In this document: positions 1 to 64,000 of the stretch, in pieces
How the letters are laid out: every line of letters begins with the position of its first letter
Position numbering within the stretch: position 1 is the first letter of the stretch
Source of the DNA: Oligoflexia bacterium
GTDB taxonomy: Bacteria > Bdellovibrionota > UBA1018
Length of the DNA: 64,000 nucleotides
Direction: 5' to 3'
NCBI GenBank assembly: GCA_014376785.1
Contig: JACMQW010000080.1
Location: 42,285-106,284, forward strand
Notes under the pieces: model-generated
What the model was told of the DNA's origin: nothing
Seen by the model: the letters and a program-made list of their open reading frames with translations, nothing else
Databases searched by the model: none
Made by a program: the position numbers and the translations under genes

Positions 1-274
1 TCCGTGTAATATTTTCCCATCAGAGCATTCGGTGTTCTTCCGTCAGAACCGGACGCGCGACTTCGAGTGAGGGGGGCCATCACCACACGGTTTGAAAGAG
101 AAAAAGCGCCGAGCTTCACGGGACTGAGGAGGGTGGACATGAAAATTCCGATCAAATTTGGGTTAAGCTCGTAACGTACCTTAACTTCCCAAGTCAGTCT
201 ATTGGCGCTCTCGAGGAAAAACCGCGGAGAGGTGATGGACTTTAGTTTTTTGAGAAAAAAATCGAAGAGAGAAA

Positions 275-2605
<2,331 letters not shown>

Positions 2606-2657
2606 GTCTTACCGGCCACACTTCCCTGAGCCCATCAAATCCGTTTATACTGTTGGA

Positions 2658-3230
2658 ATGGGGTTTTCCTTTCTACACGTGAGCACATGCCTCCCGACGG
2701 TTGGATATCTTTTCGGGGTATTCGCTTTGAGTGGCTGTGTCCAGTCGTCGAGCCTCATTCTGCGACTTTCTGATTCGACGGCATTCAGCCAGACTGCGGG
2801 TTGCCCGCTGCCTCATTCTTCCTCCGTCGCAAATATCCGTCGACGGCTTGCCTCGGACGCACTGGTTCCATCACCAAACTTTTGTGAACTCAGTGCAAAT
2901 TACGAATGTTACTCTCGCGTCTTTTCTCCGATTGTTCAAAACAGTAAAACCCGAAAGAGCGAATGTGTGGATCTGGAATTCTTTGGGCAAAAAGTTTGTT
3001 TGGACGTGGCGGTTCAAAATTTCGATACCAGAGAGGCAAGTCGACTTTCCGATTCCGCTTCGGGAGCGTTCGAATCGGGCGGAGAGTTTAATCGCGCCGA
3101 ATTTGTTTGCCACCAAACGGAACTTCGAGACCAAGACGCCTTTTTGGCTAAAGGCGAGGGTGACAAAATGAGCGAGGCGTTGACGAAGGCCCATGATGAA
3201 TGCCTGGCGATTCTACCGAGGTTGAAATGA
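2658..3230 (+). CDS. Putative lipoprotein, unknown function
   Basis: The start was chosen at the ATG that gives a clean type II signal peptide: a short hydrophobic N-terminus ending in the lipobox ALSGC, which predicts lipid attachment at that Cys. The reading frame runs upstream to 2595, but those residues would precede the signal. The mature part has several Cys and no domain I recognise. The stop codon overlaps the next start (ATGA at 3227), so the following LPMO-like protein is probably translationally coupled to it. Another long frame covers the same stretch; lipobox and coupling favour this one. Confidence 0.6.
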   Translation: MGFSFLHVSTCLPTVGYLFGVFALSGCVQSSSLILRLSDSTAFSQTAGCPLPHSSSVANIRRRLASDALVPSPNFCELSANYECYSRVFSPIVQNSKTRKSECVDLEFFGQKVCLDVAVQNFDTREASRLSDSASGAFESGGEFNRAEFVCHQTELRDQDAFLAKGEGDKMSEALTKAHDECLAILPRLK

Positions 3231-3751
3231 AGAATTTTATTCGGAAGCACTGGTGGGTAGGAGCCGGATTATTTTTCGTTGGTCACGTCCATGCGCATTC
3301 ACGACTTTTGCTGAACGGAACCACACCACCCCGCAATGCGAGTTCAGGGCTGAAAGTGGGGCCTTGTGGAAATGTGCCTCGCACATCCAGTCCAACGGTA
3401 CTGACGGCGGGGCAGACCCTGAAGGTGCAGTGGGAAGAGGTGATCGATCATCCTGGTTACTACCGGATCGCATTTTCACCCGCCGCGGATGCCGGATTTG
3501 ATGCAAATATCCTTGCCGCAAGAATCGATGACCTTCCGAATGTGCACGCTTATGAAACGAATGTGACGGTGCCGAGCACCCCCTGTACGAATTGCACCCT
3601 CCAACTCATCCAATACATGACCGAAAATAATCCGCCGACGCTGTATTACTCGTGCGCCGATGTAGAGATTCGGGCAGCCGGATCACCGATGCCCAGCCCC
3701 ACTCCGAGAGTCAGTTATTCGCCGGTGCCATTACCGACGGACTGTCATTAG
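3227..3751 (+). CDS. Exported polysaccharide monooxygenase-like protein
   Basis: Sec-exported protein of 174 residues. The predicted cleavage after VHA (residues 21-23) leaves His24 as the N-terminal residue (HSRLLLNG), the arrangement needed for the copper histidine brace of lytic polysaccharide monooxygenases. A second candidate ligand is the His in VIDHPGYYRI. Cys pairs (GPCG, PCTNC, YSCAD) suggest disulfides. The pattern matches the small LPMO-like proteins known from myxobacteria and relatives (SCE4755-type), whose activity is unproven as far as I know. The C-terminus is a Pro/Ser-rich linker with no carbohydrate-binding module. It overlaps the upstream lipoprotein gene by 4 bp. Confidence 0.7.
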   Translation: MKNFIRKHWWVGAGLFFVGHVHAHSRLLLNGTTPPRNASSGLKVGPCGNVPRTSSPTVLTAGQTLKVQWEEVIDHPGYYRIAFSPAADAGFDANILAARIDDLPNVHAYETNVTVPSTPCTNCTLQLIQYMTENNPPTLYYSCADVEIRAAGSPMPSPTPRVSYSPVPLPTDCH

Positions 3752-3806
3752 ACTGGGCAGAAATCGCCCGGTTCACTGAACGCGAAAAGGATTTAAAATC
3801 GACTAA

Positions 3807-4040
3807 ATGGGTGCACCTAAGCTTTTTCAAGATGCGATACCGGAGTCCACGCTTTTCGAAGGTCCAAAGAAATGCGTGAAAGTACACATCGAAGCCGATG
3901 GTTCTGCGGCCGTCTCGATTTGGCGGACCGAGCCTGAAGGTCAGTTGACCGAGGTGCTCAGCGATTTTCGTTTGCCCGCAGAGAAAGCCCATTTGGCGTT
4001 TTTCTGGGCGCGCGCTTTAGCCGCCGATCCGCTGGATTAA
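3807..4040 (+). CDS. Small hypothetical protein
   Basis: A 77-residue soluble protein of about one domain (KVHIEADGSAAVSIWRTEPEG, then an Ala-rich helix). I do not recognise the family. It ends convergently with the JmjC-like oxygenase gene, overlapping its stop by 4 bp. The ribosome site is weak (AAAGGATTTAAAAT, rather distant), so the start is uncertain. Confidence 0.5.
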   Translation: MGAPKLFQDAIPESTLFEGPKKCVKVHIEADGSAAVSIWRTEPEGQLTEVLSDFRLPAEKAHLAFFWARALAADPLD

Positions 4041-4951
4041 ATTTCCGACGCGCCCTCGGTAGCGTCTAAAATATTTTCGGCTGACCAGTTTGGGAGATCC
4101 GTCGTGTGCTCAAGCAAGAGACCGTCGAACTCGCAGCGAGCTCGCTTCCGCCGCTCCTGATTCGTTGAGCCTACGCCATCTGCCAGCTCGCGCCACTCGG
4201 GTGACAAAACCAAACGGCTTCGAAGTGCGGCAAGGAAGACGTCTAACCAAGCGGGCTGGTTATAGGTAAAGTTTAAAGCAAGGGCATCGCCGGCTGCTTC
4301 TGTGCAGTGCCAATAGCCGCGAGGCACAAAGAGCACCGAGCCTGGCTCGAGCGTGTAGGTCATGCTTCCTTCTGGCATTGCGGTAGGGAAGCTGACCGGT
4401 GCGTAGGTCGAAAGCTCAGGAGTGATCGGTTGGCCGATGGTGTGGCGTTCGGTGGGATTTTCTACGCTCTCATTCGAAGCGAGCCACCACTTTTTCGTTC
4501 CCTGGAGTTGGAGAACGAAATTGATGTTTTGGTCGAAATGCGGAGCAGTGCCTTTTCCGTCCGGCGTTGCGTAGACCATGCACCTTCCATAGGTAGCGGC
4601 CGGTAATCCGAGGTCGCTTCGGACCGCTTCCACTGCCGACCTCAGAAACGGAGATAATTTTTCAACGTTGTTAAAGAGTAGACCCATCCGGTTTTTGAAA
4701 AGTTTTTCTGCGTCCTCGGCTCTGACTTCGATGGAACTGGATTCGTCGGCGATATCCGGAAGGTGTGCTTGGATGAAGCCTGACCAGCAGCGAATCAGCG
4801 CTTCCCGAGACTGAAGAAAGGGGAGATCGAAAATTTCTCGAACCGATTCGTTTAGACCGTGCGTGATGAAAGGGGTTTTTGACCAGTTTCCTTCCAATAA
4901 ATCATCCGGGTTACGAGGGCTAATGAGCGAGTGGAGGCCAAACGGTTTCAT
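4037..4951 (-). CDS. JmjC/cupin-4 type 2-oxoglutarate oxygenase
   Basis: A 304-residue member of the cupin-4/JmjC-like superfamily, which includes ribosomal-protein hydroxylases such as RoxA/YcfD. Seen: the iron-binding HxD (PHFDQN) after a GRCMVYATP strand, then FVLQLQGTKKWW, and the distal His in VPRGYWHCTE. These supply the 2-His-1-carboxylate iron site. Expected chemistry is iron- and 2-oxoglutarate-dependent hydroxylation, probably of a protein; the substrate cannot be told. It is a single gene, divergent from the aspartate kinase gene and convergent with a small hypothetical gene. Confidence 0.82.
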   Translation of the reverse strand: MKPFGLHSLISPRNPDDLLEGNWSKTPFITHGLNESVREIFDLPFLQSREALIRCWSGFIQAHLPDIADESSSIEVRAEDAEKLFKNRMGLLFNNVEKLSPFLRSAVEAVRSDLGLPAATYGRCMVYATPDGKGTAPHFDQNINFVLQLQGTKKWWLASNESVENPTERHTIGQPITPELSTYAPVSFPTAMPEGSMTYTLEPGSVLFVPRGYWHCTEAAGDALALNFTYNQPAWLDVFLAALRSRLVLSPEWRELADGVGSTNQERRKRARCEFDGLLLEHTTDLPNWSAENILDATEGASEI

Positions 4952-5069
4952 GCGTCTTTCTAACCGAATTCGCGGCTAAGTGGGAATGGATTTATGGGTC
5001 TATGGACGCTAGGGTGGGACGCTTAGGCCTGCTCAGCGTTCTAGGGCACTCAAAGGATGATGGCGATTC

Positions 5070-6461
5070 ATGGGTTCTTTCGTTGTTTCTAAATTTGGCG
5101 GCACCAGTATGGGAAGCGCTTCCGCGATGGCGGCTTCCGCGGAAATCGTTTCGGCTGATCCTCGGGTTCGGTTTGTCTTAGTGAGTGCTACGAGCGGGAC
5201 CACCCATCAACTTCTAAAAATCCATGAACTGCGGCGCGGTGGGAGCGTTTCCGAATGCCAGCAGTTCGCCGAAGAGATCGAGGAAAAGCACCGGGAGATC
5301 GCTGTCGAACTTGGCTGTAGTGAAAAAGCGATGGAGACACTCAAAGCGTTTCTTCTAGAGCTGAAGGCGCCGCTCATTTGTTCCGACTCTAACCAGTCTC
5401 TGGATCACTTGCTCTCAGTGGGTGAGCGGATGTCATCGCTTCTTTTCACCGAAGCGCTCCGAAAAAAGTCGGGCTCGAAAATCACCTGGATAGACGCTCG
5501 GAAATTTTTGATCACGGACGACCGGTTCGGAAAGGCGGAGCCCGATATCACGCTCACTCGTGCGAACTGTGACCCGCTTCGTGATCGCTTGGATTTAGTC
5601 AGGGATGCGGCCCCGGAAGTTTTCGTCAGCCAAGGATTTATCGGAGCCAGCTCCCAGGGAGCCACGACCACCTTAGGGCGCGGGGGGAGCGATTACAGCG
5701 CAGCCCTTTTCGCCGAGGCTCTCTCTGCAGACGGCGTCGAAATTTGGACCGATGTTCCGGGCATACTCACGATGGATCCTCGAGTGGTATTGAATGCTCG
5801 GATCATCGATGAAATGAGTTTTGCGGAAGCGGCCGAAATGGCGAACTTTGGTGCGAAAGTCCTTCATCCGGCCACCTTGGCTCCCGTGATGCGCGCAAAT
5901 ATCCCCGTGTGGGTGAAGTCGACTTTCAGGCCCGACCTTCCGGGAACTCGCATTTCTCCACAGGTCGAATCCGGCGCCCCGCTGATTCGGGCGATTGCCG
6001 TGCGCAAGCGGCAAACCCTCATCACGGTGAGTAGCCTTCGAATGTTGAACGCTCACGGATTTCTGGCAAAAATTTTCGAAGTTCTGGCGAGGTATCATTT
6101 GAGCGTGGATCTGGTCACCACCTCCGAGGTAAGCGTCGCACTCACCATCGACGAAGATGCGATGGGATCAGCTGGAAAATCTGTCAAGGAAAGTACGGAG
6201 ATGTTAGCCGAGCTTCGAAGCTTTGCCGAAGTTCGACTCGAAGAGGACTTGTCCCTGATCGCCGTCATCGGAAACGGACTGAATTCGGCGCCCGGAGTAG
6301 CGGCCGAAATTTTTCACGCCATTCGAAGTCAGAACGTTCGGCTCATTTGTCATGGCGCCAGCGAGCATAACATCTGCTTTCTGGTTGCGTCGGAAGACGC
6401 GCTCACCATTGCGCGCCAGTTGCACGAGGTCTGCATCGAAAAGCCAAGGGTGGACGGATGA
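5070..6461 (+). CDS. lysC: Aspartate kinase
   Basis: Phosphorylates L-aspartate, the first step to lysine, threonine, methionine and diaminopimelate. The amino-acid kinase domain begins KFGGTSMGS, has the GERMS motif (about 112-116) and the substrate loop TTLGRGGSDYSA. The C-terminal third carries two ACT-type regulatory segments (ITVSSLRMLNAHGF and LIAVIGNGLNSAPGV), so feedback inhibition is likely. At 463 residues it is a monofunctional class III-like enzyme with no homoserine dehydrogenase fusion. The RBS AAAGGATGATGG lies upstream. It overlaps the next gene by 4 bp and lies beside the cyanophycin genes, which also use aspartate. Confidence 0.93.
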   Translation: MGSFVVSKFGGTSMGSASAMAASAEIVSADPRVRFVLVSATSGTTHQLLKIHELRRGGSVSECQQFAEEIEEKHREIAVELGCSEKAMETLKAFLLELKAPLICSDSNQSLDHLLSVGERMSSLLFTEALRKKSGSKITWIDARKFLITDDRFGKAEPDITLTRANCDPLRDRLDLVRDAAPEVFVSQGFIGASSQGATTTLGRGGSDYSAALFAEALSADGVEIWTDVPGILTMDPRVVLNARIIDEMSFAEAAEMANFGAKVLHPATLAPVMRANIPVWVKSTFRPDLPGTRISPQVESGAPLIRAIAVRKRQTLITVSSLRMLNAHGFLAKIFEVLARYHLSVDLVTTSEVSVALTIDEDAMGSAGKSVKESTEMLAELRSFAEVRLEEDLSLIAVIGNGLNSAPGVAAEIFHAIRSQNVRLICHGASEHNICFLVASEDALTIARQLHEVCIEKPRVDG

Positions 6462-7051
6462 TGGCGGATAATCTGGGATTGCCCACACTCTTCGCGCTCA
6501 AAGGCGCGTGGCAAGTATTGACCCTCTTTTTAATTCCGATTGGGGGGGGCATTCCTGCGGGAGTGCTCCTCGCCCAATCGAAAGGGATCGCTTGGCTTCC
6601 CACGACGTTTCTCTACCTCGTATCCGATGTGATCCTCGCCTGCATTTTTGAGCCGCTCATCCTCCTCGCCGCTGCCGGCTCGAAACGCTCTCCGTTGCTT
6701 GCGAAGATGAAAGAAGCGTTTCGGAAGTCGATCGAAAAAACGACCGAACTTTATGGGAGCAAGCTTGGACCTCTTGCCCTGATTGGCATCTCATTTGGAG
6801 TCGACCCTATGACGGGGCGGGCGGTGGCGATCGCCGCCGGACACGGTTTCGTGACTGGATGGATGTTCGCGATTGCGGGAGACATGCTTTATTTCGGAAT
6901 CTTGATGGTTTCGACTCTCTGGCTTCACGAAGTTTTGGGCGACGGAACCGTGACGACGCTGATCATTCTCGCGCTCATGATGGGGGTTCCGGCGGTCATC
7001 AAGCGGGTGCGCGGAAAGCCTAACGCCCCGCTGCCGAAGGAATCGATTTAG
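6458..7051 (+). CDS. Integral membrane protein, small multidrug-export-like (PF06695 type)
   Basis: A 197-residue protein with about four to five membrane segments. A glycine-rich first helix region (IPIGGGIPAG) and a central amphipathic loop (KMKEAFRKSIEKTTELYG) are followed by a second hydrophobic half. The layout resembles COG2426/PF06695 membrane proteins, annotated as small multidrug export proteins without firm function. The start overlaps the lysC stop (ATGATG), so the two are cotranscribed. Confidence 0.6.
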   Translation: MMADNLGLPTLFALKGAWQVLTLFLIPIGGGIPAGVLLAQSKGIAWLPTTFLYLVSDVILACIFEPLILLAAAGSKRSPLLAKMKEAFRKSIEKTTELYGSKLGPLALIGISFGVDPMTGRAVAIAAGHGFVTGWMFAIAGDMLYFGILMVSTLWLHEVLGDGTVTTLIILALMMGVPAVIKRVRGKPNAPLPKESI

Positions 7052-7825
7052 CTTGTTCAGAAAAAACCTTCCAGATCGCGCGCGCGGTCGGTCCCATCGG
7101 GCGCTTTCTTGCTCGCAGAATGCAGAGATCGAGTCGAAGGGAAGGTGACAGCTCCTCGTCTAATGGGATGAGATCGTTCCCGGACTTGATTTCTAGAGTG
7201 GAAATGCGGCCCCACCCGATTCCCGCTTCGATATAACGGAGTTTGGTAAAGTGGTCGGGTACGTAGATGCGATGCCCACTCGAGGCTTTCAGTCGGGGAG
7301 ATGCTGCTTCGTCTTTTTCAACCTCGGGATCTTTCGAACTCACCAGAAATTGAGCCGTTTTTCGGAGGAAAACGTCATCGAGGGATTTTTTGGGCGGCAT
7401 GATCTTTTTAGAAATTGCAGCGGCGAGGGTTACTTTTTCGAGAACGATCTTTTCGATTTGGTCTTCATCATCCACGCAGGGCGCGAATGCCAGATCCAGT
7501 TTCCCATCGAGCAGCGGTTGGTAACTTCCCTTTAAAATGGATTTTTCGATGATCAGCCGGACAGAAATGAGCGGCCGCCCGCAATCCGAGATGCTTGCTT
7601 GGCTGCATTTAAAGTCGTTCGGGCTGCACTTAGAAAGATGGCACCGGCCTCAGTGAGTTTCGGTCGGTAGGCTGACCGATCAAAAATTAAAATTCCGAAT
7701 TCTGCTTCCAGGTTTTTAATTGCGGCGCTCAAAGCGGGTTGGGAGCGTTTCAATTTCGCGGCGGCCGCCCGGAAGCTTCCGAGTTGGGCGATGAGATCGA
7801 TCGCCTCGAGTTGGTCTAAGTTCAT
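7020..7825 (-). pseudogene. LysR-family regulator, broken by internal deletion/frameshift
   Basis: The N-terminal part (7825 to 7553, 90 residues) is an intact LysR winged-helix domain (FRAAAAKLKRSQPALSAAIKNLE). It ends in a premature stop just after the linker helix. A second frame on the same strand runs from about 7570 down to 7020 and has LysR effector-domain features (LLDGKLDLAFAP, PLDEELSP). About 35 residues that normally join the linker to the effector domain are missing at the break, so this is a deletion plus a frame change. The gene starts 46 bp from the divergent isoaspartyl dipeptidase gene, as LysR regulators often do, and may once have controlled it. Confidence 0.75.
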
Positions 7826-7871
7826 TGTTTGTAACCTAGAATGATTGAGCGATTAGTGCAAAAATAGAACG

Positions 7872-9068
7872 ATGAAAAAACTTTCCATCCCTCGTCTGCT
7901 GAGTCCGATCCTGATTGAAGGTGCAGAAATTTTCAGTCCCGCCCCTTTGGGAGTGCAGTCCGTGCTCTTGGTGAATGGGAAGGTGATGGCGATTCGAGAA
8001 AAGATCGAGCGTGATTTCGTACTGTTGATCGCGGAAGGGATGGAAGTTGAACCCTGTTTCATCGATGCCCGCGGCCATCGATTGATTCCGGGAGTGGTGG
8101 ATGCGCATGAGCACCTCACGGGAGGAAGTGGAGAGGATGGTTTCGCGACCCAAACTCCGGCGATTACCTTGGAAGAACTCATTCGGGGAGGAATCACCAC
8201 CGTAGTCGGTTGCATCGGGGTGGACACTTACACCCAAAACCTTCCCCATTTACTCGGCCGAGTAAAAGCCCTTCGCGAGGAGGGGATTTCGGCCTGGATG
8301 TACACTGGTGGGTACGATGTCCCTCCTCAGACTCTGACCGGCGATGTGCGGACGGATCTTATTTTAGTGAGTGAAGTGATTGGAGCAGGGGAGACGGCTA
8401 TTGCCGATCGGCGTTCCACCCAACCTTCCACAGGTGAGCTTGCGCGAATCGTGGCGGCGGCTCGTACGGGCGGATTGCTCACTCAGAAAGCCGGCATCAC
8501 TCACTTTCACGTGGGAGACGAACCCCGGGGAATTTCCCAACTGAATGAACTCTTAGACCACTTCGATGTCTGTGCAGACTGCCTCTATCCGACTCATGTG
8601 GAGAGAAAACCTGCACTCTTGAAAGAATCTGCGAAGATCACCCACCGAGGAGTGGTGGTGGATATGGACGTCTGCGAGCAAGACCTGGAAGGAGATCTTT
8701 CGAAGTTCGTGGAAGAAGATGGACTCCTTACTCATCTCACTTTTTCGTCGGACGCCTCGATCATTTCTCCGCGCACTCTCTATGACCAAGTTCGGGGCTG
8801 CATTCTCAATCAGAGCTTGAAGAAAAAAACGCATTCCATAGAGACCCTGCTGTCACTTATTACGCTTAATCCCGCGCGTGTCTTAAAGATGCCGACAAAA
8901 GGTTGGATCGCAGTCGGGGCGGATGCGGATGTGCTCGTCGTGGATTCAAAGTTCGAAATTCGAGATGTGATTGCCTCCGGAAGGTTAGTTATGGCGGGGG
9001 GCGTAGTGAAGGTAACCCCTCGATATGATAGGTGGAGTAACCGTTTTGGGTCGAAAATCGAGCGGTGA
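7872..9068 (+). CDS. iadA: Isoaspartyl (beta-aspartyl) dipeptidase
   Basis: Amidohydrolase-superfamily metallopeptidase that splits beta-aspartyl dipeptides. Seen: the HxH metal motif VDAHEHL (His79, His81), later metal/active-site segments HFHVGD, PTHVER and the Asp in SSDAS, and the family signature GGSGEDGF. Length 398 is normal. Cyanophycinase releases beta-Asp-Arg, which this enzyme could hydrolyse to Asp and Arg; with the two cyanophycinase genes next door that is its most likely job here. It is divergent from the broken LysR gene. Confidence 0.88.
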   Translation: MKKLSIPRLLSPILIEGAEIFSPAPLGVQSVLLVNGKVMAIREKIERDFVLLIAEGMEVEPCFIDARGHRLIPGVVDAHEHLTGGSGEDGFATQTPAITLEELIRGGITTVVGCIGVDTYTQNLPHLLGRVKALREEGISAWMYTGGYDVPPQTLTGDVRTDLILVSEVIGAGETAIADRRSTQPSTGELARIVAAARTGGLLTQKAGITHFHVGDEPRGISQLNELLDHFDVCADCLYPTHVERKPALLKESAKITHRGVVVDMDVCEQDLEGDLSKFVEEDGLLTHLTFSSDASIISPRTLYDQVRGCILNQSLKKKTHSIETLLSLITLNPARVLKMPTKGWIAVGADADVLVVDSKFEIRDVIASGRLVMAGGVVKVTPRYDRWSNRFGSKIER

Positions 9069-9107
9069 GCCCTAGCGTAAATCCTAAATCTCCCCTAAGC
9101 TCATAAG

Positions 9108-9866
9108 ATGAATCTTAGGACGAGATTGATCGTTTTCGGCGGCGGGGTTCTTCCAAAGACGGGAATGCAGACATTCTTCGAATGGACAGGCCGGCCTGCT
9201 GAATCGACCGTGCTGGTGATCGCTTGGGCCTCCGAAGAAGTTCGCAACACGGTAGCCTATTATCTCGAACTCTTTACGGGCGCAGGATTCAAGGTCGAAG
9301 TTTCTGCTTCAGCGCCGATCACTTACTCCGAGCGCATCGATTTTATCGAGCAACTTTCCCGAGCGGACGGTGTGTTTTTTACCGGAGGCGACCAGAATCG
9401 CACGGCGGCCGGATTTGATTTCAAAGATGTGAAGTTAGCTCTCCAAACCGCTTACACAAATGGGACGCCATTTGCGGGAACGAGCGCGGGGACTGCGATC
9501 ATGTCGATGCTCATGTTCACCGGCAAAGACGACCCAGAAAAACTAGACGAAGAAAATTTACACCTTCGCGAAGGTCTGGGGTTTGTCCCTGGAGTGATTT
9601 TCGATCAACATTTTATCAAGCGCATGCGCCAGAACCGACTTTTTTCAGCGATCCTTCATCATCCGAATTTGATCGGTTTGGGGATTGATGAGGGGACAGG
9701 CCTCGAAATATTGGATGGAAAATATTGTAAGGTCGTTGGTCCCGAAAAAGTCATGCGGGTTGCGAAACAAGGGTCTAAGCGTTCTTTGGACGTAGAGATT
9801 TACCACGAGGGAGAATCTTTCGAACTTCTGCCCGCAAAATCTTCTTCAACGCAGCAGGCTTCTTAA
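9108..9866 (+). CDS. cphB: Cyanophycinase-like S51 serine peptidase (first copy)
   Basis: S51-family peptidase, 252 residues. The nucleophile is the Ser in FAGTSAGT, with the preceding FFTGGDQNR motif and the later FDQHFIKRMRQNRL segment typical of cyanophycinases. The predicted reaction is exo-cleavage of multi-L-arginyl-poly-L-aspartate (cyanophycin) to beta-Asp-Arg. No signal peptide, so it is cytoplasmic. It follows iadA on the same strand with a 39-bp gap. Its 3' end overlaps the second cyanophycinase gene tail-to-tail by 92 bp. Shorter than the second copy; peptidase E is a less likely alternative. Confidence 0.85.
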   Translation: MNLRTRLIVFGGGVLPKTGMQTFFEWTGRPAESTVLVIAWASEEVRNTVAYYLELFTGAGFKVEVSASAPITYSERIDFIEQLSRADGVFFTGGDQNRTAAGFDFKDVKLALQTAYTNGTPFAGTSAGTAIMSMLMFTGKDDPEKLDEENLHLREGLGFVPGVIFDQHFIKRMRQNRLFSAILHHPNLIGLGIDEGTGLEILDGKYCKVVGPEKVMRVAKQGSKRSLDVEIYHEGESFELLPAKSSSTQQAS

Positions 9867-10764
9867 TTGCTTCTGGGATGATTTTCGCCTCGCGGAGGGA
9901 CGTCCTACCTGAGGTAGGAATTCGCGTGAGTAAATTGAAGTGGTCACCGGCGCTGAGGAGATGGTTCTTTAAATTAAATAATGAGAGCGCACTGTTGTCG
10001 TCGCTATCGGAGATGTTCGAGTCATCGGACTCTCTCGCATCGGCGATGTAAACGCATCCCGAGCCGACGACTCGGAATGTTTCTCTTTTTTCGACGATGA
10101 TCGCGGTGTTTTCGTCGATGCCGATTCCGAGGTACTTCGGATTATGCGCGAGCGCCCCGAGGAGTCTACCCCAGCGTCCGCGCTCCATGAAATGTTGGTC
10201 GATGATCACATCGTCTAAAAATCCGAGTCCGGGTGCCATGCGAAGCCCTCCGCCCACGCGGAAAGATCCTTCATTTCCAGCAATCAGCATGGTGTTGCTC
10301 ATGACGGAGGCTCCGGCGGACGTGCCTGCGACAATTCCGCCTTCATGAAAAATTTTTCGAATTTTCATCTCCGCTAGCGTGCCGCCTAAATCGCTGGTGA
10401 TCCGAAGCTGGTCTCCCCCAGTAAAGAAAACGGCGCCCGCACCCTCCAGCGCACCGAGCGATGCTTCTGAATTCGCTTCATGGCGTCCGCGAAAATTCAG
10501 ATGAGAAATATTTTTAAGACCGAGGCGCGTGAAAGCATGAAAGTATTCCTGCCAGAGTTCTTCTCCGACCCGACTCGCGATCGTGGTCACACAAAGCTTT
10601 CGGTCTCCAATCAGACGCGCGAGTTCTTCGAGAACCCGCATGCTCCCTTTTCTGTCCTCATGTCCACCAATAATCATGAGCGTTCCAATTTCAAATTGGG
10701 GCGTCTTCTGGGTTCGGTAGGGGGTCGGTTTTTCTCTACTCACCCGAACTTTAGGTGGTTTCAT
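9775..10764 (-). CDS. cphB: Cyanophycinase (second copy)
   Basis: S51-family cyanophycinase of about 329 residues: LMIIGGHEDRKG at the N-terminus, FFTGGDQLRI, nucleophile Ser in VAGTSAGASVMS, and IIDQHFMERGRWGRL. It is the copy cotranscribed with cyanophycin synthetase: its start lies inside the cphA stop region (ATG at 10764; a second ATG at 10773 is also possible). It has an extra basic C-terminal tail (EVRKILPRGKSLRP) compared with the first copy. That tail is encoded in the 92 bp that overlap the convergent cyanophycinase gene. Confidence 0.88.
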   Translation of the reverse strand: MKPPKVRVSREKPTPYRTQKTPQFEIGTLMIIGGHEDRKGSMRVLEELARLIGDRKLCVTTIASRVGEELWQEYFHAFTRLGLKNISHLNFRGRHEANSEASLGALEGAGAVFFTGGDQLRITSDLGGTLAEMKIRKIFHEGGIVAGTSAGASVMSNTMLIAGNEGSFRVGGGLRMAPGLGFLDDVIIDQHFMERGRWGRLLGALAHNPKYLGIGIDENTAIIVEKRETFRVVGSGCVYIADARESDDSNISDSDDNSALSLFNLKNHLLSAGDHFNLLTRIPTSGRTSLREAKIIPEAIKKPAALKKILRAEVRKILPRGKSLRPKNA

Positions 10765-13450
10765 GCTTGGCATCCTTCGCGGACACTTCGACTGGAATCG
10801 GTCGACCGACGAGTCCGGATAATTCTGACAGGTCTTTGATCGGCTTCGCGCCTACTTTTTCCAAAGTGCGCATCACGCGCGCGAGGTTATCATAGAAAAA
10901 GAAAATCACTTCCCCGGGCACCATTTCGCTCACCGCAAATTCAAGCGCGTCGGGTTCGTCTAACATCTGATACGTCTCAATTTCAGGCTTTTTTGCTTTC
11001 GCCGCTGCACAGAGCATGTCGGCCGTTTCCCTAGCCGGCCGGCCCCGAAGGTCGACGTCTTCACGGATAATAATCCGGTCAAAGAATTCAGCAGCCGCAT
11101 GGCCCGACATTTTGATGATTTCATCCGTCCGGTCTCCGGGAGCGGAGATGATTCCGGTTAAACGAGTGGTGTTCCAATGTTTTGCCATATCACAGACCGA
11201 GCGTAGAGCGTCCGCATTATGACCGAAGTCGACGACGACGTATCCTTCCTTTACGCGAAAGAAATTAGCCCGACCCGCATTATCTAAAATGGGATTGAAT
11301 GAACGAAGGCTGCGAATCACCTCGTTCTTGCTCATTCCCATTTCGCGCATAGCGGCCGCAGCCGCGAGAGCATTAGACACTTGGTACTTCGCTGTGCCTC
11401 CGATGGTGAAGGGTAGAGTTCGGGCTTCACAGATTTCGGTGGTGACGCCATTTTTTACTTCAAAAATCGAAGTCCCGTCATAGTAGAAACCGGTTCCGTT
11501 TTCGCTGAAGTGGTTTTGAAGCCGCGGATTCTCTTTGGACAGCGAGAAAAAGACTACGTTTTTATTTTCAGCGCGAACGCTCGCTTTTTCTGTCAAACTC
11601 GCGACATGGCTGTCGTCCGCATTTAAGATGAGAGTGCCCCCATCGCGGACGCTTTCCGCAACGAGCGATTTGATTCGTAAGATATCGTCCACGGATTCGA
11701 TTCCATCTTGCCCGATGTGATCGGGTTGGACGTTCGTGATGACGGCCAAATCCGAAAAATCGAACCCAAGGCCGCGTTTCACAATTCCGCCTCGTGCGGT
11801 TTCGAGAACAGCCACATCGACCCAGGGGTCTTCCAGAATCATTTTTGCCGAGACCGGACCAGTCGTATCCCCGGATGAAATTTTGGTCTTACCCAGGTAA
11901 ATTCCCGCAGAAGTGGTCATACCGACTTTCACAGAATTTTCGTGAAGTCCGTGAGCAATTAAACGAGTGACGGTCGTTTTTCCATTCGTGCCGGTAATCG
12001 TAATGATCGGAATGCGTCCCGTTTCGCCATTCGGGAAGAGGTGATCGATGATCGCAGATCCGACATCCCGAGATTTTCCGACGGTCGGATAATGGTGCAT
12101 CCGAATCCCAGGTGCGGCGTTCACTTCGATGACACCACCGCGCTGACCAGCCAGAGGGCGTGCGATGTCTTCGATAATCAAATCGATCCCGCAAACATCG
12201 AGTGCGACGACTCTAGCCGCCCTCTCGCACATGACTTGAATGTCAGCGTGAACGAGGTCGGTGACATCGACCGCGGATCCGCCTTTAGAGAGGTTCGCTG
12301 TGTTCCGGAGCTGGATGCGTTCACCGGCCATCGGAACGGAGTCGAGTCTAATTTGGGCGCGCTCTAAATACTGCGCGGCCGCTCGGTCGATCGTGATCTT
12401 CGTCATCGGTTTCTCATGGCCCTCACCACGAAGGGGATTCCGATTTTCTTGATCGATCAGATTTTGGATCGATTGTTTTCCATCACCGATGACGTGCGCG
12501 GGTATTCGCTCGGCGGCGGCGACCAGTTTTCCCCCGATGACTAAAAGGCGGAAGTCTTTTCCAGTGTAAAACTGCTCGACCAGTACTTTTCTCGAAAATT
12601 CGCGAGCGACATCGAATGCCTCGGTGACCGCTTCTTCGCTTTTCAAATTCAGACAAACGCCGTTACCATGATTTCCGTCGAGCGGTTTCACAGTAACAGG
12701 GCCGCCGAGGTCGTTGAAAACTTCGAGCGCGCCTGCGAGGGTTGCGACACTTTCACCGCGCGGAACCGGTACGCCCATGCGACCGAGCAGTGCCTTCGTG
12801 AGGGATTTATCCTGCGCGATCGCGACCCCGATATGGGAAGTCAGGCCGGTGATGGTGGCCTGGAGGAGTTTTCGTTTTGAACCGTAACCGAATTCGATCA
12901 AGCTTCGATCATTCATTCGGCGCCAAGGAATTCCGCGTCTCACCGCCGCATCGATGACCGCTTGGGTGCTCGGACCGAATTTTTCAGCTTCGGCGATTTG
13001 CCTCGCCTCGTGAATGATCTCGTCGATGTTCACCTGTTTACCGTCTGCACAAGCGTCAATAACTTCGACAGCCTTTGTGAGGAGGTGCTTCATCCCCGGT
13101 TCAGATTGGTAGCGGACGATCACGTGGTAAACGCCGTGCGAGCCGCCGTAAATCGATTTTCCGAAACCCACTTTAATTCCGGATGGGTGACTGAGCTCCA
13201 AAGCGACGTGTTCGATCATGTGGGCGAAGTAGGTCCCACGGTTCAATCGCTCGATAAAGCCCCCTGGCCGGCCAGGCGAACAGCGATGCTCTTTCAAGCC
13301 CGGCAGAAGGGCCACCAGCCGGTCGACGAAACCCGGGAGAGACTTGCTAGAAGTCTCCGCTCTCTCTTGGAGGTCGATCGTCATCATGAGGACGGGGTGG
13401 TGGTGGTACGTATTTGGGCCGGAGAGGGTCCGGATATTCTTAATTTTCAT
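10751..13450 (-). CDS. cphA: Cyanophycin synthetase
   Basis: Makes the storage polymer cyanophycin from Asp and Arg with ATP. 899 residues with the full CphA order: an N-terminal domain, a central ATP-grasp module (GGPVTVKPLDGNHGNGV; VIEVNAAPGIRMH), then a Mur-ligase-like module with the P-loop TGTNGKTTVTRL. The first module adds Asp to the backbone and the second adds Arg to the side chain. The gene is divergent from the multicopper oxidase gene and leads an operon with cphB. Bacteria use cyanophycin as a nitrogen reserve. Confidence 0.95.
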   Translation of the reverse strand: MKIKNIRTLSGPNTYHHHPVLMMTIDLQERAETSSKSLPGFVDRLVALLPGLKEHRCSPGRPGGFIERLNRGTYFAHMIEHVALELSHPSGIKVGFGKSIYGGSHGVYHVIVRYQSEPGMKHLLTKAVEVIDACADGKQVNIDEIIHEARQIAEAEKFGPSTQAVIDAAVRRGIPWRRMNDRSLIEFGYGSKRKLLQATITGLTSHIGVAIAQDKSLTKALLGRMGVPVPRGESVATLAGALEVFNDLGGPVTVKPLDGNHGNGVCLNLKSEEAVTEAFDVAREFSRKVLVEQFYTGKDFRLLVIGGKLVAAAERIPAHVIGDGKQSIQNLIDQENRNPLRGEGHEKPMTKITIDRAAAQYLERAQIRLDSVPMAGERIQLRNTANLSKGGSAVDVTDLVHADIQVMCERAARVVALDVCGIDLIIEDIARPLAGQRGGVIEVNAAPGIRMHHYPTVGKSRDVGSAIIDHLFPNGETGRIPIITITGTNGKTTVTRLIAHGLHENSVKVGMTTSAGIYLGKTKISSGDTTGPVSAKMILEDPWVDVAVLETARGGIVKRGLGFDFSDLAVITNVQPDHIGQDGIESVDDILRIKSLVAESVRDGGTLILNADDSHVASLTEKASVRAENKNVVFFSLSKENPRLQNHFSENGTGFYYDGTSIFEVKNGVTTEICEARTLPFTIGGTAKYQVSNALAAAAAMREMGMSKNEVIRSLRSFNPILDNAGRANFFRVKEGYVVVDFGHNADALRSVCDMAKHWNTTRLTGIISAPGDRTDEIIKMSGHAAAEFFDRIIIREDVDLRGRPARETADMLCAAAKAKKPEIETYQMLDEPDALEFAVSEMVPGEVIFFFYDNLARVMRTLEKVGAKPIKDLSELSGLVGRPIPVEVSAKDAKHETT

Positions 13451-13561
13451 CGTGATTCCAGATTAGCGAGATCCGTGCCACGTTAAATCGGTTTAAGATG
13501 AGGAGTTTTTGGGGAAAGGGATGGATCGTTTTTCCCCCTTTCGTTACGCTTCCGGAAAGAT

Positions 13562-14863
13562 ATGAAAAAAATCGATTCGCCTCAATCTAACCCTTCTGAA
13601 ACCGATTCTCCTCTTTCTCGCCGTCATTTTATTTCGTGGGCGGGCGCGGGGACCGCAGCGATTGGAGCCGGTGTGCTCCTGGGGAAAACTCCCTCCGCAT
13701 TGGCGAGTGGGGTCCGAGATCGCTCGCATGTGCCTAGCCATCCCGGTGTCCCGCCGGGATGGGCGAATGCTTTCCAACCTTCATCCACTTTGCCTGAATT
13801 TCCGGTGCGAGAAGCGCCGAAAATGGGTGAAAAAATTCACGAGTTCACGATCGAACTCGGAATATCGGTTCACGAAATCGTACCCGGAGTAAAAATCCAC
13901 GCTTTCACTTATAACGGAACTTATCCAGGGCCAGAAATTCGCGTTCCGGAAGGCGACTGGATTCTCTGTCATTTTACGAATCGAACGCCGGAGATTCACA
14001 CCATTCACTGGCATGGGATGATCTTGCCAAATGAAATGGATGGAATCCCTAACGGCACCCAGTGGGGGGTCGGCCCCGGCCAAACATTCAATTACCTTTT
14101 CCGCGCCCAACCTGCCGGAACTCATTTCTACCACTGTCACAACATGACGAATTTGCATGTTCAAGCCGGAATGTTCGGCGCATTGATTGTCGAGCCGAAA
14201 GAGGATTTAGTGAAGAAAGTTTTCTCTTACACCCGCGAGTACACTTTACTCCTGAGTGAAGTCGACACGGTGATGGTCGAGCGGCAAATGGAAGAAATGC
14301 TGAAAATGATGGGCACGATGGAGAAAATGAATGACGATCCGAAGCTCATGAAAGAAATGAACGGTCGGATGATGGGTTGGTTCATCGACAAAAAAGCATT
14401 TCTGAAAGCGGTAGAAGAGGGTTACGTTCCTCCGTACGTTTCTGCCCAGCGGGGTCGGAGCGTTGCACCGAATTTTAATTTTTTCCTTATCAACGGAAAA
14501 TCCTACCCGATGACCGAAGAATTACACATTCGGTCCGGAGAAAATATCCGCGTGCGGTTGGTCGGCGCTGGAGCAAGCCCTCATTTCATGCACCTCCATG
14601 GCCATGATTTTTGGCACGTCTGTCAGGACGGAACGCCCCTTCAGTCCCCCGTTCGACTAAATACGATTCCCATTTTCCCAGGCACGACTTCTGACATTAT
14701 CATCCAAGGTACGAATCCGGGTATGTGGCATTTTCATGATCACAGTGATCTCGCGAGCACGAATAATGGGGTCTTCCCGGGTGGGATGATGACGATGCTG
14801 ATGTACGATGATGCCGAGGAAAAGGGTGTTCGTGTGCCAGAAATTGTGCAGGTGAGTTCGTGA
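13562..14863 (+). CDS. Two-domain multicopper oxidase, Tat-exported
   Basis: 433 residues with a twin-arginine signal (SRRHFISWAG) for folded export. The copper motifs are HTIHWHGM, HFYHCHNMTN followed by HVQAGM, HFMHLHGHDFW and WHFHDHSDL. The type 1 copper Cys, His and Met lie in the first cupredoxin domain (YHCH...HVQAGM). The last motif has Phe where laccases have the type 1 Cys. This is the layout of two-domain type C multicopper oxidases and of NirK-like proteins, not of three-domain laccases. A Met-rich insert (about 240-275, EEMLKMMGTMEKM) suggests a cuprous oxidase role. The next gene overlaps its stop (GTGA). Confidence 0.85.
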   Translation: MKKIDSPQSNPSETDSPLSRRHFISWAGAGTAAIGAGVLLGKTPSALASGVRDRSHVPSHPGVPPGWANAFQPSSTLPEFPVREAPKMGEKIHEFTIELGISVHEIVPGVKIHAFTYNGTYPGPEIRVPEGDWILCHFTNRTPEIHTIHWHGMILPNEMDGIPNGTQWGVGPGQTFNYLFRAQPAGTHFYHCHNMTNLHVQAGMFGALIVEPKEDLVKKVFSYTREYTLLLSEVDTVMVERQMEEMLKMMGTMEKMNDDPKLMKEMNGRMMGWFIDKKAFLKAVEEGYVPPYVSAQRGRSVAPNFNFFLINGKSYPMTEELHIRSGENIRVRLVGAGASPHFMHLHGHDFWHVCQDGTPLQSPVRLNTIPIFPGTTSDIIIQGTNPGMWHFHDHSDLASTNNGVFPGGMMTMLMYDDAEEKGVRVPEIVQVSS

Positions 14864-16074
14864 GTCGTTTCATTCTGACGAGTTTTGCACTCACCGTTGC
14901 TTCCATGGGGTCGTCCTTTGCCAACCAAGCGCAGCCCGTTCCCGTGCCGGAGGACCAAAGCCTTTCTCCCCAGGTAAACATTTCCGGAGTGGGTGCCGCG
15001 ACCTTTAATGTTGCCCACTCTTTAGCCTCAGGAGGAAAAACTCAGGCCGGAATGAATTTCAGCGATTCCGCTCTGGTGGTGGGTGCAGCCCAGCGGCTTT
15101 CCACGCTCAGTGGAATCGGAAGCATGGGACTGGGCCTGTTGACTCTAGACGACACCGTGAGTGGGAAAGCCAGCCAACTTTTTCTGCATCAGGCTTTCGT
15201 CGATTTTCAGGCGGAAAGATTCGAAGCGCTGATCGGAAGGAGTGATAATCCGACTGCCCACGTCGTCGATTTTCCCACGATTCGCGGAGACGATCTTGTG
15301 ACTTTAACCAATCCGCTGGATCCGTATTCAAACGGTAAAAACAGCGAAGAGAATCGCTATTCGAATGTCACATCTGTCACGCTGAACCAAGGATTGCAGA
15401 CGTTCGAAAACTTTCACGCTCAGCATTTGATCGATAGTGCGGGAATCGGTACTGAGCAGGGGATCAACTCGTTCGGGGCAAGTTTCGAATACCTAGGTGT
15501 CCCGGGCATGGAGCCGTTTAGTCGCGTTCCATCCTTTGGGTTTGGATATGAGCATTTTACAACAAACTCCGGAGGCAAATCGGGTTTGAATCAAATTTAC
15601 TTGGGTGGGGTGGTGAATTTGAACACCAGTGTGACGAATCGCTGGGATCTGAGATTTCAGGACGTCGTCGGGTTTGGCAGTGGGTTGTGGGCATTTCAGT
15701 CTGTGACGGATAGTTATCAGGCGGATTCAAACTCCCTTGCGGCCTCGCTCCGTTATCTTTCGAGTCCATTCGGTAGTCCTGGTTACCAACTTGCTCTCAC
15801 CGCTGCCGGAAAAAATTATTTTAAAGTCGACCGATCTCGTTCTTACGGCGCGGCTCTCACAGGGGTGAAGCGCCTCGGACAGGGGTTTGATCTCGTTGCT
15901 CAGTACATGGGTCAGTATCGTGACCGGGCACTTGCGGTAGCGCAGTCATCCGGTATTGCTTATGAGCAGACATTCGAAGTGGGTTTCGTTTTTAATTTCG
16001 ATACCACGCTGAACCTACACCTCTCCCCGCGTCGCTCGATTCTAAACCAGCAACACCAGTACGTTCCAAACTAA
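14860..16074 (+). CDS. Predicted outer-membrane beta-barrel protein
   Basis: 404 residues with an N-terminal signal peptide (SFALTVASMGSSFA) and then long runs of alternating strands (FVDFQAERFEALIGR, FGFGYEHFT, LRFQDVVGFG, GFVFNFDTTLNLHL). I see no named domain. The GTG start overlaps the multicopper oxidase stop, so it is in the same operon and may serve copper or other metal movement across the outer membrane. That link is inferred from position only. Confidence 0.65.
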   Translation: MSRFILTSFALTVASMGSSFANQAQPVPVPEDQSLSPQVNISGVGAATFNVAHSLASGGKTQAGMNFSDSALVVGAAQRLSTLSGIGSMGLGLLTLDDTVSGKASQLFLHQAFVDFQAERFEALIGRSDNPTAHVVDFPTIRGDDLVTLTNPLDPYSNGKNSEENRYSNVTSVTLNQGLQTFENFHAQHLIDSAGIGTEQGINSFGASFEYLGVPGMEPFSRVPSFGFGYEHFTTNSGGKSGLNQIYLGGVVNLNTSVTNRWDLRFQDVVGFGSGLWAFQSVTDSYQADSNSLAASLRYLSSPFGSPGYQLALTAAGKNYFKVDRSRSYGAALTGVKRLGQGFDLVAQYMGQYRDRALAVAQSSGIAYEQTFEVGFVFNFDTTLNLHLSPRRSILNQQHQYVPN

Positions 16075-16082
16075 GGTGGGCG

Positions 16083-16715
16083 ATGATGAGTAAAATCAGA
16101 TGGATGTTTCAAATTTTGGTATTCGCGATTCTGACCGCTATTTCTTCTATTCAGTCCGCTCGAGCTGGAAATTTTGAAGGGATGAAGGAGATGCCGCTTG
16201 CGGTGCCGAGTAAAACCTACACCGTTCCATCAAAGGAAGCGGGAGAAAGTCTGGTGGAGGCTCGGGGATTCGGCGATCAAGAACCTTCGGTACGGATGAT
16301 GAATTTAATGATGGTCGAAGGTTCTGGGTTCGAAGGAATGGACATGGCGGAAGGAATGGCGTCGAAAAAAACGCCAGTGGCGCCTCATTCCCATTCCGGA
16401 TCCCTGGCTAAAACCCTGGCTAAATCCACGATTGAAATCACCAAGGCTCCAGCCCCTGCGAAAGTCGGATCGAATGTCTTCGAGTTCAGAATGAAGCCGG
16501 AAAATGCGGAACGTGCATCCTCGAAGCAGTCTCCCGTCCTTCAAGTTTCGATGACAACCATGGACATGGGGACCGACCGGCCGGAAATGGTTCAGATCTC
16601 TCCCGGAACTTACCGAGCGAAAGTATTATTTTCCATGGAAGGACCGTGGGAATTAAAAATCACGACGAAACAAGAATCGAAGAGTTTCGTCGTGGATGTG
16701 GTCAGAAAGAAATAG
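16083..16715 (+). CDS. Exported Met/His-rich protein with FixH/YtkA-like domain
   Basis: 210 residues. A Sec signal peptide (FAILTAISSIQSARA) is followed by a Met-rich stretch (MMNLMMVEGSGFEGMDMAEGMA) and HSHSG, a likely copper-binding region. The C-terminal ~80 residues (NVFEFRMKPENA, VSMTTMDMG, GTYRAKVLFSMEGPWELKI) fit the YtkA/FixH-like beta-sandwich seen in copper-handling operons. It is 8 bp after the barrel gene. The start may be the ATG at 16083 or 16086. Role: probably periplasmic copper handling. Confidence 0.65.
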   Translation: MMSKIRWMFQILVFAILTAISSIQSARAGNFEGMKEMPLAVPSKTYTVPSKEAGESLVEARGFGDQEPSVRMMNLMMVEGSGFEGMDMAEGMASKKTPVAPHSHSGSLAKTLAKSTIEITKAPAPAKVGSNVFEFRMKPENAERASSKQSPVLQVSMTTMDMGTDRPEMVQISPGTYRAKVLFSMEGPWELKITTKQESKSFVVDVVRKK

Positions 16716-16733
16716 TGGCTCGACCCGTTCGAT

Positions 16734-17288
16734 CTATTTACGCAATGACTTCATCGCGGTTCCCCATGAGATGACTTCATCTAAAAGACCATTCATCGAT
16801 TTTTCGGCGCGAGCGGAAGGCTTGAATTTTCCGTCTTCGAAATCGGTGAACAAAGAGAATCCCACTTGAGAAGAGACGGTTGCGATCTTAACCGCGCTGA
16901 GCACGAGTCTGAGTTGCTCGATCGCTCTTGCGCCACTCATGCCGCCGTATCCGACCAGTCCGGCGGACTTGTTGTTCCACTCTTTATAAAGGTAATCGAT
17001 CGCGTTTTTAAGCGCGCCTGACGTTCCGTGGTTGTATTCGGGCGTGACGAAAACGAAAGCGTCATAACCGGACATTTTCGCTGCCCAAGCTTTCGTGTGT
17101 GGCTTGGAATATTCATTAGCTGATGCGGGTACGGGCTCATCGAGGAGAGGCAGGTTAAAGTCCAGGAGATCGACCAAGTCATAGCGTGCATCGGTTCGCT
17201 TGCTTGACACTTCATGGACCCACTTCGCGACCGCTTCGCCTTTACGTTCCGGACGGGTGCTTCCAATGATCACTGCGACGTTTAACAT
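16734..17288 (-). CDS. NADPH-dependent FMN reductase / quinone reductase family
   Basis: 184-residue flavodoxin-fold reductase. Seen: the FMN-phosphate loop IIGSTRPERKGEAVA at the N-terminus, the conserved VTPEYNHGTSGALKNAID motif and the GYGGMSGARA flavin-contact segment. The family (chromate/quinone/FMN reductases) makes reduced flavin or detoxifies quinones; the substrate is not defined here. It sits alone on the minus strand between the copper-type operon and the ycnI-like gene. Confidence 0.87.
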   Translation of the reverse strand: MLNVAVIIGSTRPERKGEAVAKWVHEVSSKRTDARYDLVDLLDFNLPLLDEPVPASANEYSKPHTKAWAAKMSGYDAFVFVTPEYNHGTSGALKNAIDYLYKEWNNKSAGLVGYGGMSGARAIEQLRLVLSAVKIATVSSQVGFSLFTDFEDGKFKPSARAEKSMNGLLDEVISWGTAMKSLRK

Positions 17289-17370
17289 CTGAGTTCCTTT
17301 CAGGGGGTGGGGTGGGATCTAGGCTTCTTTCTCTCATGGCATTTTCTAAATCCGAAGGTAGATTTGGAGG

Positions 17371-17901
17371 ATGAAAAAATCTTTTGGAGTTCTAGTGTTT
17401 CTCGGTTGTGCACCTTTAATTTTCACTTCAATCGCATTCGCTCACATTCAAATCGAACCCTCGACGGCGGTCGCGGGAAGTTTTGGCAAATATTCATTTC
17501 GAGTTTTGCACGGGTGTGACGGATCGCCCACTACCAAGCTCACGATTCAAATCCCAGACGGGGTCATTTCGGTAAAACCCCAAGTTCATCCCGGTTGGGA
17601 GATTGCCCTCAAGTCAAAAAAAATGGGGAAGCCCGCGATGCTTCATGGAAAAGAAATCACCGATACAGTGAGTGAGGTGGTTTTTAGTGGCGGGAACCTG
17701 CCGGATGAGTTCATGGACGAATTTGCGATCGACGTGAAAGTTCCCGACACGGTCGGGATGAAGCTCTCTTTTCCAGTCATTCAAGAATGTAAAAAAGGAT
17801 CGAATCGTTGGGTCGATCTAACGGATGAAGCAAAATCTCCGGCACCCGTTCTGACGTTAGGTGCGGCTAAAGCGATGAGCGGTCACGGTCATCACCACTG
17901 A
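17371..17901 (+). CDS. YcnI-family (DUF1775) copper-binding protein
   Basis: 176 residues. The signal peptide ends IAFA, leaving His as the first mature residue (HIQIEPSTAVAGS); in YcnI this His is a copper ligand. The middle has the family motifs TKLTIQIPDGV and KPQVHPGWEI, and the C-terminus ends in a His cluster (GHGHHH) with no C-terminal membrane anchor. The RBS TTTGGAGG lies before the ATG. It belongs functionally with the multicopper oxidase and FixH-like genes. A bidirectional terminator follows. Confidence 0.85.
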   Translation: MKKSFGVLVFLGCAPLIFTSIAFAHIQIEPSTAVAGSFGKYSFRVLHGCDGSPTTKLTIQIPDGVISVKPQVHPGWEIALKSKKMGKPAMLHGKEITDTVSEVVFSGGNLPDEFMDEFAIDVKVPDTVGMKLSFPVIQECKKGSNRWVDLTDEAKSPAPVLTLGAAKAMSGHGHHH

Positions 17902-17929
17902 ACGCTTTTGTTGATTCATGCCTGAAACT

Positions 17930-17969
17930 AAAAAAGGACAGTCACCCGCTCGGTGGCTGGCCTTTTTTT
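17930..17969. terminator. Bidirectional rho-independent terminator
   Basis: Hairpin with arms CAGTCACC and GGTGGCTG around a CGCTC loop, flanked by an A-run on the left and a T-run on the right. It lies between the convergent ycnI-like and katG genes and can serve both. Confidence 0.85.
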
Positions 17970-17982
17970 AATCTCTAAACGA

Positions 17983-20217
17983 TCATTTTTTCAGATCGAA
18001 ACGGTCAAGCGACATGACTTTGTCCCACGCGGATCCGAAATCACGCGCGAACTTATCTTTCCCGTCATTGGATGCGTAGACTTCCGAGATCGCTCGAAGC
18101 TCCGAGTGTGAACCGAAAATCAAGTCCACAGGAGTTGCCGTCCATTTCACTTCGCCCGACTTTCGATCGAGTCCCTCGTAGATGAAATCCGATGTTTTCG
18201 ACTTCTGCCACTTCGTCGACATATCGAGAAGGTTCACAAAGAAGTCGTTCGTCAGCGTTCCCGGTTTTGCGGTGAAAACCCCGTGCGCGGATCCATCGGC
18301 GTTCGCATTCAATGCACGCATTCCACCCACGAGCACCGTCATTTCAGGCACGGTCAACGTGAGCATGTTTGCTCGGTCGATCATGCTCTCAGTCGGTGAA
18401 AGGCGATTCTCAGCACTGTAGTAGTTTCGAAACGCGTCGGCTTTTGGCTCGAGGGCTTCAAACGTACTCGCGTCCGTCATTTCCTGAGTGGTGTCCATAC
18501 GACCAGGCGTGAAGGCGACTTTCACCGCATGACCGCCGGCCTTCGCCGCTTGCTCGACCGCAGCCGTTCCACCGAGAACGATCAAGTCAGCCAGTGAAAC
18601 TTTTTTTCCACCCTTGCTGAATCCCGTCCGGATCTCTTCAAGTTTGGAAATGACCTTGGCGATTTCCGCGGGATTGTTTACGGTCCAGTCTTTCTGAGGA
18701 GCGAGTCTGAGTCTGGCTCCGTTTGCTCCTCCGCGCATATCCGTATCACGGTAGGACGCGGCTGCGGCCCATGCGGTTCGGACAAGTTCGGGAGTCGTGA
18801 GTCCTGATTTCAGGATTCTTGATTTTAAACTCGAAATCTCTGCCGCGCCGATGAGCTTGTGATTCACAGCCGGGATCGGATCTTGCCAAATCAGATCTTC
18901 TTTCGGAATTTCAGATCCGAGGTAGCGAATTTTTGGTCCCATATCTCGGTGGGTGAGTTTGAACCATGCTTTTGCGAAGGCGAGTTCGAACGCAGCTGGA
19001 TCTGCGAGGAAACGCTTCGTGATGGCTTGGTAACTCGGATCGGTTTTCAGCGCGATGTCGGTCGTGAACATGATCGGTGCGTGCTTCACGCTCGGATCAT
19101 GGGCGTCCGGTACCGTGCCCGCTCCTTTTCCATCTTTTGGAATCCACTGAATGGCTCCGGCTGGACTCTTCGTTTTTACCCAGTCAAACGCATAGAGGTT
19201 CGTCAGGTATTGCATCGTGAAGTGAGTCGGATTCATCGTCCAAGCGCCCTCGAGACCGCTGGTCGTCGCGTCTTTCCCGACTCCGGTACCGCATTTGTTT
19301 TTCCAACCCATGCCTTGGTCTTCGACTGGCGCCGCGGCTGGTTCTTTGCCGATGCATTCTGCCGGAACTTTCGCTCCGTGTGCTTTTCCGAAAGTGTGTC
19401 CGCCAGCAATCAGCGCGACCGTTTCTTCGTCGTTCATGGCCATCCGGCCGAATGTTTCGCGAATGTCTTTCGCAGAAAGCATCGGATCGGGATTTCCGTT
19501 TGGTCCTTCAGGATTCACGTAAATCAGGCCCATTTGGACAGCGGCCAGCGGTTTCGCTAATTTGCGGTCACCCGTGTAGCGTTCGTCGCCCATGAATTTG
19601 CGTTCAGGTCCCCAGTAGACGAGATCTGCTTCCCAGTCATCGGTTCTTCCACCGGCGTAGCCGAAGGTTTTAAAGCCCATGGATTCGAGCGCGACGTTTC
19701 CGGTGAGCACCATCAAATCGGCCCACGACACTTTATCGCCGTATTTTTGTTTGATCGGCCAGAGGAGGCGACGCGCTTTATCGAGATTTGCATTATCGGG
19801 CCAGCTGTTCAGGGGCTCGAAGCGTTGCTGTCCACCACCAGCGCCTCCGCGACCATCGAGGGTGCGGTAGGTGCCGGCGCTATGCCAGGCCATACGGATG
19901 AAGAACGGTCCGTAGTTTCCGTAGTCGGACGGCCACCAAGCTTGGGACGTTTTCATCACCGCTTCGATGTCTTTTTTCAAAGCAGGAATGTTTACTTTTT
20001 TGAATTCTTTCGCGTAGTCGAATTTTTTATCGAGGGGGTTGGACTCAGCGGCGTGCTGGCGGAGGGGGGCGAGGTCGAGCCGCTCTGGCCACCAAAATTG
20101 GTTTGAGGTGTTTTTAAGGTCAGTGGTGATCTTAGCGGGCGGTGAATCGGCCGCTTGGCTGAGGGGGGACAGGGCAAGTGCGGCTAGCACCAAGCCTGAT
20201 AATTTCAAATTGAACAT
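17983..20217 (-). CDS. katG: Catalase-peroxidase with signal peptide (periplasmic KatG)
   Basis: Breaks down H2O2 by catalase and peroxidase activity. About 744 residues with the duplicated peroxidase fold. The distal site Arg-Trp-His is in [11 protein letters not shown], the heme His region is [15 protein letters not shown], and a Tyr segment ([11 protein letters not shown]) supplies the Met-Tyr-Trp adduct partner. The start is the ATG at 20217, preceded by AGGAGAAGAATTC. It opens with a Sec signal peptide ([17 protein letters not shown]), so the enzyme is exported like KatP-type enzymes instead of cytoplasmic. A longer frame to 20265 has no good RBS. Confidence 0.93.
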
Positions 20218-20283
20218 GAATTCTTCTCCTGTGTATCGAGTTAGTCGTTGTAGCGATCGTTTCACAAACCTGGCCGATCGGCA

Positions 20284-20301
20284 AAATCGATAAAATCGAT
20301 C
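20284..20301. promoter_or_regulatory. Possible operator upstream of katG
   Basis: Two copies of the self-complementary hexamer ATCGAT separated by AAA, about 70 bp upstream of the katG start. Symmetric sites in this position often bind a regulator; no known OxyR or PerR consensus is matched. Confidence 0.25.
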
Positions 20302-20369
20302 TGTAGTTCATTAAAATCTATGAGAAGCTTTGAATTGATCTACTGCGCTAAAGCAGGTACAGGGACGGC

Positions 20370-20606
20370 ATGAAGGGCAACAACCTCAGTTCTACGAACC
20401 GCACCGTTTTGAAAAAAGCGAATCGCCAATCCACTTTTGCGATGAACCAAGAAAGCTACCTTGCTTCGAAAGAACGACAGAAGTCGCTTCGCATGCAGGC
20501 AGAGAAAGCCGAACTTGAGCGTCGGAAGCGGGACGTATTGCCGGAGTTAATTGTACCTGTGACCGACTCCCAGCCTGGCGATAGTGGCGGCGAATCCCTT
20601 TCCTAA
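20370..20606 (+). CDS. Small hypothetical charged protein
   Basis: 78 residues, mostly one long Lys/Glu/Arg-rich helix (KERQKSLRMQAEKAELERRKRD), with an Asn/Thr-rich N-terminus and no membrane segment. I do not recognise the family. It is divergent from katG and stands alone before the decayed region. Confidence 0.45.
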   Translation: MKGNNLSSTNRTVLKKANRQSTFAMNQESYLASKERQKSLRMQAEKAELERRKRDVLPELIVPVTDSQPGDSGGESLS

Positions 20607-20615
20607 TCCGACCGC

Positions 20616-20745
20616 CTACCTGGTTTGAGGATTTCTTCGCGCAACTTTTAGATAGACGATGCTACCCGCGATTGAAATTGCCCCTCCCAATAGGAGCGTG
20701 TGATTTATTCCAATGAGGTCCGTGAGTAGACCGGCTCGAAACCGG
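20616..20745 (-). pseudogene. C-terminal remnant of an MFS transporter
   Basis: Only the last ~40 codons remain: minus-strand translation reads GLLTDLIGINHTLLLGGAIS and ends VARRNPQTR-stop, the typical final helix pair of an MFS drug/siderophore exporter. Upstream the frame hits a stop at once and runs into the lactonase-like fragment on the other strand, so the rest was deleted. Confidence 0.55.
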
Positions 20746-21319
20746 TCCGAAATTTACCGTCGCGCAGGGAGATTCACCGAGTCAGGCACTCGTTTCTCCA
20801 TTCGCACCTCTGGTCTTCGGTGCCGACTTTTTAGGCGGAGTGGTTCGATCCTTTGCGGTTGACTCGAGCGGGTCTCTGGAGCCGGTGTCACGATTAAAAA
20901 TCCCCGCGTCAGTCTATCCGGATCCGAAAACGCTACGACTACCGCTTGGCTTGGCGGCACATCCGCGTTTGCCAATCGTATACGCAGGCTTGCCGACGGC
21001 GAATAAAATTGCGGTTTACTCCTATGAACGTGCAGGTAAACTGAAGTTACAAAACGTGGTAGGAAATTCGGGCATGGTCGTTTGTTGGTTAACGACGAAC
21101 CGCCGGGGAAGCCTCCTCTACGCTTCGAATACCGCAGACTCCACGATCACCGTTTACGAAATTGCTTCTGATCCTCGGGCTCAACGGGAACTCCAGAAAC
21201 TTTCTCTGCGTTCTCACGGGGGAACGTACCAGCTGGCCCTGAGCCCAGATGAAAGAAACTTGGTAGTGGTATCCCAGCGTTTTGAATCTAAAATTCCACT
21301 TGGCGTAGGCTGGCAATGA
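20726..21319 (+). pseudogene. Fragment of a YVTN/lactonase-type beta-propeller
   Basis: An open frame of about 198 codons with no proper start. It contains repeated propeller-blade motifs (LAAHPRLPIVYAGLPTANKIAVYSYE; GSLLYASNTADSTITVYEI; YQLALSPDERNLVVVSQ), as in 6-phosphogluconolactonase-like proteins. It lacks the N-terminal and C-terminal blades: the upstream sequence is an MFS remnant and the frame ends abruptly in unrelated sequence at 21319. Best read as a dead fragment. Confidence 0.55.
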
Positions 21320-21460
21320 AATTCACGTTGTGAATTTGGAGGCCAGGGATGGAAAGATGCGGGAAGCTTCCGAATCTCCTTTGGTACTGAAGCTCCCGAT
21401 AGACACCCGCCCCCAAGGCGTCGTTGTTTTCTGATTTGAAACGGAAAGAGTGGGAATCGG

Positions 21461-21640
21461 CTAGTAAGAGTGCTTCCCGATTTCCACTCTTTTCCGAAAA
21501 GTCCAATAGACGATCGAACTGTAAGTGAGAAAGAGCGGAATACCAAACGCAGCAATTCCGAGCATGATTTTTAAAGTCTTCGGACTCGAAACAGAGTGCC
21601 AGACGGTCAACGCGAGAGCAGTACGAGGTTAGGCATAGTT
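21461..21640 (-). pseudogene. cydB: C-terminal remnant of cytochrome bd oxidase subunit II
   Basis: Minus-strand translation gives HSVSSPKTLKIMLGIAAFGI, then PLFLTYSSIVYWTFRKRV and a stop, matching the last transmembrane helix and tail of CydB. A frameshift lies near 21630, where MPNLV, a plausible upstream CydB motif, is in another frame. No cydA or cydB body is present. Between 21320 and 21460 another open minus-strand stretch (YRELQYQRRFGSFPHLSIPG) is not identifiable. Confidence 0.5.
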
Positions 21641-21828
21641 TCTCAGCGGCCAATCTTCGGTGATAATTTTAGGTGAAGAAAGAGCAATGCCTTACCAACT
21701 TCTTCCCTGCATCAACCATCTACGAAGGTGTGATGGGTATGGCATCCAGCCTCGGAAGTTTATAAATCAAATCGCTTTGAGTGGTTCATCTCTTGGTAAG
21801 CAAGAGAAGGGAAAGGATTAAGTCAGGA

Positions 21829-23301
21829 TTAAATGGGGTCAAGACCTCGACTAACCTGGTACACAACCTTGATTTTTTGGAATTCAACGACTGCGTCCAT
21901 TGCTTTTATGGCGCTGTCATTTGCAGTCTGCTCACGGAGATTAACGAATAAAAGCGAACTGTGGCCATTTTGAAATTTTTGTCTCTCCGCTAGAGCCAAT
22001 TTTTCCGAGAGTGTTCGGTCCAGTAGCAATATTTTTGCTCTATTGTGAGAAGCCGATAGAGCAGAACGAAGATTAAGAATGTCTTGTTTGACCTGATCGT
22101 TGAGATAATTTTTCGTCAGTCTCACTTGTTCCATGCGTGCTTGAGCTGCCATGAGGTTGCCTCTTGATTCACGATTTTCCAAAGGAAAGGTCAAAGTTAG
22201 CATTCCCCTCAGCTCCTTTTCGCCGTCCTTCGGCAGTCCTTTGTCGAAAGCGTACTCCAATTGCGCATCTAGTTTTGGTAGAGTTTGATTCTTCGATAAT
22301 TCCATTTCGATATTTGCCGCTTCTTCTTGCTTCTCTAACGCCCCGATGTCTCCTCTCATCGCTAAAGCTTGTTCCGTGATAGCCGTTTTATTCTCTGAAA
22401 CGGGGGTTTCATCGGAAATCGTAGCCCCGAGTTCAAACCCATTTCGAATTGACATCGAGGTTTGAGGGTTGCCCGATTCATCCCTATAGTAGAGCGCTAG
22501 CTCTAGGGCACTCTTCTGATACAACCTCTCGGCCTCAATTAGTTGGGCCTTTCTTTGTGCAATCATCCTTTCCACCTCAACGACCTCAATGAGTGCGGCA
22601 CCACCTGCTTTAACCCTTTTTTTAATTTGAGATAGCCTCTCACCGGCGAGACCGTATAATTTGAATGTGGCTTCGAGTTTGAAATAGGATCCTATCCATT
22701 CCCAATAGCGATCCGATGCAATTCTTTTTATGTCTAATATTCTAAATTTTACGTTCTCTTTTTCAGAAGCTAAAAGAAGTTTTGAGGTTGAGGCACGGGT
22801 TCGTGCAGGGTCAGACAAAAAGTCCCTCAGGAGCGGTATTTTAAACCCGCCACGGTACTCACCTTCAGCTCCGGTGAGTGACTTACCTTCATAAGGTCTA
22901 AAGTTTCCGCGCCCCTGTCTCCAGCCCCCGTAGATCTCAAGCGGAGTACCCGGAATCTGTTTGATAAGAGATCCATCTAAAATTTTTTGATCGTATGTTT
23001 CAGCTAAGAATCCTGCCTGCAGTTGCAATCGAAAATCAAATGATCCACGGGCAGCCATCTCTCTCCCTTCGGCGATTTCGATCTGCTTTTCTGCGATTCT
23101 GGTCAGTGGAAAGTGAGTTTCAATAGATTTCAAAATTAATGGAAGATCCGCCACGTTCTTAGAATCTTTCAGTTCGATCGTTTCCCAAGGTAGGGCAGCC
23201 GGACCCGTCCGCTGTACGGGGTCTTCCAACTCCTGAGAGGCGGCAAATACCGCGGACGGATAACAGAGCGACAGTACGAGAAGCATTGATCCGTAGATCA
23301 T
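21829..23301 (-). CDS. TolC-family outer-membrane efflux protein
   Basis: 490 residues with a signal peptide (LSLCYPSAVFAAS). Long alpha-helical repeats of the TolC type follow, with two related halves (ILDIKRIASDRYWEWIGSYFK ... KRVKAGGAALIEVVEVERM and the later QVRLTKNYLNDQVKQDILNL). It would form the outer-membrane exit duct of the tripartite exporter encoded with the next two genes; its start overlaps the HlyD stop by 4 bp. Base composition is more AT-rich than in genes to the left. Confidence 0.83.
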   Translation of the reverse strand: MIYGSMLLVLSLCYPSAVFAASQELEDPVQRTGPAALPWETIELKDSKNVADLPLILKSIETHFPLTRIAEKQIEIAEGREMAARGSFDFRLQLQAGFLAETYDQKILDGSLIKQIPGTPLEIYGGWRQGRGNFRPYEGKSLTGAEGEYRGGFKIPLLRDFLSDPARTRASTSKLLLASEKENVKFRILDIKRIASDRYWEWIGSYFKLEATFKLYGLAGERLSQIKKRVKAGGAALIEVVEVERMIAQRKAQLIEAERLYQKSALELALYYRDESGNPQTSMSIRNGFELGATISDETPVSENKTAITEQALAMRGDIGALEKQEEAANIEMELSKNQTLPKLDAQLEYAFDKGLPKDGEKELRGMLTLTFPLENRESRGNLMAAQARMEQVRLTKNYLNDQVKQDILNLRSALSASHNRAKILLLDRTLSEKLALAERQKFQNGHSSLLFVNLREQTANDSAIKAMDAVVEFQKIKVVYQVSRGLDPI

Positions 23302-24329
23302 TTTTTTTCTGCTTTCACTTTTTCTGGAGACTCAATCGATGGAGGGAATCCGTTGAGCTGCCGCCAAAGCTCAAACCCTAAAGTAACTCGGCCGAGCTGA
23401 ATCCATCCCAGAGACCGGGTTCCTTGGCGAAGAAATCTGCTCTCTGGCCAACTGCTGCCTTCTACGGGTTCAATCACCACTCTAAATTTTCCAGTACTGG
23501 CGTCAGACGGATCAATAAACTTTATGACGCCCGGAAAAGTTCCGATGGCGATGGAAGGCCAACCGCTGAATTGGATTGCCGGCCATCCCTCGAATTGGAT
23601 TCTGACCTTATCTCCCTGTCGCACGAGGGAAATATCATTGCCACTGATCCACAATTCAACCGCGCGAGACGGCGTTTCGGGAACAATCAAAGCGAGCATT
23701 TGACCAGCCTTAACAACTCTTCCCCCTTGACCAGCCAGTACCCTGAGAATGGTACCATTAACAGGAGCAGTGATTTTTTGAGTCAACTGCCTAGAAATCC
23801 TCACCTCTAATCTTGCCAGATCTGCGCTCGCATTCGCAGCGTCGACCAAGTATCGAGAGTATTCAACTTGCGCCTGCTCAAACTCGCGCTTCGAGCTGAG
23901 TCCTTCCTGGAATAAATTTTTCTGACGGTCAAGATTCAACTTCGTTGTGTCCACCGCAGATTCCGAAGCCTTTAATTTCTGGAAAAGTGCTTTTCGTTCC
24001 GTTTCAAGCCTCACTAAAATAGAAGGATCATTGTCAGAAAGCTCGACAATGGGATCTCCTACCTTCACGGTTGAGCCCTCGCGAACGAACCACTGCTTCA
24101 CGGTTCCGTCCAGAGTGGCACTGATTTCTTGTTCCCGCTCGTTAGGATCGTAAGCGATCACTTTCCCGAATCCTGTCGCAGTTTGCTGCCAAGGCACAAG
24201 CATTGAGAATAAAAAGGCCAGTACCCACATTTGTGAAAGTCTTTTTCCAAATCGTTTTTGAGAAGGTTTGATAGCATCGAGTGCAAGAGCTCTAGATTTT
24301 TGATGTAGATTCCCGGCATTAGGTTTCAT
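23298..24329 (-). CDS. HlyD-family membrane fusion protein
   Basis: Periplasmic adaptor: an N-terminal membrane anchor (MWVLAFLFSMLVPW), the first half of a lipoyl/barrel-sandwich domain (ATLDGTVKQWFVREGSTVKVG), a helical hairpin (about 100-170), the second lipoyl half (ITAPVNGTILRVLAGQGGRVVKAGQ) and beta domains after it. The start was placed at the ATG (24329) preceded by GAAAGAGCGG; it overlaps the upstream ABC gene. Works with the TolC-like and ABC membrane proteins. Confidence 0.85.
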   Translation of the reverse strand: MKPNAGNLHQKSRALALDAIKPSQKRFGKRLSQMWVLAFLFSMLVPWQQTATGFGKVIAYDPNEREQEISATLDGTVKQWFVREGSTVKVGDPIVELSDNDPSILVRLETERKALFQKLKASESAVDTTKLNLDRQKNLFQEGLSSKREFEQAQVEYSRYLVDAANASADLARLEVRISRQLTQKITAPVNGTILRVLAGQGGRVVKAGQMLALIVPETPSRAVELWISGNDISLVRQGDKVRIQFEGWPAIQFSGWPSIAIGTFPGVIKFIDPSDASTGKFRVVIEPVEGSSWPESRFLRQGTRSLGWIQLGRVTLGFELWRQLNGFPPSIESPEKVKAEKK

Positions 24330-25227
24330 GATCCGCTCTTTCAACCGCATTTGTAATTTTTGATAGCTTATCGAGTGCGGCGGTCATGTCGAAAAATGAT
24401 TCGAGATGTTTGTTCAATTTTTCAACCGATAAAAAAGCTGCCGAAAACACCAACTCAGCCGCTACGAGTTGCCCCAAACTCATTTGGTGTATGATGACGA
24501 AATAGGCTCCGAACCCCAATAGCAAAGCGTTCGAAACGATATGCAAAGTGGATAAAGCAATCATTTGGGAGATCAATGATTTAAAATGAATGAGGCGCAC
24601 CTTGAGGTAATTTAAAGCGGCTTCGTCCGCAGCGTTGAAGAAAGTTTCTTTTGTATGTTGATTCGGCAATTCAAAAAGAAAATTTGCAGTGTCATGCTTG
24701 GCTTTCGACTCGTCGATTGCTGTGTTGATCAGGTGAGAGGCCGGAAATCCGACAACGGCGACCAATGCGACGATAATTAAAAAATCAAATGCCAAAAATA
24801 GTGGGTGATAGAACGCAAGAAGAATGAGCGCGAACAGGAGTTGTACGGCTACTCCCAAACCTTCCATCAAGAGCGAAGAAAGAGATTTTTGAACGATAAA
24901 GGTGTCATAATAGAGGTGACTGACTTTAATCTCATGGTCTTTAAAAACGGATTCAGCCGCAGAAAGTGTCATCCTTGAGTGAAACCGACGCTGTATTCTT
25001 TCTACTATTTTGCGTTGTATAACTCTAAGGAAGGCGGCTGCAATGAGGCCGATTGTCACTAAAACAATCACGCTGAGTGCTTGGCTTGTTAGCGCGGTGG
25101 AAAGTATCCGATTTACCAGAACTTGAACGCCCAGAGGGACAGTTAGCGTTAATAATCCATATGATAAAGACGCGGGAATAAGGATTCTAAGGTCGTCCGC
25201 TTCGACCGTGAAAAACCCCGCTACCAT
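24319..25227 (-). CDS. ABC exporter transmembrane domain lacking the ATPase domain
   Basis: 302 residues made only of a type I ABC exporter membrane domain: six predicted helices (LLTLTVPLGVQVLVN; AFLRVIQRKIVERIQRRFHSRM; ALILLAFYHPLFLAFDFLII and so on). There are no Walker A, signature or Walker B motifs, and the gene ends where the nucleotide-binding domain would start, overlapping the HlyD start. No ATPase gene lies within the operon. Either it borrows an ATPase encoded elsewhere, or the family naturally lacks it, or the operon is degenerate. Reading frame and overlaps look intact, so it seems maintained. Confidence 0.75.
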   Translation of the reverse strand: MVAGFFTVEADDLRILIPASLSYGLLTLTVPLGVQVLVNRILSTALTSQALSVIVLVTIGLIAAAFLRVIQRKIVERIQRRFHSRMTLSAAESVFKDHEIKVSHLYYDTFIVQKSLSSLLMEGLGVAVQLLFALILLAFYHPLFLAFDFLIIVALVAVVGFPASHLINTAIDESKAKHDTANFLFELPNQHTKETFFNAADEAALNYLKVRLIHFKSLISQMIALSTLHIVSNALLLGFGAYFVIIHQMSLGQLVAAELVFSAAFLSVEKLNKHLESFFDMTAALDKLSKITNAVERADHET

Positions 25228-25479
25228 TTTCAGCGCTTCACGAAGTTGATAATTGTTTTACCGCCAGTCGCCATTGAAAACACCGCACTCGTTTTTCGCG
25301 AGCCCTTTTTAAACACGTTAACTTCCATTTTGGCTCATTTCAAAGCTTTTCATTTTCGTACTGTTGGGGCTCGATCTGAACGCCGGAACGCAAAGGAAGC
25401 GCGGGGGCGATCAATCGTTTTAAGCCTTTTAACTGACGGCCTTCTTGCGGGGGAGCACGTTCCGAAGAAAAGCGTTTCA

Positions 25480-26361
25480 TCATCGAAATGATCGAACTAA
25501 ATCATTGATAATCGGATTCGGAAATTTCTTCTGGCGAGTAATCGCGTAGAATCTCTGTTTTATACTTTTAAACTCGTGCACCACGACTAAGCTGCCGGTT
25601 GCGATATCATTCACAACTCCTAGAAGGGGAATAACCACGAGGCCTTTTCCAGTGAGCGCCAATATCCGCAGAAGTGCAATATCATCAAGTTCCCCTGCGA
25701 TGTTCATCTGAATGTCGTTAGATTCGATATAGTGATCAAAATCTGATCGACTCTCCAAGCTGGACGAGGGCAGAAAAATGCGGTTGTGGCTTAAGATGTC
25801 TTCTACTTTGTCAGTTTTCTTTATCTTTAATGATTTCGAAGAAACCAAGCAGAGAGGGCTGTGCGTGAGGAGGTGGGTGTACAACTCAGATGATTCTTCT
25901 TCGGTTGCAGAGAAAGTAGAAAGGACGATATCTAAAGCATGGTCGCGTAAAAGTTTGATCAAGCGCTTCGAGTCACCGACCGTCACCGAAAACTGAACAT
26001 CTTCTCTATCGAGAATGGGAGCTAAAAACTTAGCTTGGAGATTCCGAGACAAGCTGCCAAGCGCCCCAATTCGTATGTTTTGTTTCTTGAAACTTTGCCG
26101 ATGTTTCATAAAGTCCATCAACTCGGTTCCGGCAGAGAATATCGTTTCAGCGAATTTCAAAGCCGTGCCTCCTGCTTCGGTGAGCTCGAAGCTTCGGGTT
26201 GTTCGAGTGATAAGCTTTTGACCAAAAGTTGCTTCAAGTTTGCTCACTTGTTCACTTACCGCTGACTGGGAAAGTCTCATTTTTTGGCTGGCCTTTGTGA
26301 AGCCTCCTTCTTTGCAAACCGTCCAAAAATAGTAGAGATGATGATAGTTCAGTGTTTCCAT
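25480..26361 (-). CDS. LysR-family regulator, NhaR/CbbR-like, next to dabBA
   Basis: 293 residues. The N-terminal winged helix starts LNYHHLYYFWTVCKEGGFTK, the motif typical of NhaR-type LysR proteins, with recognition helix SQSAVSEQVSKLEATFG; an effector-binding domain follows. It is divergent from dabB with 84 bp between the starts. A T-N11-A palindrome sits in that gap. Likely role: control of the inorganic-carbon uptake genes and perhaps of itself. Confidence 0.88.
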   Translation of the reverse strand: METLNYHHLYYFWTVCKEGGFTKASQKMRLSQSAVSEQVSKLEATFGQKLITRTTRSFELTEAGGTALKFAETIFSAGTELMDFMKHRQSFKKQNIRIGALGSLSRNLQAKFLAPILDREDVQFSVTVGDSKRLIKLLRDHALDIVLSTFSATEEESSELYTHLLTHSPLCLVSSKSLKIKKTDKVEDILSHNRIFLPSSSLESRSDFDHYIESNDIQMNIAGELDDIALLRILALTGKGLVVIPLLGVVNDIATGSLVVVHEFKSIKQRFYAITRQKKFPNPIINDLVRSFR

Positions 26362-26373
26362 TAGAAGTTATCT

Positions 26374-26388
26374 ATCGGTTTAATCGAT
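26374..26388. promoter_or_regulatory. Candidate LysR binding site (T-N11-A)
   Basis: The palindrome ATCG-N7-CGAT has T and A spaced by 11 bases, the LysR core pattern. It lies 12 bp from the regulator start and about 58 bp before dabB, right for control of both. Confidence 0.5.
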
Positions 26389-26445
26389 TACTGACAAAAC
26401 ATTTATCTGTTTCATTTTCGTACCGATTCAAAATATTAAGAACGG

Positions 26446-28005
26446 ATGAAAAAAAATTCAAATTCCACGCTTTTGATCTCCGCTCTGCATAGCGGTCTCT
26501 GGATTCTCTTTTCAGCCGCACTCTGTGTTCTCGGTTGGCATCTCGCTTACGGCGATGGGGCGATTGATCTTTTTTCACTGAATTTAACGGGTATCGCAGG
26601 TCATTTCGCGATTAAAATTGACACGATATCTTCACTGATGCTGGCAATGATTACGCTTCTTGGTGCGATCATTGGTAAATACTCGCTGCGATATCTCAAT
26701 GGCGAAGAAAAACAGGCCTATTTCTACAAGTATCTGTTTTTTACGATTGTTTCAGTTTCGTTCTTAGTTCTTTCAAATAATCTCGTGATGTTTTTTGCGA
26801 TGTGGCTTTCGTCTAGTCTAGGTTTACACAAACTTCTACTTTACAGTCCTGAACGTAAACAAGCGGTGGCAGCTGCGTGGAAGAAGTTTGTGGTCAGCCG
26901 TTTTGGCGATCTGTCCATCTTGTTGGCGATCATTCTCACCTACCGAACTTTCAACACCTTTGATTTTTCAGAGCTCTTTAAAGCCGCAAATTCTGTTGCG
27001 AGTCATTCACTCGAAGCTCGCTCGCTATCGATTATTGGTGTCTTATTTACTGTGGGGGCTGTTAGTAAGTCAGCGCAGTTTCCGTTTCATTTCTGGCTAC
27101 CAGAGACAATGGAAACTCCCGCCCCCATTTCTGCACTGATGCACGCAGGAATTATTAATGCAGGCGGGTTTCTTATTATTAGGCTCAGCCCGATGCTCCA
27201 ACATGCTGAACTTGCGCACGTCATCTTGACTCTTTTCGGTTCTGTAACCGCTGTCTTTGGTGCGCTGGCAATGATTACTCAAAACGACATTAAGAAGAAA
27301 CTAGCATTTTCAACCATTAGCCAAATGGGCGTAATGATGGTGTCTTGCGGACTTGGAGCGTACTCATTAGCCCTATTTCATATCATCGCTCATAGCTTTT
27401 ATAAAGCCCATGCGTTTTTGAGCACAGGCTTCCTTGTCGAGGAATCAAAGAAGGTTAAATTTAATCACTCGAAACCATCACTCTTGTTTTTAATTCTTGG
27501 TGCTACGTTTGGTTATTTGCTTGTCACTTTCGGCACTTTTTATGCTGGTTCTCAATATTTAGCTTATTTCACCTATGCTGCGATTCTAATGCTCGGTTTT
27601 GTTCAAAACATTGATTTCGGTGAACAGCCATTTTTTAAGATGGGCTTTAGATTTTTTTCTATATTGCTGGCTATCTTTATCTTCAGTTTGGGCATCTGTT
27701 TTGCTTTCGAATCATTTTTGCACGCGAAGCTAGTCGCCCTTACACCAATGACCTGGGGTGAGAATAGTAACTCTGCGGTACAAGCGATCACCTGTTTTGC
27801 TTCGTACACGATTTTTGCGATTGGTTTAGGACTGAGCGCTCTTTTAATTGATTCAAAAGGGCCGTTGGTTCAAAAGATTTATCTTTATTTCTGGAATGGT
27901 GGCTACTTTTCTCAACGAACGAGTTTTTTATTTAATCAGAATGTTTCCAAGAGTTATTCAACGAACTCATTTGAAGGTAAGGGACAAATTCATGAAACAG
28001 TTTAA
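26446..28005 (+). CDS. dabB: DabB, NuoL-like proton-conducting subunit of the DAB carbon pump
   Basis: 519-residue membrane protein of the NuoL/MrpA family. The core proton-antiporter motifs are present: FPFHFWLPETMETPAPISA, then LMHAGIINAGGFLI and FHIIAHSFYKAHAFLSTG. In DAB systems DabB couples the proton gradient to DabA, driving one-way conversion of CO2 to bicarbonate in the cytoplasm. The pairing with dabA rules out a respiratory complex I subunit. It overlaps dabA by 14 bp. The locus is AT-rich against its left neighbours. Confidence 0.92.
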   Translation: MKKNSNSTLLISALHSGLWILFSAALCVLGWHLAYGDGAIDLFSLNLTGIAGHFAIKIDTISSLMLAMITLLGAIIGKYSLRYLNGEEKQAYFYKYLFFTIVSVSFLVLSNNLVMFFAMWLSSSLGLHKLLLYSPERKQAVAAAWKKFVVSRFGDLSILLAIILTYRTFNTFDFSELFKAANSVASHSLEARSLSIIGVLFTVGAVSKSAQFPFHFWLPETMETPAPISALMHAGIINAGGFLIIRLSPMLQHAELAHVILTLFGSVTAVFGALAMITQNDIKKKLAFSTISQMGVMMVSCGLGAYSLALFHIIAHSFYKAHAFLSTGFLVEESKKVKFNHSKPSLLFLILGATFGYLLVTFGTFYAGSQYLAYFTYAAILMLGFVQNIDFGEQPFFKMGFRFFSILLAIFIFSLGICFAFESFLHAKLVALTPMTWGENSNSAVQAITCFASYTIFAIGLGLSALLIDSKGPLVQKIYLYFWNGGYFSQRTSFLFNQNVSKSYSTNSFEGKGQIHETV

Positions 28006-30391
28006 CGCGATTGAGCAGAGTCTTCAAATTTCAGCACCATCATGGCCGCTTCAAAACTCCGTGGCAGTGAATCCGTTTTGGTTCTTGCGGCATAAAACTT
28101 TCTTTAAAGTCATAACTGAATTGGAGCCGGTACTTCGGACCTCTCTGTACATGCCCTCTGCATACTATGAAGAGGCTCTGAATTCAGGAACGATCACTCA
28201 TTCAGCGCTTGAGGAGTCGATGAGAATTAACTCCGATCTTTTTACAGAAAAATATTCTTCCATTGAAGATTTCATGAAGTCGGCAATGAGCGAGGGAAGT
28301 GCCAACCCAGGACATCAAACTTTAAGCGAATTTTTTTCAAACCATCGAGACTTTCGTGCGGCTATTATTATGGACTTGGGAAAGTATGCGTCAGCTTATC
28401 TGGACGAGAAGCAGGCAATCTCTGCTTTTCCTTGGACGTCCGACACTTTCTGGAACGCGTGGCTTAAGGCACAGAAATTAGATCGGAGTATGGAATTTTA
28501 CGGGCTTAAGAATTTCAGGAAGTCGCTCGTTTCTCTGGAGGGTTTAGATGCAGAGGGCGCTATTCAGTTGATGCTGAAGAGTATGGGTATTGCAAACGAG
28601 CAGCGCCAAATTAACTACATGAAGAGTCTGCTTGCTTCAGTGCTCGGTTGGTCCAGTCAGTTTAAGTACGTCGAATGGCAAAAACAGCTTGGGTATTCTG
28701 TTTCTAGTAGTGCCGCACCTGTCGACCTTCTAGCCGTGAGAATGGCTTACGACTACGGGGTCTATAGTTTTCATTCTGATAGCAAGAAGGTTCTAGAAAA
28801 TTTATGGTTGGATAAACCCAATAAAATTAAAAATTCGCCAAGGTATTTAAAGGTTTTACAATTCGCACTGGAGTTGAGTTTTCAAAAAAAACTTGCTTCG
28901 ACATTGAAAAAAAATGCATCAAAAGATCAGAGCAACGCGATAGCGCAGATTTTATTTTGTATAGATGTACGCTCTGAAATGATCCGAAGAAATATCGAAG
29001 GCATAAACTCCGCAATCACGACCATTGGGTTTGCGGGTTTTTTTGGAGTTCCTTTTGATTATAAATCACCGGCGGAAAGTAAACCAAGCCACCGCTTACC
29101 TGTGTTGCTTTCTCCTGCATTTCAAGTCGAAGAAGTGGCAAAGCAAAATAATCAATCAACAGAATTTTCTTCGGTCGTTCAACAGGTTTCTAGTTATTTT
29201 CGAAATCTGCGAAAGAATCCGCTGTCGTCGTTCCTTTATGTCGAATTATTTGGCGCACTTTATATTGAGAAAGCGTTGAGACGTAGTTTCCTGTCAGTTG
29301 CAGAGAAGATAAAAGGCAAACAAATTCCCGTTCGCTTCAAGTCGCATGGCTATGAGCCAAGTCAATCTGCAGTAGTCAGCAGTAACGGCTCACCGTTTGA
29401 TACGACTCAAAAGATCGAGCGAGCTGAGGCGGTGCTCAAGCACATGGGGTTGGTAAATTCGTTCGCGAAAATTGTGCTGATCTTAGGTCACGGAAGTGTA
29501 ACCACCAATAATGCTTTTGGCTCGTCCTTAGATTGCGGAGCTTGTGGAGGTCACGCAGGCGATATCAATGCAAGATTTCTTGCGGATCTTCTCAATGAAC
29601 CTGCGGTTAGAAAAGGGTTAGTTGAAAAGGGGATTGCAATTCCTTCCTCGACCCAATTTATTGCCGGAGTCCATGAGACCGTCAGCGATCAAATTTTTAT
29701 TTTAGAGAATGAAAAAGTTAAACCTGAACTTCAATTTGAATTGAGTTCATTAGAGCGGGATTTAGAACTTGCATCTACAAAAGCCCGCAATGAACGATTG
29801 CTATCCAAGCCAGTCGCAATAGATCCAAATGCTGAGGTTCGTTCAAAGAATTGGTCAGAAGTACGTCCTGAGTGGGGGCTTGTCGGCAACGCTTGCTTTA
29901 TTGTGGCACCGAGATCGCGAACAATTGGTCTAAATCTTGATAGCCGCTCATTTCTACATGACTACGATTGGAAGCTTGATCAAGCTCAAAAATATATGAC
30001 CCTTGAGCTCATCATGACCGCACCCATGGTTGTTACGAACTGGATTAACCTACAATATTTTGCATCGACAGTGGCACCTACAGTTTTCGGATCTGGAAAC
30101 AAGGTTCTTCATAACCTTGTAAATGAAACAGGAGTCTATGAGGGTAACGGTGGCGACTTGAGAGTTGGTCTACCTATCCAGTCGGTGCATGATGGCAAGA
30201 AGTTTGTACATGAGCCACTCCGTTTGAGTGTGTTTATCGAAGCGCCGCGCGATCAAATTGAATCTCTCATCACTAAGCATGAGGTAGTTAGGCAACTGGT
30301 GGATAACGAGTGGCTTCATCTCATCCACATTGATCCGGCAAGTCTTCAGTGCGAGCGGCGTACTGCTGGAGGCAAATATGTTCCGGTTTAG
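27992..30391 (+). CDS. dabA: DabA, carbonic-anhydrase-like subunit of the DAB carbon pump
   Basis: 799-residue DUF2309/UPF0753 protein. The zinc/active-site set of DabA is complete: Cys323 and Asp325 in LFCIDVRSE, His500 in LGHGS, Cys515 in LDCGACGGH. The His-Cys spacing of 15 equals that in the characterised Halothiobacillus protein. Peripheral membrane protein that hydrates CO2 to bicarbonate when coupled to DabB. The start at 27992 was chosen because the longer frame reads into dabB and the family starts near here. Helps growth at low CO2 and also occurs in heterotrophs. Confidence 0.93.
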   Translation: MKQFNAIEQSLQISAPSWPLQNSVAVNPFWFLRHKTFFKVITELEPVLRTSLYMPSAYYEEALNSGTITHSALEESMRINSDLFTEKYSSIEDFMKSAMSEGSANPGHQTLSEFFSNHRDFRAAIIMDLGKYASAYLDEKQAISAFPWTSDTFWNAWLKAQKLDRSMEFYGLKNFRKSLVSLEGLDAEGAIQLMLKSMGIANEQRQINYMKSLLASVLGWSSQFKYVEWQKQLGYSVSSSAAPVDLLAVRMAYDYGVYSFHSDSKKVLENLWLDKPNKIKNSPRYLKVLQFALELSFQKKLASTLKKNASKDQSNAIAQILFCIDVRSEMIRRNIEGINSAITTIGFAGFFGVPFDYKSPAESKPSHRLPVLLSPAFQVEEVAKQNNQSTEFSSVVQQVSSYFRNLRKNPLSSFLYVELFGALYIEKALRRSFLSVAEKIKGKQIPVRFKSHGYEPSQSAVVSSNGSPFDTTQKIERAEAVLKHMGLVNSFAKIVLILGHGSVTTNNAFGSSLDCGACGGHAGDINARFLADLLNEPAVRKGLVEKGIAIPSSTQFIAGVHETVSDQIFILENEKVKPELQFELSSLERDLELASTKARNERLLSKPVAIDPNAEVRSKNWSEVRPEWGLVGNACFIVAPRSRTIGLNLDSRSFLHDYDWKLDQAQKYMTLELIMTAPMVVTNWINLQYFASTVAPTVFGSGNKVLHNLVNETGVYEGNGGDLRVGLPIQSVHDGKKFVHEPLRLSVFIEAPRDQIESLITKHEVVRQLVDNEWLHLIHIDPASLQCERRTAGGKYVPV

Positions 30392-30561
30392 TTGATGTCT
30401 CCAAGGCCTCAGCTTGCGGGGCCTGTAAAGCAGCCGCATTCCCGCGCGATCGTCCACAGCCGTCGGTTTCCAAATCCGTTACTCAAGAAATTCATTTCAA
30501 AATGAGACGAGCTCGATGAATCAGGGCCAACCACGGATTCAACTTTTTTCTCCAGTTCTCT

Positions 30562-31386
30562 TTGTGTATGCATGTCGTTATGTACCGATTAGAGAGAGAA
30601 GACTTCGTTAAGGCGCCATACATCTCCCTCTGGGCCACCCTCGGTTTTCAGGCCGGGTTTATTAACGCATTTGGGTTTCTTGCCTGCGGGCGCTATGTCT
30701 CCCACATCACCGGATTTGGGACTCAAATTGGCTTAGCGCTCGCGGGTAGCAAGGGATGGCTCGCCATCGAATTGCTGGGCTTTCCGTTGTCTTTCATGGT
30801 GGGTTCGTTCACGAGCGGTTTTTTTACCAGTGCCCGTCTCGAACGTGGGGAGGTCCCCTGGTATGGCCCGATCACTCTCATTCTGCCCGGTATTCTCTTC
30901 ACCCTCGCAGGTCTGGGAGTGGCCGGATTATTCGGTCCATTTGCAGAAGGACTGGTAGAAGCGAGAGATTTTTTCCTCCTTTTTCTGCTTTCATTTGCTT
31001 GCGGTATGCAAAATGGATGTTTTGCGACGCTTACGAAAGGACAGATCAGGACCACTCACTTAACTGGGATTAGCACGGATATCGGATCAGATTTTGCGCG
31101 CATGTGGTTTGGAAAGCTTTCCGAGTCAGAGTATGCCCTCACTCGGCGGACAAATATTTCTAGAATCGCCACATTCGCGGCTTTTGCTTCGGGATCTATT
31201 CTTTCAGTTCTTGTTTCTAACCGATTCGGGTACGCGGCACTGATCGTGCCTTTCTTGACCGCGAGCTTTGCTTACTTAGCGATTCGAAAGATTCACAACA
31301 TTTTAGACATCCGATTTAAAACGGTGAATTCCCTGATGTTAGCTAAAAATACCAATTTAATGGAAATCGTCGCTGATTCTTTTTAA
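30562..31386 (+). CDS. DUF1275 (YoaK) family membrane protein
   Basis: 274 residues with about six to seven membrane segments. Family signatures: FINAFGFLACGRYVSHITG near the N-terminus and SFACGMQNGCFATL then RTTHLTGISTDIG in the middle. Function in bacteria is not established. The start is uncertain: ATGs at 30562, 30568 and 30580 all lack a clear Shine-Dalgarno sequence. Confidence 0.85.
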   Translation: MCMHVVMYRLEREDFVKAPYISLWATLGFQAGFINAFGFLACGRYVSHITGFGTQIGLALAGSKGWLAIELLGFPLSFMVGSFTSGFFTSARLERGEVPWYGPITLILPGILFTLAGLGVAGLFGPFAEGLVEARDFFLLFLLSFACGMQNGCFATLTKGQIRTTHLTGISTDIGSDFARMWFGKLSESEYALTRRTNISRIATFAAFASGSILSVLVSNRFGYAALIVPFLTASFAYLAIRKIHNILDIRFKTVNSLMLAKNTNLMEIVADSF

Positions 31387-31639
31387 TCATTGCGTGGAAG
31401 CTGGTCGCACCCCTAGTGAGGCTTTCAAACGGCTGGATCGTCACTCACTTTGGTTGTCCTTCGGTCAGGTTCCTGTTTTATCGATTACGGGCGTCGTCAC
31501 TTTTTGCAGCACTTCGATCGACTCTGCATTTTTAAAAAGAAAGCCGAGGCTCTTTCCCTTTCCCGTCGCGACCATAATCGAAATCGGCGATCTCCCGAGT
31601 AGACAAATGGAGATGTTTCTTTCAGAATTTAGAACAGAC

Positions 31640-31738
31640 GCCTAGTTCGGGGAAGTCCGGTGAGAATCCGGCGCTGTGCCGCAACGGTATGCGATTCATT
31701 CGTAAGCCCGATTGCCGACTGGGTTTAACTTCCGAGCA
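31640..31738 (+). ncRNA. Cobalamin (B12) riboswitch
   Basis: Contains the B12 element core: GGGGAAGTCCGGTGAGAATC, then CCGGCGCTGTGCCGCAACGG, and the downstream AAGCCCGA segment, all in the expected order. It ends just before the RBS of the following exported-protein gene (GCAGGAGACTTC), so it probably represses translation when adenosylcobalamin is bound. The boundaries are approximate. The 31387-31639 stretch before it has no gene I can support. Confidence 0.88.
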
Positions 31739-31747
31739 GGAGACTTC

Positions 31748-32329
31748 ATGCGCAATTTGTGGGTTATTTTATCTCTTTTTATTGTTGTTCCTAGCGCGTT
31801 TTCGGACGCGTCTATTCCGGAAGTTAGCCGGCGGCAGTTCATTAGGTCGGGTGTTCTCTGTGCCTTTGCCACTCTGATCGATGTGAGCGCACATTCCCCG
31901 ATTAAAAAAGCGATTCACCATGAGTGGTCGATTCACCCCCAGTTCGACATCGAAACTTTAGGGTTAGAGAGTTTCGGAAATTCGGTAAAAGAGCTTCTTC
32001 TTAAGCAAGGCTATGCTCCAGACGCTGAAACCGCTGAGCGGGTTCGATGGAATCTTCAGGCAAAAATCTGGAATCGACTGGAGCCCGCTTCGGAGCTCAG
32101 CGGGGTCATGCAGATCAGCAGTGTGGTAGCGGTTTGGTTAGGCCCAAATAGGTACCTTTATCTGAATCCTCATTTTCGAATTGAACCGATCGACTCGCCG
32201 AGCACTGATTCAATTGCTCGCACCATCGGGAAAATCCGCTACATCAGTGATACGAGTGATCTTCGAGTATTGACCTATTGGTTGGGTGAAGAACCTACGG
32301 ACCGGTTGGTCCTCGTGACTTCAATTTAG
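31748..32329 (+). CDS. B12-regulated exported protein of unknown function
   Basis: 193 residues. The start is fixed by AGGAG five bases before the ATG; the longer frame would begin inside the riboswitch. The N-terminus is a hydrophobic signal (LWVILSLFIVVPSAFS). It is followed by SRRQFIRSGVLCAFATL, a twin-arginine-like motif before a second hydrophobic stretch, so export or anchoring could use Sec or Tat. The mature part (about 55-193) shows no domain I know. A cobalamin riboswitch in front implies a role in B12 uptake, in corrinoid handling, or in replacing a B12-dependent process. Confidence 0.75.
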   Translation: MRNLWVILSLFIVVPSAFSDASIPEVSRRQFIRSGVLCAFATLIDVSAHSPIKKAIHHEWSIHPQFDIETLGLESFGNSVKELLLKQGYAPDAETAERVRWNLQAKIWNRLEPASELSGVMQISSVVAVWLGPNRYLYLNPHFRIEPIDSPSTDSIARTIGKIRYISDTSDLRVLTYWLGEEPTDRLVLVTSI

Positions 32330-32509
32330 CCGATCCTTTTCTACTGGATTCAGTGTAGGGTTAGGTTTTCGTTGTGTCTTAATACTGGATATTCCAGCGA
32401 TATAAAAACGGTATAAATATTCCGGATTTTCGTGCCCTCGATCGTCGGTTAGAGTTCGAACTTAAATTTTAAAATGATCGCTTGTTGCGTATGATAAAGA
32501 TCGTAAGTG

Positions 32510-32692
32510 ATGACATTTGCTGAATTGATTTTCTTTATCGCGGTCGTTTTAATCCTCTATCGCCTGATGAGTCCACTTCAGCGCGTGATAGAGCTGCGGC
32601 TTCGAAAGTTTTTCAAATCCAAAAATAAAAAGAGTGATGCAGCCGTCATCGACATCACGGATTATTCCAAAAACAAAAATCGAAAAGAATAA
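32510..32692 (+). CDS. Small single-span membrane protein
   Basis: 60 residues. One N-terminal transmembrane helix (LIFFIAVVLILYRLM), then a basic cytoplasmic tail (RLRKFFKSKNKKS) and an acidic patch. I do not recognise it. It ends 8 bp before the prohibitin gene and is likely in one operon with it. Confidence 0.5.
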   Translation: MTFAELIFFIAVVLILYRLMSPLQRVIELRLRKFFKSKNKKSDAAVIDITDYSKNKNRKE

Positions 32693-32700
32693 GAGCGCAA

Positions 32701-33606
32701 ATGAACCTCGACCCCAATTCCATTGATCCCGCAAAGGTTCTCAGTAAATTGATCCCAGGATTGATAGCCCTAGCGCTAGTCATTGCATTTTTTAGTTCCT
32801 ATTCCGTTATCTCGCCTGGAAATACAGGAGTTATTTTTAACGTCTGGACAGGATCATTGAGGACGGTTCCGCAGGGGATGGCTTGGCGAATGCCGTGGGT
32901 GACGCAAGTGCAAAGTTATCCCACTGCGCTTCGAACTTATACGATGGTCAGAAAAAGTACCGAAGGTTCCATGTCCGGTGATGACAGTATCGATCTGCCG
33001 AGCAAAGAGGGGCAACACATCACCCAAGACATCTCCGTGACTTATAACACTTCAGAGGATCAGGCCGCCCAAGTTTTCAAAGCGTTTCGTGGCGCTGAGA
33101 TCGAGGATATCGAGAATACATTCATTCGTCGAACCATCATTACGGTTGCCCAAAATACGGCCGGGCAAATGTCACTCTCAGAAATCATTTCCGCAAAAAG
33201 AAATGATCTTCAAGATAATATCCAAAAAAATCTATCGGTAGAAATAGAAAAAATGGGCTTCCATTTGGATAAAGTAAATCTTGGAGCGAGTCATCTTCCG
33301 GCTTCGTTGGAGACTCAAATGCAGCAAAAGATGGCCGCTCAACAGCAGGCGCAACAAGCCGAATATGAGCTTCAGAAACAGCAAATGCTTGCGAAAGCCG
33401 AGGTCGCTAAATCTGAAGGGGAGGCCCAAGCCATACTCGTCCGTGCAAAGGCTCAGGCCGAAGCGAATCGTCTCCTCCAATCCACACTCAGTGCAAACCT
33501 CGTTCAAAGTAAGGCGATTGATAAGTGGAATGGCGTGCTTCCGCAAGTCTCAGGTGGCAATACGCCGTTCATCGATCTGCGTGGAGTGAAAGCGTCGAAA
33601 GAGTAG
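32701..33606 (+). CDS. Prohibitin/SPFH-family membrane protein
   Basis: 301 residues: one N-terminal membrane anchor (LIALALVIAFFSSYSVI), an SPFH/band-7 domain (VISPGNTGVIFNVWTG through QDISVTYNT) and a long Gln/Ala/Glu coiled coil (QQKMAAQQQAQQAEYELQ). The prohibitin/HflC type scaffolds membrane domains and modulates proteases such as FtsH. Only one SPFH gene is present, so it resembles stand-alone prohibitin homologues more than an HflKC pair. Confidence 0.88.
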   Translation: MNLDPNSIDPAKVLSKLIPGLIALALVIAFFSSYSVISPGNTGVIFNVWTGSLRTVPQGMAWRMPWVTQVQSYPTALRTYTMVRKSTEGSMSGDDSIDLPSKEGQHITQDISVTYNTSEDQAAQVFKAFRGAEIEDIENTFIRRTIITVAQNTAGQMSLSEIISAKRNDLQDNIQKNLSVEIEKMGFHLDKVNLGASHLPASLETQMQQKMAAQQQAQQAEYELQKQQMLAKAEVAKSEGEAQAILVRAKAQAEANRLLQSTLSANLVQSKAIDKWNGVLPQVSGGNTPFIDLRGVKASKE

Positions 33607-33701
33607 GCGCTGACTGATCCGCTTTCCAAACGGCTCTCTTTTTTTTAGAATTGTTACGAATGAGGTGTTCTCATTTCTGAGTCCTTTTGATGAGGTGATA
33701 A

Positions 33702-34352
33702 TTGGCGACAAACGATCCCCAGTGGTTGAAAAATCTCTCTCGGCGTTTCCAATTTTTGGCGGTGCCTCACATTGCGATCTTACTCGTCACGCTGCAAATT
33801 TTCGGATTTTTACTCGTTCTATCTGATCCCGTTTGGTTCGAGCGTCTGATCCTTTTGCCGGAGCGAGTGACGAATGGAGAAGTCTGGCGTCTGGTTACTT
33901 TTCTTGCCATTCCGCTTACGTCCAGCCCGATTTGGATGGTCTTCGCGCTGCTATTCTTAAATTCCGTCTTGAGTTCGATTGAATCAGAGTGGGGTGCATT
34001 CAAAACTACGCTTTATGTTTTAACCTCTATTCTAGTAACGGTTTCGTTTTCATTTATTTTTAGATACCCGGTCATCCAAGTGACTGATTTCACTTCGACG
34101 CTATTTTTAGCCGCAGCGGCCCTCTTTCCGGAATATGAGATGAGAGTCTACTTTCTTTTTCCGGTTAAAATGAAATATTTGGGATGGCTCGCTTTGGCGT
34201 TTGTGGGGCTTCGGCTGCTACAAGGATCTTGGATCGACCGATTTTTCATTCTGGCGATTTACTCAAACTATTTGTTGTTCTTTGGACCATCTGCCTTTTC
34301 CCAGTTCAGAAATTGGAAAAGGCGTCGAGAATACCGAAAGAATTTCCGATAA
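33702..34352 (+). CDS. Rhomboid-like membrane protein without catalytic residues
   Basis: 216 residues, about five to six membrane helices. The pattern GEVWRLVTFLAIPL and the overall layout resemble rhomboid/derlin-fold proteins, but I see no GxSx active-site Ser and no matching His. It would be a pseudoprotease if the fold assignment holds. The TTG start at 33702 is supported by GAGGTG upstream. The basic C-terminal tail (WKRRREYRKNFR) is probably cytoplasmic. Confidence 0.55.
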   Translation: MATNDPQWLKNLSRRFQFLAVPHIAILLVTLQIFGFLLVLSDPVWFERLILLPERVTNGEVWRLVTFLAIPLTSSPIWMVFALLFLNSVLSSIESEWGAFKTTLYVLTSILVTVSFSFIFRYPVIQVTDFTSTLFLAAAALFPEYEMRVYFLFPVKMKYLGWLALAFVGLRLLQGSWIDRFFILAIYSNYLLFFGPSAFSQFRNWKRRREYRKNFR

Positions 34353-34353
34353 A

Positions 34354-34677
34354 TTAAAGAGCTGAGGTTTTTTTGCCCACATCGCGAAGCTCCCACTCTG
34401 CTTCAGTGAAGGTTTTGTAAATAAAAGTATAGTTCGGAAAAATTTCCGGAAGTTTTTCTTTCAAGAGAGCGTCGATCATTGCGAATCGATCGATGCGTCT
34501 TTTCTCCTCAAATTCATTGGAAGAAATGTCGATCTTAATCGTGTCCGGGTTCCATTGGGAAACTTTTACAAATTCCAATGGCATCGACCGGATGGCTTCT
34601 TCAATTTTTTGACAGACTTCGTTTTGTCCCATGGGAGAGTCATATCTTATTTCGGAGTTAGAGTCTGAAAAAGTCAT
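34354..34677 (-). CDS. Small hypothetical protein, possibly BolA-like fold
   Basis: 107 residues, soluble. The run KIDISSNEFEEKRRIDRFAM followed by a helix resembles the class II KH arrangement of BolA proteins (strand, loop, Arg-rich helix), but no conserved BolA signature is clear. It is convergent with the rhomboid-like gene, stops almost touching. Confidence 0.45.
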   Translation of the reverse strand: MTFSDSNSEIRYDSPMGQNEVCQKIEEAIRSMPLEFVKVSQWNPDTIKIDISSNEFEEKRRIDRFAMIDALLKEKLPEIFPNYTFIYKTFTEAEWELRDVGKKTSAL

Positions 34678-34773
34678 TCGGTCGACCCCTTCAAAAGAAA
34701 AACGGCTGATGAAATATGAATGGATTCATCCGCCATGTGAAAGAATTGAAGCAAACTTTGGATTCAGGTCGAT

Positions 34774-35205
34774 TTAGCCGGGTGAAAATTCGCCTTGCTC
34801 CATGCCAGACCAGTAGTGAATGTGGGAAACTTTCGCGCTGATGAGCATGATTCCTTTGGTGTCTAAACCATCTGGAAACTAAATATTAAGGCTAGGTACC
34901 CAATGTTTTTCCATCTCATCACGTTTGGTAATCAGGGTGGTTTTTGCTTCCACCGAGGCAAAGACATTTTTCTTTAAAATACCTGTGTTGTTGAACTGAA
35001 GGCTAATCTTCGAGTTTTTCTTGATTGCTTTGACCTTTTTAGAACTGCCGTAGGTAAAGAAATACGAAGTGCCATCGTAATATACGTCTCAAGTATTACT
35101 CATCGGGCGGCTTTGAGTACGACCTCGCGGGTCAGAAGTGGTGAGCTGACGATAGTCGATGCCTTTCATGAATTTCGAGATTGTTTTCAAACTTGCTTTT
35201 GGCAT
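34774..35205 (-). pseudogene. PNPOx-like general stress protein (YdaG type), two nonsense codons
   Basis: Starts with a good RBS (AAAAGGAGCCTCT) and the family N-terminus FMKGIDYRQLTTSDPRGR then SRPMSN. An in-frame TGA at codon 39 (35089-35091) and a TAG at codon 109 (34879-34881) interrupt it; the TAG is where the family has Trp before FPDGLD. Otherwise the 144-codon frame stays readable to the end (SHIHYWSGM), so the inactivation is recent. The family is pyridoxamine-phosphate-oxidase-like flavin-binding stress proteins. Confidence 0.75.
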
Positions 35206-35401
35206 AGAGGCTCCTTTTGTTGAGGTTGTCGGCATTTTTCCCCGTATAAGGGAGTCGTCTATTGTTTCCCACTCTGAAGTGCAGGATGCATGTTCGGTGC
35301 AGAGAGGAGTGGCGGCGAGTAATCGACCACGGAATAGTGACTCACAGGCCCGCGTTGGTAAAAATCGGTAAAATCACGCAACGGTAAATTTTGTAGGCAA
35401 G

Positions 35402-35536
35402 TTAAGATTCGAATGCGGGGGGATTGCAGCTCAAGCGGCCGCCATTCCTCTCTGCCAGACCTTTCGGGATACTTAGTCCATTCCTAGTTCCTTTTCCCGA
35501 TGACTTAGCTGCGAAAAAAGGCCGCATGATTTTTTT
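35402..35536 (-). pseudogene. Remnant of a histidine kinase ATPase domain
   Basis: The minus-strand frame reads KIMRPFFAAKSSGKGTRNGL and then SIPKGLAERNGGRLS. Compared with the usual kinase ending PFFTTK...GKGTGLGLSI, the G2 box is mutated (GTRNGLS), and nothing upstream encodes the rest of a kinase. A dead C-terminal fragment; 35210-35400 and 35540-35740 hold nothing I can assign. Confidence 0.5.
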
Positions 35537-35742
35537 CTGGAGAAATCGACAAGTCCCCCGCAGGGTTCCCACCGTTCGGTCAACGCTTAGATCGCTTTTC
35601 AAGTCTTTATTGGTTCGTTGGCCGCGGCGGTTCAAGCACTCAGTGCCTCTCCAGTGCTCCTAGTGCTGGTTTTGGGGTAATTTTCACGGCCAGGTTTCTG
35701 CATGTTAGGATTCAGAATACTCCAACCCCGAAAGGCTTTCCT

Positions 35743-36108
35743 ATGTCCGCTCGTATTTTATTTATCGATAGTGATCACGCAAAAATTTTTAAACTGAATG
35801 CGGATAAGATTGACACGCATGCCATGAAGAAACACGACGCCCAACATCAGGTTGGCGGAGGCGGTAAAGAAGATGAACAAGAAAAACATTTTTTTCATGA
35901 CGTGGCGAAAGAGTTAGCCGGAACCACCGAGCTCTTAGTTGTGGGACCCGGATTGGCGAAAATCCGTTTTAAAACTCACCTCGAGACTCACCACCATCAA
36001 GACCTCTGCAAAGCGGTTGTGGGAATGGAGGCAATCGATCATCCGACCGATCCCCAGATCATGGCAGTCGGGAAAAAATTTTTTAAAACCTATAACCTTT
36101 TTCACTGA
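35743..36108 (+). CDS. eRF1-like 'translational machinery' family protein
   Basis: 121 residues: ILFIDSDHAKIFKLNADKI at the N-terminus, then a His/Gly-rich loop (KKHDAQHQVGGGGKEDEQEKHFFHDVA split over about 30 residues) and ELLVVGPGLAKIRFKTHLE. This pattern matches short proteins of the archaeal/bacterial eRF1 domain 3-like family (alpha/beta fold related to ribosomal L7Ae). Function is unknown. A strong terminator follows, so it is monocistronic. Confidence 0.6.
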   Translation: MSARILFIDSDHAKIFKLNADKIDTHAMKKHDAQHQVGGGGKEDEQEKHFFHDVAKELAGTTELLVVGPGLAKIRFKTHLETHHHQDLCKAVVGMEAIDHPTDPQIMAVGKKFFKTYNLFH

Positions 36109-36122
36109 TTCTATCCCCTGAT

Positions 36123-36160
36123 GCGGCCTCCACTTTTTCTGTGGGAGCCGCACTTTTATT
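36123..36160 (+). terminator. Rho-independent terminator
   Basis: Arms GCGGCCTCCAC and GTGGGAGCCGC around a TTTTTCT loop, then ACTTTTATT, 15 bp after the eRF1-like gene. Confidence 0.85.
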
Positions 36161-36248
36161 AAGTCTGGAGAGGATGAAATTATTTCTCATCGCCTCCAAT
36201 ATTTCGGTTTAATTTTGAACACCGCTCCTTTTCCTCTAGAATGTCCTA

Positions 36249-37043
36249 ATGAAAATTACATTAGACCTTGGGGCATTGCAGAAAGCGGGAAAGATTACGG
36301 TCGCGGAAAAGGAGCGGCTGTTTGCGCTTTCGAAAGAAAGCGAAGGCTCTCACGCTCTTTCGATTCTCTTTATTTTCGCCTCTATCGCTGTTGCGATGGG
36401 ACTGCTTGGATTGAATTCCGAGTTGTTTATACATGTGTTGAAGAGTCTTTACGGTTTTTTGGGTGATACCGGACTGCAACTTTTTATCATCGCCCTGCTT
36501 TTAGTCGGGGGCACCTCATCGAATAGTGGCTTCCTGATAGGATTGGCCCCTTTTGTGATGCTGGGTTTGCTCGGTGGTTCGACATTTTACTCTCACGCTT
36601 CTTATTTCGTGGCAATTCAGCAGCCGGCGTTGACCGTTCTCTTGTTTTCGTGTTTGGCCTTGGCGGGGCTCTGGCTCTCGCATCGGGTTAATTTCGCTCG
36701 CGAGAGGTTGGCGCTGGTTTTCGCCCGGGTCTGCATGATCATCGTAAATATGGGGCTCTGGGTGGGTTCCTTATCGGGAAGCGAAGCCGGAAAGGGATAC
36801 CGAGTGCTCCCTGAAACTTTCTCAGTTATTTGGGCTATCGCACTCTTAGGGGTCGGGATTTGGGGAGCGAGATCTGGCCGGAGGTTTGTCGTAAATACCT
36901 GCGCAGTCTTCGGCTCCATTCATTTCTACACCCAGTGGTTCGAGCGTTTAGGCGCATCGCCTGGCTCGCTCCTCTCTGCGGGCGTTCTTGCACTTGGGAT
37001 TCTCTCTGCTTTGAAGTCCTATAATCGCAAGCCGGATCGTTAA
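36249..37043 (+). CDS. Polytopic membrane protein, DUF2157-like
   Basis: 264 residues. A short soluble N-terminus (LGALQKAGKITVAEKERLFAL), which resembles the start of DUF2157 proteins, is followed by about eight hydrophobic helices (HALSILFIFASIAVAMGLLG, GLQLFIIALLLVGG, and others). No catalytic or transport motif is visible. It overlaps the convergent UspA gene by 4 bp at its 3' end. Confidence 0.6.
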   Translation: MKITLDLGALQKAGKITVAEKERLFALSKESEGSHALSILFIFASIAVAMGLLGLNSELFIHVLKSLYGFLGDTGLQLFIIALLLVGGTSSNSGFLIGLAPFVMLGLLGGSTFYSHASYFVAIQQPALTVLLFSCLALAGLWLSHRVNFARERLALVFARVCMIIVNMGLWVGSLSGSEAGKGYRVLPETFSVIWAIALLGVGIWGARSGRRFVVNTCAVFGSIHFYTQWFERLGASPGSLLSAGVLALGILSALKSYNRKPDR

Positions 37044-38152
37044 GACCGCTTCGACCGAACGGATATGACCGGCGTTGGAGCTGCGAGGATTACATCGCGC
37101 AGCGTTCTTCCGAAAAAGGCGCCCGCGAGCAAGGAGTGTCCGTGGGTTCCCATGATGATCAGCGATGGCTTCGATCGCTTTACTTCCATTAATACGGCGT
37201 CGGTCGAGGACCGAGTTTTTGAGTCGAGCAACGCAGTTGCTTCAATTCCCATTTTTCGAGCAAGTTTCGTTTTAAGCGCGAGCTGCTTCATCGCGAGAGC
37301 TTTCGTTTCCGCAATGTATTCATAAATGGCAGGTGAGAGCTGGGGGGCCGAAAAAGCCGTTTGAAGGACCGGATGAAGTGCGTCGTGCATACAGTGAAAG
37401 AACTCGACCCGAGCGCCAAGGAGGAGCGCGAGCCTCATTGCATATTTCTCCGCTGGAATACTGTTCGCGGTAAGCGAAGTCGGAATGAGAAGGCTGATTT
37501 TTTTGTCGCCCAAGAAATCGGCTGAATTTCCGACAGCGGAAGGCCCGATGATCATTACAGGAATTTTTGACAATCGAATAAGGCTCTCGGACACGCTCCC
37601 GAGAAAAATTCGTCGAATACCGCGGCGTCCGTGCGTCCCGACTGAGATCATTTCGTAGATGTCGATTTGATTCGCCAGGTTTAAAAGTTCATCTACAGGA
37701 TCCCCCGATATGAAGCTGGCTTTTGAAAAAGCGCTCAGCGATTTTTCTAAGGTTTTTAATCGGACAAGCCGATCGCGCAGCGACGAACGGATCTCAGACT
37801 GAGCCCTTCGGGTTAAGTCGGGAAAATCGGTTAGACCTGCAATATGTACGAGGTCGATTTTACGTTTTAATCTTATCGCTAATTGGTCGGAGAATTTCCG
37901 GACAGCGTCGCCTCTTTTTTCGCCGCTGTTGTCGATGGCGTTTTCTTCCGCAATCAGAATTAATTTTTCGTCTTTCTTTTTCAATTTCAACTCTGGACGG
38001 CTATTTATTCTTCGTTTCCTGGCATTCATCTCTGTTTGATTTGCAGTGGGCGTGCCGACTGGAGGACCTCTAGTGTGTGATTCATTCGCGCTCGGTCCCT
38101 GCGAATCAAGACTTGGGAAATAATGTCTCTCGTTTGGGAGCTTCTGGCTCAT
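37040..38152 (-). CDS. Tandem universal stress protein (two UspA domains)
   Basis: 370 residues. After a basic N-terminal extension, two Usp domains follow: the first ends with the nucleotide-binding motif VGTHGRRGIRRIFLGSVSES and the second with MGTHGHSLLAGAFFGRTLRD, both of the GxxGxxxxxxGS/T type that binds ATP. Usp proteins act in stress survival and signalling. The start is uncertain: ATG at 38152 or 38029, neither with a strong RBS. Confidence 0.82.
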   Translation of the reverse strand: MSQKLPNERHYFPSLDSQGPSANESHTRGPPVGTPTANQTEMNARKRRINSRPELKLKKKDEKLILIAEENAIDNSGEKRGDAVRKFSDQLAIRLKRKIDLVHIAGLTDFPDLTRRAQSEIRSSLRDRLVRLKTLEKSLSAFSKASFISGDPVDELLNLANQIDIYEMISVGTHGRRGIRRIFLGSVSESLIRLSKIPVMIIGPSAVGNSADFLGDKKISLLIPTSLTANSIPAEKYAMRLALLLGARVEFFHCMHDALHPVLQTAFSAPQLSPAIYEYIAETKALAMKQLALKTKLARKMGIEATALLDSKTRSSTDAVLMEVKRSKPSLIIMGTHGHSLLAGAFFGRTLRDVILAAPTPVISVRSKRS

Positions 38153-38299
38153 TCAGTTGCCACTGCTGTCGATCGATCGAATTCGGAGGATTCTCTCATT
38201 CTTGCGCGGGAAGAGGGGATTATTTCCACCACTCGCTCATTATGCAAATGATTCCTCGCGAATGCGAGTTAGCTCCTGATTTTTAATCTGGATTCGATT

Positions 38300-38650
38300 C
38301 TAAAGAAAAACCGATTTGAGCGCCGTGAACAAAAGTGCTGAAAAATAAGCTCTGCCGAGCAGAGGAACGGTGGCGATTTCCGCGGCGACGGCCAGGTAAT
38401 TCGGGAGTGAGAAAAAACGGTGAAGGCCATGACTCACCAGTTGCTGGCCACGAAACGAAAGGCGGTGGGTACCCATGCCTCTCCCCGCAAGCGCATTGAT
38501 TTATAACGCGATCATCGCTCTCTTTTATTAGCGCGGTGGCCAGCTGTGCACTTGCTCTCGGATGCTGAGTAAATTTCGTGCTCCAAGACGCATTTCATGA
38601 AGTCTTTGGACCGCAATGAGAAATAAAAGTGCATAAAAATCATTTCCAGA
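38300..38650 (-). pseudogene. Remnants of an isoprenylcysteine methyltransferase-like gene
   Basis: Two pieces in the right order. An N-terminal one (about 38650-38530) reads DFYALLFLIAVQRLHEMRLG and then ARNLLSIREQ. A C-terminal one (about 38455-38300) reads QQLVSHGLHRFFSLPNYLAV and then AAEIATVPLLGRAYFSALLF. The HPNYLAV-like motif and following helices are diagnostic for the ICMT-type family, but SLPNYLAV lacks the His. The middle is missing and the frames differ, so it is dead. Confidence 0.6.
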
Positions 38651-38855
38651 CGCGGAAGAGAGCAAGCTCGGAGTTGAACGCACGAGTCCCTGGGCGCCCA
38701 GTTGCCACGAGCATCATGCCATGTGCGGGCAGGACACCTTTCAGCGCGTTTTTCAGACCAAGGTCTTTAATTACCAATACCCCTTGTGGGCTCAGGTATT
38801 CTCCACAAACGGTTCGAATGGAGCCGAACCCGCTCCGGTCACTGTCATCTCTGAA
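38640..38855 (-). pseudogene. Possible C-terminal remnant of a type III polyketide synthase
   Basis: A 71-codon frame ends GTRAFNSELALFRVWK-stop and contains IKDLGLKNALKGVLPAHGMM. The last part recalls the GPGF...ELALLR ending of type III PKS, and these genes are usually followed by an ICMT-like gene, as the remnant here is. The condensing region and GNMSS motif are absent, so the assignment rests on weak similarity plus order. 38860-38980 shows nothing else. Confidence 0.35.
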
Positions 38856-38986
38856 ATTGTTTATTAAGTCGGTTCCATTCAGAAATGATCACTAAGGGAC
38901 ATGAAAGTGTCATCTGACTTCTAGGGGTTGGTTATTCTTCACCGGAATTTCTTGAGTAGGCGAAGCCTTCGCGCGAAACTGAGCGA

Positions 38987-39643
38987 ATGTACCTCTTCAT
39001 TGCGTTTGTCCCGACCGTTTTGTTAATCACGCTTTTTAGTTTCCTGATTCTAGCAAGTCGCCGGAGATTCCATTCACTCTGCCGGGAGCTCGGAGCACGG
39101 TCGCAATTTCTTGGCGGTGCAGTTCTGCGCCTGGGAAATCACTCCTTCTCGATCGAATCGTTATCGACCCAAAACACTCATTCTGGTTTTGGTGGTTCTT
39201 ATTTGGTCTCTCGTTCCCAAGTGGTGGCGAACCAAAGATTACGAGCAGGAAATATCGAAGCAGCATCGATTCTCTTCGCCCTTGGACTTCCGAAGAACGC
39301 GCGGATAGAAAAAGGAGAGAAGGGGGATTTTTTTCTTCACTCTGCTTCTACCCCTATTTCTGAAAAGAATTATAATCTGCTGAGTGATCAAATGCTGGAT
39401 GAGTGGCGAACATCTCGCGATTTGCGGAGTGCTTTCGCGATTTTATTTTCTGATTCGAAATCGTACTTAAAAATAGGACCACGAATCGAAATAAGTCGAT
39501 CGGGTTTCTCTAGGCCTTGGGTATTGGAGTATGGTCCACTCCCTTGGTCTATACTTGCAGAGCCTCGACTCGTTTTGCCTTACATCGAATCACTAAACAG
39601 TTTTTTAGAAGCAGTGGAGAAAAACGGACGGATCAAAGATTGA
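38987..39643 (+). CDS. Hypothetical membrane-anchored protein
   Basis: 218 residues. One N-terminal transmembrane helix (FIAFVPTVLLITLFSFLILA) followed by a basic patch (SRRRFHSLCRELGARS), so the remainder is probably cytoplasmic; it is mixed alpha/beta with no motif I recognise. It is convergent with the SGNH-like gene and overlaps it by 11 bp. Confidence 0.6.
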   Translation: MYLFIAFVPTVLLITLFSFLILASRRRFHSLCRELGARSQFLGGAVLRLGNHSFSIESLSTQNTHSGFGGSYLVSRSQVVANQRLRAGNIEAASILFALGLPKNARIEKGEKGDFFLHSASTPISEKNYNLLSDQMLDEWRTSRDLRSAFAILFSDSKSYLKIGPRIEISRSGFSRPWVLEYGPLPWSILAEPRLVLPYIESLNSFLEAVEKNGRIKD

Positions 39644-40391
39644 AGTCAGTGTCGAAAGGCAAAGTATCCCCATTAATCGTCGCTTCGAGCACATCTGCCA
39701 GGTATTCCCCGGCGACGTTGCTCAGGTGGAGGCCGTCTGGAAGTAAGTCGCGAAGCGTGCAAAGTCCGCCCTGGATGATTAAAAATCCATCACGTAGGTA
39801 GCGCCGATGCAGCCGATCGAAGGGCATTACAAATACGGACGGATTCTGAGATGCTTCGGCATGGATTGCCGTATTCAGTTCCTTTCGGCTAGGTTGGCGA
39901 TCCGAGATTAGCTCGGGAATTTCTCTTAGGATCAGCGGAATGCCGAGACTACCGGTCCAGCTACTTAGCCGAGTGAGCGCAGCAAGACTCCGCGATGGAT
40001 TCCTAAGGAATGAATCCCAAAAAAAGAAGTCCACGGCGATGACCACGCTCCGATCGTTGAGGTCATTTCCTTGAATCTGCTTGATCAATTCGTACCCGGG
40101 CTGACCGCCTCTGGCGATCGTTCGGACGTTTGCCTGAAACGCCAGTCGCTGAGAAAGTTTTTTCCCAGGGCTCAGCGAGTTTTTATCCGCACTGACACTG
40201 GCACCCGTAATGACCGGACGCTCGAATAGGGACGCGATGTCTTTAGTTGGTCTATGGGGCAATTCGCAAAGTTCCGATTTCACTTCAGGTGCGAATTGCA
40301 ATGCCGAGGCCGAGGTTAGCATGGGATCAATTGGGCGGCGGTATCTCCCGGCTTCAACTGAGTGAACGTTGCTGGGAGTCGCTTTTTTCAA
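39633..40391 (-). CDS. SGNH/GDSL hydrolase-like protein
   Basis: 252 residues. Block I-like ERPVITGASVSADKNSLSPG holds a Gly-Ala-Ser nucleophile motif, block II-like RGGQPGYELI follows, and a block V-like PDGLHLSNVAGEYLAD provides Asp and His. No Sec signal is evident; an N-terminal extension of about 55 residues precedes the domain. An esterase or carbohydrate deacetylase activity is possible; the substrate is unknown. Confidence 0.6.
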   Translation of the reverse strand: MKKATPSNVHSVEAGRYRRPIDPMLTSASALQFAPEVKSELCELPHRPTKDIASLFERPVITGASVSADKNSLSPGKKLSQRLAFQANVRTIARGGQPGYELIKQIQGNDLNDRSVVIAVDFFFWDSFLRNPSRSLAALTRLSSWTGSLGIPLILREIPELISDRQPSRKELNTAIHAEASQNPSVFVMPFDRLHRRYLRDGFLIIQGGLCTLRDLLPDGLHLSNVAGEYLADVLEATINGDTLPFDTDFNL

Positions 40392-40472
40392 AACTGTAAA
40401 CGATCGGATTAGAGGAATATAACGGATAATTTTTTGGAGCGTGGCAGGTCCGTCGTTTTCAACGAGATCAGC

Positions 40473-41102
40473 CTATCGATTCGAAGCGATCAGTTCGAGA
40501 CAGTGGGAAATATACGTCTCGAGTGCAGGGGAAAATTCCTCTAGTTCCGATACGACCGTATTCGCATAACAGCGAGTGGGTTCTACGAACTGGTCATGCA
40601 TCGGTTTAACTTGGCGTTCAAATTGTGCCTTCACGCCCTCGGCGATTCTTCCCCGTTCACGAACGTCGCGCTCGAGTCGGCGCTGAAAGCGGAGAGGCTC
40701 TGGAGTGTCGAAATAAATGAGATCGTCGAAATGGTTTCGCACTTTCTCGGGATGAAAAATAAGAATTCCATCAACGAGGATGATTGCTTTCGGCACGAGG
40801 GGGAGTGTCTGCGCTACGCGGCGATGGGTTGCGAAATCATAAATCGGAATCTCGATCGGGAAACCGCTTTTCAGCGCGGCAAGTTGTTTTGCGAGCAAGT
40901 CGAAGTCCAACGCATCGGGATGATCGAAGTTGACGTTCCCTCCATCGAAGTCGAACCGGGCGGACTGATCGATGTAATAATTATCTTGAAAAATGATTTC
41001 GCAATGTTCTTTCGGCAGTCGGGCCGCCAGTTCACGGGCGAAGGTTGTCTTTCCCGAGCCGCTTCCGCCTGCGATGCCAATGATTCGAACTTGTGTTTGC
41101 AT
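40473..41102 (-). CDS. udk: Uridine kinase
   Basis: Phosphorylates uridine/cytidine. The P-loop GGSGSGKTT is at residues 12-20, followed by the substrate segment FQDNYYIDQ, NFDHPDALDFDLL, and RRLERDVRERGR, all typical of Udk. Length 209 is normal. It is the last gene of the uracil operon, 2 bp after upp, with AGGA as RBS. It supplies UMP from uridine, complementing Upp, which makes UMP from uracil. Confidence 0.93.
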   Translation of the reverse strand: MQTQVRIIGIAGGSGSGKTTFARELAARLPKEHCEIIFQDNYYIDQSARFDFDGGNVNFDHPDALDFDLLAKQLAALKSGFPIEIPIYDFATHRRVAQTLPLVPKAIILVDGILIFHPEKVRNHFDDLIYFDTPEPLRFQRRLERDVRERGRIAEGVKAQFERQVKPMHDQFVEPTRCYANTVVSELEEFSPALETYISHCLELIASNR

Positions 41103-41104
41103 TC

Positions 41105-41740
41105 CTATTTAGTTTGAAAAAGTCGATCGCCTGCATCCCCGAGGCCCGGCACGAGGTAGCCCTCCTCATTCATCTCGCGCTCAATCGCAAGTGTGTAGAT
41201 TTCTACATCAGGGTGGGTTTCCTGCAGACGAACGGAAGCGGCTTCACTGACCAGGAAGCTCAGCACGATGATTCCTTTTACTTCATGGCTTTTCAGTCGC
41301 TCAATCGCCGCGATGATCGTGTCACCGCTCGCAATGAGCGGATCGCAGAGAATAGCGACTCTTCCGCGGATATCGAGAGGCATCTTAAAGTAGTACTCGA
41401 CTGTGCTACGGACGAATTTATCCCGGTAAATGCCGATAAATCCGGCCGGCGCGAAAGGAATCATCGAGAGGACGGCGTCGAGCATGCCATTACCCGCGCG
41501 CATGATCGAGACAACGACCGGAGCGCGCACGATGCGATCGACTTTCGTTTTCGAGATCGGAGTTTCGACCTCGGTCTGGTCGATATCTTTCCAGTTTCGA
41601 AGCGCCTCGTAAGCGAGGCAGCGGGAAATTTCTTTCGTGATCTCACGAAACTCGTGCGAGAGCGTGGTCTTGCTGCGTAAATAGCCCAGCTTATGTCGGA
41701 GAAGCGGGTGGTCGATGACGTGAAGATTCGGAGAGTTCAT
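41105..41740 (-). CDS. upp: Uracil phosphoribosyltransferase
   Basis: Converts uracil and PRPP to UMP. 211 residues from the ATG at 41740; the longer frame to 41887 reads into the preceding gene and is not needed. Seen: the PRPP loop LCDPLIASGDTIIAAI and the uracil-binding end GYLVPGLGDAGDRLF. It corresponds to URC6 of the URC uracil-degradation pathway, in which UMP/uridine-level intermediates are needed, and it lies in one operon with URC1- and URC4-like genes. Confidence 0.93.
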   Translation of the reverse strand: MNSPNLHVIDHPLLRHKLGYLRSKTTLSHEFREITKEISRCLAYEALRNWKDIDQTEVETPISKTKVDRIVRAPVVVSIMRAGNGMLDAVLSMIPFAPAGFIGIYRDKFVRSTVEYYFKMPLDIRGRVAILCDPLIASGDTIIAAIERLKSHEVKGIIVLSFLVSEAASVRLQETHPDVEIYTLAIEREMNEEGYLVPGLGDAGDRLFQTK

Positions 41741-41802
41741 GGATTTTCTTTCGGGATTCGGTTTCTTCAGAGAACGCTGTCGGCCGGTCTTAAATAAAGG
41801 AT

Positions 41803-43014
41803 TTAAAATACAGTTCCGTCGCTCTTCAGCTTTAAAGGAGGGGACCCGTCTGCTCGCAGTTCGCGAGCGGCAGCGCGACCTGCCCACCAGGTTCCGCCTT
41901 CGAGGACCTTTGCGAGCGGAAAATCAGATTCTGCGATGCCCAGTTGTGAGCGGACTCGTTCGGCGATCCGGTCGAGGCATACGATGGTTAATGCCCGCCA
42001 CTCGACGATGAGTTCGGAATCAGGCGTGTGTTCGCGCGTGAGGAGGCCAGGGTCTTTGAGAGTGATCAGCTCGCGGTCGAGGAGTAATCCGCCGTTTCGG
42101 TATTCGGGTAGCCCGGTCATTTCATAGACACCCGTGATCTTTAATCCTGCCTCTTCGATTGGCTCGATCAGAGAGTAGGTCAACCACTGGGATAACTTAT
42201 GAAACGGAATGAGGGAACTCGGGCTCTCAAGCGGACCAAGTAGGGAATGCCGCCAACAATCGCCGAGGTTCACCCCTTCAAGACTGGTCCGGCCGGGCCA
42301 GATCGGTCCGAGGCCATCGAGAACCGCCCGAAGGAGGCGCACCGCTGCCACCTCGGAGCCGAGCGTGCGAAGGTAATCGAATAACCCTCCCGGACGGGCT
42401 CCCGGAAAAATCGTGGGCGCTGATTCGATCGCGGAACCTAACGAGCGCAGTAATTCCAGACGGCCCTCGACGCCGACCAGTGGATTCTCTGCCGTCACTT
42501 GAAATGCGCTTTCAAGTTTTTCGCGGGTGAGTGCTTTTAGTCCGCGCGCGGTCACCCGGAGTGGGTGAGCCGGATCATGCGAAAAAGTCCCATCCATGAA
42601 CATCCAGAAGCTCGCGATACCGAGTCCTTCCGAACGCGAGAAAGTTTTCCCGGATGCCGCTTCGAGATACTTCCATCCTTCTCCTGCGCCCGCATCCAGA
42701 AGAACCGAAGAGATCACGAGATCGATTTTCGTACGGCCCTGTTCTTCGCGCGGGAGAGCTTGAATTTTCTCTTCGAGGTAGGTCTGGACGCGGTCGATGC
42801 CACCGGCGCGGAAATGGCCCCAACGTGAATGGAATGGGATTTTCAAATCGGGATAATTCTTTCGAATCGTCGCGACGACAAAGTCTACGACGGAGTCGAG
42901 CTTATCCGGGTGGTATTCGAAGTGCGTTTTACCTGCTACCGTCGCCTCGAAAAGTTTTGTCGAACGATCGCGGATGGCTTTCGGTGACAGGAGATAATCG
43001 AGATCATTCTTCAA
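41803..43014 (-). CDS. URC4/DUF1688 uracil catabolism protein
   Basis: 403 residues of the DUF1688 family: LLSPKAIRDRSTKLFE at the start, IPFHSRWGHFRAGG, ISSVLLDAGAGEGW, and PIWPGRTSLEGVNLGDCWRH. Fungal URC4 is essential for the URC route, in which uracil is degraded to urea and a C3 acid; the reaction of URC4 itself was not defined when I last knew of it. The TTG start at 43014 overlaps the URC1 stop by 11 bp, so translation is coupled. Confidence 0.88.
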   Translation of the reverse strand: MKNDLDYLLSPKAIRDRSTKLFEATVAGKTHFEYHPDKLDSVVDFVVATIRKNYPDLKIPFHSRWGHFRAGGIDRVQTYLEEKIQALPREEQGRTKIDLVISSVLLDAGAGEGWKYLEAASGKTFSRSEGLGIASFWMFMDGTFSHDPAHPLRVTARGLKALTREKLESAFQVTAENPLVGVEGRLELLRSLGSAIESAPTIFPGARPGGLFDYLRTLGSEVAAVRLLRAVLDGLGPIWPGRTSLEGVNLGDCWRHSLLGPLESPSSLIPFHKLSQWLTYSLIEPIEEAGLKITGVYEMTGLPEYRNGGLLLDRELITLKDPGLLTREHTPDSELIVEWRALTIVCLDRIAERVRSQLGIAESDFPLAKVLEGGTWWAGRAAARELRADGSPPLKLKSDGTVF

Positions 43015-44266
43015 TTTTGCGTCCTTTCACGGCTGCCAATTCTTCTTTCGATTTCGGCTTTTCCATCGTGAAATAACCGGCGGCTTTCTTCGCTTCCATT
43101 TCGACTTGCGCGTCTGCCGGTACCAGTTCGTCAGGAATCTGAACACGATTTACGACCTGAATGCCGGAGCCGACGATGGCGTCGTACTTCATATTGCTCA
43201 TCGAGTGGAGGTGATCGATTTTTTGGATCCCAAAAAAGTGGAGGTGATCAGGCATCGTTTCCTGGAAGCGAGCATCTTCGACCCCCGCCACGCATTCAGT
43301 GCGGTGGAAGTAGGTCGCTGCCGAATCGCCGCCTTTTTGTCTTTTGCGGGCATTGTAGACGAGAAACTTCGTCACTTCGCCGAGCGCGCGACCTTCTTTT
43401 CGGAAGTAAATGACGATTCCGACGCCGCCGCGCTGGGCGGTGCGAGCCGCATCCTCGATTCCCCACATGAGGTAAGGGCGGCATGTGCAGATGTCAGAAC
43501 CAAACACGTCGGAGCCATTGCATTCGTCGTGCACGCGGCAGGTGAGTTCAATTTTTGGATTCGCAAGTGACTGGGGATCTCCGAAAATGTAGGCCGTTGC
43601 ATGACCGATGGGAGGGAGCCAGACTTTTAGGTCCGGCCTCGTGATGAGCTCTGGAAACATTCCGCCCATTTCTTGGAAGAGAACGCGTCGAAATTCACCT
43701 TCTTCGACTCCGAGCCGCTTCGCGATTCCCGGCAAATACCACACGGGTTCGATTGCAACCTTCGTGATTTTAATGTCTCGGCTCGCGAGCACAATCTCGC
43801 CATCGATTTTTAAGCGACCGGCATCGATCGCTTGGTGGATTTCCGGAATTTGGAGGCGCGCTTGGGTTACCGCAATCGAAGGGCGAATGTCGTAGCCCTG
43901 TTTATAGAGATCACCGAAATGTCCGCTTGGATCCAGTCCCCATGGGTCGATCGCAACCATCTTGTCGGGAGAATACCAGCTCTCGTAAGGTCCGATCTGG
44001 ACTGGGCTCTCGGTATTCTCTAAATCCGGTCGATGTTGCGGGCGAAACTCTCCGCCCGCAATCGAGAGGGCGCGATAAACGGTGTAGGAACCGCTATGGG
44101 TGCCGATGGCATTCCGGTGCTTCGGATCGGTGACGGAGGCGACGACGGCCCCGCGCTTGAGCGGATCACGTTCTCCCCAGTGGATGGGAAGACTTTCTTT
44201 ATAGCGAAGGTTCTGGTGAGTCGCGAGGATGATGTGATGGAGAGAAGGAGCGGAAGTTTTAGTCAT
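43004..44266 (-). CDS. URC1, GTP cyclohydrolase II-like uracil catabolism enzyme
   Basis: A 420-residue RibA homologue with the zinc triad spacing of GTP cyclohydrolase II (Cys in VHDECNGSD, then CTC in DICTCRPYL) and an extended N-terminus (ILATHQNLRYKESLPIHWGE). Long GCHII-like proteins next to DUF1688 are the URC1 class, acting on a uracil-derived nucleotide in place of GTP. The ATG at 44266 shares its A with the preceding stop (TAATG). The gene set, more than the domain, argues against riboflavin synthesis. Confidence 0.87.
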   Translation of the reverse strand: MTKTSAPSLHHIILATHQNLRYKESLPIHWGERDPLKRGAVVASVTDPKHRNAIGTHSGSYTVYRALSIAGGEFRPQHRPDLENTESPVQIGPYESWYSPDKMVAIDPWGLDPSGHFGDLYKQGYDIRPSIAVTQARLQIPEIHQAIDAGRLKIDGEIVLASRDIKITKVAIEPVWYLPGIAKRLGVEEGEFRRVLFQEMGGMFPELITRPDLKVWLPPIGHATAYIFGDPQSLANPKIELTCRVHDECNGSDVFGSDICTCRPYLMWGIEDAARTAQRGGVGIVIYFRKEGRALGEVTKFLVYNARKRQKGGDSAATYFHRTECVAGVEDARFQETMPDHLHFFGIQKIDHLHSMSNMKYDAIVGSGIQVVNRVQIPDELVPADAQVEMEAKKAAGYFTMEKPKSKEELAAVKGRKIEE

Positions 44267-45753
44267 TAGGACATCCAATTTGAGTCGGCTTGTTTTTCCC
44301 ACTTTTGGGTCACTTTTTTTACATTGCTCCAGAAGTCGAGGCTGTGCTCACCGGTGATATCACCGTGGCCATACTTCGAGTCGTGAATACCGCCGAACGA
44401 AAAGGGTTCGCGAGGGACGGGCACTCCGATATTGACGCCCACCATTCCGGTCGTTGCTTCACGAATGACTCGCTCTGCATGCACACCGCTCGAAGTGAAG
44501 ACTGAGCATGCATTTCCGTAAGCGCTCGAGTTCTCGATTTTCATCGCCTCGGTGATATCCGCGCAGCGAATGATCGAAAGGATCGGTCCGAAAAGTTCAG
44601 TGGTGGCTGCTTCGGATCCGGGCTTTACGTTGTCTAAGATCGTCGGACCGATCCAGTTTCCCGCCTCACACCCGGCCGGAGCTTTCGCCTTGCGCCCGTC
44701 GAGTAAAATTTTTGCACCTTCTATTTCCGCGCGATCAATGGCCGAACGGAGGACTTCGACTTGGGACTTCGTAATGATTGCGCCCATGTCTTTTCCCAAA
44801 GTGAGGGAAGCGGCACGCTGGACCGTTTTTTCAATCAACGGATCGATGACTTTCGCGTCGCCGACTGCGAGCAGCACGGAAGCCGCCATGCAGCGTTGGC
44901 CGGCGCATCCGGTGAATGAATCCGAAATGCCGGCGCCGCTGATTTCGGGATTCGCGTCAGGCAGAAGCACGATGTGATTTTTTGCGCCACCGAGGGCAAG
45001 CACGCGTTTTCCTTTTTCTGTGCCACGCAAGTAGACCTGCTTCGCAACTGAAGAAGAGCCGACGAATCCAATCGCAGCGATACTCGGATGATCGATGATG
45101 GCTTCGACCGTTTCCCGCCCGCCTTGGAGAACGGTGAAAACGCCATCCGGAATGCCCGCTTCTTTTAATGCCGCGGCGATTCGCATCGAGGTGAGCGGCG
45201 TTTTCTCAGAGGGTTTCCAAACGTAGGCATTTCCTAAGGCAAGAGAAATGGGGATCGTCCACATCGGGACCATTGCCGGAAAGTTAAACGGGGTAATGTT
45301 CGCGACCACGCCGAGCGGTTCGCGGCGGTATTCGCAAGTGACACCACGAGAAACTTCAAGTTTTCCTCCGGTGTCGATGTTTTGGAGCGAAAGCGCGTAT
45401 TCGAGGACTTCCAAGCCCTTCATCAAACCGGCCAGTCCTTCGCTGTAAGTTTTTCCGGATTCCGACGCTTTCAGATGTGCAATTTCTTCATGGTCGCGCA
45501 TGAGGCTTTCCCTGAAAGCGAATAGAACTCGCGTGCGTTCTTTAATCGGGGTTGCTCCCCAGACTTTCTGAGCTTTCACGGCGAAATCCATGGCGGCGGA
45601 AACATCCTTCGCGGTAGAAGCATGGCACTCTCCGATTGATTTTCCGTTATAAGGGCTGTGGATTTCCCAGCGCTCGCCAGAGCCTTGCACCCAGTTCCCG
45701 TTGACGAAGTTAAGACAGCGGATCGTTTGGTTCGGAATACGTACGGTAATCAT
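44266..45753 (-). CDS. mmsA: CoA-acylating (methyl)malonate-semialdehyde dehydrogenase
   Basis: 495-residue aldehyde dehydrogenase of the MmsA class: NITPFNFPAMVPMW, the lysine in VWKPSEKTP, and catalytic Cys in FTGCAGQRCMAAS. It oxidises malonate semialdehyde to acetyl-CoA (or methylmalonate semialdehyde to propionyl-CoA) with NAD and CoA. It is the first gene of the URC operon, so its likely job is removing the C3 aldehyde left from uracil. The promoter should lie in 45754-46045, shared divergently with the RNase T2 gene; no clear elements were identified there. Confidence 0.9.
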   Translation of the reverse strand: MITVRIPNQTIRCLNFVNGNWVQGSGERWEIHSPYNGKSIGECHASTAKDVSAAMDFAVKAQKVWGATPIKERTRVLFAFRESLMRDHEEIAHLKASESGKTYSEGLAGLMKGLEVLEYALSLQNIDTGGKLEVSRGVTCEYRREPLGVVANITPFNFPAMVPMWTIPISLALGNAYVWKPSEKTPLTSMRIAAALKEAGIPDGVFTVLQGGRETVEAIIDHPSIAAIGFVGSSSVAKQVYLRGTEKGKRVLALGGAKNHIVLLPDANPEISGAGISDSFTGCAGQRCMAASVLLAVGDAKVIDPLIEKTVQRAASLTLGKDMGAIITKSQVEVLRSAIDRAEIEGAKILLDGRKAKAPAGCEAGNWIGPTILDNVKPGSEAATTELFGPILSIIRCADITEAMKIENSSAYGNACSVFTSSGVHAERVIREATTGMVGVNIGVPVPREPFSFGGIHDSKYGHGDITGEHSLDFWSNVKKVTQKWEKQADSNWMS

Positions 45754-46045
45754 CGGAGAAAAGTGCGATTTCTTCGCGCGAGAGTCAAGCTTTACGCGGG
45801 GTTAGACAGAGTTTTCGGTTTTATAACGAGGTTCGTAAAGAAATGCGCAAATGGATGATTTGCCGAAACATTCGAACGATTTTGTTTCTGTAGAAATGGC
45901 GTGAAAGGAGACTCGCGGTCCGGCGCGTTTAAAATAAAAGTCCGTCACCTCGCATAAAAGGACGATGAGAGGGTTTTCCGAAAAAATCTCGCGCAGACGA
46001 TACCCTGACTTTCCTTTTGGATTTCCTTTGCTAACTTTCTTCCGC

Positions 46046-46828
46046 ATGAGCGCAAAAAATTTAGTTCTGGCACTTGGAGTTGGTTTTTTCCTGAATTCTT
46101 TTTCGGCTTTCGCCTTTCCGGCACCCGGAAATTACGATTCTTATGTTTTGGCGATTTCTTACCAAAACGATTTTTGTGTCGCCAAGCCGGAAAAACCGGA
46201 GTGCCGCGCCGGTGGTGGACATTTCGGAATGGCTCTTCATGGGCTTTGGCCAAACCAGGTGAACGATTTCGATCATGGCTATCAGTACTGCAGTCTAGTC
46301 GACGCCGATCAGGTCGGTTCGGACTGGTGCGCAGCGGCTCTCGATATTTCGGGAGCCATGGGAGCAGCGGTGCGAGATCAGCTTGCGCGCGTGATGCCGG
46401 GTACCCGTTCCTGTCTTTATAACCATGAGTGGTATGCGCATGGAACTTGTGCGGGCGGAAGCGTTGCCACTTATTTTTCTCAGGCGTCGACGCTCGCTGC
46501 GCGGTTCATCGCCCTTCCGAACTTTAAAGCCCTCATCTCGAATGCAGCGGGAAAAGCCGTGACTCGCGAACTTCTGATGTCGACTCTCGCCCAAGACCTC
46601 GGACCTGGGTCAGTGAATGCGGCAGTCTTTCTTTGTCGGAAAGATACGAGATCTCGTCGCGCGTTTTTCGCGGAAGTGGACCTCACACTCGACCGCGGCC
46701 GCGTGATGCAGTTTCCAGAGCCGGGAAGTCTCGGACGGAGTTCTCCGGTTCAGGGGGCAAATGGAAAACCGAAGCCTGACATGGGAACTTGCCCGGCGAA
46801 TGGAATCATCATTACTCCGCCTCGCTGA
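46046..46828 (+). CDS. Secreted ribonuclease T2
   Basis: 260 residues with a Sec signal (LALGVGFFLNSFSAFA). Both RNase T2 active-site blocks are present: CAS I LHGLWPN (residues 64-70, His65) and CAS II NHEWYAHGTC (126-135, His127, Glu128, His132). Several Cys can form the family disulfides. It would cut RNA in the periplasm or outside to nucleotides. Divergent from the uracil-degradation operon, which fits an RNA-scavenging route. The ATG at 46046 is preferred because it directly precedes the signal peptide. Confidence 0.92.
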   Translation: MSAKNLVLALGVGFFLNSFSAFAFPAPGNYDSYVLAISYQNDFCVAKPEKPECRAGGGHFGMALHGLWPNQVNDFDHGYQYCSLVDADQVGSDWCAAALDISGAMGAAVRDQLARVMPGTRSCLYNHEWYAHGTCAGGSVATYFSQASTLAARFIALPNFKALISNAAGKAVTRELLMSTLAQDLGPGSVNAAVFLCRKDTRSRRAFFAEVDLTLDRGRVMQFPEPGSLGRSSPVQGANGKPKPDMGTCPANGIIITPPR

Positions 46829-46904
46829 ATCGAAACCAACGCCAGGGTTTTTGAGATTTATTTCCTTCGAAATGGAATGCCATCGGTCTTCGTGAGGGCA
46901 TCTC

Positions 46905-47504
46905 TTACAAGACGCGAGGAATCAGCGCTTTCACTTCTTGTTGAAAGATTAAATATTCTTCGCCAAATTGGGAGATAAGGATTTTCTCTTCTTTCCTTAT
47001 TTTTAGGACGTAGGCGATTCCCATCAGCAGGACCGCATAAATTCCGCGTTCTTTCCCTAGGCAAACTGCGCTCCCGAATGCTGCGACTAGAAACCCGGTG
47101 TAGATCGGATGACGAGCAAATCGATAGGGCCCCGTGCGAATCAGTCGGTGTCCTTCTTTCAGTGTAATGATTCCGCTCCAATATTTTCCGAGATGTTTTC
47201 GGGCCAAAACGGCGAGGAGCAGGCCTGAGGCCGTGATCAATGTGCCGAGGATTTCCCAAAATGCGGTTCGTAAAATCGGATCGTTTAAATGCAGGAAATT
47301 CCATTTCCCACCGAATAGAAAAGAGAATGCGATCGCGATCGGTACGACGTGCTGGAGTCGTGCGAGTGTGCTTTCGCTGCTCTTGGTTTCATTCACTTTT
47401 CTTGAGAGGATGAGCCAGTAGGTTCCCCAATGTAGCCAAAGCGCCAAATTCAATTTTAGCCAGTTGAAGTTGTGGAGGAGCAATACGTGGTCCAAGTTAT
47501 TCAT
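46905..47504 (-). CDS. Isoprenylcysteine carboxyl methyltransferase/PEMT-like membrane protein
   Basis: 199 residues with about five membrane helices. The family C-terminal core is present: RTGPYRFARHPIYTGFLVA, then a hydrophobic pair, KIRKEEKILISQFGEEYLIF. The RHPxY motif and the Glu residues bind S-adenosylmethionine in ICMT/PEMT-type enzymes. The substrate in bacteria is usually unknown (lipid or small molecule). Confidence 0.82.
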   Translation of the reverse strand: MNNLDHVLLLHNFNWLKLNLALWLHWGTYWLILSRKVNETKSSESTLARLQHVVPIAIAFSFLFGGKWNFLHLNDPILRTAFWEILGTLITASGLLLAVLARKHLGKYWSGIITLKEGHRLIRTGPYRFARHPIYTGFLVAAFGSAVCLGKERGIYAVLLMGIAYVLKIRKEEKILISQFGEEYLIFQQEVKALIPRVL

Positions 47505-47639
47505 AAGTGGTGGGCAGCTAGATCAAGTCAGGGTACCATTGCTCGAAGTTTGAATGTGCAAAATCTAAAGCCGAGACGGGAGGACAAATGGAGTTATCCC
47601 ACGCCCCACGATTTAAGGTAAAGCCCAGCGACGTTAAGT

Positions 47640-47945
47640 TCATGAGCCGCTCGAAATCAAAACAGACTTTGCAGAAATGACCTTCCGAAAGTCGTCGGTA
47701 ATACGGGACCAATCTAAGAGATCGACTTTATAAGGAAGAGAGGATTGAGAAAGGTCCGATTCCAGTTGCGACCATTTCGAAAGATCGAGGGGCACATCGG
47801 CTTTTAGACAGACGTCGAGATCCGACGTTTCTTTAAATTTGTCTCCCACGCGAGAACCGAAGAAAGAGATGGTCACGTTCGGAAAGTAGGCCGAGATGAC
47901 CGAGGTTAGGTAATCGCCCTCTTGCTGGGTCCATCCTTTTTTCAC
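47640..47945 (-). CDS. MNT-type nucleotidyltransferase of a HEPN/MNT module
   Basis: 101 residues. The minimal nucleotidyltransferase motif is FFGSR (30-32) followed by SDLDV with Asp42 and Asp44. In HEPN/MNT toxin-antitoxin pairs this protein inactivates the HEPN RNase by AMPylation or binding. Its start overlaps the HEPN stop (ATGA), the usual order. The C-terminus is short but contains the third acidic strand (KVDLLDW). Confidence 0.85.
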   Translation of the reverse strand: MKKGWTQQEGDYLTSVISAYFPNVTISFFGSRVGDKFKETSDLDVCLKADVPLDLSKWSQLESDLSQSSLPYKVDLLDWSRITDDFRKVISAKSVLISSGS

Positions 47946-48328
47946 GCTTTTAGCTTCTTCTCGAGTTCAGAAATCATCTCATCACAAAGGGCGGGAAGCT
48001 GAATGGCATCCCGATACACTTCTTCGGCCGTATCGGCGTTATAGGTATGTGAAGTCAGGTTTCTCGATTTATGAAAAGAGAACCACTGATCGATGTGAGT
48101 AATGAGTTTGAGCTGGTGCGCTTCGCGCAAGATTCCTTTAACGCTGTCGTCGGAAAGGGGAGCATTCGATTCAAGAAAGCGTTTTAAATTTTTCCAGGAT
48201 AGTTCGAATGTGTATTCGAACCTTTGAATGACTGAGTCGCGGGTAAATTCGTTCAAAGGTTGCCCGATCGCCAGTTTCAAACTGCCGAGCGCTTTTTTTA
48301 AAGGGGCGAGTGATTGCTCATTCATCAT
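47942..48328 (-). CDS. HEPN-domain protein (HI0074 type) of a HEPN/MNT module
   Basis: 128-residue four-helix protein of the nucleotidyltransferase substrate-binding (HI0074) family: FEYTFELSWKNLKRFLE and the Rx4-6H RNase motif as Arg89-x4-His94 in SRNLTSHTYN. It is the toxin partner of the MNT protein. The pair sits next to a tRNA scar and an IS21 remnant, in an accessory patch. Confidence 0.85.
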   Translation of the reverse strand: MMNEQSLAPLKKALGSLKLAIGQPLNEFTRDSVIQRFEYTFELSWKNLKRFLESNAPLSDDSVKGILREAHQLKLITHIDQWFSFHKSRNLTSHTYNADTAEEVYRDAIQLPALCDEMISELEKKLKA

Positions 48329-48349
48329 TCTATCTTTACAAATAACGAC

Positions 48350-48388
48350 AAAAAAAAAAGCCCACTTCCGAAGAAATGGACTTTTTAA
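48350..48388 (-). terminator. Terminator, probably of a decayed tRNA gene
   Basis: Read on the minus strand: AAAAAGTCCATTTC, a TTCG-type loop, GAAGTGGGC and a run of T. Two mismatches in the stem. It lies immediately downstream (minus strand) of the tRNA-like 3' end at 48396. Confidence 0.6.
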
Positions 48389-48395
48389 TTTACAT

Positions 48396-48422
48396 TGGTT
48401 GCGAGGAAAGGAACTGAACCTG
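48396..48422 (-). pseudogene. 3'-end remnant of a tRNA gene (fMet-like acceptor)
   Basis: On the minus strand the sequence ends CCTCGCAACCA, identical to the last 11 bases of the intact initiator tRNA at 57993-58069. It is preceded by a T-arm-like GGTTCAGTTCC at exactly the right distance. The rest of a tRNA (anticodon and D arms) cannot be folded from the upstream sequence. It is either a truncated duplicate or an attachment-site scar. Confidence 0.45.
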
Positions 48423-48638
48423 GACGGTCGGCCGCGAACAATCGGCGGGCCGGGGTAGGATGCTCTCTAGAAAAGGTTGCTACTCGAAAATAAATTTCAG
48501 TAAAGACGAGAGGTTAGCCTGGAAAGTTAGTTGGGCCGATGTGAGGTCGAGGTTTAGCTGATTGAGGATGACGCGCATTATTGCGGCTGAAGCTATGTGT
48601 TAATAAATTCGGAATGGATTATCTGGCTCTACAGAACC

Positions 48639-49712
48639 TCAAGGCCAATGTCGGTTGAGATTTCGCATTCGGAGGCGAGTTTCGCGTATGAAGCGGTAAG
48701 GGACCGAGTAAAAATTCTTCTCCACCTGAATATGACAATCGGGATGAACTTTCGCCGTCCGGTACTCGGCCGTCTCAAACGCCACGGCGGGTAAGGGCTT
48801 AAGGAGGGGCTTTTCAGTGGCGAAGCGCTCCGCACGCGTGACGCCGTAATCCTTCATCACCTCATTGTTCAGGCGTTTTAAATATTCCCGGAAGCAAACA
48901 TTCAGCTCACCGAGCGAATAAAATACTCGGTTCCGGGTCTCAGCAAAAAACTGCCGCTGGATCACCCCGATATTCCCTTCGATTGAGGGCTTATCCCGCG
49001 GTGTCCGCGGACGAGCGGGTAAAACCGCAAATTCCATGTGGTTTGCGTAGTCGATATAAACGGGATTCACGTCCGGGTCGTAAATATGAGCCTGTGATAC
49101 GCCGCTCTTTAAGTTGTCGACAACAAGGTACGGAAGTACGCCAGCAAAAAAATAATGCATTCGGTCCTGGCTTGCGATGAATTCCTCCCGTTTCTGGGTG
49201 ACCGAGAACTCACCGAAGGTGTAATCGCTAAACGAACTCACGCCCGCAGATAAATGCGTCTTCTTCGTTGCCCCCGTTTTCCTATCCGTGACCCCGATCC
49301 CGTCGCAGTAGTCGATCTCGACCCGCTGCCCGGGTTTATGCTGGAAGCGAATCCGTGCTCGCTCGGCAGGGTCAGTGGGGATACTCCGCTTCAGTTCACG
49401 CCAGAACCGGAGGTAATCATCCCCGGCCGGCGCGTGCTCCGCATGGAGGCACCTTATCGTCGCGTAACGATGCCCGAGCTCTTCTCGAACCTTCTCCCAG
49501 TCGATACTCGAGGACCAATCAGCTTCGCAGGATTCGGACGAACTCTTTCCAGGTACGACGAGCGAAGGTCCCGCCTGGTCTGTCCGAACTACGCCCTTCA
49601 CCGTATTTTTCGAGATCCCGAGAATCTGGGCGATCCGTTTCTTCCCGATCCCTTTTTTATAGAGGACTAAAATCTGAGCTTTCACCTGATGACTTTTCCT
49701 ATCTCCCACCAT
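48639..49712 (-). pseudogene. istA: IS21 transposase IstA, C-terminally truncated
   Basis: The start at 49712 has AAAGGAG upstream. N-terminal helix-turn-helix (KKRIAQILGISKNTVKGVV) and a complete DDE triad: Asp134 (VEIDYCDG), Asp199 (YLVVDN), Glu245 (KPSIEGNIG), with spacing 65 and 46. About 357 residues against the family's roughly 500. After FYSVPYRFIRE the frame changes: a plausible continuation (LASECEISTDIG) lies in another frame and soon stops. No istB follows, so the element cannot move by itself. Confidence 0.82.
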
Positions 49713-49779
49713 CGACGCGTTCTCCTTTGTCGATGATGAGCGTAGGTCAAAACAGCCCGGAATACCTGACCAGACCCCT

Positions 49780-49892
49780 GGGGTCATTTCGTGAAAACGA
49801 CGGGGTCAGCTTGGTGAAAACCCTGGGGTCAATTCAGGTGAAAAGAGGTGGGGTCAGCTTACTGAAAACGTAGGGGTCAGCTCGCGTGAAAT
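49780..49892. repeat. Five tandem end repeats of IS21 (transposase binding sites)
   Basis: GGGGTCA followed about 6-8 bases later by TGAAAA, repeated five times at 49780, 49802, 49825, 49850 and 49873 (period 22-25 bp). The last copy is degenerate (TGAAAT). Such multiple sites mark IS21-family ends. Confidence 0.8.
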
Positions 49893-49929
49893 CGGCCATC
49901 AGGTTCTGACAGTACTGAAGACGCGTCCG

Positions 49930-51375
49930 CTATGCGGCAATTAATAGATCGATGTCTAGCACGCAGAGATACTCGCCATTGTGTAAGACGAAACCGAGAA
50001 TCGGAACGTTTTTGAGATACGGGATCGACTGGGTTTTTATTTTTCCTTGGATCATGCACGTGACATCTGACACCCGAAGCGCGATCGGATCACCCTCTTT
50101 ATTTTTCACGATGAGGCGAATGGCTTGTTCCGACGGGAGGGGTTGGGACAGAAGTTTTTGTCCCAAGTCGATTTCGGAGAGGATTTCATCCGCGTTCGAT
50201 CGATAAAGTCCATATCTTTGGTCTTTTAATCCGGACCGAGCTTGGTTCTCGACCGAACACATCTGATATGAGGGAATGGAGAAAAGTCTCTTTCCTCCTT
50301 CATGGTGAATTTCGAAAACCAGAAACTGCTCAACCGCATTCACCGCCGCTGTACAACGAACCCGGAGTTCAGAGCCTTTGCCGGGATCCTGTTTGGACTC
50401 GAGGCGAAGAGCCAGCGCGTTCCACGTAGAGGGGTCGATCGTGATTTGCGTTTTCCCTAAACCGTCGTCTTTGATCGAGAAGTAGAGATAGTTTTGCTCC
50501 TTCCATACCGTGCATTCCAGGTTCAAGTGCTCCGACTTTTCGGCGTTCGTTCGTTCTTCTCCGTTTTTTTCGGACGAGCGATAGAGGACCTCATCGAGCC
50601 AAAGATTGGCCGTAGCACGAAAGCATTCCGCTACATCGGAGGGAACGTTTTCCTCGCCGAGCTGATTGTTCGCTGAAACTACGACTTTCAGTTGAAACCC
50701 GGTGAGTTTCGAGACCGCCATGAGTTCGATGCTATCGAGTAGGTCACCGGCGGGAATGCCCGAGGTTCGGCTGAACTGTAGCGCTGCTTCATTCGTGAAA
50801 TCATTGAGCTGTCGTCGGAGGTTGTCTCCCGATGAAATGTCGTTCGAGCGTGACCCCTTCAACGAATACATTTTCTCAATGATGCTCCGTAATTGACGAG
50901 CGGATCGGGAAGTGGTTTCGATAAGCTTTCGGCTCAGATCCACTTTCTGCTTCACTGCTGGAATCGGATCGGCGGCGAGCTTATAAAGCCAGTATATCGT
51001 TTCCGCGTCGAGGTGCTTCTCGATCTGACCGAACATGTAAGAGAGCGCGCCGCCGCGGGCCATCAGCTCAGGGCTTGCCTCGCCTTGGAGCATGGCCTGA
51101 TACTGCATCTGAGCGTTATAGCGGGCCCATTCTAGTCTCCATGCGAGCCAAGTTGAGGGAAGAAGTTTTAGTACCTCGGACTCATCTCCCTCCGGGGAAA
51201 CATCAGTCATTGTGGACAAGAGGCTCCCTGCTAAGCCCGCGACCCAGGTTCTTACGCGGTCCTTAGCTTCATCGGAAAGGCTCGGCATTTCGTCGAGCAT
51301 CGCCGAAAGGAGGATGCGAAAGGTGTCACTGTCTAATTGTTCCTTCAATACAGGTAAAATCGGTCCTGAAAACAT
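49930..51375 (-). CDS. CheA-like protein with degenerate kinase domain and CheW-like C-terminus
   Basis: 481 residues, soluble. Residues about 1-150 are helical with no Hpt His motif. Residues 150-200 resemble the CheA dimerisation helices (KLIETTSRSARQLRSIIEKM). Residues 200-345 resemble the CheA ATPase domain (FQLKVVVSANNQLGEENVP, then DDGLG and GKGSELRVRCTAAVN), but the N box (normally HLxRNAxDHG) reads ECFRATANLWLDEV and the G2 glycines are missing, so ATP use is doubtful. Residues 355-481 look like a CheW domain (FEIHHEGGKRLFSIPSYQM ... IPYLKNVPILGFVLHNGEY). It is the last gene of the PYP operon, 3 bp after the ligase. Likely an adaptor linking the photoreceptor to chemosensory signalling. 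Confidence 0.72.
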   Translation of the reverse strand: MFSGPILPVLKEQLDSDTFRILLSAMLDEMPSLSDEAKDRVRTWVAGLAGSLLSTMTDVSPEGDESEVLKLLPSTWLAWRLEWARYNAQMQYQAMLQGEASPELMARGGALSYMFGQIEKHLDAETIYWLYKLAADPIPAVKQKVDLSRKLIETTSRSARQLRSIIEKMYSLKGSRSNDISSGDNLRRQLNDFTNEAALQFSRTSGIPAGDLLDSIELMAVSKLTGFQLKVVVSANNQLGEENVPSDVAECFRATANLWLDEVLYRSSEKNGEERTNAEKSEHLNLECTVWKEQNYLYFSIKDDGLGKTQITIDPSTWNALALRLESKQDPGKGSELRVRCTAAVNAVEQFLVFEIHHEGGKRLFSIPSYQMCSVENQARSGLKDQRYGLYRSNADEILSEIDLGQKLLSQPLPSEQAIRLIVKNKEGDPIALRVSDVTCMIQGKIKTQSIPYLKNVPILGFVLHNGEYLCVLDIDLLIAA

Positions 51376-51378
51376 AAA

Positions 51379-52761
51379 TCACAATACGCCTTGCAGCGCC
51401 TCCTTGAATGTTTTTCCCGAGCGGTGTTCCGCTATTTCCCGTAAGGCAGCGTCGATGACTCGGGTTTGAACTCGGGCCATTCCTCCAAGTCGTTTTTCCA
51501 AAAATTCGACGATTCGCATCTTTATCTCTTGAGGCTCACGAAGCGGACCATCCGTGAGGAGCAGCACTTCAGCTCCTTCACTCTTGTGGACGATAATCGC
51601 GTGTTGAATTCCAAACCCTCGCTCGATTTCGGATTCCACAAGTTCACGCGCAGTCCAGGTTCCGTCCCGCAGCTTTAATCGGTTTCCAGTGCGTCCCAGG
51701 ATGCGAATCTCTCCACTAACGGACTCTATTTCGCAGAGGTCTCCAGTCTTTAGAAAATGGTCGCTGGTGAGCTGATGCGCGCGCTCATCCCAAAATCCAA
51801 TCGAAGGAGAGTGCACCTCAAGCTCCGAGTCTGCATTCGTGCGAATCACAGTTCCTGGCAGCACTCGGCCATCGAGTAGAATCCCCGGACCGCATTCGGT
51901 CATCCCATATCCTTCGATCAAATTCCGAAAATGCCCGCGGGCGTGTTCGAGGGTTTTTTCGCCGACCAATCCGCCGCCCACGTGGATGTTCAGTGCTTGA
52001 TACTCAGAGAGCGGCCTAGAAAGCAAAAAATCAAGTTGTCTCGGGACCAGAGCCAGCCATTCGGGTCGATCGCGTTGAATAGTCTCGCGAACTCGGGCGA
52101 AAGAGGGCGGCTTTCTTAGCGTGCCGTAAATGACGAGATCTTGCTTGGCAAAAAGTCCAAGCAGCAGATCTAGGACAAGGCCAAAGGCGTGATGCCAAGG
52201 TAAAATACAGAGACGCGTGCTCTCGGATGCTGGGCGAAGGACTTCCAAGTGCGAATCAATCTGATACAAGATTGCCTCCGCACTGAGAACGACAGATTTC
52301 GGTCCATGTCCCGAAGTGCCGCTGGTCTGAAGAAGCAGAATCGGATTCGCGAGTTCGCCCTTCACATTCGGAGAGGAAATCGGCTGCCCTGTTCGGGCCT
52401 CCCATGCACGAGACTGCGACGCCGGCAAAAAGACGCTCGGTTTCGCACCGGAGTCTCCAATCATATGGACCGATCCCTGGTCCAACAGTTCCATCGGCCG
52501 CGGCCACAAGATGTGATGGCCGATCCCACAGGCAACGAGGTCGATTACGAATTCGATGCCACGGGCCTCGGATCGCACAAAATCTCCGGCTCGAAATCCT
52601 AACCGGCGCCACTGATGGCGTCGTTCCAGAGCAAGATTCCAAAGCGCTGCCGCGCTCAGGATTGTCTCTTCCCCGTCCTCGTTCCAACGGAGGACGGGAT
52701 AAGCGTTTCCGCGCAGGAGACCTTTCAACCGCGTGGCCAAATCATGCGGATTCGAATGCAT
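51379..52761 (-). CDS. pcl: 4-coumarate-CoA ligase-like enzyme for the PYP chromophore
   Basis: 460-residue member of the acyl-AMP-forming family: P-loop LLQTSGTSGHGPKSVVLS (about 143-160), EGYGMTECGPG, KTGDLCEIE, GRTGNRLKLRDG and the C-terminal catalytic Lys450 in HRSGKTFKEAL. Slightly short for a 4CL (about 500-560). It would activate p-coumarate as the CoA thioester, the form from which PYP acquires its chromophore. It overlaps the lyase gene by 20 bp. The function rests on the neighbours: the fold alone would allow any acyl-CoA ligase. Confidence 0.85.
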   Translation of the reverse strand: MHSNPHDLATRLKGLLRGNAYPVLRWNEDGEETILSAAALWNLALERRHQWRRLGFRAGDFVRSEARGIEFVIDLVACGIGHHILWPRPMELLDQGSVHMIGDSGAKPSVFLPASQSRAWEARTGQPISSPNVKGELANPILLLQTSGTSGHGPKSVVLSAEAILYQIDSHLEVLRPASESTRLCILPWHHAFGLVLDLLLGLFAKQDLVIYGTLRKPPSFARVRETIQRDRPEWLALVPRQLDFLLSRPLSEYQALNIHVGGGLVGEKTLEHARGHFRNLIEGYGMTECGPGILLDGRVLPGTVIRTNADSELEVHSPSIGFWDERAHQLTSDHFLKTGDLCEIESVSGEIRILGRTGNRLKLRDGTWTARELVESEIERGFGIQHAIIVHKSEGAEVLLLTDGPLREPQEIKMRIVEFLEKRLGGMARVQTRVIDAALREIAEHRSGKTFKEALQGVL

Positions 52762-54154
52762 TCCAACTCTCCAGGTTTAGGGTCTTGGGAACCGATCCCG
52801 TGGCACGTAAAGTAGCGGCTCTCTGGGCTATAAAACGAGAAGCGCGAGTGATTTCTGCTGCCGTCTGAATCATCTGATCAAGCGAGATCAAAGCGGCCAT
52901 CGCCGCGGGGACAACGTCCTGGTTATTGCTTTCGCAGCTGAAACTCAGGTTTCTCGAGGGCACACCGTGCGCCCGGACGCTCTGCAAAAGGGAAGAAATC
53001 AGTTGATGGATGCCCTTGACGTGTCCCGCGCCAGGGTGCACGAGGTTGGGTGGCAGACCATGACTGAGTTCGCTATCCACGAGGAGCAGGCACTGACGGT
53101 CGAGGAGCTCACTTGCACGTGCAACGGAATCAGCGATGAGGTCCGCCGCTGTTGAAAGTCCAACCGCGTAAAAGTGGCCGCCATGCCAGAAAGAGCCTTG
53201 GGTAAAGACCGGGTTGTCTGCCACGCTTAAAGCTTCCGAAACGATTCGCTCCCCGGCGGATTCAAGGTTCCAGCGACAAATGCCAAGCACTTGCGGAGCG
53301 CAGCGTATAGAATATCGCTCCTGTAGAAGCGGGAATTGAATCGGAATGGCCCCTTCGCCCGTCCAACCCACTATTCGCTTCATATGAGCCTGCGCATCGA
53401 GGATTTCCTCTCCCACCCTGCGCGGATAAGGTCTTGCCGGATTGATCCCCAGTCCGCGAGATTCGAATGGTTCGGTGACCCCACCGAGGGCAATCGCACT
53501 CAATGCCGTAGTTTCGACTGCGGATGTCACGATTCTACGCGCACGCGAAAAGAGTTCCACGGCAAACGCGCTCATCATGGAATTGGTGTTCACAAGGCCG
53601 ATGACGTCCCGAGGTCCTCGAGGAAGTGTTTCTTTAAAGAGAGGCGCGATGGCATGAGCCATCGGGATCAGGTCTCCGCTTGCGCCTAGACTTCCATGTC
53701 GAGGAACCGTTGGAAGGTCCGATCGATTCGAAAGTTCACAGAGTGATCGAAAAGTTTCCGGATGAACCCCCGAGTAACCTTGGGCGGTCTTCCAAGCTTG
53801 AATCCGAAGCCCTCGTCGCACAATTTGCGGAGAAAGCGCCTCTCCAACGCCTACGCATAGATAGTCCAAAAGCTCTCTCTGCGTTGTTCGCCAGTCCGAT
53901 GGATCTTTTTTCGTCGTGACGTCCGCTCCGTATCCGGTGTGCACGCCGTAGACACGACTCGGATGCGAGTGCAGGAAACTCATACAAGACTCAAACGAAA
54001 CGCGAACCCGCTCAAAGTCCGACCGACTAGACTCGAACACCAGGTCTTGGAGACCGAGGCGTTCGAGCCAAGCAATCGATTCAGCAGCGAGGTCGTCTGT
54101 TCGAGACGGGCTTTCAAGTGAAGCAGCTCGATCGTCTCGCTGAGGGAGTGTCAT
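52742..54154 (-). CDS. tal: Tyrosine ammonia-lyase-like MIO enzyme
   Basis: 470 residues, HAL/PAL family. The MIO-forming triad Ala158-Ser159-Gly160 is in SLGASGDLIPMAHA; the catalytic Tyr70 is in VYGVHTGYG. It should deaminate tyrosine to p-coumarate, the PYP chromophore precursor. At the position of the tyrosine-selecting His-Leu of Rhodobacter TAL it has Tyr98-Leu99 (ELLDYLCVG); HAL has Ser-His and PAL has Phe-Leu there. So substrate choice is inferred from context. It overlaps the coiled-coil gene by 4 bp (ATGA). Confidence 0.88.
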   Translation of the reverse strand: MTLPQRDDRAASLESPSRTDDLAAESIAWLERLGLQDLVFESSRSDFERVRVSFESCMSFLHSHPSRVYGVHTGYGADVTTKKDPSDWRTTQRELLDYLCVGVGEALSPQIVRRGLRIQAWKTAQGYSGVHPETFRSLCELSNRSDLPTVPRHGSLGASGDLIPMAHAIAPLFKETLPRGPRDVIGLVNTNSMMSAFAVELFSRARRIVTSAVETTALSAIALGGVTEPFESRGLGINPARPYPRRVGEEILDAQAHMKRIVGWTGEGAIPIQFPLLQERYSIRCAPQVLGICRWNLESAGERIVSEALSVADNPVFTQGSFWHGGHFYAVGLSTAADLIADSVARASELLDRQCLLLVDSELSHGLPPNLVHPGAGHVKGIHQLISSLLQSVRAHGVPSRNLSFSCESNNQDVVPAAMAALISLDQMIQTAAEITRASRFIAQRAATLRATGSVPKTLNLESWNAFESA

Positions 54155-54525
54155 CCGCTTTCCTTCCCGTTCGATTCGGCGTCTGTAAAGAGTGCCGCCT
54201 CCATGATAGCGGCGCCGATGCTGCGTGCTTTTGCCTTTTTGGCCCTCAGTTCGGTGTGGATCGCACGAAGCTGCGCCTCAAGCTCCATCTTTTCATCGGT
54301 AAGCGCGATGACCTGGCTTTCCAGGCTCGAGATCGAGTCTGCGATGCTGTCCAGATCCGCCGGAAGCGATTGCCGTTCCTGATACATGGAGACGAGTTGG
54401 GCCTCGAGGCTTTCGATCATCTCCGCCATCTGAGAAGTGTCGCCGGCAGACTGCTTTTCCTCATAAAGCGAAACGAGCTGGGCCTCAAGACTGTGGACCA
54501 TTTCCCGGAGCTGTTCTTCTCTCAT
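54151..54525 (-). CDS. Small coiled-coil repeat protein of the PYP operon
   Basis: 124 residues, almost all helical. Three repeats with a period of 27-28 residues (four heptads): SLEAQLVSLYEEKQS at 12, SLEAQLVSMYQERQS at 39, SLESQVIALTDEKME at 67. The C-terminus is basic (RAKKAKARS) and then Ala-rich. The RBS GAGGA lies before the ATG. I know no family. Its place between PYP and TAL suggests a structural link between photoreceptor and signalling partners. Confidence 0.75.
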   Translation of the reverse strand: MREEQLREMVHSLEAQLVSLYEEKQSAGDTSQMAEMIESLEAQLVSMYQERQSLPADLDSIADSISSLESQVIALTDEKMELEAQLRAIHTELRAKKAKARSIGAAIMEAALFTDAESNGKESG

Positions 54526-54564
54526 AGTTTTCCTCGGGTCGTTTGATAAGCCATAATGGAAGCC

Positions 54565-54933
54565 TCATTTCTTCTGGACGAAAATCCAATTCGTCTTTGA
54601 AGCTTTATCGTGAACCAGGTGAATGGCAACGTTCGTCGGTTTCATCTTGTAGGTGAAGGTGTAGTTGAACATCGAGTTCAATTCGCCCGCTTCGACCCCG
54701 GCTTTAAATTTGCCGAAGAAGAGTTTGTTGTTTGTGCATGGGGCGATATCCGTGAAAAAGTTTTTTCCTTCGGCGGAATTCACCGCTACACCCGCAAGGT
54801 CGGATTCATAGCGATTGTACAGTTGGATCTTACCGGCAGTGTCGACTTTAACAACGCCGTAAGGAACGGTATCGACATCCGATCGGGTTAAGTTTCCAAG
54901 TTTCGACATAATTTCAGGACCTACGAAGCTCAT
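54565..54933 (-). CDS. pyp: Photoactive yellow protein
   Basis: 122 residues, the PYP PAS fold. Aligned by eye to Halorhodospira PYP (offset -3): chromophore Cys66 in DIAPCTNN (Cys69), Tyr39 and Glu43 in LYNRYES (Tyr42, Glu46), Met97 in YKMKP (Met100); FGKFKAGVEAGELNSMF and the C-terminal NWIFVQKK also match. Differences: Thr50 is Ala47 and Arg52 is Val49, both near the chromophore pocket, so absorption and photocycle may differ. The ATG at 54933 is preferred because CAGGAGAAAATT precedes it; an in-frame ATG at 54951 has no RBS. It covalently binds p-coumarate and senses blue light. Flanked by the membrane protein gene (upstream) and the coiled-coil gene. Confidence 0.96.
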   Translation of the reverse strand: MSFVGPEIMSKLGNLTRSDVDTVPYGVVKVDTAGKIQLYNRYESDLAGVAVNSAEGKNFFTDIAPCTNNKLFFGKFKAGVEAGELNSMFNYTFTYKMKPTNVAIHLVHDKASKTNWIFVQKK

Positions 54934-54957
54934 AATTTTCTCCTGTTGCATTTAGTT

Positions 54958-56265
54958 TCAGGCCACATTTGAGGTGACCTTTTGGGTGATGGGATCGTCT
55001 CCGACGGGGACCGACAGTGGTATGGCTTTCAGTTCTTCGAGAGAGTCACACAAAATGAGGAGGTGACCGAGAAGGCGCTCGGTATCCTGCTCGCTCTCGT
55101 GCGTCGCTAATCGTGAACACCGAAGCGAGCCTTCGGTCGTTCGGTGGAGATCGTGCAGCCGGGAAAGCAGGCCCGTGAAGTCTGGACGTTCGCCCGATCT
55201 CAAGCAAAGCTCGGCTAAAGTTTCACCATACTCCGAGCTGTCGCGATCCGAGTGAATCTGCGAGGCGCGATTCGATCTCGACTCTTTCCACTGGGTGAGG
55301 ATCCATTCGAGATCCCGGAGCCAAGCGCGGTAGTCGAAGAAGCTGAGGGTTGTCTTTTGTCCCGAGTTCGGTTCAAGGGGTTCCTGCGCCACGCCAGCGA
55401 CTTCAGCGGTTTGAGTCTTGGTGGGTGGCCCTGCCGAATGCGCAGAATTGGCTTCAGGACTCAGTGCAGGGCTCCGGGACTCTCGTTGTCGTGGCCGTAG
55501 AAGCAGGCCGATTGTGAAACAAAGGGCTCCCGTAGAAAGGATTGCAGTCCAGATTTCCCAGGTAGTACTTCGGGCGGAGTTAAGGAAATAGTGCACAAAA
55601 GGAGACGAGGAAGAAGGAACTTTTTGCGAAGCGGAAGCACTGTCCAATTTTTTTAGCGATTCGCGAATGCTGGAGAGAATTGACTGGCCTTCAAGGGTAA
55701 TCTCGTTGGAGAGCCGGTAGCGCATTTCGAGTCCGGGAGAATGCAGCCGTATACCGGCACTAACAACGGCCGCAAAACGCCTCTCTAATAGTCCGTTCGT
55801 TTTTGCGAGGTCGCGCGCCATGCGGAAACGCAGTACTTCTCTCAGAGTAAGGACCTCCGCGACTGAGTTTTTGTATTCTTTCCAGGGGTTTCTTAACCCG
55901 TCACCGAGCTCACCGGCCAGACCGTCGAGTTCATTGAGTCGGTTTTTCAAGACTCCGGTCAGGCGTTGGGCCTCTCCCGTACTGCGACTGAGTTCGAAGG
56001 GATCTATCGGCGTACGGGTCGGGTCGCGCGCCATCGCCTTCAAGAGATCGGAGTGAAATTGGTCCAAATCCTTCCATCGATAAGCAGTGGAAGAAATCTC
56101 AACCGTCTGTTTCTGAAAAACTGTATCGAAACTGGTTAATGCCTGGTGAAGATCCTCACATGCCTGGAATACGTGCGCCTCATCGGCCCCGGCTAGAACG
56201 GGACAAAGGACGATCGAAATGAGAAGAACTGCGGCAGGTATGGTAGCACCCCGTCTTGAATCCAT
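54958..56265 (-). CDS. Signal-anchored single-span membrane protein, first gene of the PYP operon
   Basis: 435 residues: Sec signal peptide (about 1-27, ends VLAGA), a helical periplasmic domain (28-232), one transmembrane helix (235-257, EIWTAILSTGALCFTIGLLL) and a cytoplasmic part (258-435) with a Pro/Ser linker and helices ending in LLGHLLILCDSLEELKAIP. No HAMP, methyl-accepting or kinase motifs are visible. The topology is that of a sensor or receptor. It ends 6 bp before the first possible PYP start. I do not recognise the family. It could be the membrane partner that reads the state of PYP. Confidence 0.78.
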   Translation of the reverse strand: MDSRRGATIPAAVLLISIVLCPVLAGADEAHVFQACEDLHQALTSFDTVFQKQTVEISSTAYRWKDLDQFHSDLLKAMARDPTRTPIDPFELSRSTGEAQRLTGVLKNRLNELDGLAGELGDGLRNPWKEYKNSVAEVLTLREVLRFRMARDLAKTNGLLERRFAAVVSAGIRLHSPGLEMRYRLSNEITLEGQSILSSIRESLKKLDSASASQKVPSSSSPFVHYFLNSARSTTWEIWTAILSTGALCFTIGLLLRPRQRESRSPALSPEANSAHSAGPPTKTQTAEVAGVAQEPLEPNSGQKTTLSFFDYRAWLRDLEWILTQWKESRSNRASQIHSDRDSSEYGETLAELCLRSGERPDFTGLLSRLHDLHRTTEGSLRCSRLATHESEQDTERLLGHLLILCDSLEELKAIPLSVPVGDDPITQKVTSNVA

Positions 56266-56281
56266 ACCTTATCATCGGCAA

Positions 56282-56310
56282 ACTATAGAAAGTTATGAGA
56301 GTTTAGTTCA
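56282..56310 (-). promoter_or_regulatory. Candidate promoter of the PYP operon
   Basis: Minus strand: TGAACT (-35) and TATAGT (-10) with a 17-bp spacer. The start site would lie only about 10 bases before the first codon, so either the leader is very short or the true start codon is downstream. A guess from sequence alone. Confidence 0.3.
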
Positions 56311-56317
56311 CCTCGCC

Positions 56318-56537
56318 TTTAACATCGGAGAGGCGAAGTGGGAGGAGGCCAAAGCACGACTCCTCGGATGCAATAGTCAGAACCATGACGGAAGATTTCA
56401 AGAAAGATGTCGCATTTTTATTTCAAGCCGCTTTCTGTCTTAACTTTTCCTGATCTAGATTTTTCTCTTTTCCTGGGTTGTGGTGTAGCCCCCATTTAAC
56501 ATCGGAGAAGCGTCCGGTCCAATTGGGGGCTACACCA
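56318..56537. repeat. Direct repeat pair and long inverted repeat
   Basis: TTTAACATCGGAGARGCG occurs at 56318-56335 and 56495-56512. The second copy sits inside a hairpin with perfect 14-bp arms, TGGTGTAGCCCCCA at 56481-56494 and its complement at 56524-56537. The first copy is inside a smaller imperfect hairpin (CACCTCGCCT/AGGCGAAGTG). The region 56266-56540 between the PYP operon and the Z1-like fragment holds no gene. Confidence 0.7.
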
Positions 56538-56540
56538 ACG

Positions 56541-57359
56541 ATGGTCATTACGTCCAATTTAAAGATGAGAACCGCAAAGGCCGTAAGTTTAACCTATTCG
56601 GGATCAAAGGTTCAGAGTTTGTACATATCCCCAGACTCGGAAGAAATATTGCGGGCGAATTTAGAATGCACGAAGGACTTTCTCGATTCAATCGAGTCCT
56701 ACGGTTGCAAAAGAGGACGCTCGGCATTTGAGGATAGAAGCGCATGCCTTCTGTATAGATCTGTCTCTTGCGAAATTGTCCTTCAATTCTTAGACAGGTT
56801 CCAATCCAGTAAGGCGAATTCGCGGTTCTCCACTGGAATGATCAAAGACTATATTAGTGGACTGTCGAAGTTCGGCGAACTTTCTGCATGGTCGGTGGCA
56901 GTTATGTCCTCGAAAAGCGGTACTCTTTTGGATCTGGGAAATGGGCGGTCGACTTTTATGGTTGATCGCTCGTTCGTAAAGATGGCGAAATCGGAAGTCG
57001 ATCCAACCGCCAAGCATCTTAAAACTGTAACCGCCCCGCGCGACGAGATGATCGACCTAGATGATTTACTTGCCCATCTCAACGCGCGCAACACAGATGA
57101 CCTATTTGAAAAAACGCCCGGCCTGTCCGATGTATCGTACCGTTTGAAGACTAGGCCAAAGGAAAGAGGGTTGGTGCTGCTTTATCCAATTAATCCTAAC
57201 ATAGAACTTACGGAAGCTGACCATATGGCCCTGAGCAGTGAGCCGTCACAAACAGTAATTTTAAAGGCCGTCGCGCCAGTTATTGGCGTGGCTTTTGTGT
57301 TCCCCGAAACACAAAACTCGAAGAGTAAATATAAATACCTCGTTAATAAAACCATCTAG
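56541..57359 (+). CDS. Possible C-terminal fragment of a Z1-domain protein
   Basis: 272 residues from the first ATG after the inverted repeat (a TTG at 56478 would start inside the repeat). C-terminal motifs KERGLVLLYPIN and APVIGVAFVFPETQN resemble the ending of Z1-domain proteins, which occur with MORC-type ATPases in restriction-like systems. The Z1 ATPase core is absent, so this is a truncated tail or a new stand-alone protein. No partner genes (ATPase, nuclease, methyltransferase) are nearby. The AT-rich base use differs from its neighbours. Confidence 0.45.
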   Translation: MVITSNLKMRTAKAVSLTYSGSKVQSLYISPDSEEILRANLECTKDFLDSIESYGCKRGRSAFEDRSACLLYRSVSCEIVLQFLDRFQSSKANSRFSTGMIKDYISGLSKFGELSAWSVAVMSSKSGTLLDLGNGRSTFMVDRSFVKMAKSEVDPTAKHLKTVTAPRDEMIDLDDLLAHLNARNTDDLFEKTPGLSDVSYRLKTRPKERGLVLLYPINPNIELTEADHMALSSEPSQTVILKAVAPVIGVAFVFPETQNSKSKYKYLVNKTI

Positions 57360-57505
57360 AGTGATCCGATCCACTTAAGAAAGTTCGCCGCAGTAGACGG
57401 TATCTATGCGCGATCAATGTGGATTGGTCCAAGAGAAGCCGGAATCCAGAACCCAGTGGTGCTTTGGCCAGCGACAATTCGTTCCCGCCTACGAATAACG
57501 ACTGT

Positions 57506-57694
57506 TTAGCGAAAGCGTTTCGCCTCGCCATAAAATACAGAGACCGGTTTCCAGTCGATCCGCAAAACATCCCGAGACGCCTTCTCGACTCGCGCAAGGC
57601 ACGACTTTGACCTGCAGTCGTGAAAGGTCGCGAGACTGATACCGAGCTGAGTCAGCGCCGCAACGGCCATAAGACGGATGAGCAATGAATACAT
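57506..57694 (-). CDS. Small exported or membrane-anchored protein
   Basis: 62 residues with a near-ideal RBS (GAGGAGGAATTTCT) before the ATG. N-terminal signal/anchor (LLIRLMAVAALTQLGISLA), then a Cys pair (HDCRSKSCL) and a conserved-looking end (IDWKPVSVFYGEAKRF). Family not identified. 57360-57505 and 57695-57947 have no other gene I can support. Confidence 0.6.
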   Translation of the reverse strand: MYSLLIRLMAVAALTQLGISLATFHDCRSKSCLARVEKASRDVLRIDWKPVSVFYGEAKRFR

Positions 57695-57947
57695 AGAAAT
57701 TCCTCCTCAGGAATGAGTTGTCCCTGTTTAGGGCGACCAGTTCGAGTGTCTTGAGCACTACTTGGTGGACAGAAAAGTGAAAACTGCGCGAAGAGAGCCG
57801 AAAACGGCTCTCTTCGCGAGTAGTAAGAAGTAGCAACGGAGTAGCAAAAAAGAAGCATCACCACGAAATTTCGGGACATTTCGTGAAAGATTGCGGGTCA
57901 GACTGCCGGTCGCTTTTGAATGATATTAAGTACTTAGACTAAAACGA

Positions 57948-57979
57948 AAAACGCCGCTTGTTGTTACAAGCGGCGTTTT
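57948..57979 (-). terminator. Terminator of the initiator tRNA gene
   Basis: Perfect 13-bp arms AAAACGCCGCTTG/CAAGCGGCGTTTT around TTGTTA, directly downstream of the tRNA (minus strand). Symmetric A/T flanks make it usable both ways. Confidence 0.9.
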
Positions 57980-57992
57980 CCTATTCGATTTT

Positions 57993-58069
<77 letters not shown>

Positions 58070-58094
58070 CCATTCACCTTTGCAGGGAGTAACT

Positions 58095-58124
58095 GTCTTA
58101 GAGCTTTCGACCTGATTCTGTCAA
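58095..58124 (-). promoter_or_regulatory. Promoter of tRNA-fMet
   Basis: Minus strand: consensus TTGACA (58119-58124) and TAAGAC (58095-58100) with an 18-bp spacer, about 25 bp before the tRNA 5' end. Confidence 0.6.
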
Positions 58125-58196
58125 ACCTAAATCAGAACCCGCGCCTAAAATCAGTGATAACGCGTTGCTCGGCCTCGTTATTCGTACGTCCCCCAC

Positions 58197-59140
58197 TCAG
58201 CGTCTCGTGGATAAAACCCTAACTTCGGATATCCTTTGCAGGCTGCGCTCACCCCCAGCAGAAATCCGGTCGAGGTCGACCATGAAATCCGGATAGATCG
58301 GAAACTCACCGTAACTCCTTCGAAAGAACGCCGTGCGGTCTGGGTTCACGTGCGTGAGGTCCTCGCTGAGCACGCTGAAATCCGGTAGCTGCTCTTATCC
58401 CGCGCGAATCGTGAAAACTACCGGCGCTTCGATATTCTGGTCGAACGCAGTCACCTGGAAAGCCTCCGGGCCGGACCTGAAACTTTCAAGCCGTACTGCG
58501 TCGTTCGCCCGGAGCGGCGTGATCGACTGGATTAATCATGCGTGCGCCGTGACGCCAGCGATCTGGAGCATCGCGTACGAGAGAGAGCCGTACTCATCCA
58601 ACATTTCCCACATGCGCTAAAAATCTCGGAATTGGTTTTTATTCTCTCGGTAGAATGTGTGCCGAAGGGGACTGGTCGTTCGCGCGATGCCTTTCGCGAT
58701 ATCGCGTTTCTGCCAATCCCCTAAAGCAGCGACCGTCTCATCCGGAAAATACGACGTGAAGGCTCCAAGGGATGCGAAACCAGGGATGCGGACGACGGTC
58801 TCCATTCGCGCAAGCTGCGAGAGAATCTCCTTCGCCTGTGAGCTCGTGGGTTTCCGCGCTTCCGTTGAAAAGTAAGCAAGATACAGCGCCGACCGAGCCA
58901 TTCGATATTGCCACCAGCAGAGGTTGGAATGGAAAAGCCCTTCATCGTACGCAATCGCCCAATTCACCACCGCGTGGTCTCTCGAGATCGACGCGATTTT
59001 TTTCTTCCGTCCCTCGAGGCTGGTAACCGCCCGGCAGTGAGCGGATTTTTCTCGGTCGGGTTGCGAAGCGAAACTGCTCGGGACTGAATGAATAATCGAA
59101 AAAAGCGAAAGCGCTAAAACGACCGCAAATTGCCCGCCGT
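58197..59140 (-). pseudogene. Secreted hypothetical protein with three in-frame stops
   Basis: One minus-strand frame keeps coding character from a signal-like start (VVLALSLFSIIHSVPSSFA) through CWWQYRMARSALYLAYFS and VRIPGFASLGAFTSYF to VVFTIRAG and ISEVRVLSTRR. It is interrupted by a TAG at 58617-58619, a TGA where a Trp is expected (VTAHA-stop-LIQSIT) and a TAA (IRAG-stop-EQLPDF). The family seems to be a conserved secreted protein of unknown function. There is no clear start codon. Confidence 0.6.
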
Positions 59141-59341
59141 CCGCCCCATCAGCGCAGGAAAAAAAGTGTGAACGCGCAGTGGAGAACAAATTCCGCATCG
59201 GTGCAAACAAAGCAGCAGCCATGCCACCCATACCCTCATCGTCATTCGACTCAGACTGGCTCACCGTCGAACCTTTAGTCGGCTGTCGAATCTCTGCCGA
59301 GCCCCGTCGACACCCCAGAAATTCAGGCGTACGATTCCGGC

Positions 59342-59989
59342 ATGCCACCCGAAATGCAAAGCATCGAGCTGATCGAGATTCACCCGAAACATTCCCGAGC
59401 GATCCGTTGGTTTCACTGGGTGCATTTTCCTCTGCTTACGCTGCTGATTTACAGCGGCATCCTGATTTACTGGGCGAACGACTCCTACATTCCGATCCCC
59501 GACTGGTTAGCAAAATCACTCCACTTGAACTTTCGACTCGCAAACGGCCTGGCTTGGCACTTTTTTCTGATGTGGCTCTTCACCCTGAATGGAGTCGCTT
59601 ACTTCATCTACCTCGCGGTCACCGGTGAATGGAAAGACCTCTTTCCAAATCGTGAATCTTTTCGGGAAGCCATCCAGGTCGCGATGCATGACCTCCGGCT
59701 GCGAAAATCAGCACCTCCGGTAACCGGAAAATTTAACGGGGCCCAACGCATCGCCTACACCTCCATCATCTTTGCGGGTTTCGGATCGGTGCTCACCGGA
59801 ATCGCCATCTACAAACCCGTCCAAGTCGGATGGCTCACTCGCTTACTCGGTGGGTATGAAGCGGCCCGTTTGGAGCACTTCATTCTCATGGTCATCTTCG
59901 TTCTCTTCTTTTTCGTTCACATCGCCCAAGTCATTCGCGCCGGGTGGAATCCTTTCCGAGCGATGATCACCGGTTACGAGGCTTCATGA
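59342..59989 (+). CDS. Cytochrome b561-type membrane subunit
   Basis: 215 residues with four to five helices: HSRAIRWFHWVHFPLLTLLIYSG (heme-ligand His), NGLAWHFFLMWLFTLNGVAYF, QRIAYTSIIFAGFGSVLTG, and LEHFILMVIFVLFFFVHIAQV. Histidines in helices 1, 2 and 4 can bind two b hemes. It would carry electrons between quinone and the molybdenum subunit encoded by the overlapping next gene (ATGA). Confidence 0.88.
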   Translation: MPPEMQSIELIEIHPKHSRAIRWFHWVHFPLLTLLIYSGILIYWANDSYIPIPDWLAKSLHLNFRLANGLAWHFFLMWLFTLNGVAYFIYLAVTGEWKDLFPNRESFREAIQVAMHDLRLRKSAPPVTGKFNGAQRIAYTSIIFAGFGSVLTGIAIYKPVQVGWLTRLLGGYEAARLEHFILMVIFVLFFFVHIAQVIRAGWNPFRAMITGYEAS

Positions 59990-60729
59990 AAATTTCGCGC
60001 TCTGATTTCAAATACCGAACTCGGAATTCCTTTTTAGTTGGAAGTCTTTTCGCTGCACTCGTCGTGAGTGGATTTGCCTGGGTGAATTTCGGCCCCGACG
60101 CCAACGGAGCTCCGAAGTTTCTTCGTCGCATTTTCTCTGTGAACGAAAAAGTTTTTCGATCCTTCTATTCGGATCGTCGAGCCTCGGTCGCTAAAACCCC
60201 GCCACCGATTGGAAAAATGCCTCGTGCGAATGGGGAAGTCGGTCTGGATGACGAAGTCACCGCCCAGGGCTACGAAATTAACGTACAAGGCGACGGACTT
60301 TCGCGAAGTTTCCGGCTAGATGACATCCTGAAACTCCCGAAAGTTTCGAGCACGACCGATTTTCGCTGCATCGAGGGGTGGAGCGAAATTTTAAATTACC
60401 AAGGCGCCCGCTTTTCTGAATTCATGGATCGCTTCGCGCTCGGAAGAAGGCCGGACGGAACTCTTTATGAATACGTCGGCTTAGAAACTCCGGACGGAGA
60501 ATACTACGTCTCGATCGACATGGCCTCGATGCGCCACCCGCAAACCGTCCTGACTTACGAAATGAATGGAGCGGCCTTGTCTCCTGAAAATGGATTTCCG
60601 CTTCGCCTGATCATCCCGGTGAAATACGGGATTAAGAATTTGAAACGGATCGGTAAGATCGTCTTTTCAGACCAGAAACCGCACGATTACTGGGAGGAGC
60701 GAGGTTATGACTGGTACTCCGGTTTATGA
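59986..60729 (+). CDS. Molybdopterin oxidoreductase, sulfite-oxidase/MsrP fold
   Basis: 247 residues. N-terminal membrane anchor (LVGSLFAALVVSGFAWVNFG), then the sulfite-oxidase-type molybdopterin domain with Mo-ligand Cys128 in TDFRCIEGWSEI, YYVSIDMASMRHPQTVL and FPLRLIIPVKYGIKNLKRIG. The pairing with a b-type cytochrome parallels MsrPQ, but the membrane partner differs from MsrQ and there is no Tat motif. Substrate unknown: a sulfoxide or sulfite is plausible. Confidence 0.85.
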   Translation: MKISRSDFKYRTRNSFLVGSLFAALVVSGFAWVNFGPDANGAPKFLRRIFSVNEKVFRSFYSDRRASVAKTPPPIGKMPRANGEVGLDDEVTAQGYEINVQGDGLSRSFRLDDILKLPKVSSTTDFRCIEGWSEILNYQGARFSEFMDRFALGRRPDGTLYEYVGLETPDGEYYVSIDMASMRHPQTVLTYEMNGAALSPENGFPLRLIIPVKYGIKNLKRIGKIVFSDQKPHDYWEERGYDWYSGL

Positions 60730-61120
60730 TTCTGTAACCCACGACGTTCCCGTCATCGTAAAAGGAGGGATGGAAACTCCTTCCACCGCGGGTTCGGTGA
60801 AGATCATCACCTGGTCTAAAAAAGAGCGGACTCGGCGCGCGCTTAAAATGTTGGGCGCTTGCTGGGCAGTCGGCTTGTTCTGCGTGATCCTTCCGGTCAT
60901 CCATTTCGTTTTGGTGCCGGGACTTTTTATCGCGGGAATTGTCTTTTTTTCAAACCTGATTTCTCAGGAGACATTAGTTCTCGGAGGAAAAGGGGAGTGC
61001 CCGGAGTGCCATCAGTCGTTCGCCATTTCGCGGGGTAAAGACCGCTTCCCCATGGCGGAGGTTTGCGAATCGTGCCGCGCGAATCTGAGTATCGACAAAC
61101 CTGAGAGCGTGAGACCCTAA
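60707..61120 (+). CDS. Membrane protein with a four-Cys zinc ribbon
   Basis: 137 residues. Two hydrophobic helices (LGACWAVGLFCVILPVIHFV, LVPGLFIAGIVFFSNL) are followed by a C-terminal zinc-ribbon-like domain with CPEC (about 103) and CESC (about 123). Its start overlaps the molybdenum gene by 23 bp, so it belongs to that operon. Possible role in assembly or quality control of the oxidoreductase; this is only positional. Confidence 0.65.
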   Translation: MTGTPVYDSVTHDVPVIVKGGMETPSTAGSVKIITWSKKERTRRALKMLGACWAVGLFCVILPVIHFVLVPGLFIAGIVFFSNLISQETLVLGGKGECPECHQSFAISRGKDRFPMAEVCESCRANLSIDKPESVRP

Positions 61121-61124
61121 AGCC

Positions 61125-62090
61125 ATGAGAGATGAAAACCAAAGTTCTCCGATTCGCATCGCCGCACTTCTTTACGGAGTCGGAGCGGGCGTCCTCCTGC
61201 TTGCGCTGGCGGTGCTTGTTTTTTTGCCCGTCGAGTGGAGTGGCGCAAAAACTCGAATGCTTCTTTGGAAGGCTGGCGCTCGGCCCGTTCTCTGGGAAAA
61301 GCACCGCGGATTCACCCAAGACCGCTGCGGCGGTGCCACACCCGATCAGTGCGTTTGTGTTTGGTTATTTCACGGCCTCGGGGATTCGATTTCCACGTGG
61401 CGTGATTTGATCATCGATCGAAAATCTCTGGGCTCCCGGCCGACTCGACTTTACGCAATCGACCTTCCCGCCCACGGCGGATCGCTCAAACGAAAAAATC
61501 AGGAAGAGTACCGGGTTCGGGTGATCGCCCACGAGATCGACCGCGAAATCGAAAAGACGGAAGTTTGCACGCGGAACGTGATCATCGGAAATAGTTTCGG
61601 CGGATGGGTCGGTACTCGCATCGCGCTCGAAGACCCGACTCGATTTGAAAAGCTCATTCTTCTTTCTCCCGCCGGAATGGATAAAATCCAGCCGCCGCGT
61701 GAAACGGACCTTGATCGGTTATTCGATGAGCCTACGGTCGAGGCTTTGAAAGATTTCCAAAAACGAGCCTATTTCAAGCCTCGCGAACTTCCGGATTCGG
61801 CGTGGAAGAGCGCCGTGAACCGAGTGCGGGATAGCGATGCCGGCGAAATTCGTAAGGCGCAAATGCCGGAAGATTCCCTCGATTCGGACCTCTCGAAGTT
61901 AAAGGTTCCGTCGTTGCTCGTTTGGGGCGATGCCGACCGAATTCTCGCCCGGCCGGAAATGGACGCTTTCCTCGCAAAAAGTCCGTCGACAAAATTCGAA
62001 GTGATTCACGATTGCGGTCACCTTCCGCAAAAGGAATGCAGCGGAAAACTTTTTCCGCTGCTCGTCCGAGAACTTTCCGGGCTCCATTAA
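61125..62090 (+). CDS. Membrane-anchored alpha/beta hydrolase
   Basis: 321 residues. N-terminal anchor (IAALLYGVGAGVLLLALAVLVFL), oxyanion segment LFHGLGDSISTW, nucleophile Ser in IGNSFGGWVG, acid Asp in GDADRIL and His in DCGHLPQ: a full Ser-Asp-His triad. Probably an esterase/lipase-like enzyme facing the periplasm. Last gene of the operon with a terminator 50 bp later. Confidence 0.87.
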   Translation: MRDENQSSPIRIAALLYGVGAGVLLLALAVLVFLPVEWSGAKTRMLLWKAGARPVLWEKHRGFTQDRCGGATPDQCVCVWLFHGLGDSISTWRDLIIDRKSLGSRPTRLYAIDLPAHGGSLKRKNQEEYRVRVIAHEIDREIEKTEVCTRNVIIGNSFGGWVGTRIALEDPTRFEKLILLSPAGMDKIQPPRETDLDRLFDEPTVEALKDFQKRAYFKPRELPDSAWKSAVNRVRDSDAGEIRKAQMPEDSLDSDLSKLKVPSLLVWGDADRILARPEMDAFLAKSPSTKFEVIHDCGHLPQKECSGKLFPLLVRELSGLH

Positions 62091-62138
62091 ATCCTCATGG
62101 CCTGAGCTCCCACATTAAACTCTGATGGCTAAGGTAAA

Positions 62139-62177
62139 TAAAAGAGGTGCCTCGGAAAACCGAGACACCTCTTTTTT
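62139..62177. terminator. Bidirectional rho-independent terminator
   Basis: Stem AAAGAGGTGCCTCGG / CCGAGACACCTCTTTT with an AAAA loop and one mismatch, between the convergent hydrolase and membrane-protein genes. Confidence 0.9.
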
Positions 62178-62240
62178 CATTCAATCATTGCCTAAAGCTT
62201 CTGCGTTTTTCGAAGCAGCCGCCTCAGCCAATCTCGGTCC

Positions 62241-63107
62241 TTAAGCAGTCCCGCGACGGGTTTGCAGAGATTCCGTGGTGAGGGTGCGTTCGGCTTCGCC
62301 GCCCATGCCGCCAGCGAAGAACGCTGCGATCGCTCCGGAGACGATGGCCGTGAAGAGCATCCAGCCCGCGAACTTCATCGCACGAGCAGCTGCGATTCCC
62401 GCTTCAGTCGCTGCGTTCTTCGCATCTTGCTCAAGCTTGGTTACTTTCGCACGAGCTTGATTTTTCGTTTGTCCAGTTTGGTAAGCGTAATAATCGACAG
62501 CGCCGTCCGTGTCACCGCGAACGATGCGGCGGCCGAGTCCGCGAGCCACGACTTCTGGCGGAGATTTCAGGTTCGTATCGCCGACGATGTCTTCGGCCAT
62601 ATCATTCACGCGAGGATCCATGGCGGCAGCGCCGATGGCGTCGCCGGCTGCACCGACCGCCATGCCTGCACCTTTACCGACGGTAGCGACTGCGGAGCCG
62701 AATTGGGCGAGTATGAACATAAAGAAGATCGCGGCGACGACGAGACCTTGGGTACGTCCTGCTTCCAGCGACTGATGAGCGCGGGAACGTCCGGCGATGT
62801 ATCCGCCGGCGGCGAGAGAGATCACGAGGTTTGCGACGATCCAAATGACTGCGCCGATGCCGAGGCCCTTCATCGTGTCGGGTCCTTGGATCACGCCCTG
62901 GAGATTAGCTCCTCCGAAAGCAAGTCCGAGTGCCATCAGTCCGGAATAGGCAAGAACGGAAACGAATGCGCCGGCAATGATACTTTTGTAGCAAAGGCCA
63001 TCGCGGTGGATGTGATGACCTTCGGTCGTGTAAGCGTAATTCGTATTGCTAGGAGTCGTGTAAGCGGTGGTCGTATTCACCGAGGTCGTATTCGTAGGTG
63101 TGGCCAT
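62241..63107 (-). CDS. Hypothetical membrane protein, Gly/Ala-rich
   Basis: 288 residues. Thr-rich N-terminus with tandem TTAYTTPSNTNYAYTT-like motifs, then four predicted helices (SIIAGAFVSVLAYSGLMALG, GIGAVIWIVANLVISLAAGG, AAIFFMFILAQFGSAVA, and a last pair near the end) and a helical loop (KNQARAKVTKLEQDA). The start at 63107 has ACGGAGA upstream. Resembles envelope proteins annotated as YrzE/TIGR04086-like; function unknown. Confidence 0.6.
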   Translation of the reverse strand: MATPTNTTSVNTTTAYTTPSNTNYAYTTEGHHIHRDGLCYKSIIAGAFVSVLAYSGLMALGLAFGGANLQGVIQGPDTMKGLGIGAVIWIVANLVISLAAGGYIAGRSRAHQSLEAGRTQGLVVAAIFFMFILAQFGSAVATVGKGAGMAVGAAGDAIGAAAMDPRVNDMAEDIVGDTNLKSPPEVVARGLGRRIVRGDTDGAVDYYAYQTGQTKNQARAKVTKLEQDAKNAATEAGIAAARAMKFAGWMLFTAIVSGAIAAFFAGGMGGEAERTLTTESLQTRRGTA

Positions 63108-63272
63108 TTCAATGTCTCCGTTATTCTTAGAGCGAGAATTTCCCTCGATCATTCATTTTAATTTGTTCAGAATTCTTCAACGTATTCAGCAAGCACCATG
63201 CCGGGAGTTGTCGGGCATTCCTCATGGCGCGAAGTGCCGCGGCTCGCGCTTGAGTTTAAGGAAGCTTAAAAT

Positions 63273-63305
63273 AAAAAAGGCCGAAGGAAATTTCCCTTCG
63301 GCCCT
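63273..63305 (-). terminator. Rho-independent terminator
   Basis: Minus strand: GGCCGAAGGG AAATTT CCTTCGGCC followed by TTTTTTATTTT, just after the RG-rich gene. Confidence 0.85.
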
Positions 63306-63337
63306 CTCAAATTTTTACGAGATGATTTCTCCGCGAA

Positions 63338-64000
63338 TTAGCGCTCTTTCCGCTTCACGCGAGTAATCGAACGACCGGCTCCGCCGGGTCCGCCGCGAGA
63401 AGTCGGGCGCGAAGATCCGCGCGGCGAACGAGAGTCGCTACGTGGTCCCCGAGAATCCGATCGTCCTTCACCACGAGAAGCAAACCGCGGCTTATCGCGA
63501 GATCCGAAACGCGAAGCGCCCGCGCCGCCGCGAGGGTCAGAGCGGCCCGCGCCGCCGCGAGAATCAGGTCGAGCTCCGCCGCGAGAATCAGGTCGAGCTC
63601 CGCCGCGAGAATCAGGTCGAGCTCCGCCGCGAGAATCTGACCTAGGCCCGCGGGCATCGCGGGAAGATCCTCCACGCGGGCTTCGAGAATCACTGCGTGG
63701 TCCGCGGCTGTCGGAGCGAGGTCCGCGCGAATCCGAACGCCCTTCGCCGCGGGGTGCGCGGGAGTCTGCGCCTTCTCTCGGTCCGCGGGCTTCGTAACCT
63801 TTTCCGGCTCCGATGCTCGTGCGCTTTTTAAACTTCGGCATATCCACTGACGCAGAGTAGGTCTTTTTCTTTGCAGACGGTTCGTCACCAGTTGCGCGAA
63901 CAACAATTCGATCGTCTTTACCGAGAGAGCTTGCGCCGAGGCCTTTTTTCAGACCTTTTGTGTCCCCATCACCATCTTCCAGCGGCTTCACGCGGAATCC
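63338..64000 (-). CDS. C-terminal part of an RG/RGG-rich protein (cut by window end)
   Basis: The frame is open to the window edge, so the N-terminus is outside. A short Lys-rich region (SAKKKTYSASVDMPKFKKR) leads into a long disordered tail of Arg-Gly, SRGPRSD and GGARPDSR units. Such tails occur on RNA-binding proteins and on some RNA helicases or pseudouridine synthases; the visible part does not decide. Ends KRKER-stop with a terminator after it. Confidence 0.6.
   Translation of the reverse strand, partial: GFRVKPLEDGDGDTKGLKKGLGASSLGKDDRIVVRATGDEPSAKKKTYSASVDMPKFKKRTSIGAGKGYEARGPREGADSRAPRGEGRSDSRGPRSDSRGPRSDSRSPRGGSSRDARGPRSDSRGGARPDSRGGARPDSRGGARPDSRGGAGRSDPRGGAGASRFGSRDKPRFASRGEGRSDSRGPRSDSRSPRGSSRPTSRGGPGGAGRSITRVKRKER
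63557..63628. repeat. Three perfect 24-bp tandem repeats
   Basis: Unit starting GCGAGAATCAGGTCGAGC at 63557, 63581 and 63605, followed by a partial fourth. Encodes the GGARPDSR peptide three times. Identical units imply recent slippage or expansion. Confidence 0.9.

Follow-up and report, generated by a model that had tools for sequence, protein, structure and literature searches.

A six-gene operon in the stretch of DNA analysed here (the window, 64,000 nucleotides from an Oligoflexia bacterium) combines a photoactive yellow protein (PYP) and two putative pigment enzymes with a pair of signalling partners, a small coiled-coil protein (coil) and a CheA-like protein headed by a helical domain (ND), and this operon likely carries blue light to chemoreceptor arrays. 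The two partners recur with PYPs of the same group in genomes of nine phyla, occur fused to PYP, to each other or to CheA-type proteins, and in relatives lie beside chemotaxis genes.

A six-gene pyp operon and its relatives

The operon consists of six ORFs, all on the minus strand and all with ATG starts, in the order mem, pyp, coil, TAL, pCL and CheA-like. Specifically, the intergenic distances are 6 bp (mem to pyp), 39 bp (pyp to coil), -4 bp (coil to TAL), -20 bp (TAL to pCL) and 3 bp (pCL to CheA-like), so that an earlier sequence-only reading, which had reported six minus-strand genes with overlaps or gaps under 40 bp, was exact, the range being -20 to +39 bp. The features are as follows.

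mem, 54958..56265, minus strand: membrane protein of 435 aa, no known family, described from hydropathy
pyp, 54565..54951, minus strand: photoactive yellow protein of 128 aa, identified by TIGR02373, PDB PYPs and the Y42, E46 and C69 equivalents
coil, 54151..54525, minus strand: 124-aa protein with repeated LExQLxxLY/MY motifs, constant neighbour of the PYP group
TAL-like aromatic amino acid ammonia-lyase, 52742..54154, minus strand: 470 aa, identified by PF00221 and GASGDL, predicted p-coumarate maker
pCL-like AMP-binding CoA ligase, 51379..52761, minus strand: 460 aa, identified by PF00501, predicted p-coumarate activator
CheA-like protein, 49930..51375, minus strand: 481 aa, ND followed by P3-like helices, a degenerate P4 and a CheW-like P5
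ND helical domain, 50941..51375, minus strand: about 135 residues, N-terminal part (residues 1-145) of the CheA-like protein, candidate reader of PYP and coil

The host genome (Bdellovibrionota; 3.2 Mb, 97% complete) carries the window on contig C50. For comparison, 44 loci were collected by a genome-contig scan that used an alignment of 44 PYPs, and the window was added as the 45th. The scan relied on two peptide patterns from PYPs near the window's, and the loci therefore sample this PYP group only; they include three near-duplicate pairs (L036/L038, L053/L057 and L042/L044). By NCBI taxonomy the loci, nearly all of which come from metagenome bins, are assigned to Bdellovibrionota, Pseudomonadota, Gemmatimonadota, Myxococcota, Planctomycetota, Spirochaetota, Bacteroidota, Ignavibacteriota and Armatimonadota. 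The exact six-gene order, which the earlier reading had suggested searching for, was not seen in the 44 other loci, and gene order and strand differ among them: CheA-like, TAL and pCL lie on the strand opposite to pyp in L018, as do TAL and pCL in L023. The gene set itself recurs in other genomes, and the window operon is therefore no chance line-up. Conservation together in relatives, on which the earlier reading had staked its proposal, holds for pyp, coil, ND/CheA-like, TAL and pCL.

PYP and its predicted chromophore enzymes

The window PYP aligns with PYPs of the PDB at E-values of about 1e-28 and matches NCBIfam TIGR02373 at E 7e-36 and 123.0 bits, below the equivalog cut-off of 143.05 bits, which is reached by none of the 368 genomes of the window's phylum. 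The equivalents of Tyr42, Glu46 and Cys69 are Y45, E49 and C72, and all three are invariant in 44 of 44 aligned rows. When the comparison is widened to 54 PYPs, all retain Cys69, whereas Tyr42 is replaced in seven (six Phe and one Val), one of which has also replaced Glu46. An alternative in-frame ATG lies 18 bp inside pyp and gives a 122-aa form, within the length range of most relatives. Going by PMC12826048, the alanine at PYP position 50 would suggest absorption peaking at 435-465 nm.

The TAL-like protein matches Pfam Lyase_aromatic (PF00221, E 1e-76) and, aligned to HAL, shows the Ala-Ser-Gly of the MIO site (GASGDL). At the putative tyrosine-selectivity position it has Tyr-Leu, where tyrosine lyases have His-Leu. 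The pCL-like protein matches Pfam AMP-binding (PF00501, E 1.1e-21), and its best NCBIfam matches, to long-chain acyl and succinylbenzoate ligases, are partial and far under cut-off. From these assignments, TAL and pCL are predicted to make and activate the p-coumarate pigment of PYP. Counting the window, a TAL homologue lies in the examined flank of 22 of the 45 loci and a pCL homologue in that of 19.

The coil protein accompanies PYP and at some loci is fused to it

Against family profiles, the coil protein yields generic coiled-coil matches only. In 42 of the 45 loci, an ORF with the LxxQLxxLY-type motif lies no more than 1.2 kb from pyp, and among 2,684 ORFs of at least 60 codons a single motif ORF is found farther off, at L027, 4.3 kb from pyp. 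At L039 the motif occurs in a 59-codon ORF, and L021, the only locus without it, is represented by sequence that begins 635 bp before pyp. The coiled coil, which the sequence-only reading had listed as an extra gene, is thus indeed present, but it is the most constant neighbour of the PYP group rather than an incidental one.

Seven loci of the window's phylum (L042, L044, L048, L052, L055, L056 and L069) encode coil and PYP on one chain, and one locus from a genome of the Leptospiraceae order (L116) encodes an ND with two coil motifs on one chain. Because of these natural coil-PYP and coil-ND fusions, we infer that the coil protein binds both PYP and ND.

ND tracks this group of PYPs across genomes

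The AlphaFold2 model of ND is all-helical with a pLDDT of 95, and comparison of the model with the PDB gave no significant match. ND profile matches were found in the examined flank of 30 of the 45 loci; at L037, where the contig ends, the match is partial. Of the 15 genomes that remain, 12 have ND elsewhere, and it was not found in the genomes of L032, L050 and L051. These figures come from a profile that was iterated on the same ORFs later scored and whose alignment includes many of the genomes' own sequences; finds outside that alignment include those in G151, G088 and G299 and in the 12 genomes with ND away from pyp. ND is also encoded on its own beside pyp, in proteins of about 135-165 residues, for example at L033, L041, L046, L047, L058 and L060.

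Co-occurrence was counted by profile searches of whole genomes, in which the first-look candidates scored for each genome were limited in number (at most 10 or 11 among the searches listed). Among the 368 genomes of the window's phylum, PYP is found in 14, ND in 12 and both in 11 (Fisher p 1e-17, not corrected for kinship), that is, ND is present in 11 of 14 PYP-bearing genomes versus 1 of 354 others. The three PYP-bearing genomes in which ND is absent genome-wide (G175-G177) have divergent PYPs of 34-36% identity and show no coil motif in the roughly 3 kb examined in each. The one genome with ND and no PYP match (G151) carries one ND copy on a CheA-like gene that is followed by TAL at the contig end; its pyp part may be unassembled, the locus being cut by the contig end. 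In line with these counts, the order of the Leptospiraceae genome G383 (30 genomes, a set that overlaps the genomes of seed loci) has PYP in 13 genomes and ND in 11, all within the PYP set, and the two PYP-only genomes are those of L050 and L051. Across 399 genomes of the order of Sphaerotilus natans, in which PYP was not counted, ND is found only in S. natans, beside pyp; strain ATCC 13338 has pyp, coil, a free ND and an ND-CheA-like gene. As a control, PYP loci from outside the group were compared, three of them on plasmids and the others those of G175-G177, and none of the six shows the coil motif or ND in the DNA examined.

The CheA-like body retains the fold and has lost the kinase motifs

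By sequence, the window protein is related to CheA through a weak CheW match only (E 2e-4); CheW PF01584, with a cut-off of 23.5 bits, scores 21.2 bits on the window protein and 24.5 bits in the genome search. By predicted structure, however, it is a P3-P4-P5 CheA, in which residues 204-479 match the CheA P4-P5 fold. No match to the Hpt/P1 phosphoacceptor domain was obtained in the CheA-like protein of the window or of L017, and the N-terminus is occupied by ND instead. The N-box NxxDHG and the G2/ATP-lid GRGxG, which the host CheA and six other aligned CheAs keep, are absent in 11 of 11 aligned CheA-like proteins (the window's and those of 10 relatives), which have a gap of about 50 residues. 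The earlier designation as a CheA/CheW-like protein needs a correction to this extent: the P4-P5 fold is there, but the kinase motifs are lost and a phosphoacceptor domain is lacking.

ND is also found on CheA kinases that keep these motifs. At L042, L044, L048, L052, L055 and L056, it forms the C-terminus of CheA kinases of 684-731 residues encoded just upstream of pyp, and all six keep RN..DHG and GRG.G; Pfam identifies Hpt and HATPase domains in the L048 protein, the one of the six that was scanned.

Chemotaxis genes lie beside pyp in relatives

One link to chemotaxis comes from L017, the nearest named relative, whose PYP is 79% identical to the window's. Its genes follow one another on the same strand in the order mem, pyp, coil, CheA-like, TAL, pCL, MCP, CheW, CheB and CheA, with gaps of 18 bp after pCL, 8 bp after MCP and 12 bp between CheB and CheA. 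The assignments rest on E-values of 1.5e-50 for MCP, 1.2e-40 for CheW, 2.5e-37 for CheB, and 5.5e-12 (Hpt) and 4.3e-15 (HATPase) for CheA, this last gene of the operon being read from contig C14 of G142, which has the same gene places as the L017 contig. The receptor signalling domain of the L017 MCP is recognized in two Pfam stretches, and by eye the protein has no evident membrane stretch.

Elsewhere, an MCP gene lies on the same strand as coil-pyp at L034, L035, L037 and L041, and on the opposite strand within 5 kb at L025, L026 and L028; L021 starts, by eye, with an apparent MCP tail. CheA-type kinases with Hpt and HATPase domains lie near pyp at L023 and L027. In total, the MCP pattern is found in 7 of the 45 loci, plus L034 by Pfam, and a motif-bearing CheA in 8 of the 45; these counts derive from motif patterns, by which genes can be missed, as was the L034 MCP. 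Many loci have no chemotaxis gene nearby, and HDOD genes are found in the Sphaerotilus cluster (by eye) and in the Gemmatimonadaceae cluster (by Pfam). The HDOD genes and the sparse chemotaxis neighbours indicate that the output may vary between loci.

Beside the window operon itself, no MCP, CheW or CheB gene was found. The host genome has five MCPs, CheA and CheW together on contig C29, and six flagellin-type matches. Taken together, the light-to-chemosensory pathway that the sequence-only reading had guessed at gains support by comparison, from relatives whose pyp is accompanied by MCP, CheW, CheB and CheA and from ND fused to motif-bearing CheA, whereas the window protein, being without kinase motifs, would not act as the kinase of such a pathway.

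A proposed route from PYP to the chemoreceptor array

We propose that TAL and pCL would charge Cys72 (the Cys69 of H. halophila) with p-coumarate, and that the light-driven change of PYP would alter its contact with the coil protein, which would hold PYP and ND together. ND would then hand the change on to its fused CheA-type body. The CheA body of the window, for which no phosphorylation is predicted, would dock through its CheW-like P5 beside the host CheA, CheW and MCPs, and once docked would alter the signal that CheA sends to CheY and the flagella. Where Bdellovibrionota relatives carry ND on a motif-bearing CheA, control would be direct. In this scheme, we infer the role of ND as light-signal relay, the docking of P5 into arrays and motility as the response.

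A broader generalization, which we regard as evenly balanced between right and wrong, is that two families still without a name, ND and the LxxQLxxLY coil, form a general signal relay of clade-B-like PYPs across phyla. The coil would tether PYP and ND would read it, and ND would be the first known light-input domain built directly on CheA, whether that CheA is an active kinase or an inactive one that steers a real kinase inside the array.

The membrane protein has a more limited place. Hydropathy shows an N-terminal hydrophobic stretch (residues 5-33) and an internal one of membrane-spanning type (residues 237-256). No known family was assigned, a protein search in which the 8,000 candidates with most common words were scored matched only the window's own protein, and homologues among the 44 loci are confined to L017 (E 1e-6) and L018 (E 0.004). 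Because no carriers of mem were found beyond the window and the two relatives nearest to it, we regard it as an accessory, lineage-specific gene by sequence comparison and not as core of the module, a correction to the earlier reading.

Coil and ND could instead serve PYP maturation or stability, as chaperone, in chromophore loading or as membrane or oligomer scaffold, with the CheA-like body a mere scaffold and the light output elsewhere. The coil is indeed closer to pyp and more constant than any output gene, ND is a free protein in many loci, and the cluster often includes chromophore genes. We nonetheless consider such a role unlikely: a loading factor would have no need of fusion to a motif-bearing CheA (six loci) or to a degenerate one (the window and 10 relatives), and the six PYP loci outside the group do without either partner in the DNA examined.

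CheA pathways can also serve outputs other than swimming, such as biofilm formation, type IV pili and gene expression, and the module might steer one of these through a CheA-type pathway. The HDOD genes of the Sphaerotilus and Gemmatimonadaceae clusters would fit such an output, as would L019 (Bdellovibrionota), where a PAS histidine kinase and a receiver protein adjoin. However, a chemotaxis-type array is suggested by CheB and MCP in the L017 operon and by the MCP genes that Leptospiraceae have next to coil-pyp, and the host has flagellin genes, which makes another output quite improbable for the module. Finally, an ordinary PYP operon whose unrelated neighbours were joined by chance or recent transfer, for which the transposase ORF and 42-bp repeats adjoining the end of the operon and the lineage-specific mem might speak, is scarcely credible, as the same partners occur in loci of nine phyla and follow PYP from one genome to the next, and the co-occurrence counts contradict it.

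Relation to known PYP systems

The preferred reading, a PYP that signals through coil and ND to a chemotaxis array, differs in its partners from the PYP systems described so far. The H. halophila pyp-pcl-tal operon has three genes; PYP and the chromophore enzymes share one operon both there and in the window, and the pocket residues are common to the two PYPs, whereas the available description mentions no coil, ND or CheA-like gene (PMC12826048). PYP is likewise joined to chemotaxis machinery in MCP-PYP fusions, for example in Nitrincola alkalilacustris (described in the same text, PMC12826048); there the MCP is covalently fused, while the window PYP is a protein of its own, whose proposed route to the CheA body leads through coil and ND. 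Ppr of Rhodocista centenaria, a PYP-containing protein that binds CheW, is tied to CheW/CheA as proposed here, but, unlike the window PYP, it is described as a PYP-phytochrome-histidine kinase fusion (available text of PMC2993699). CheA relatives that each lack a domain cooperate in a chemotaxis cluster in R. sphaeroides, where the His domain is retained in one of CheA3 and CheA4 and the kinase in the other (PMC6829392); neither is left in the window protein, which has ND.

Within the parts of PMC12826048 available, 984 PYPs and 113 predicted operons were analysed, and Table 2 includes GGDEF, EAL, PHY, V4R, MCP, REC and histidine kinase domains, pCL, TAL and BLUF, with no MCP operon count. Its main text mentions neither CheW nor a coiled coil and mentions CheA twice, in the discussion of MCP fusions, while a listing of the full text counts 'coiled-coil' once. 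No description of the coil, of ND or of a pyp-CheA operon was found in the texts searched. What is new is the partner pair, coil and ND, and not the membrane protein.

Both PMC9664959 and PMC12826048 name as a gap the protein to which single-domain PYPs signal, and the former extends this to the way such partners are reached. PYP is among the best-studied photoreceptors, and coil and ND are, if the proposal is true, candidates for the missing relay; these partners, their natural fusions and the che-bearing operons make the question of PYP signalling directly testable, both in vitro and in S. natans ATCC 13338. If true, the proposal would also describe a chemotaxis kinase that takes light input without chemoreceptor fusion, and would offer small parts for light control of CheA.

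A further precedent is provided by the clade B PYPs of Leptospira, which adjoin chemoreceptors without sensory domains and for which phototaxis has been proposed (PMC9664959). As in that account, PYP lies beside MCP in relatives of the window, and L037 and L041 agree with it; the portion of PMC9664959 available names no conserved coil or ND partner, nor does it mention CheA or CheW as members of that operon. With named Leptospira PYPs the window PYP shares 62-63% identity, versus 37-40% with four plasmid-borne PYPs.

DNA flanking the operon

The features on either side of the six-gene pyp operon are as follows (window coordinates).

47640-48328: two small overlapping genes
48639-49891: transposase ORF and two 42-bp repeats, directly downstream of the CheA-like gene
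56318-56537: 18-nt element, two copies, in the stretch that separates the operon from the MzaC-like ORF
56478-57359: 293-aa ORF, divergent, with a partial MzaC match

The transposase ORF, which has Mu-transpos_C_2 and HTH matches and is presumably IS21-like, is accompanied by repeats that are 79% alike. This region may have severed the operon from che genes like those that come next in L017, the nearest named relative. The overlapping pair, judged by eye, resembles a putative nucleotidyltransferase/HEPN-type pair. Upstream of the operon, the two copies of the 18-nt element stand at a spacing of 177 bp, and the second copy shares bases with a 17-nt inverted repeat as well as with the loop of that repeat. 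The MzaC match (E 5e-18) is far under the cut-off; MzaC itself belongs to the MZA anti-phage system.

Genes accompanying PYP in other loci

Loci from other genomes carry the following genes near pyp or fused to it.

L046:9880-10923: HDOD gene, Sphaerotilus natans (by eye)
L047:10319-11527: HDOD gene, Gemmatimonadaceae (Pfam)
L052:9341-9856, L048:9350-9871, L069:1856-2350: 164-173-aa gene 3' of the coil-PYP fusion, in loci with ND-CheA
L054:7110-8753: 547-aa Bacteroidetes protein that combines a PYP-like domain with six coil motifs

Both HDOD genes lie inside clusters of pyp with ND, the helical domain of the CheA-like protein, and a second output is possible there. For the gene following the fusion, a Pfam scan of the L052 copy matched no family. 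At loci L070, L071 and L072, whose PYPs are divergent (34-36% identity) and adjoin a histidine-kinase-like, a short ligase-like and a receiver-like gene (by eye), neither the coil protein nor ND was found within the 3 kb examined. The PYP-like domain of the 547-aa protein apparently has, by eye, a glycine at the chromophore cysteine position, and its locus contains three more PYP matches.
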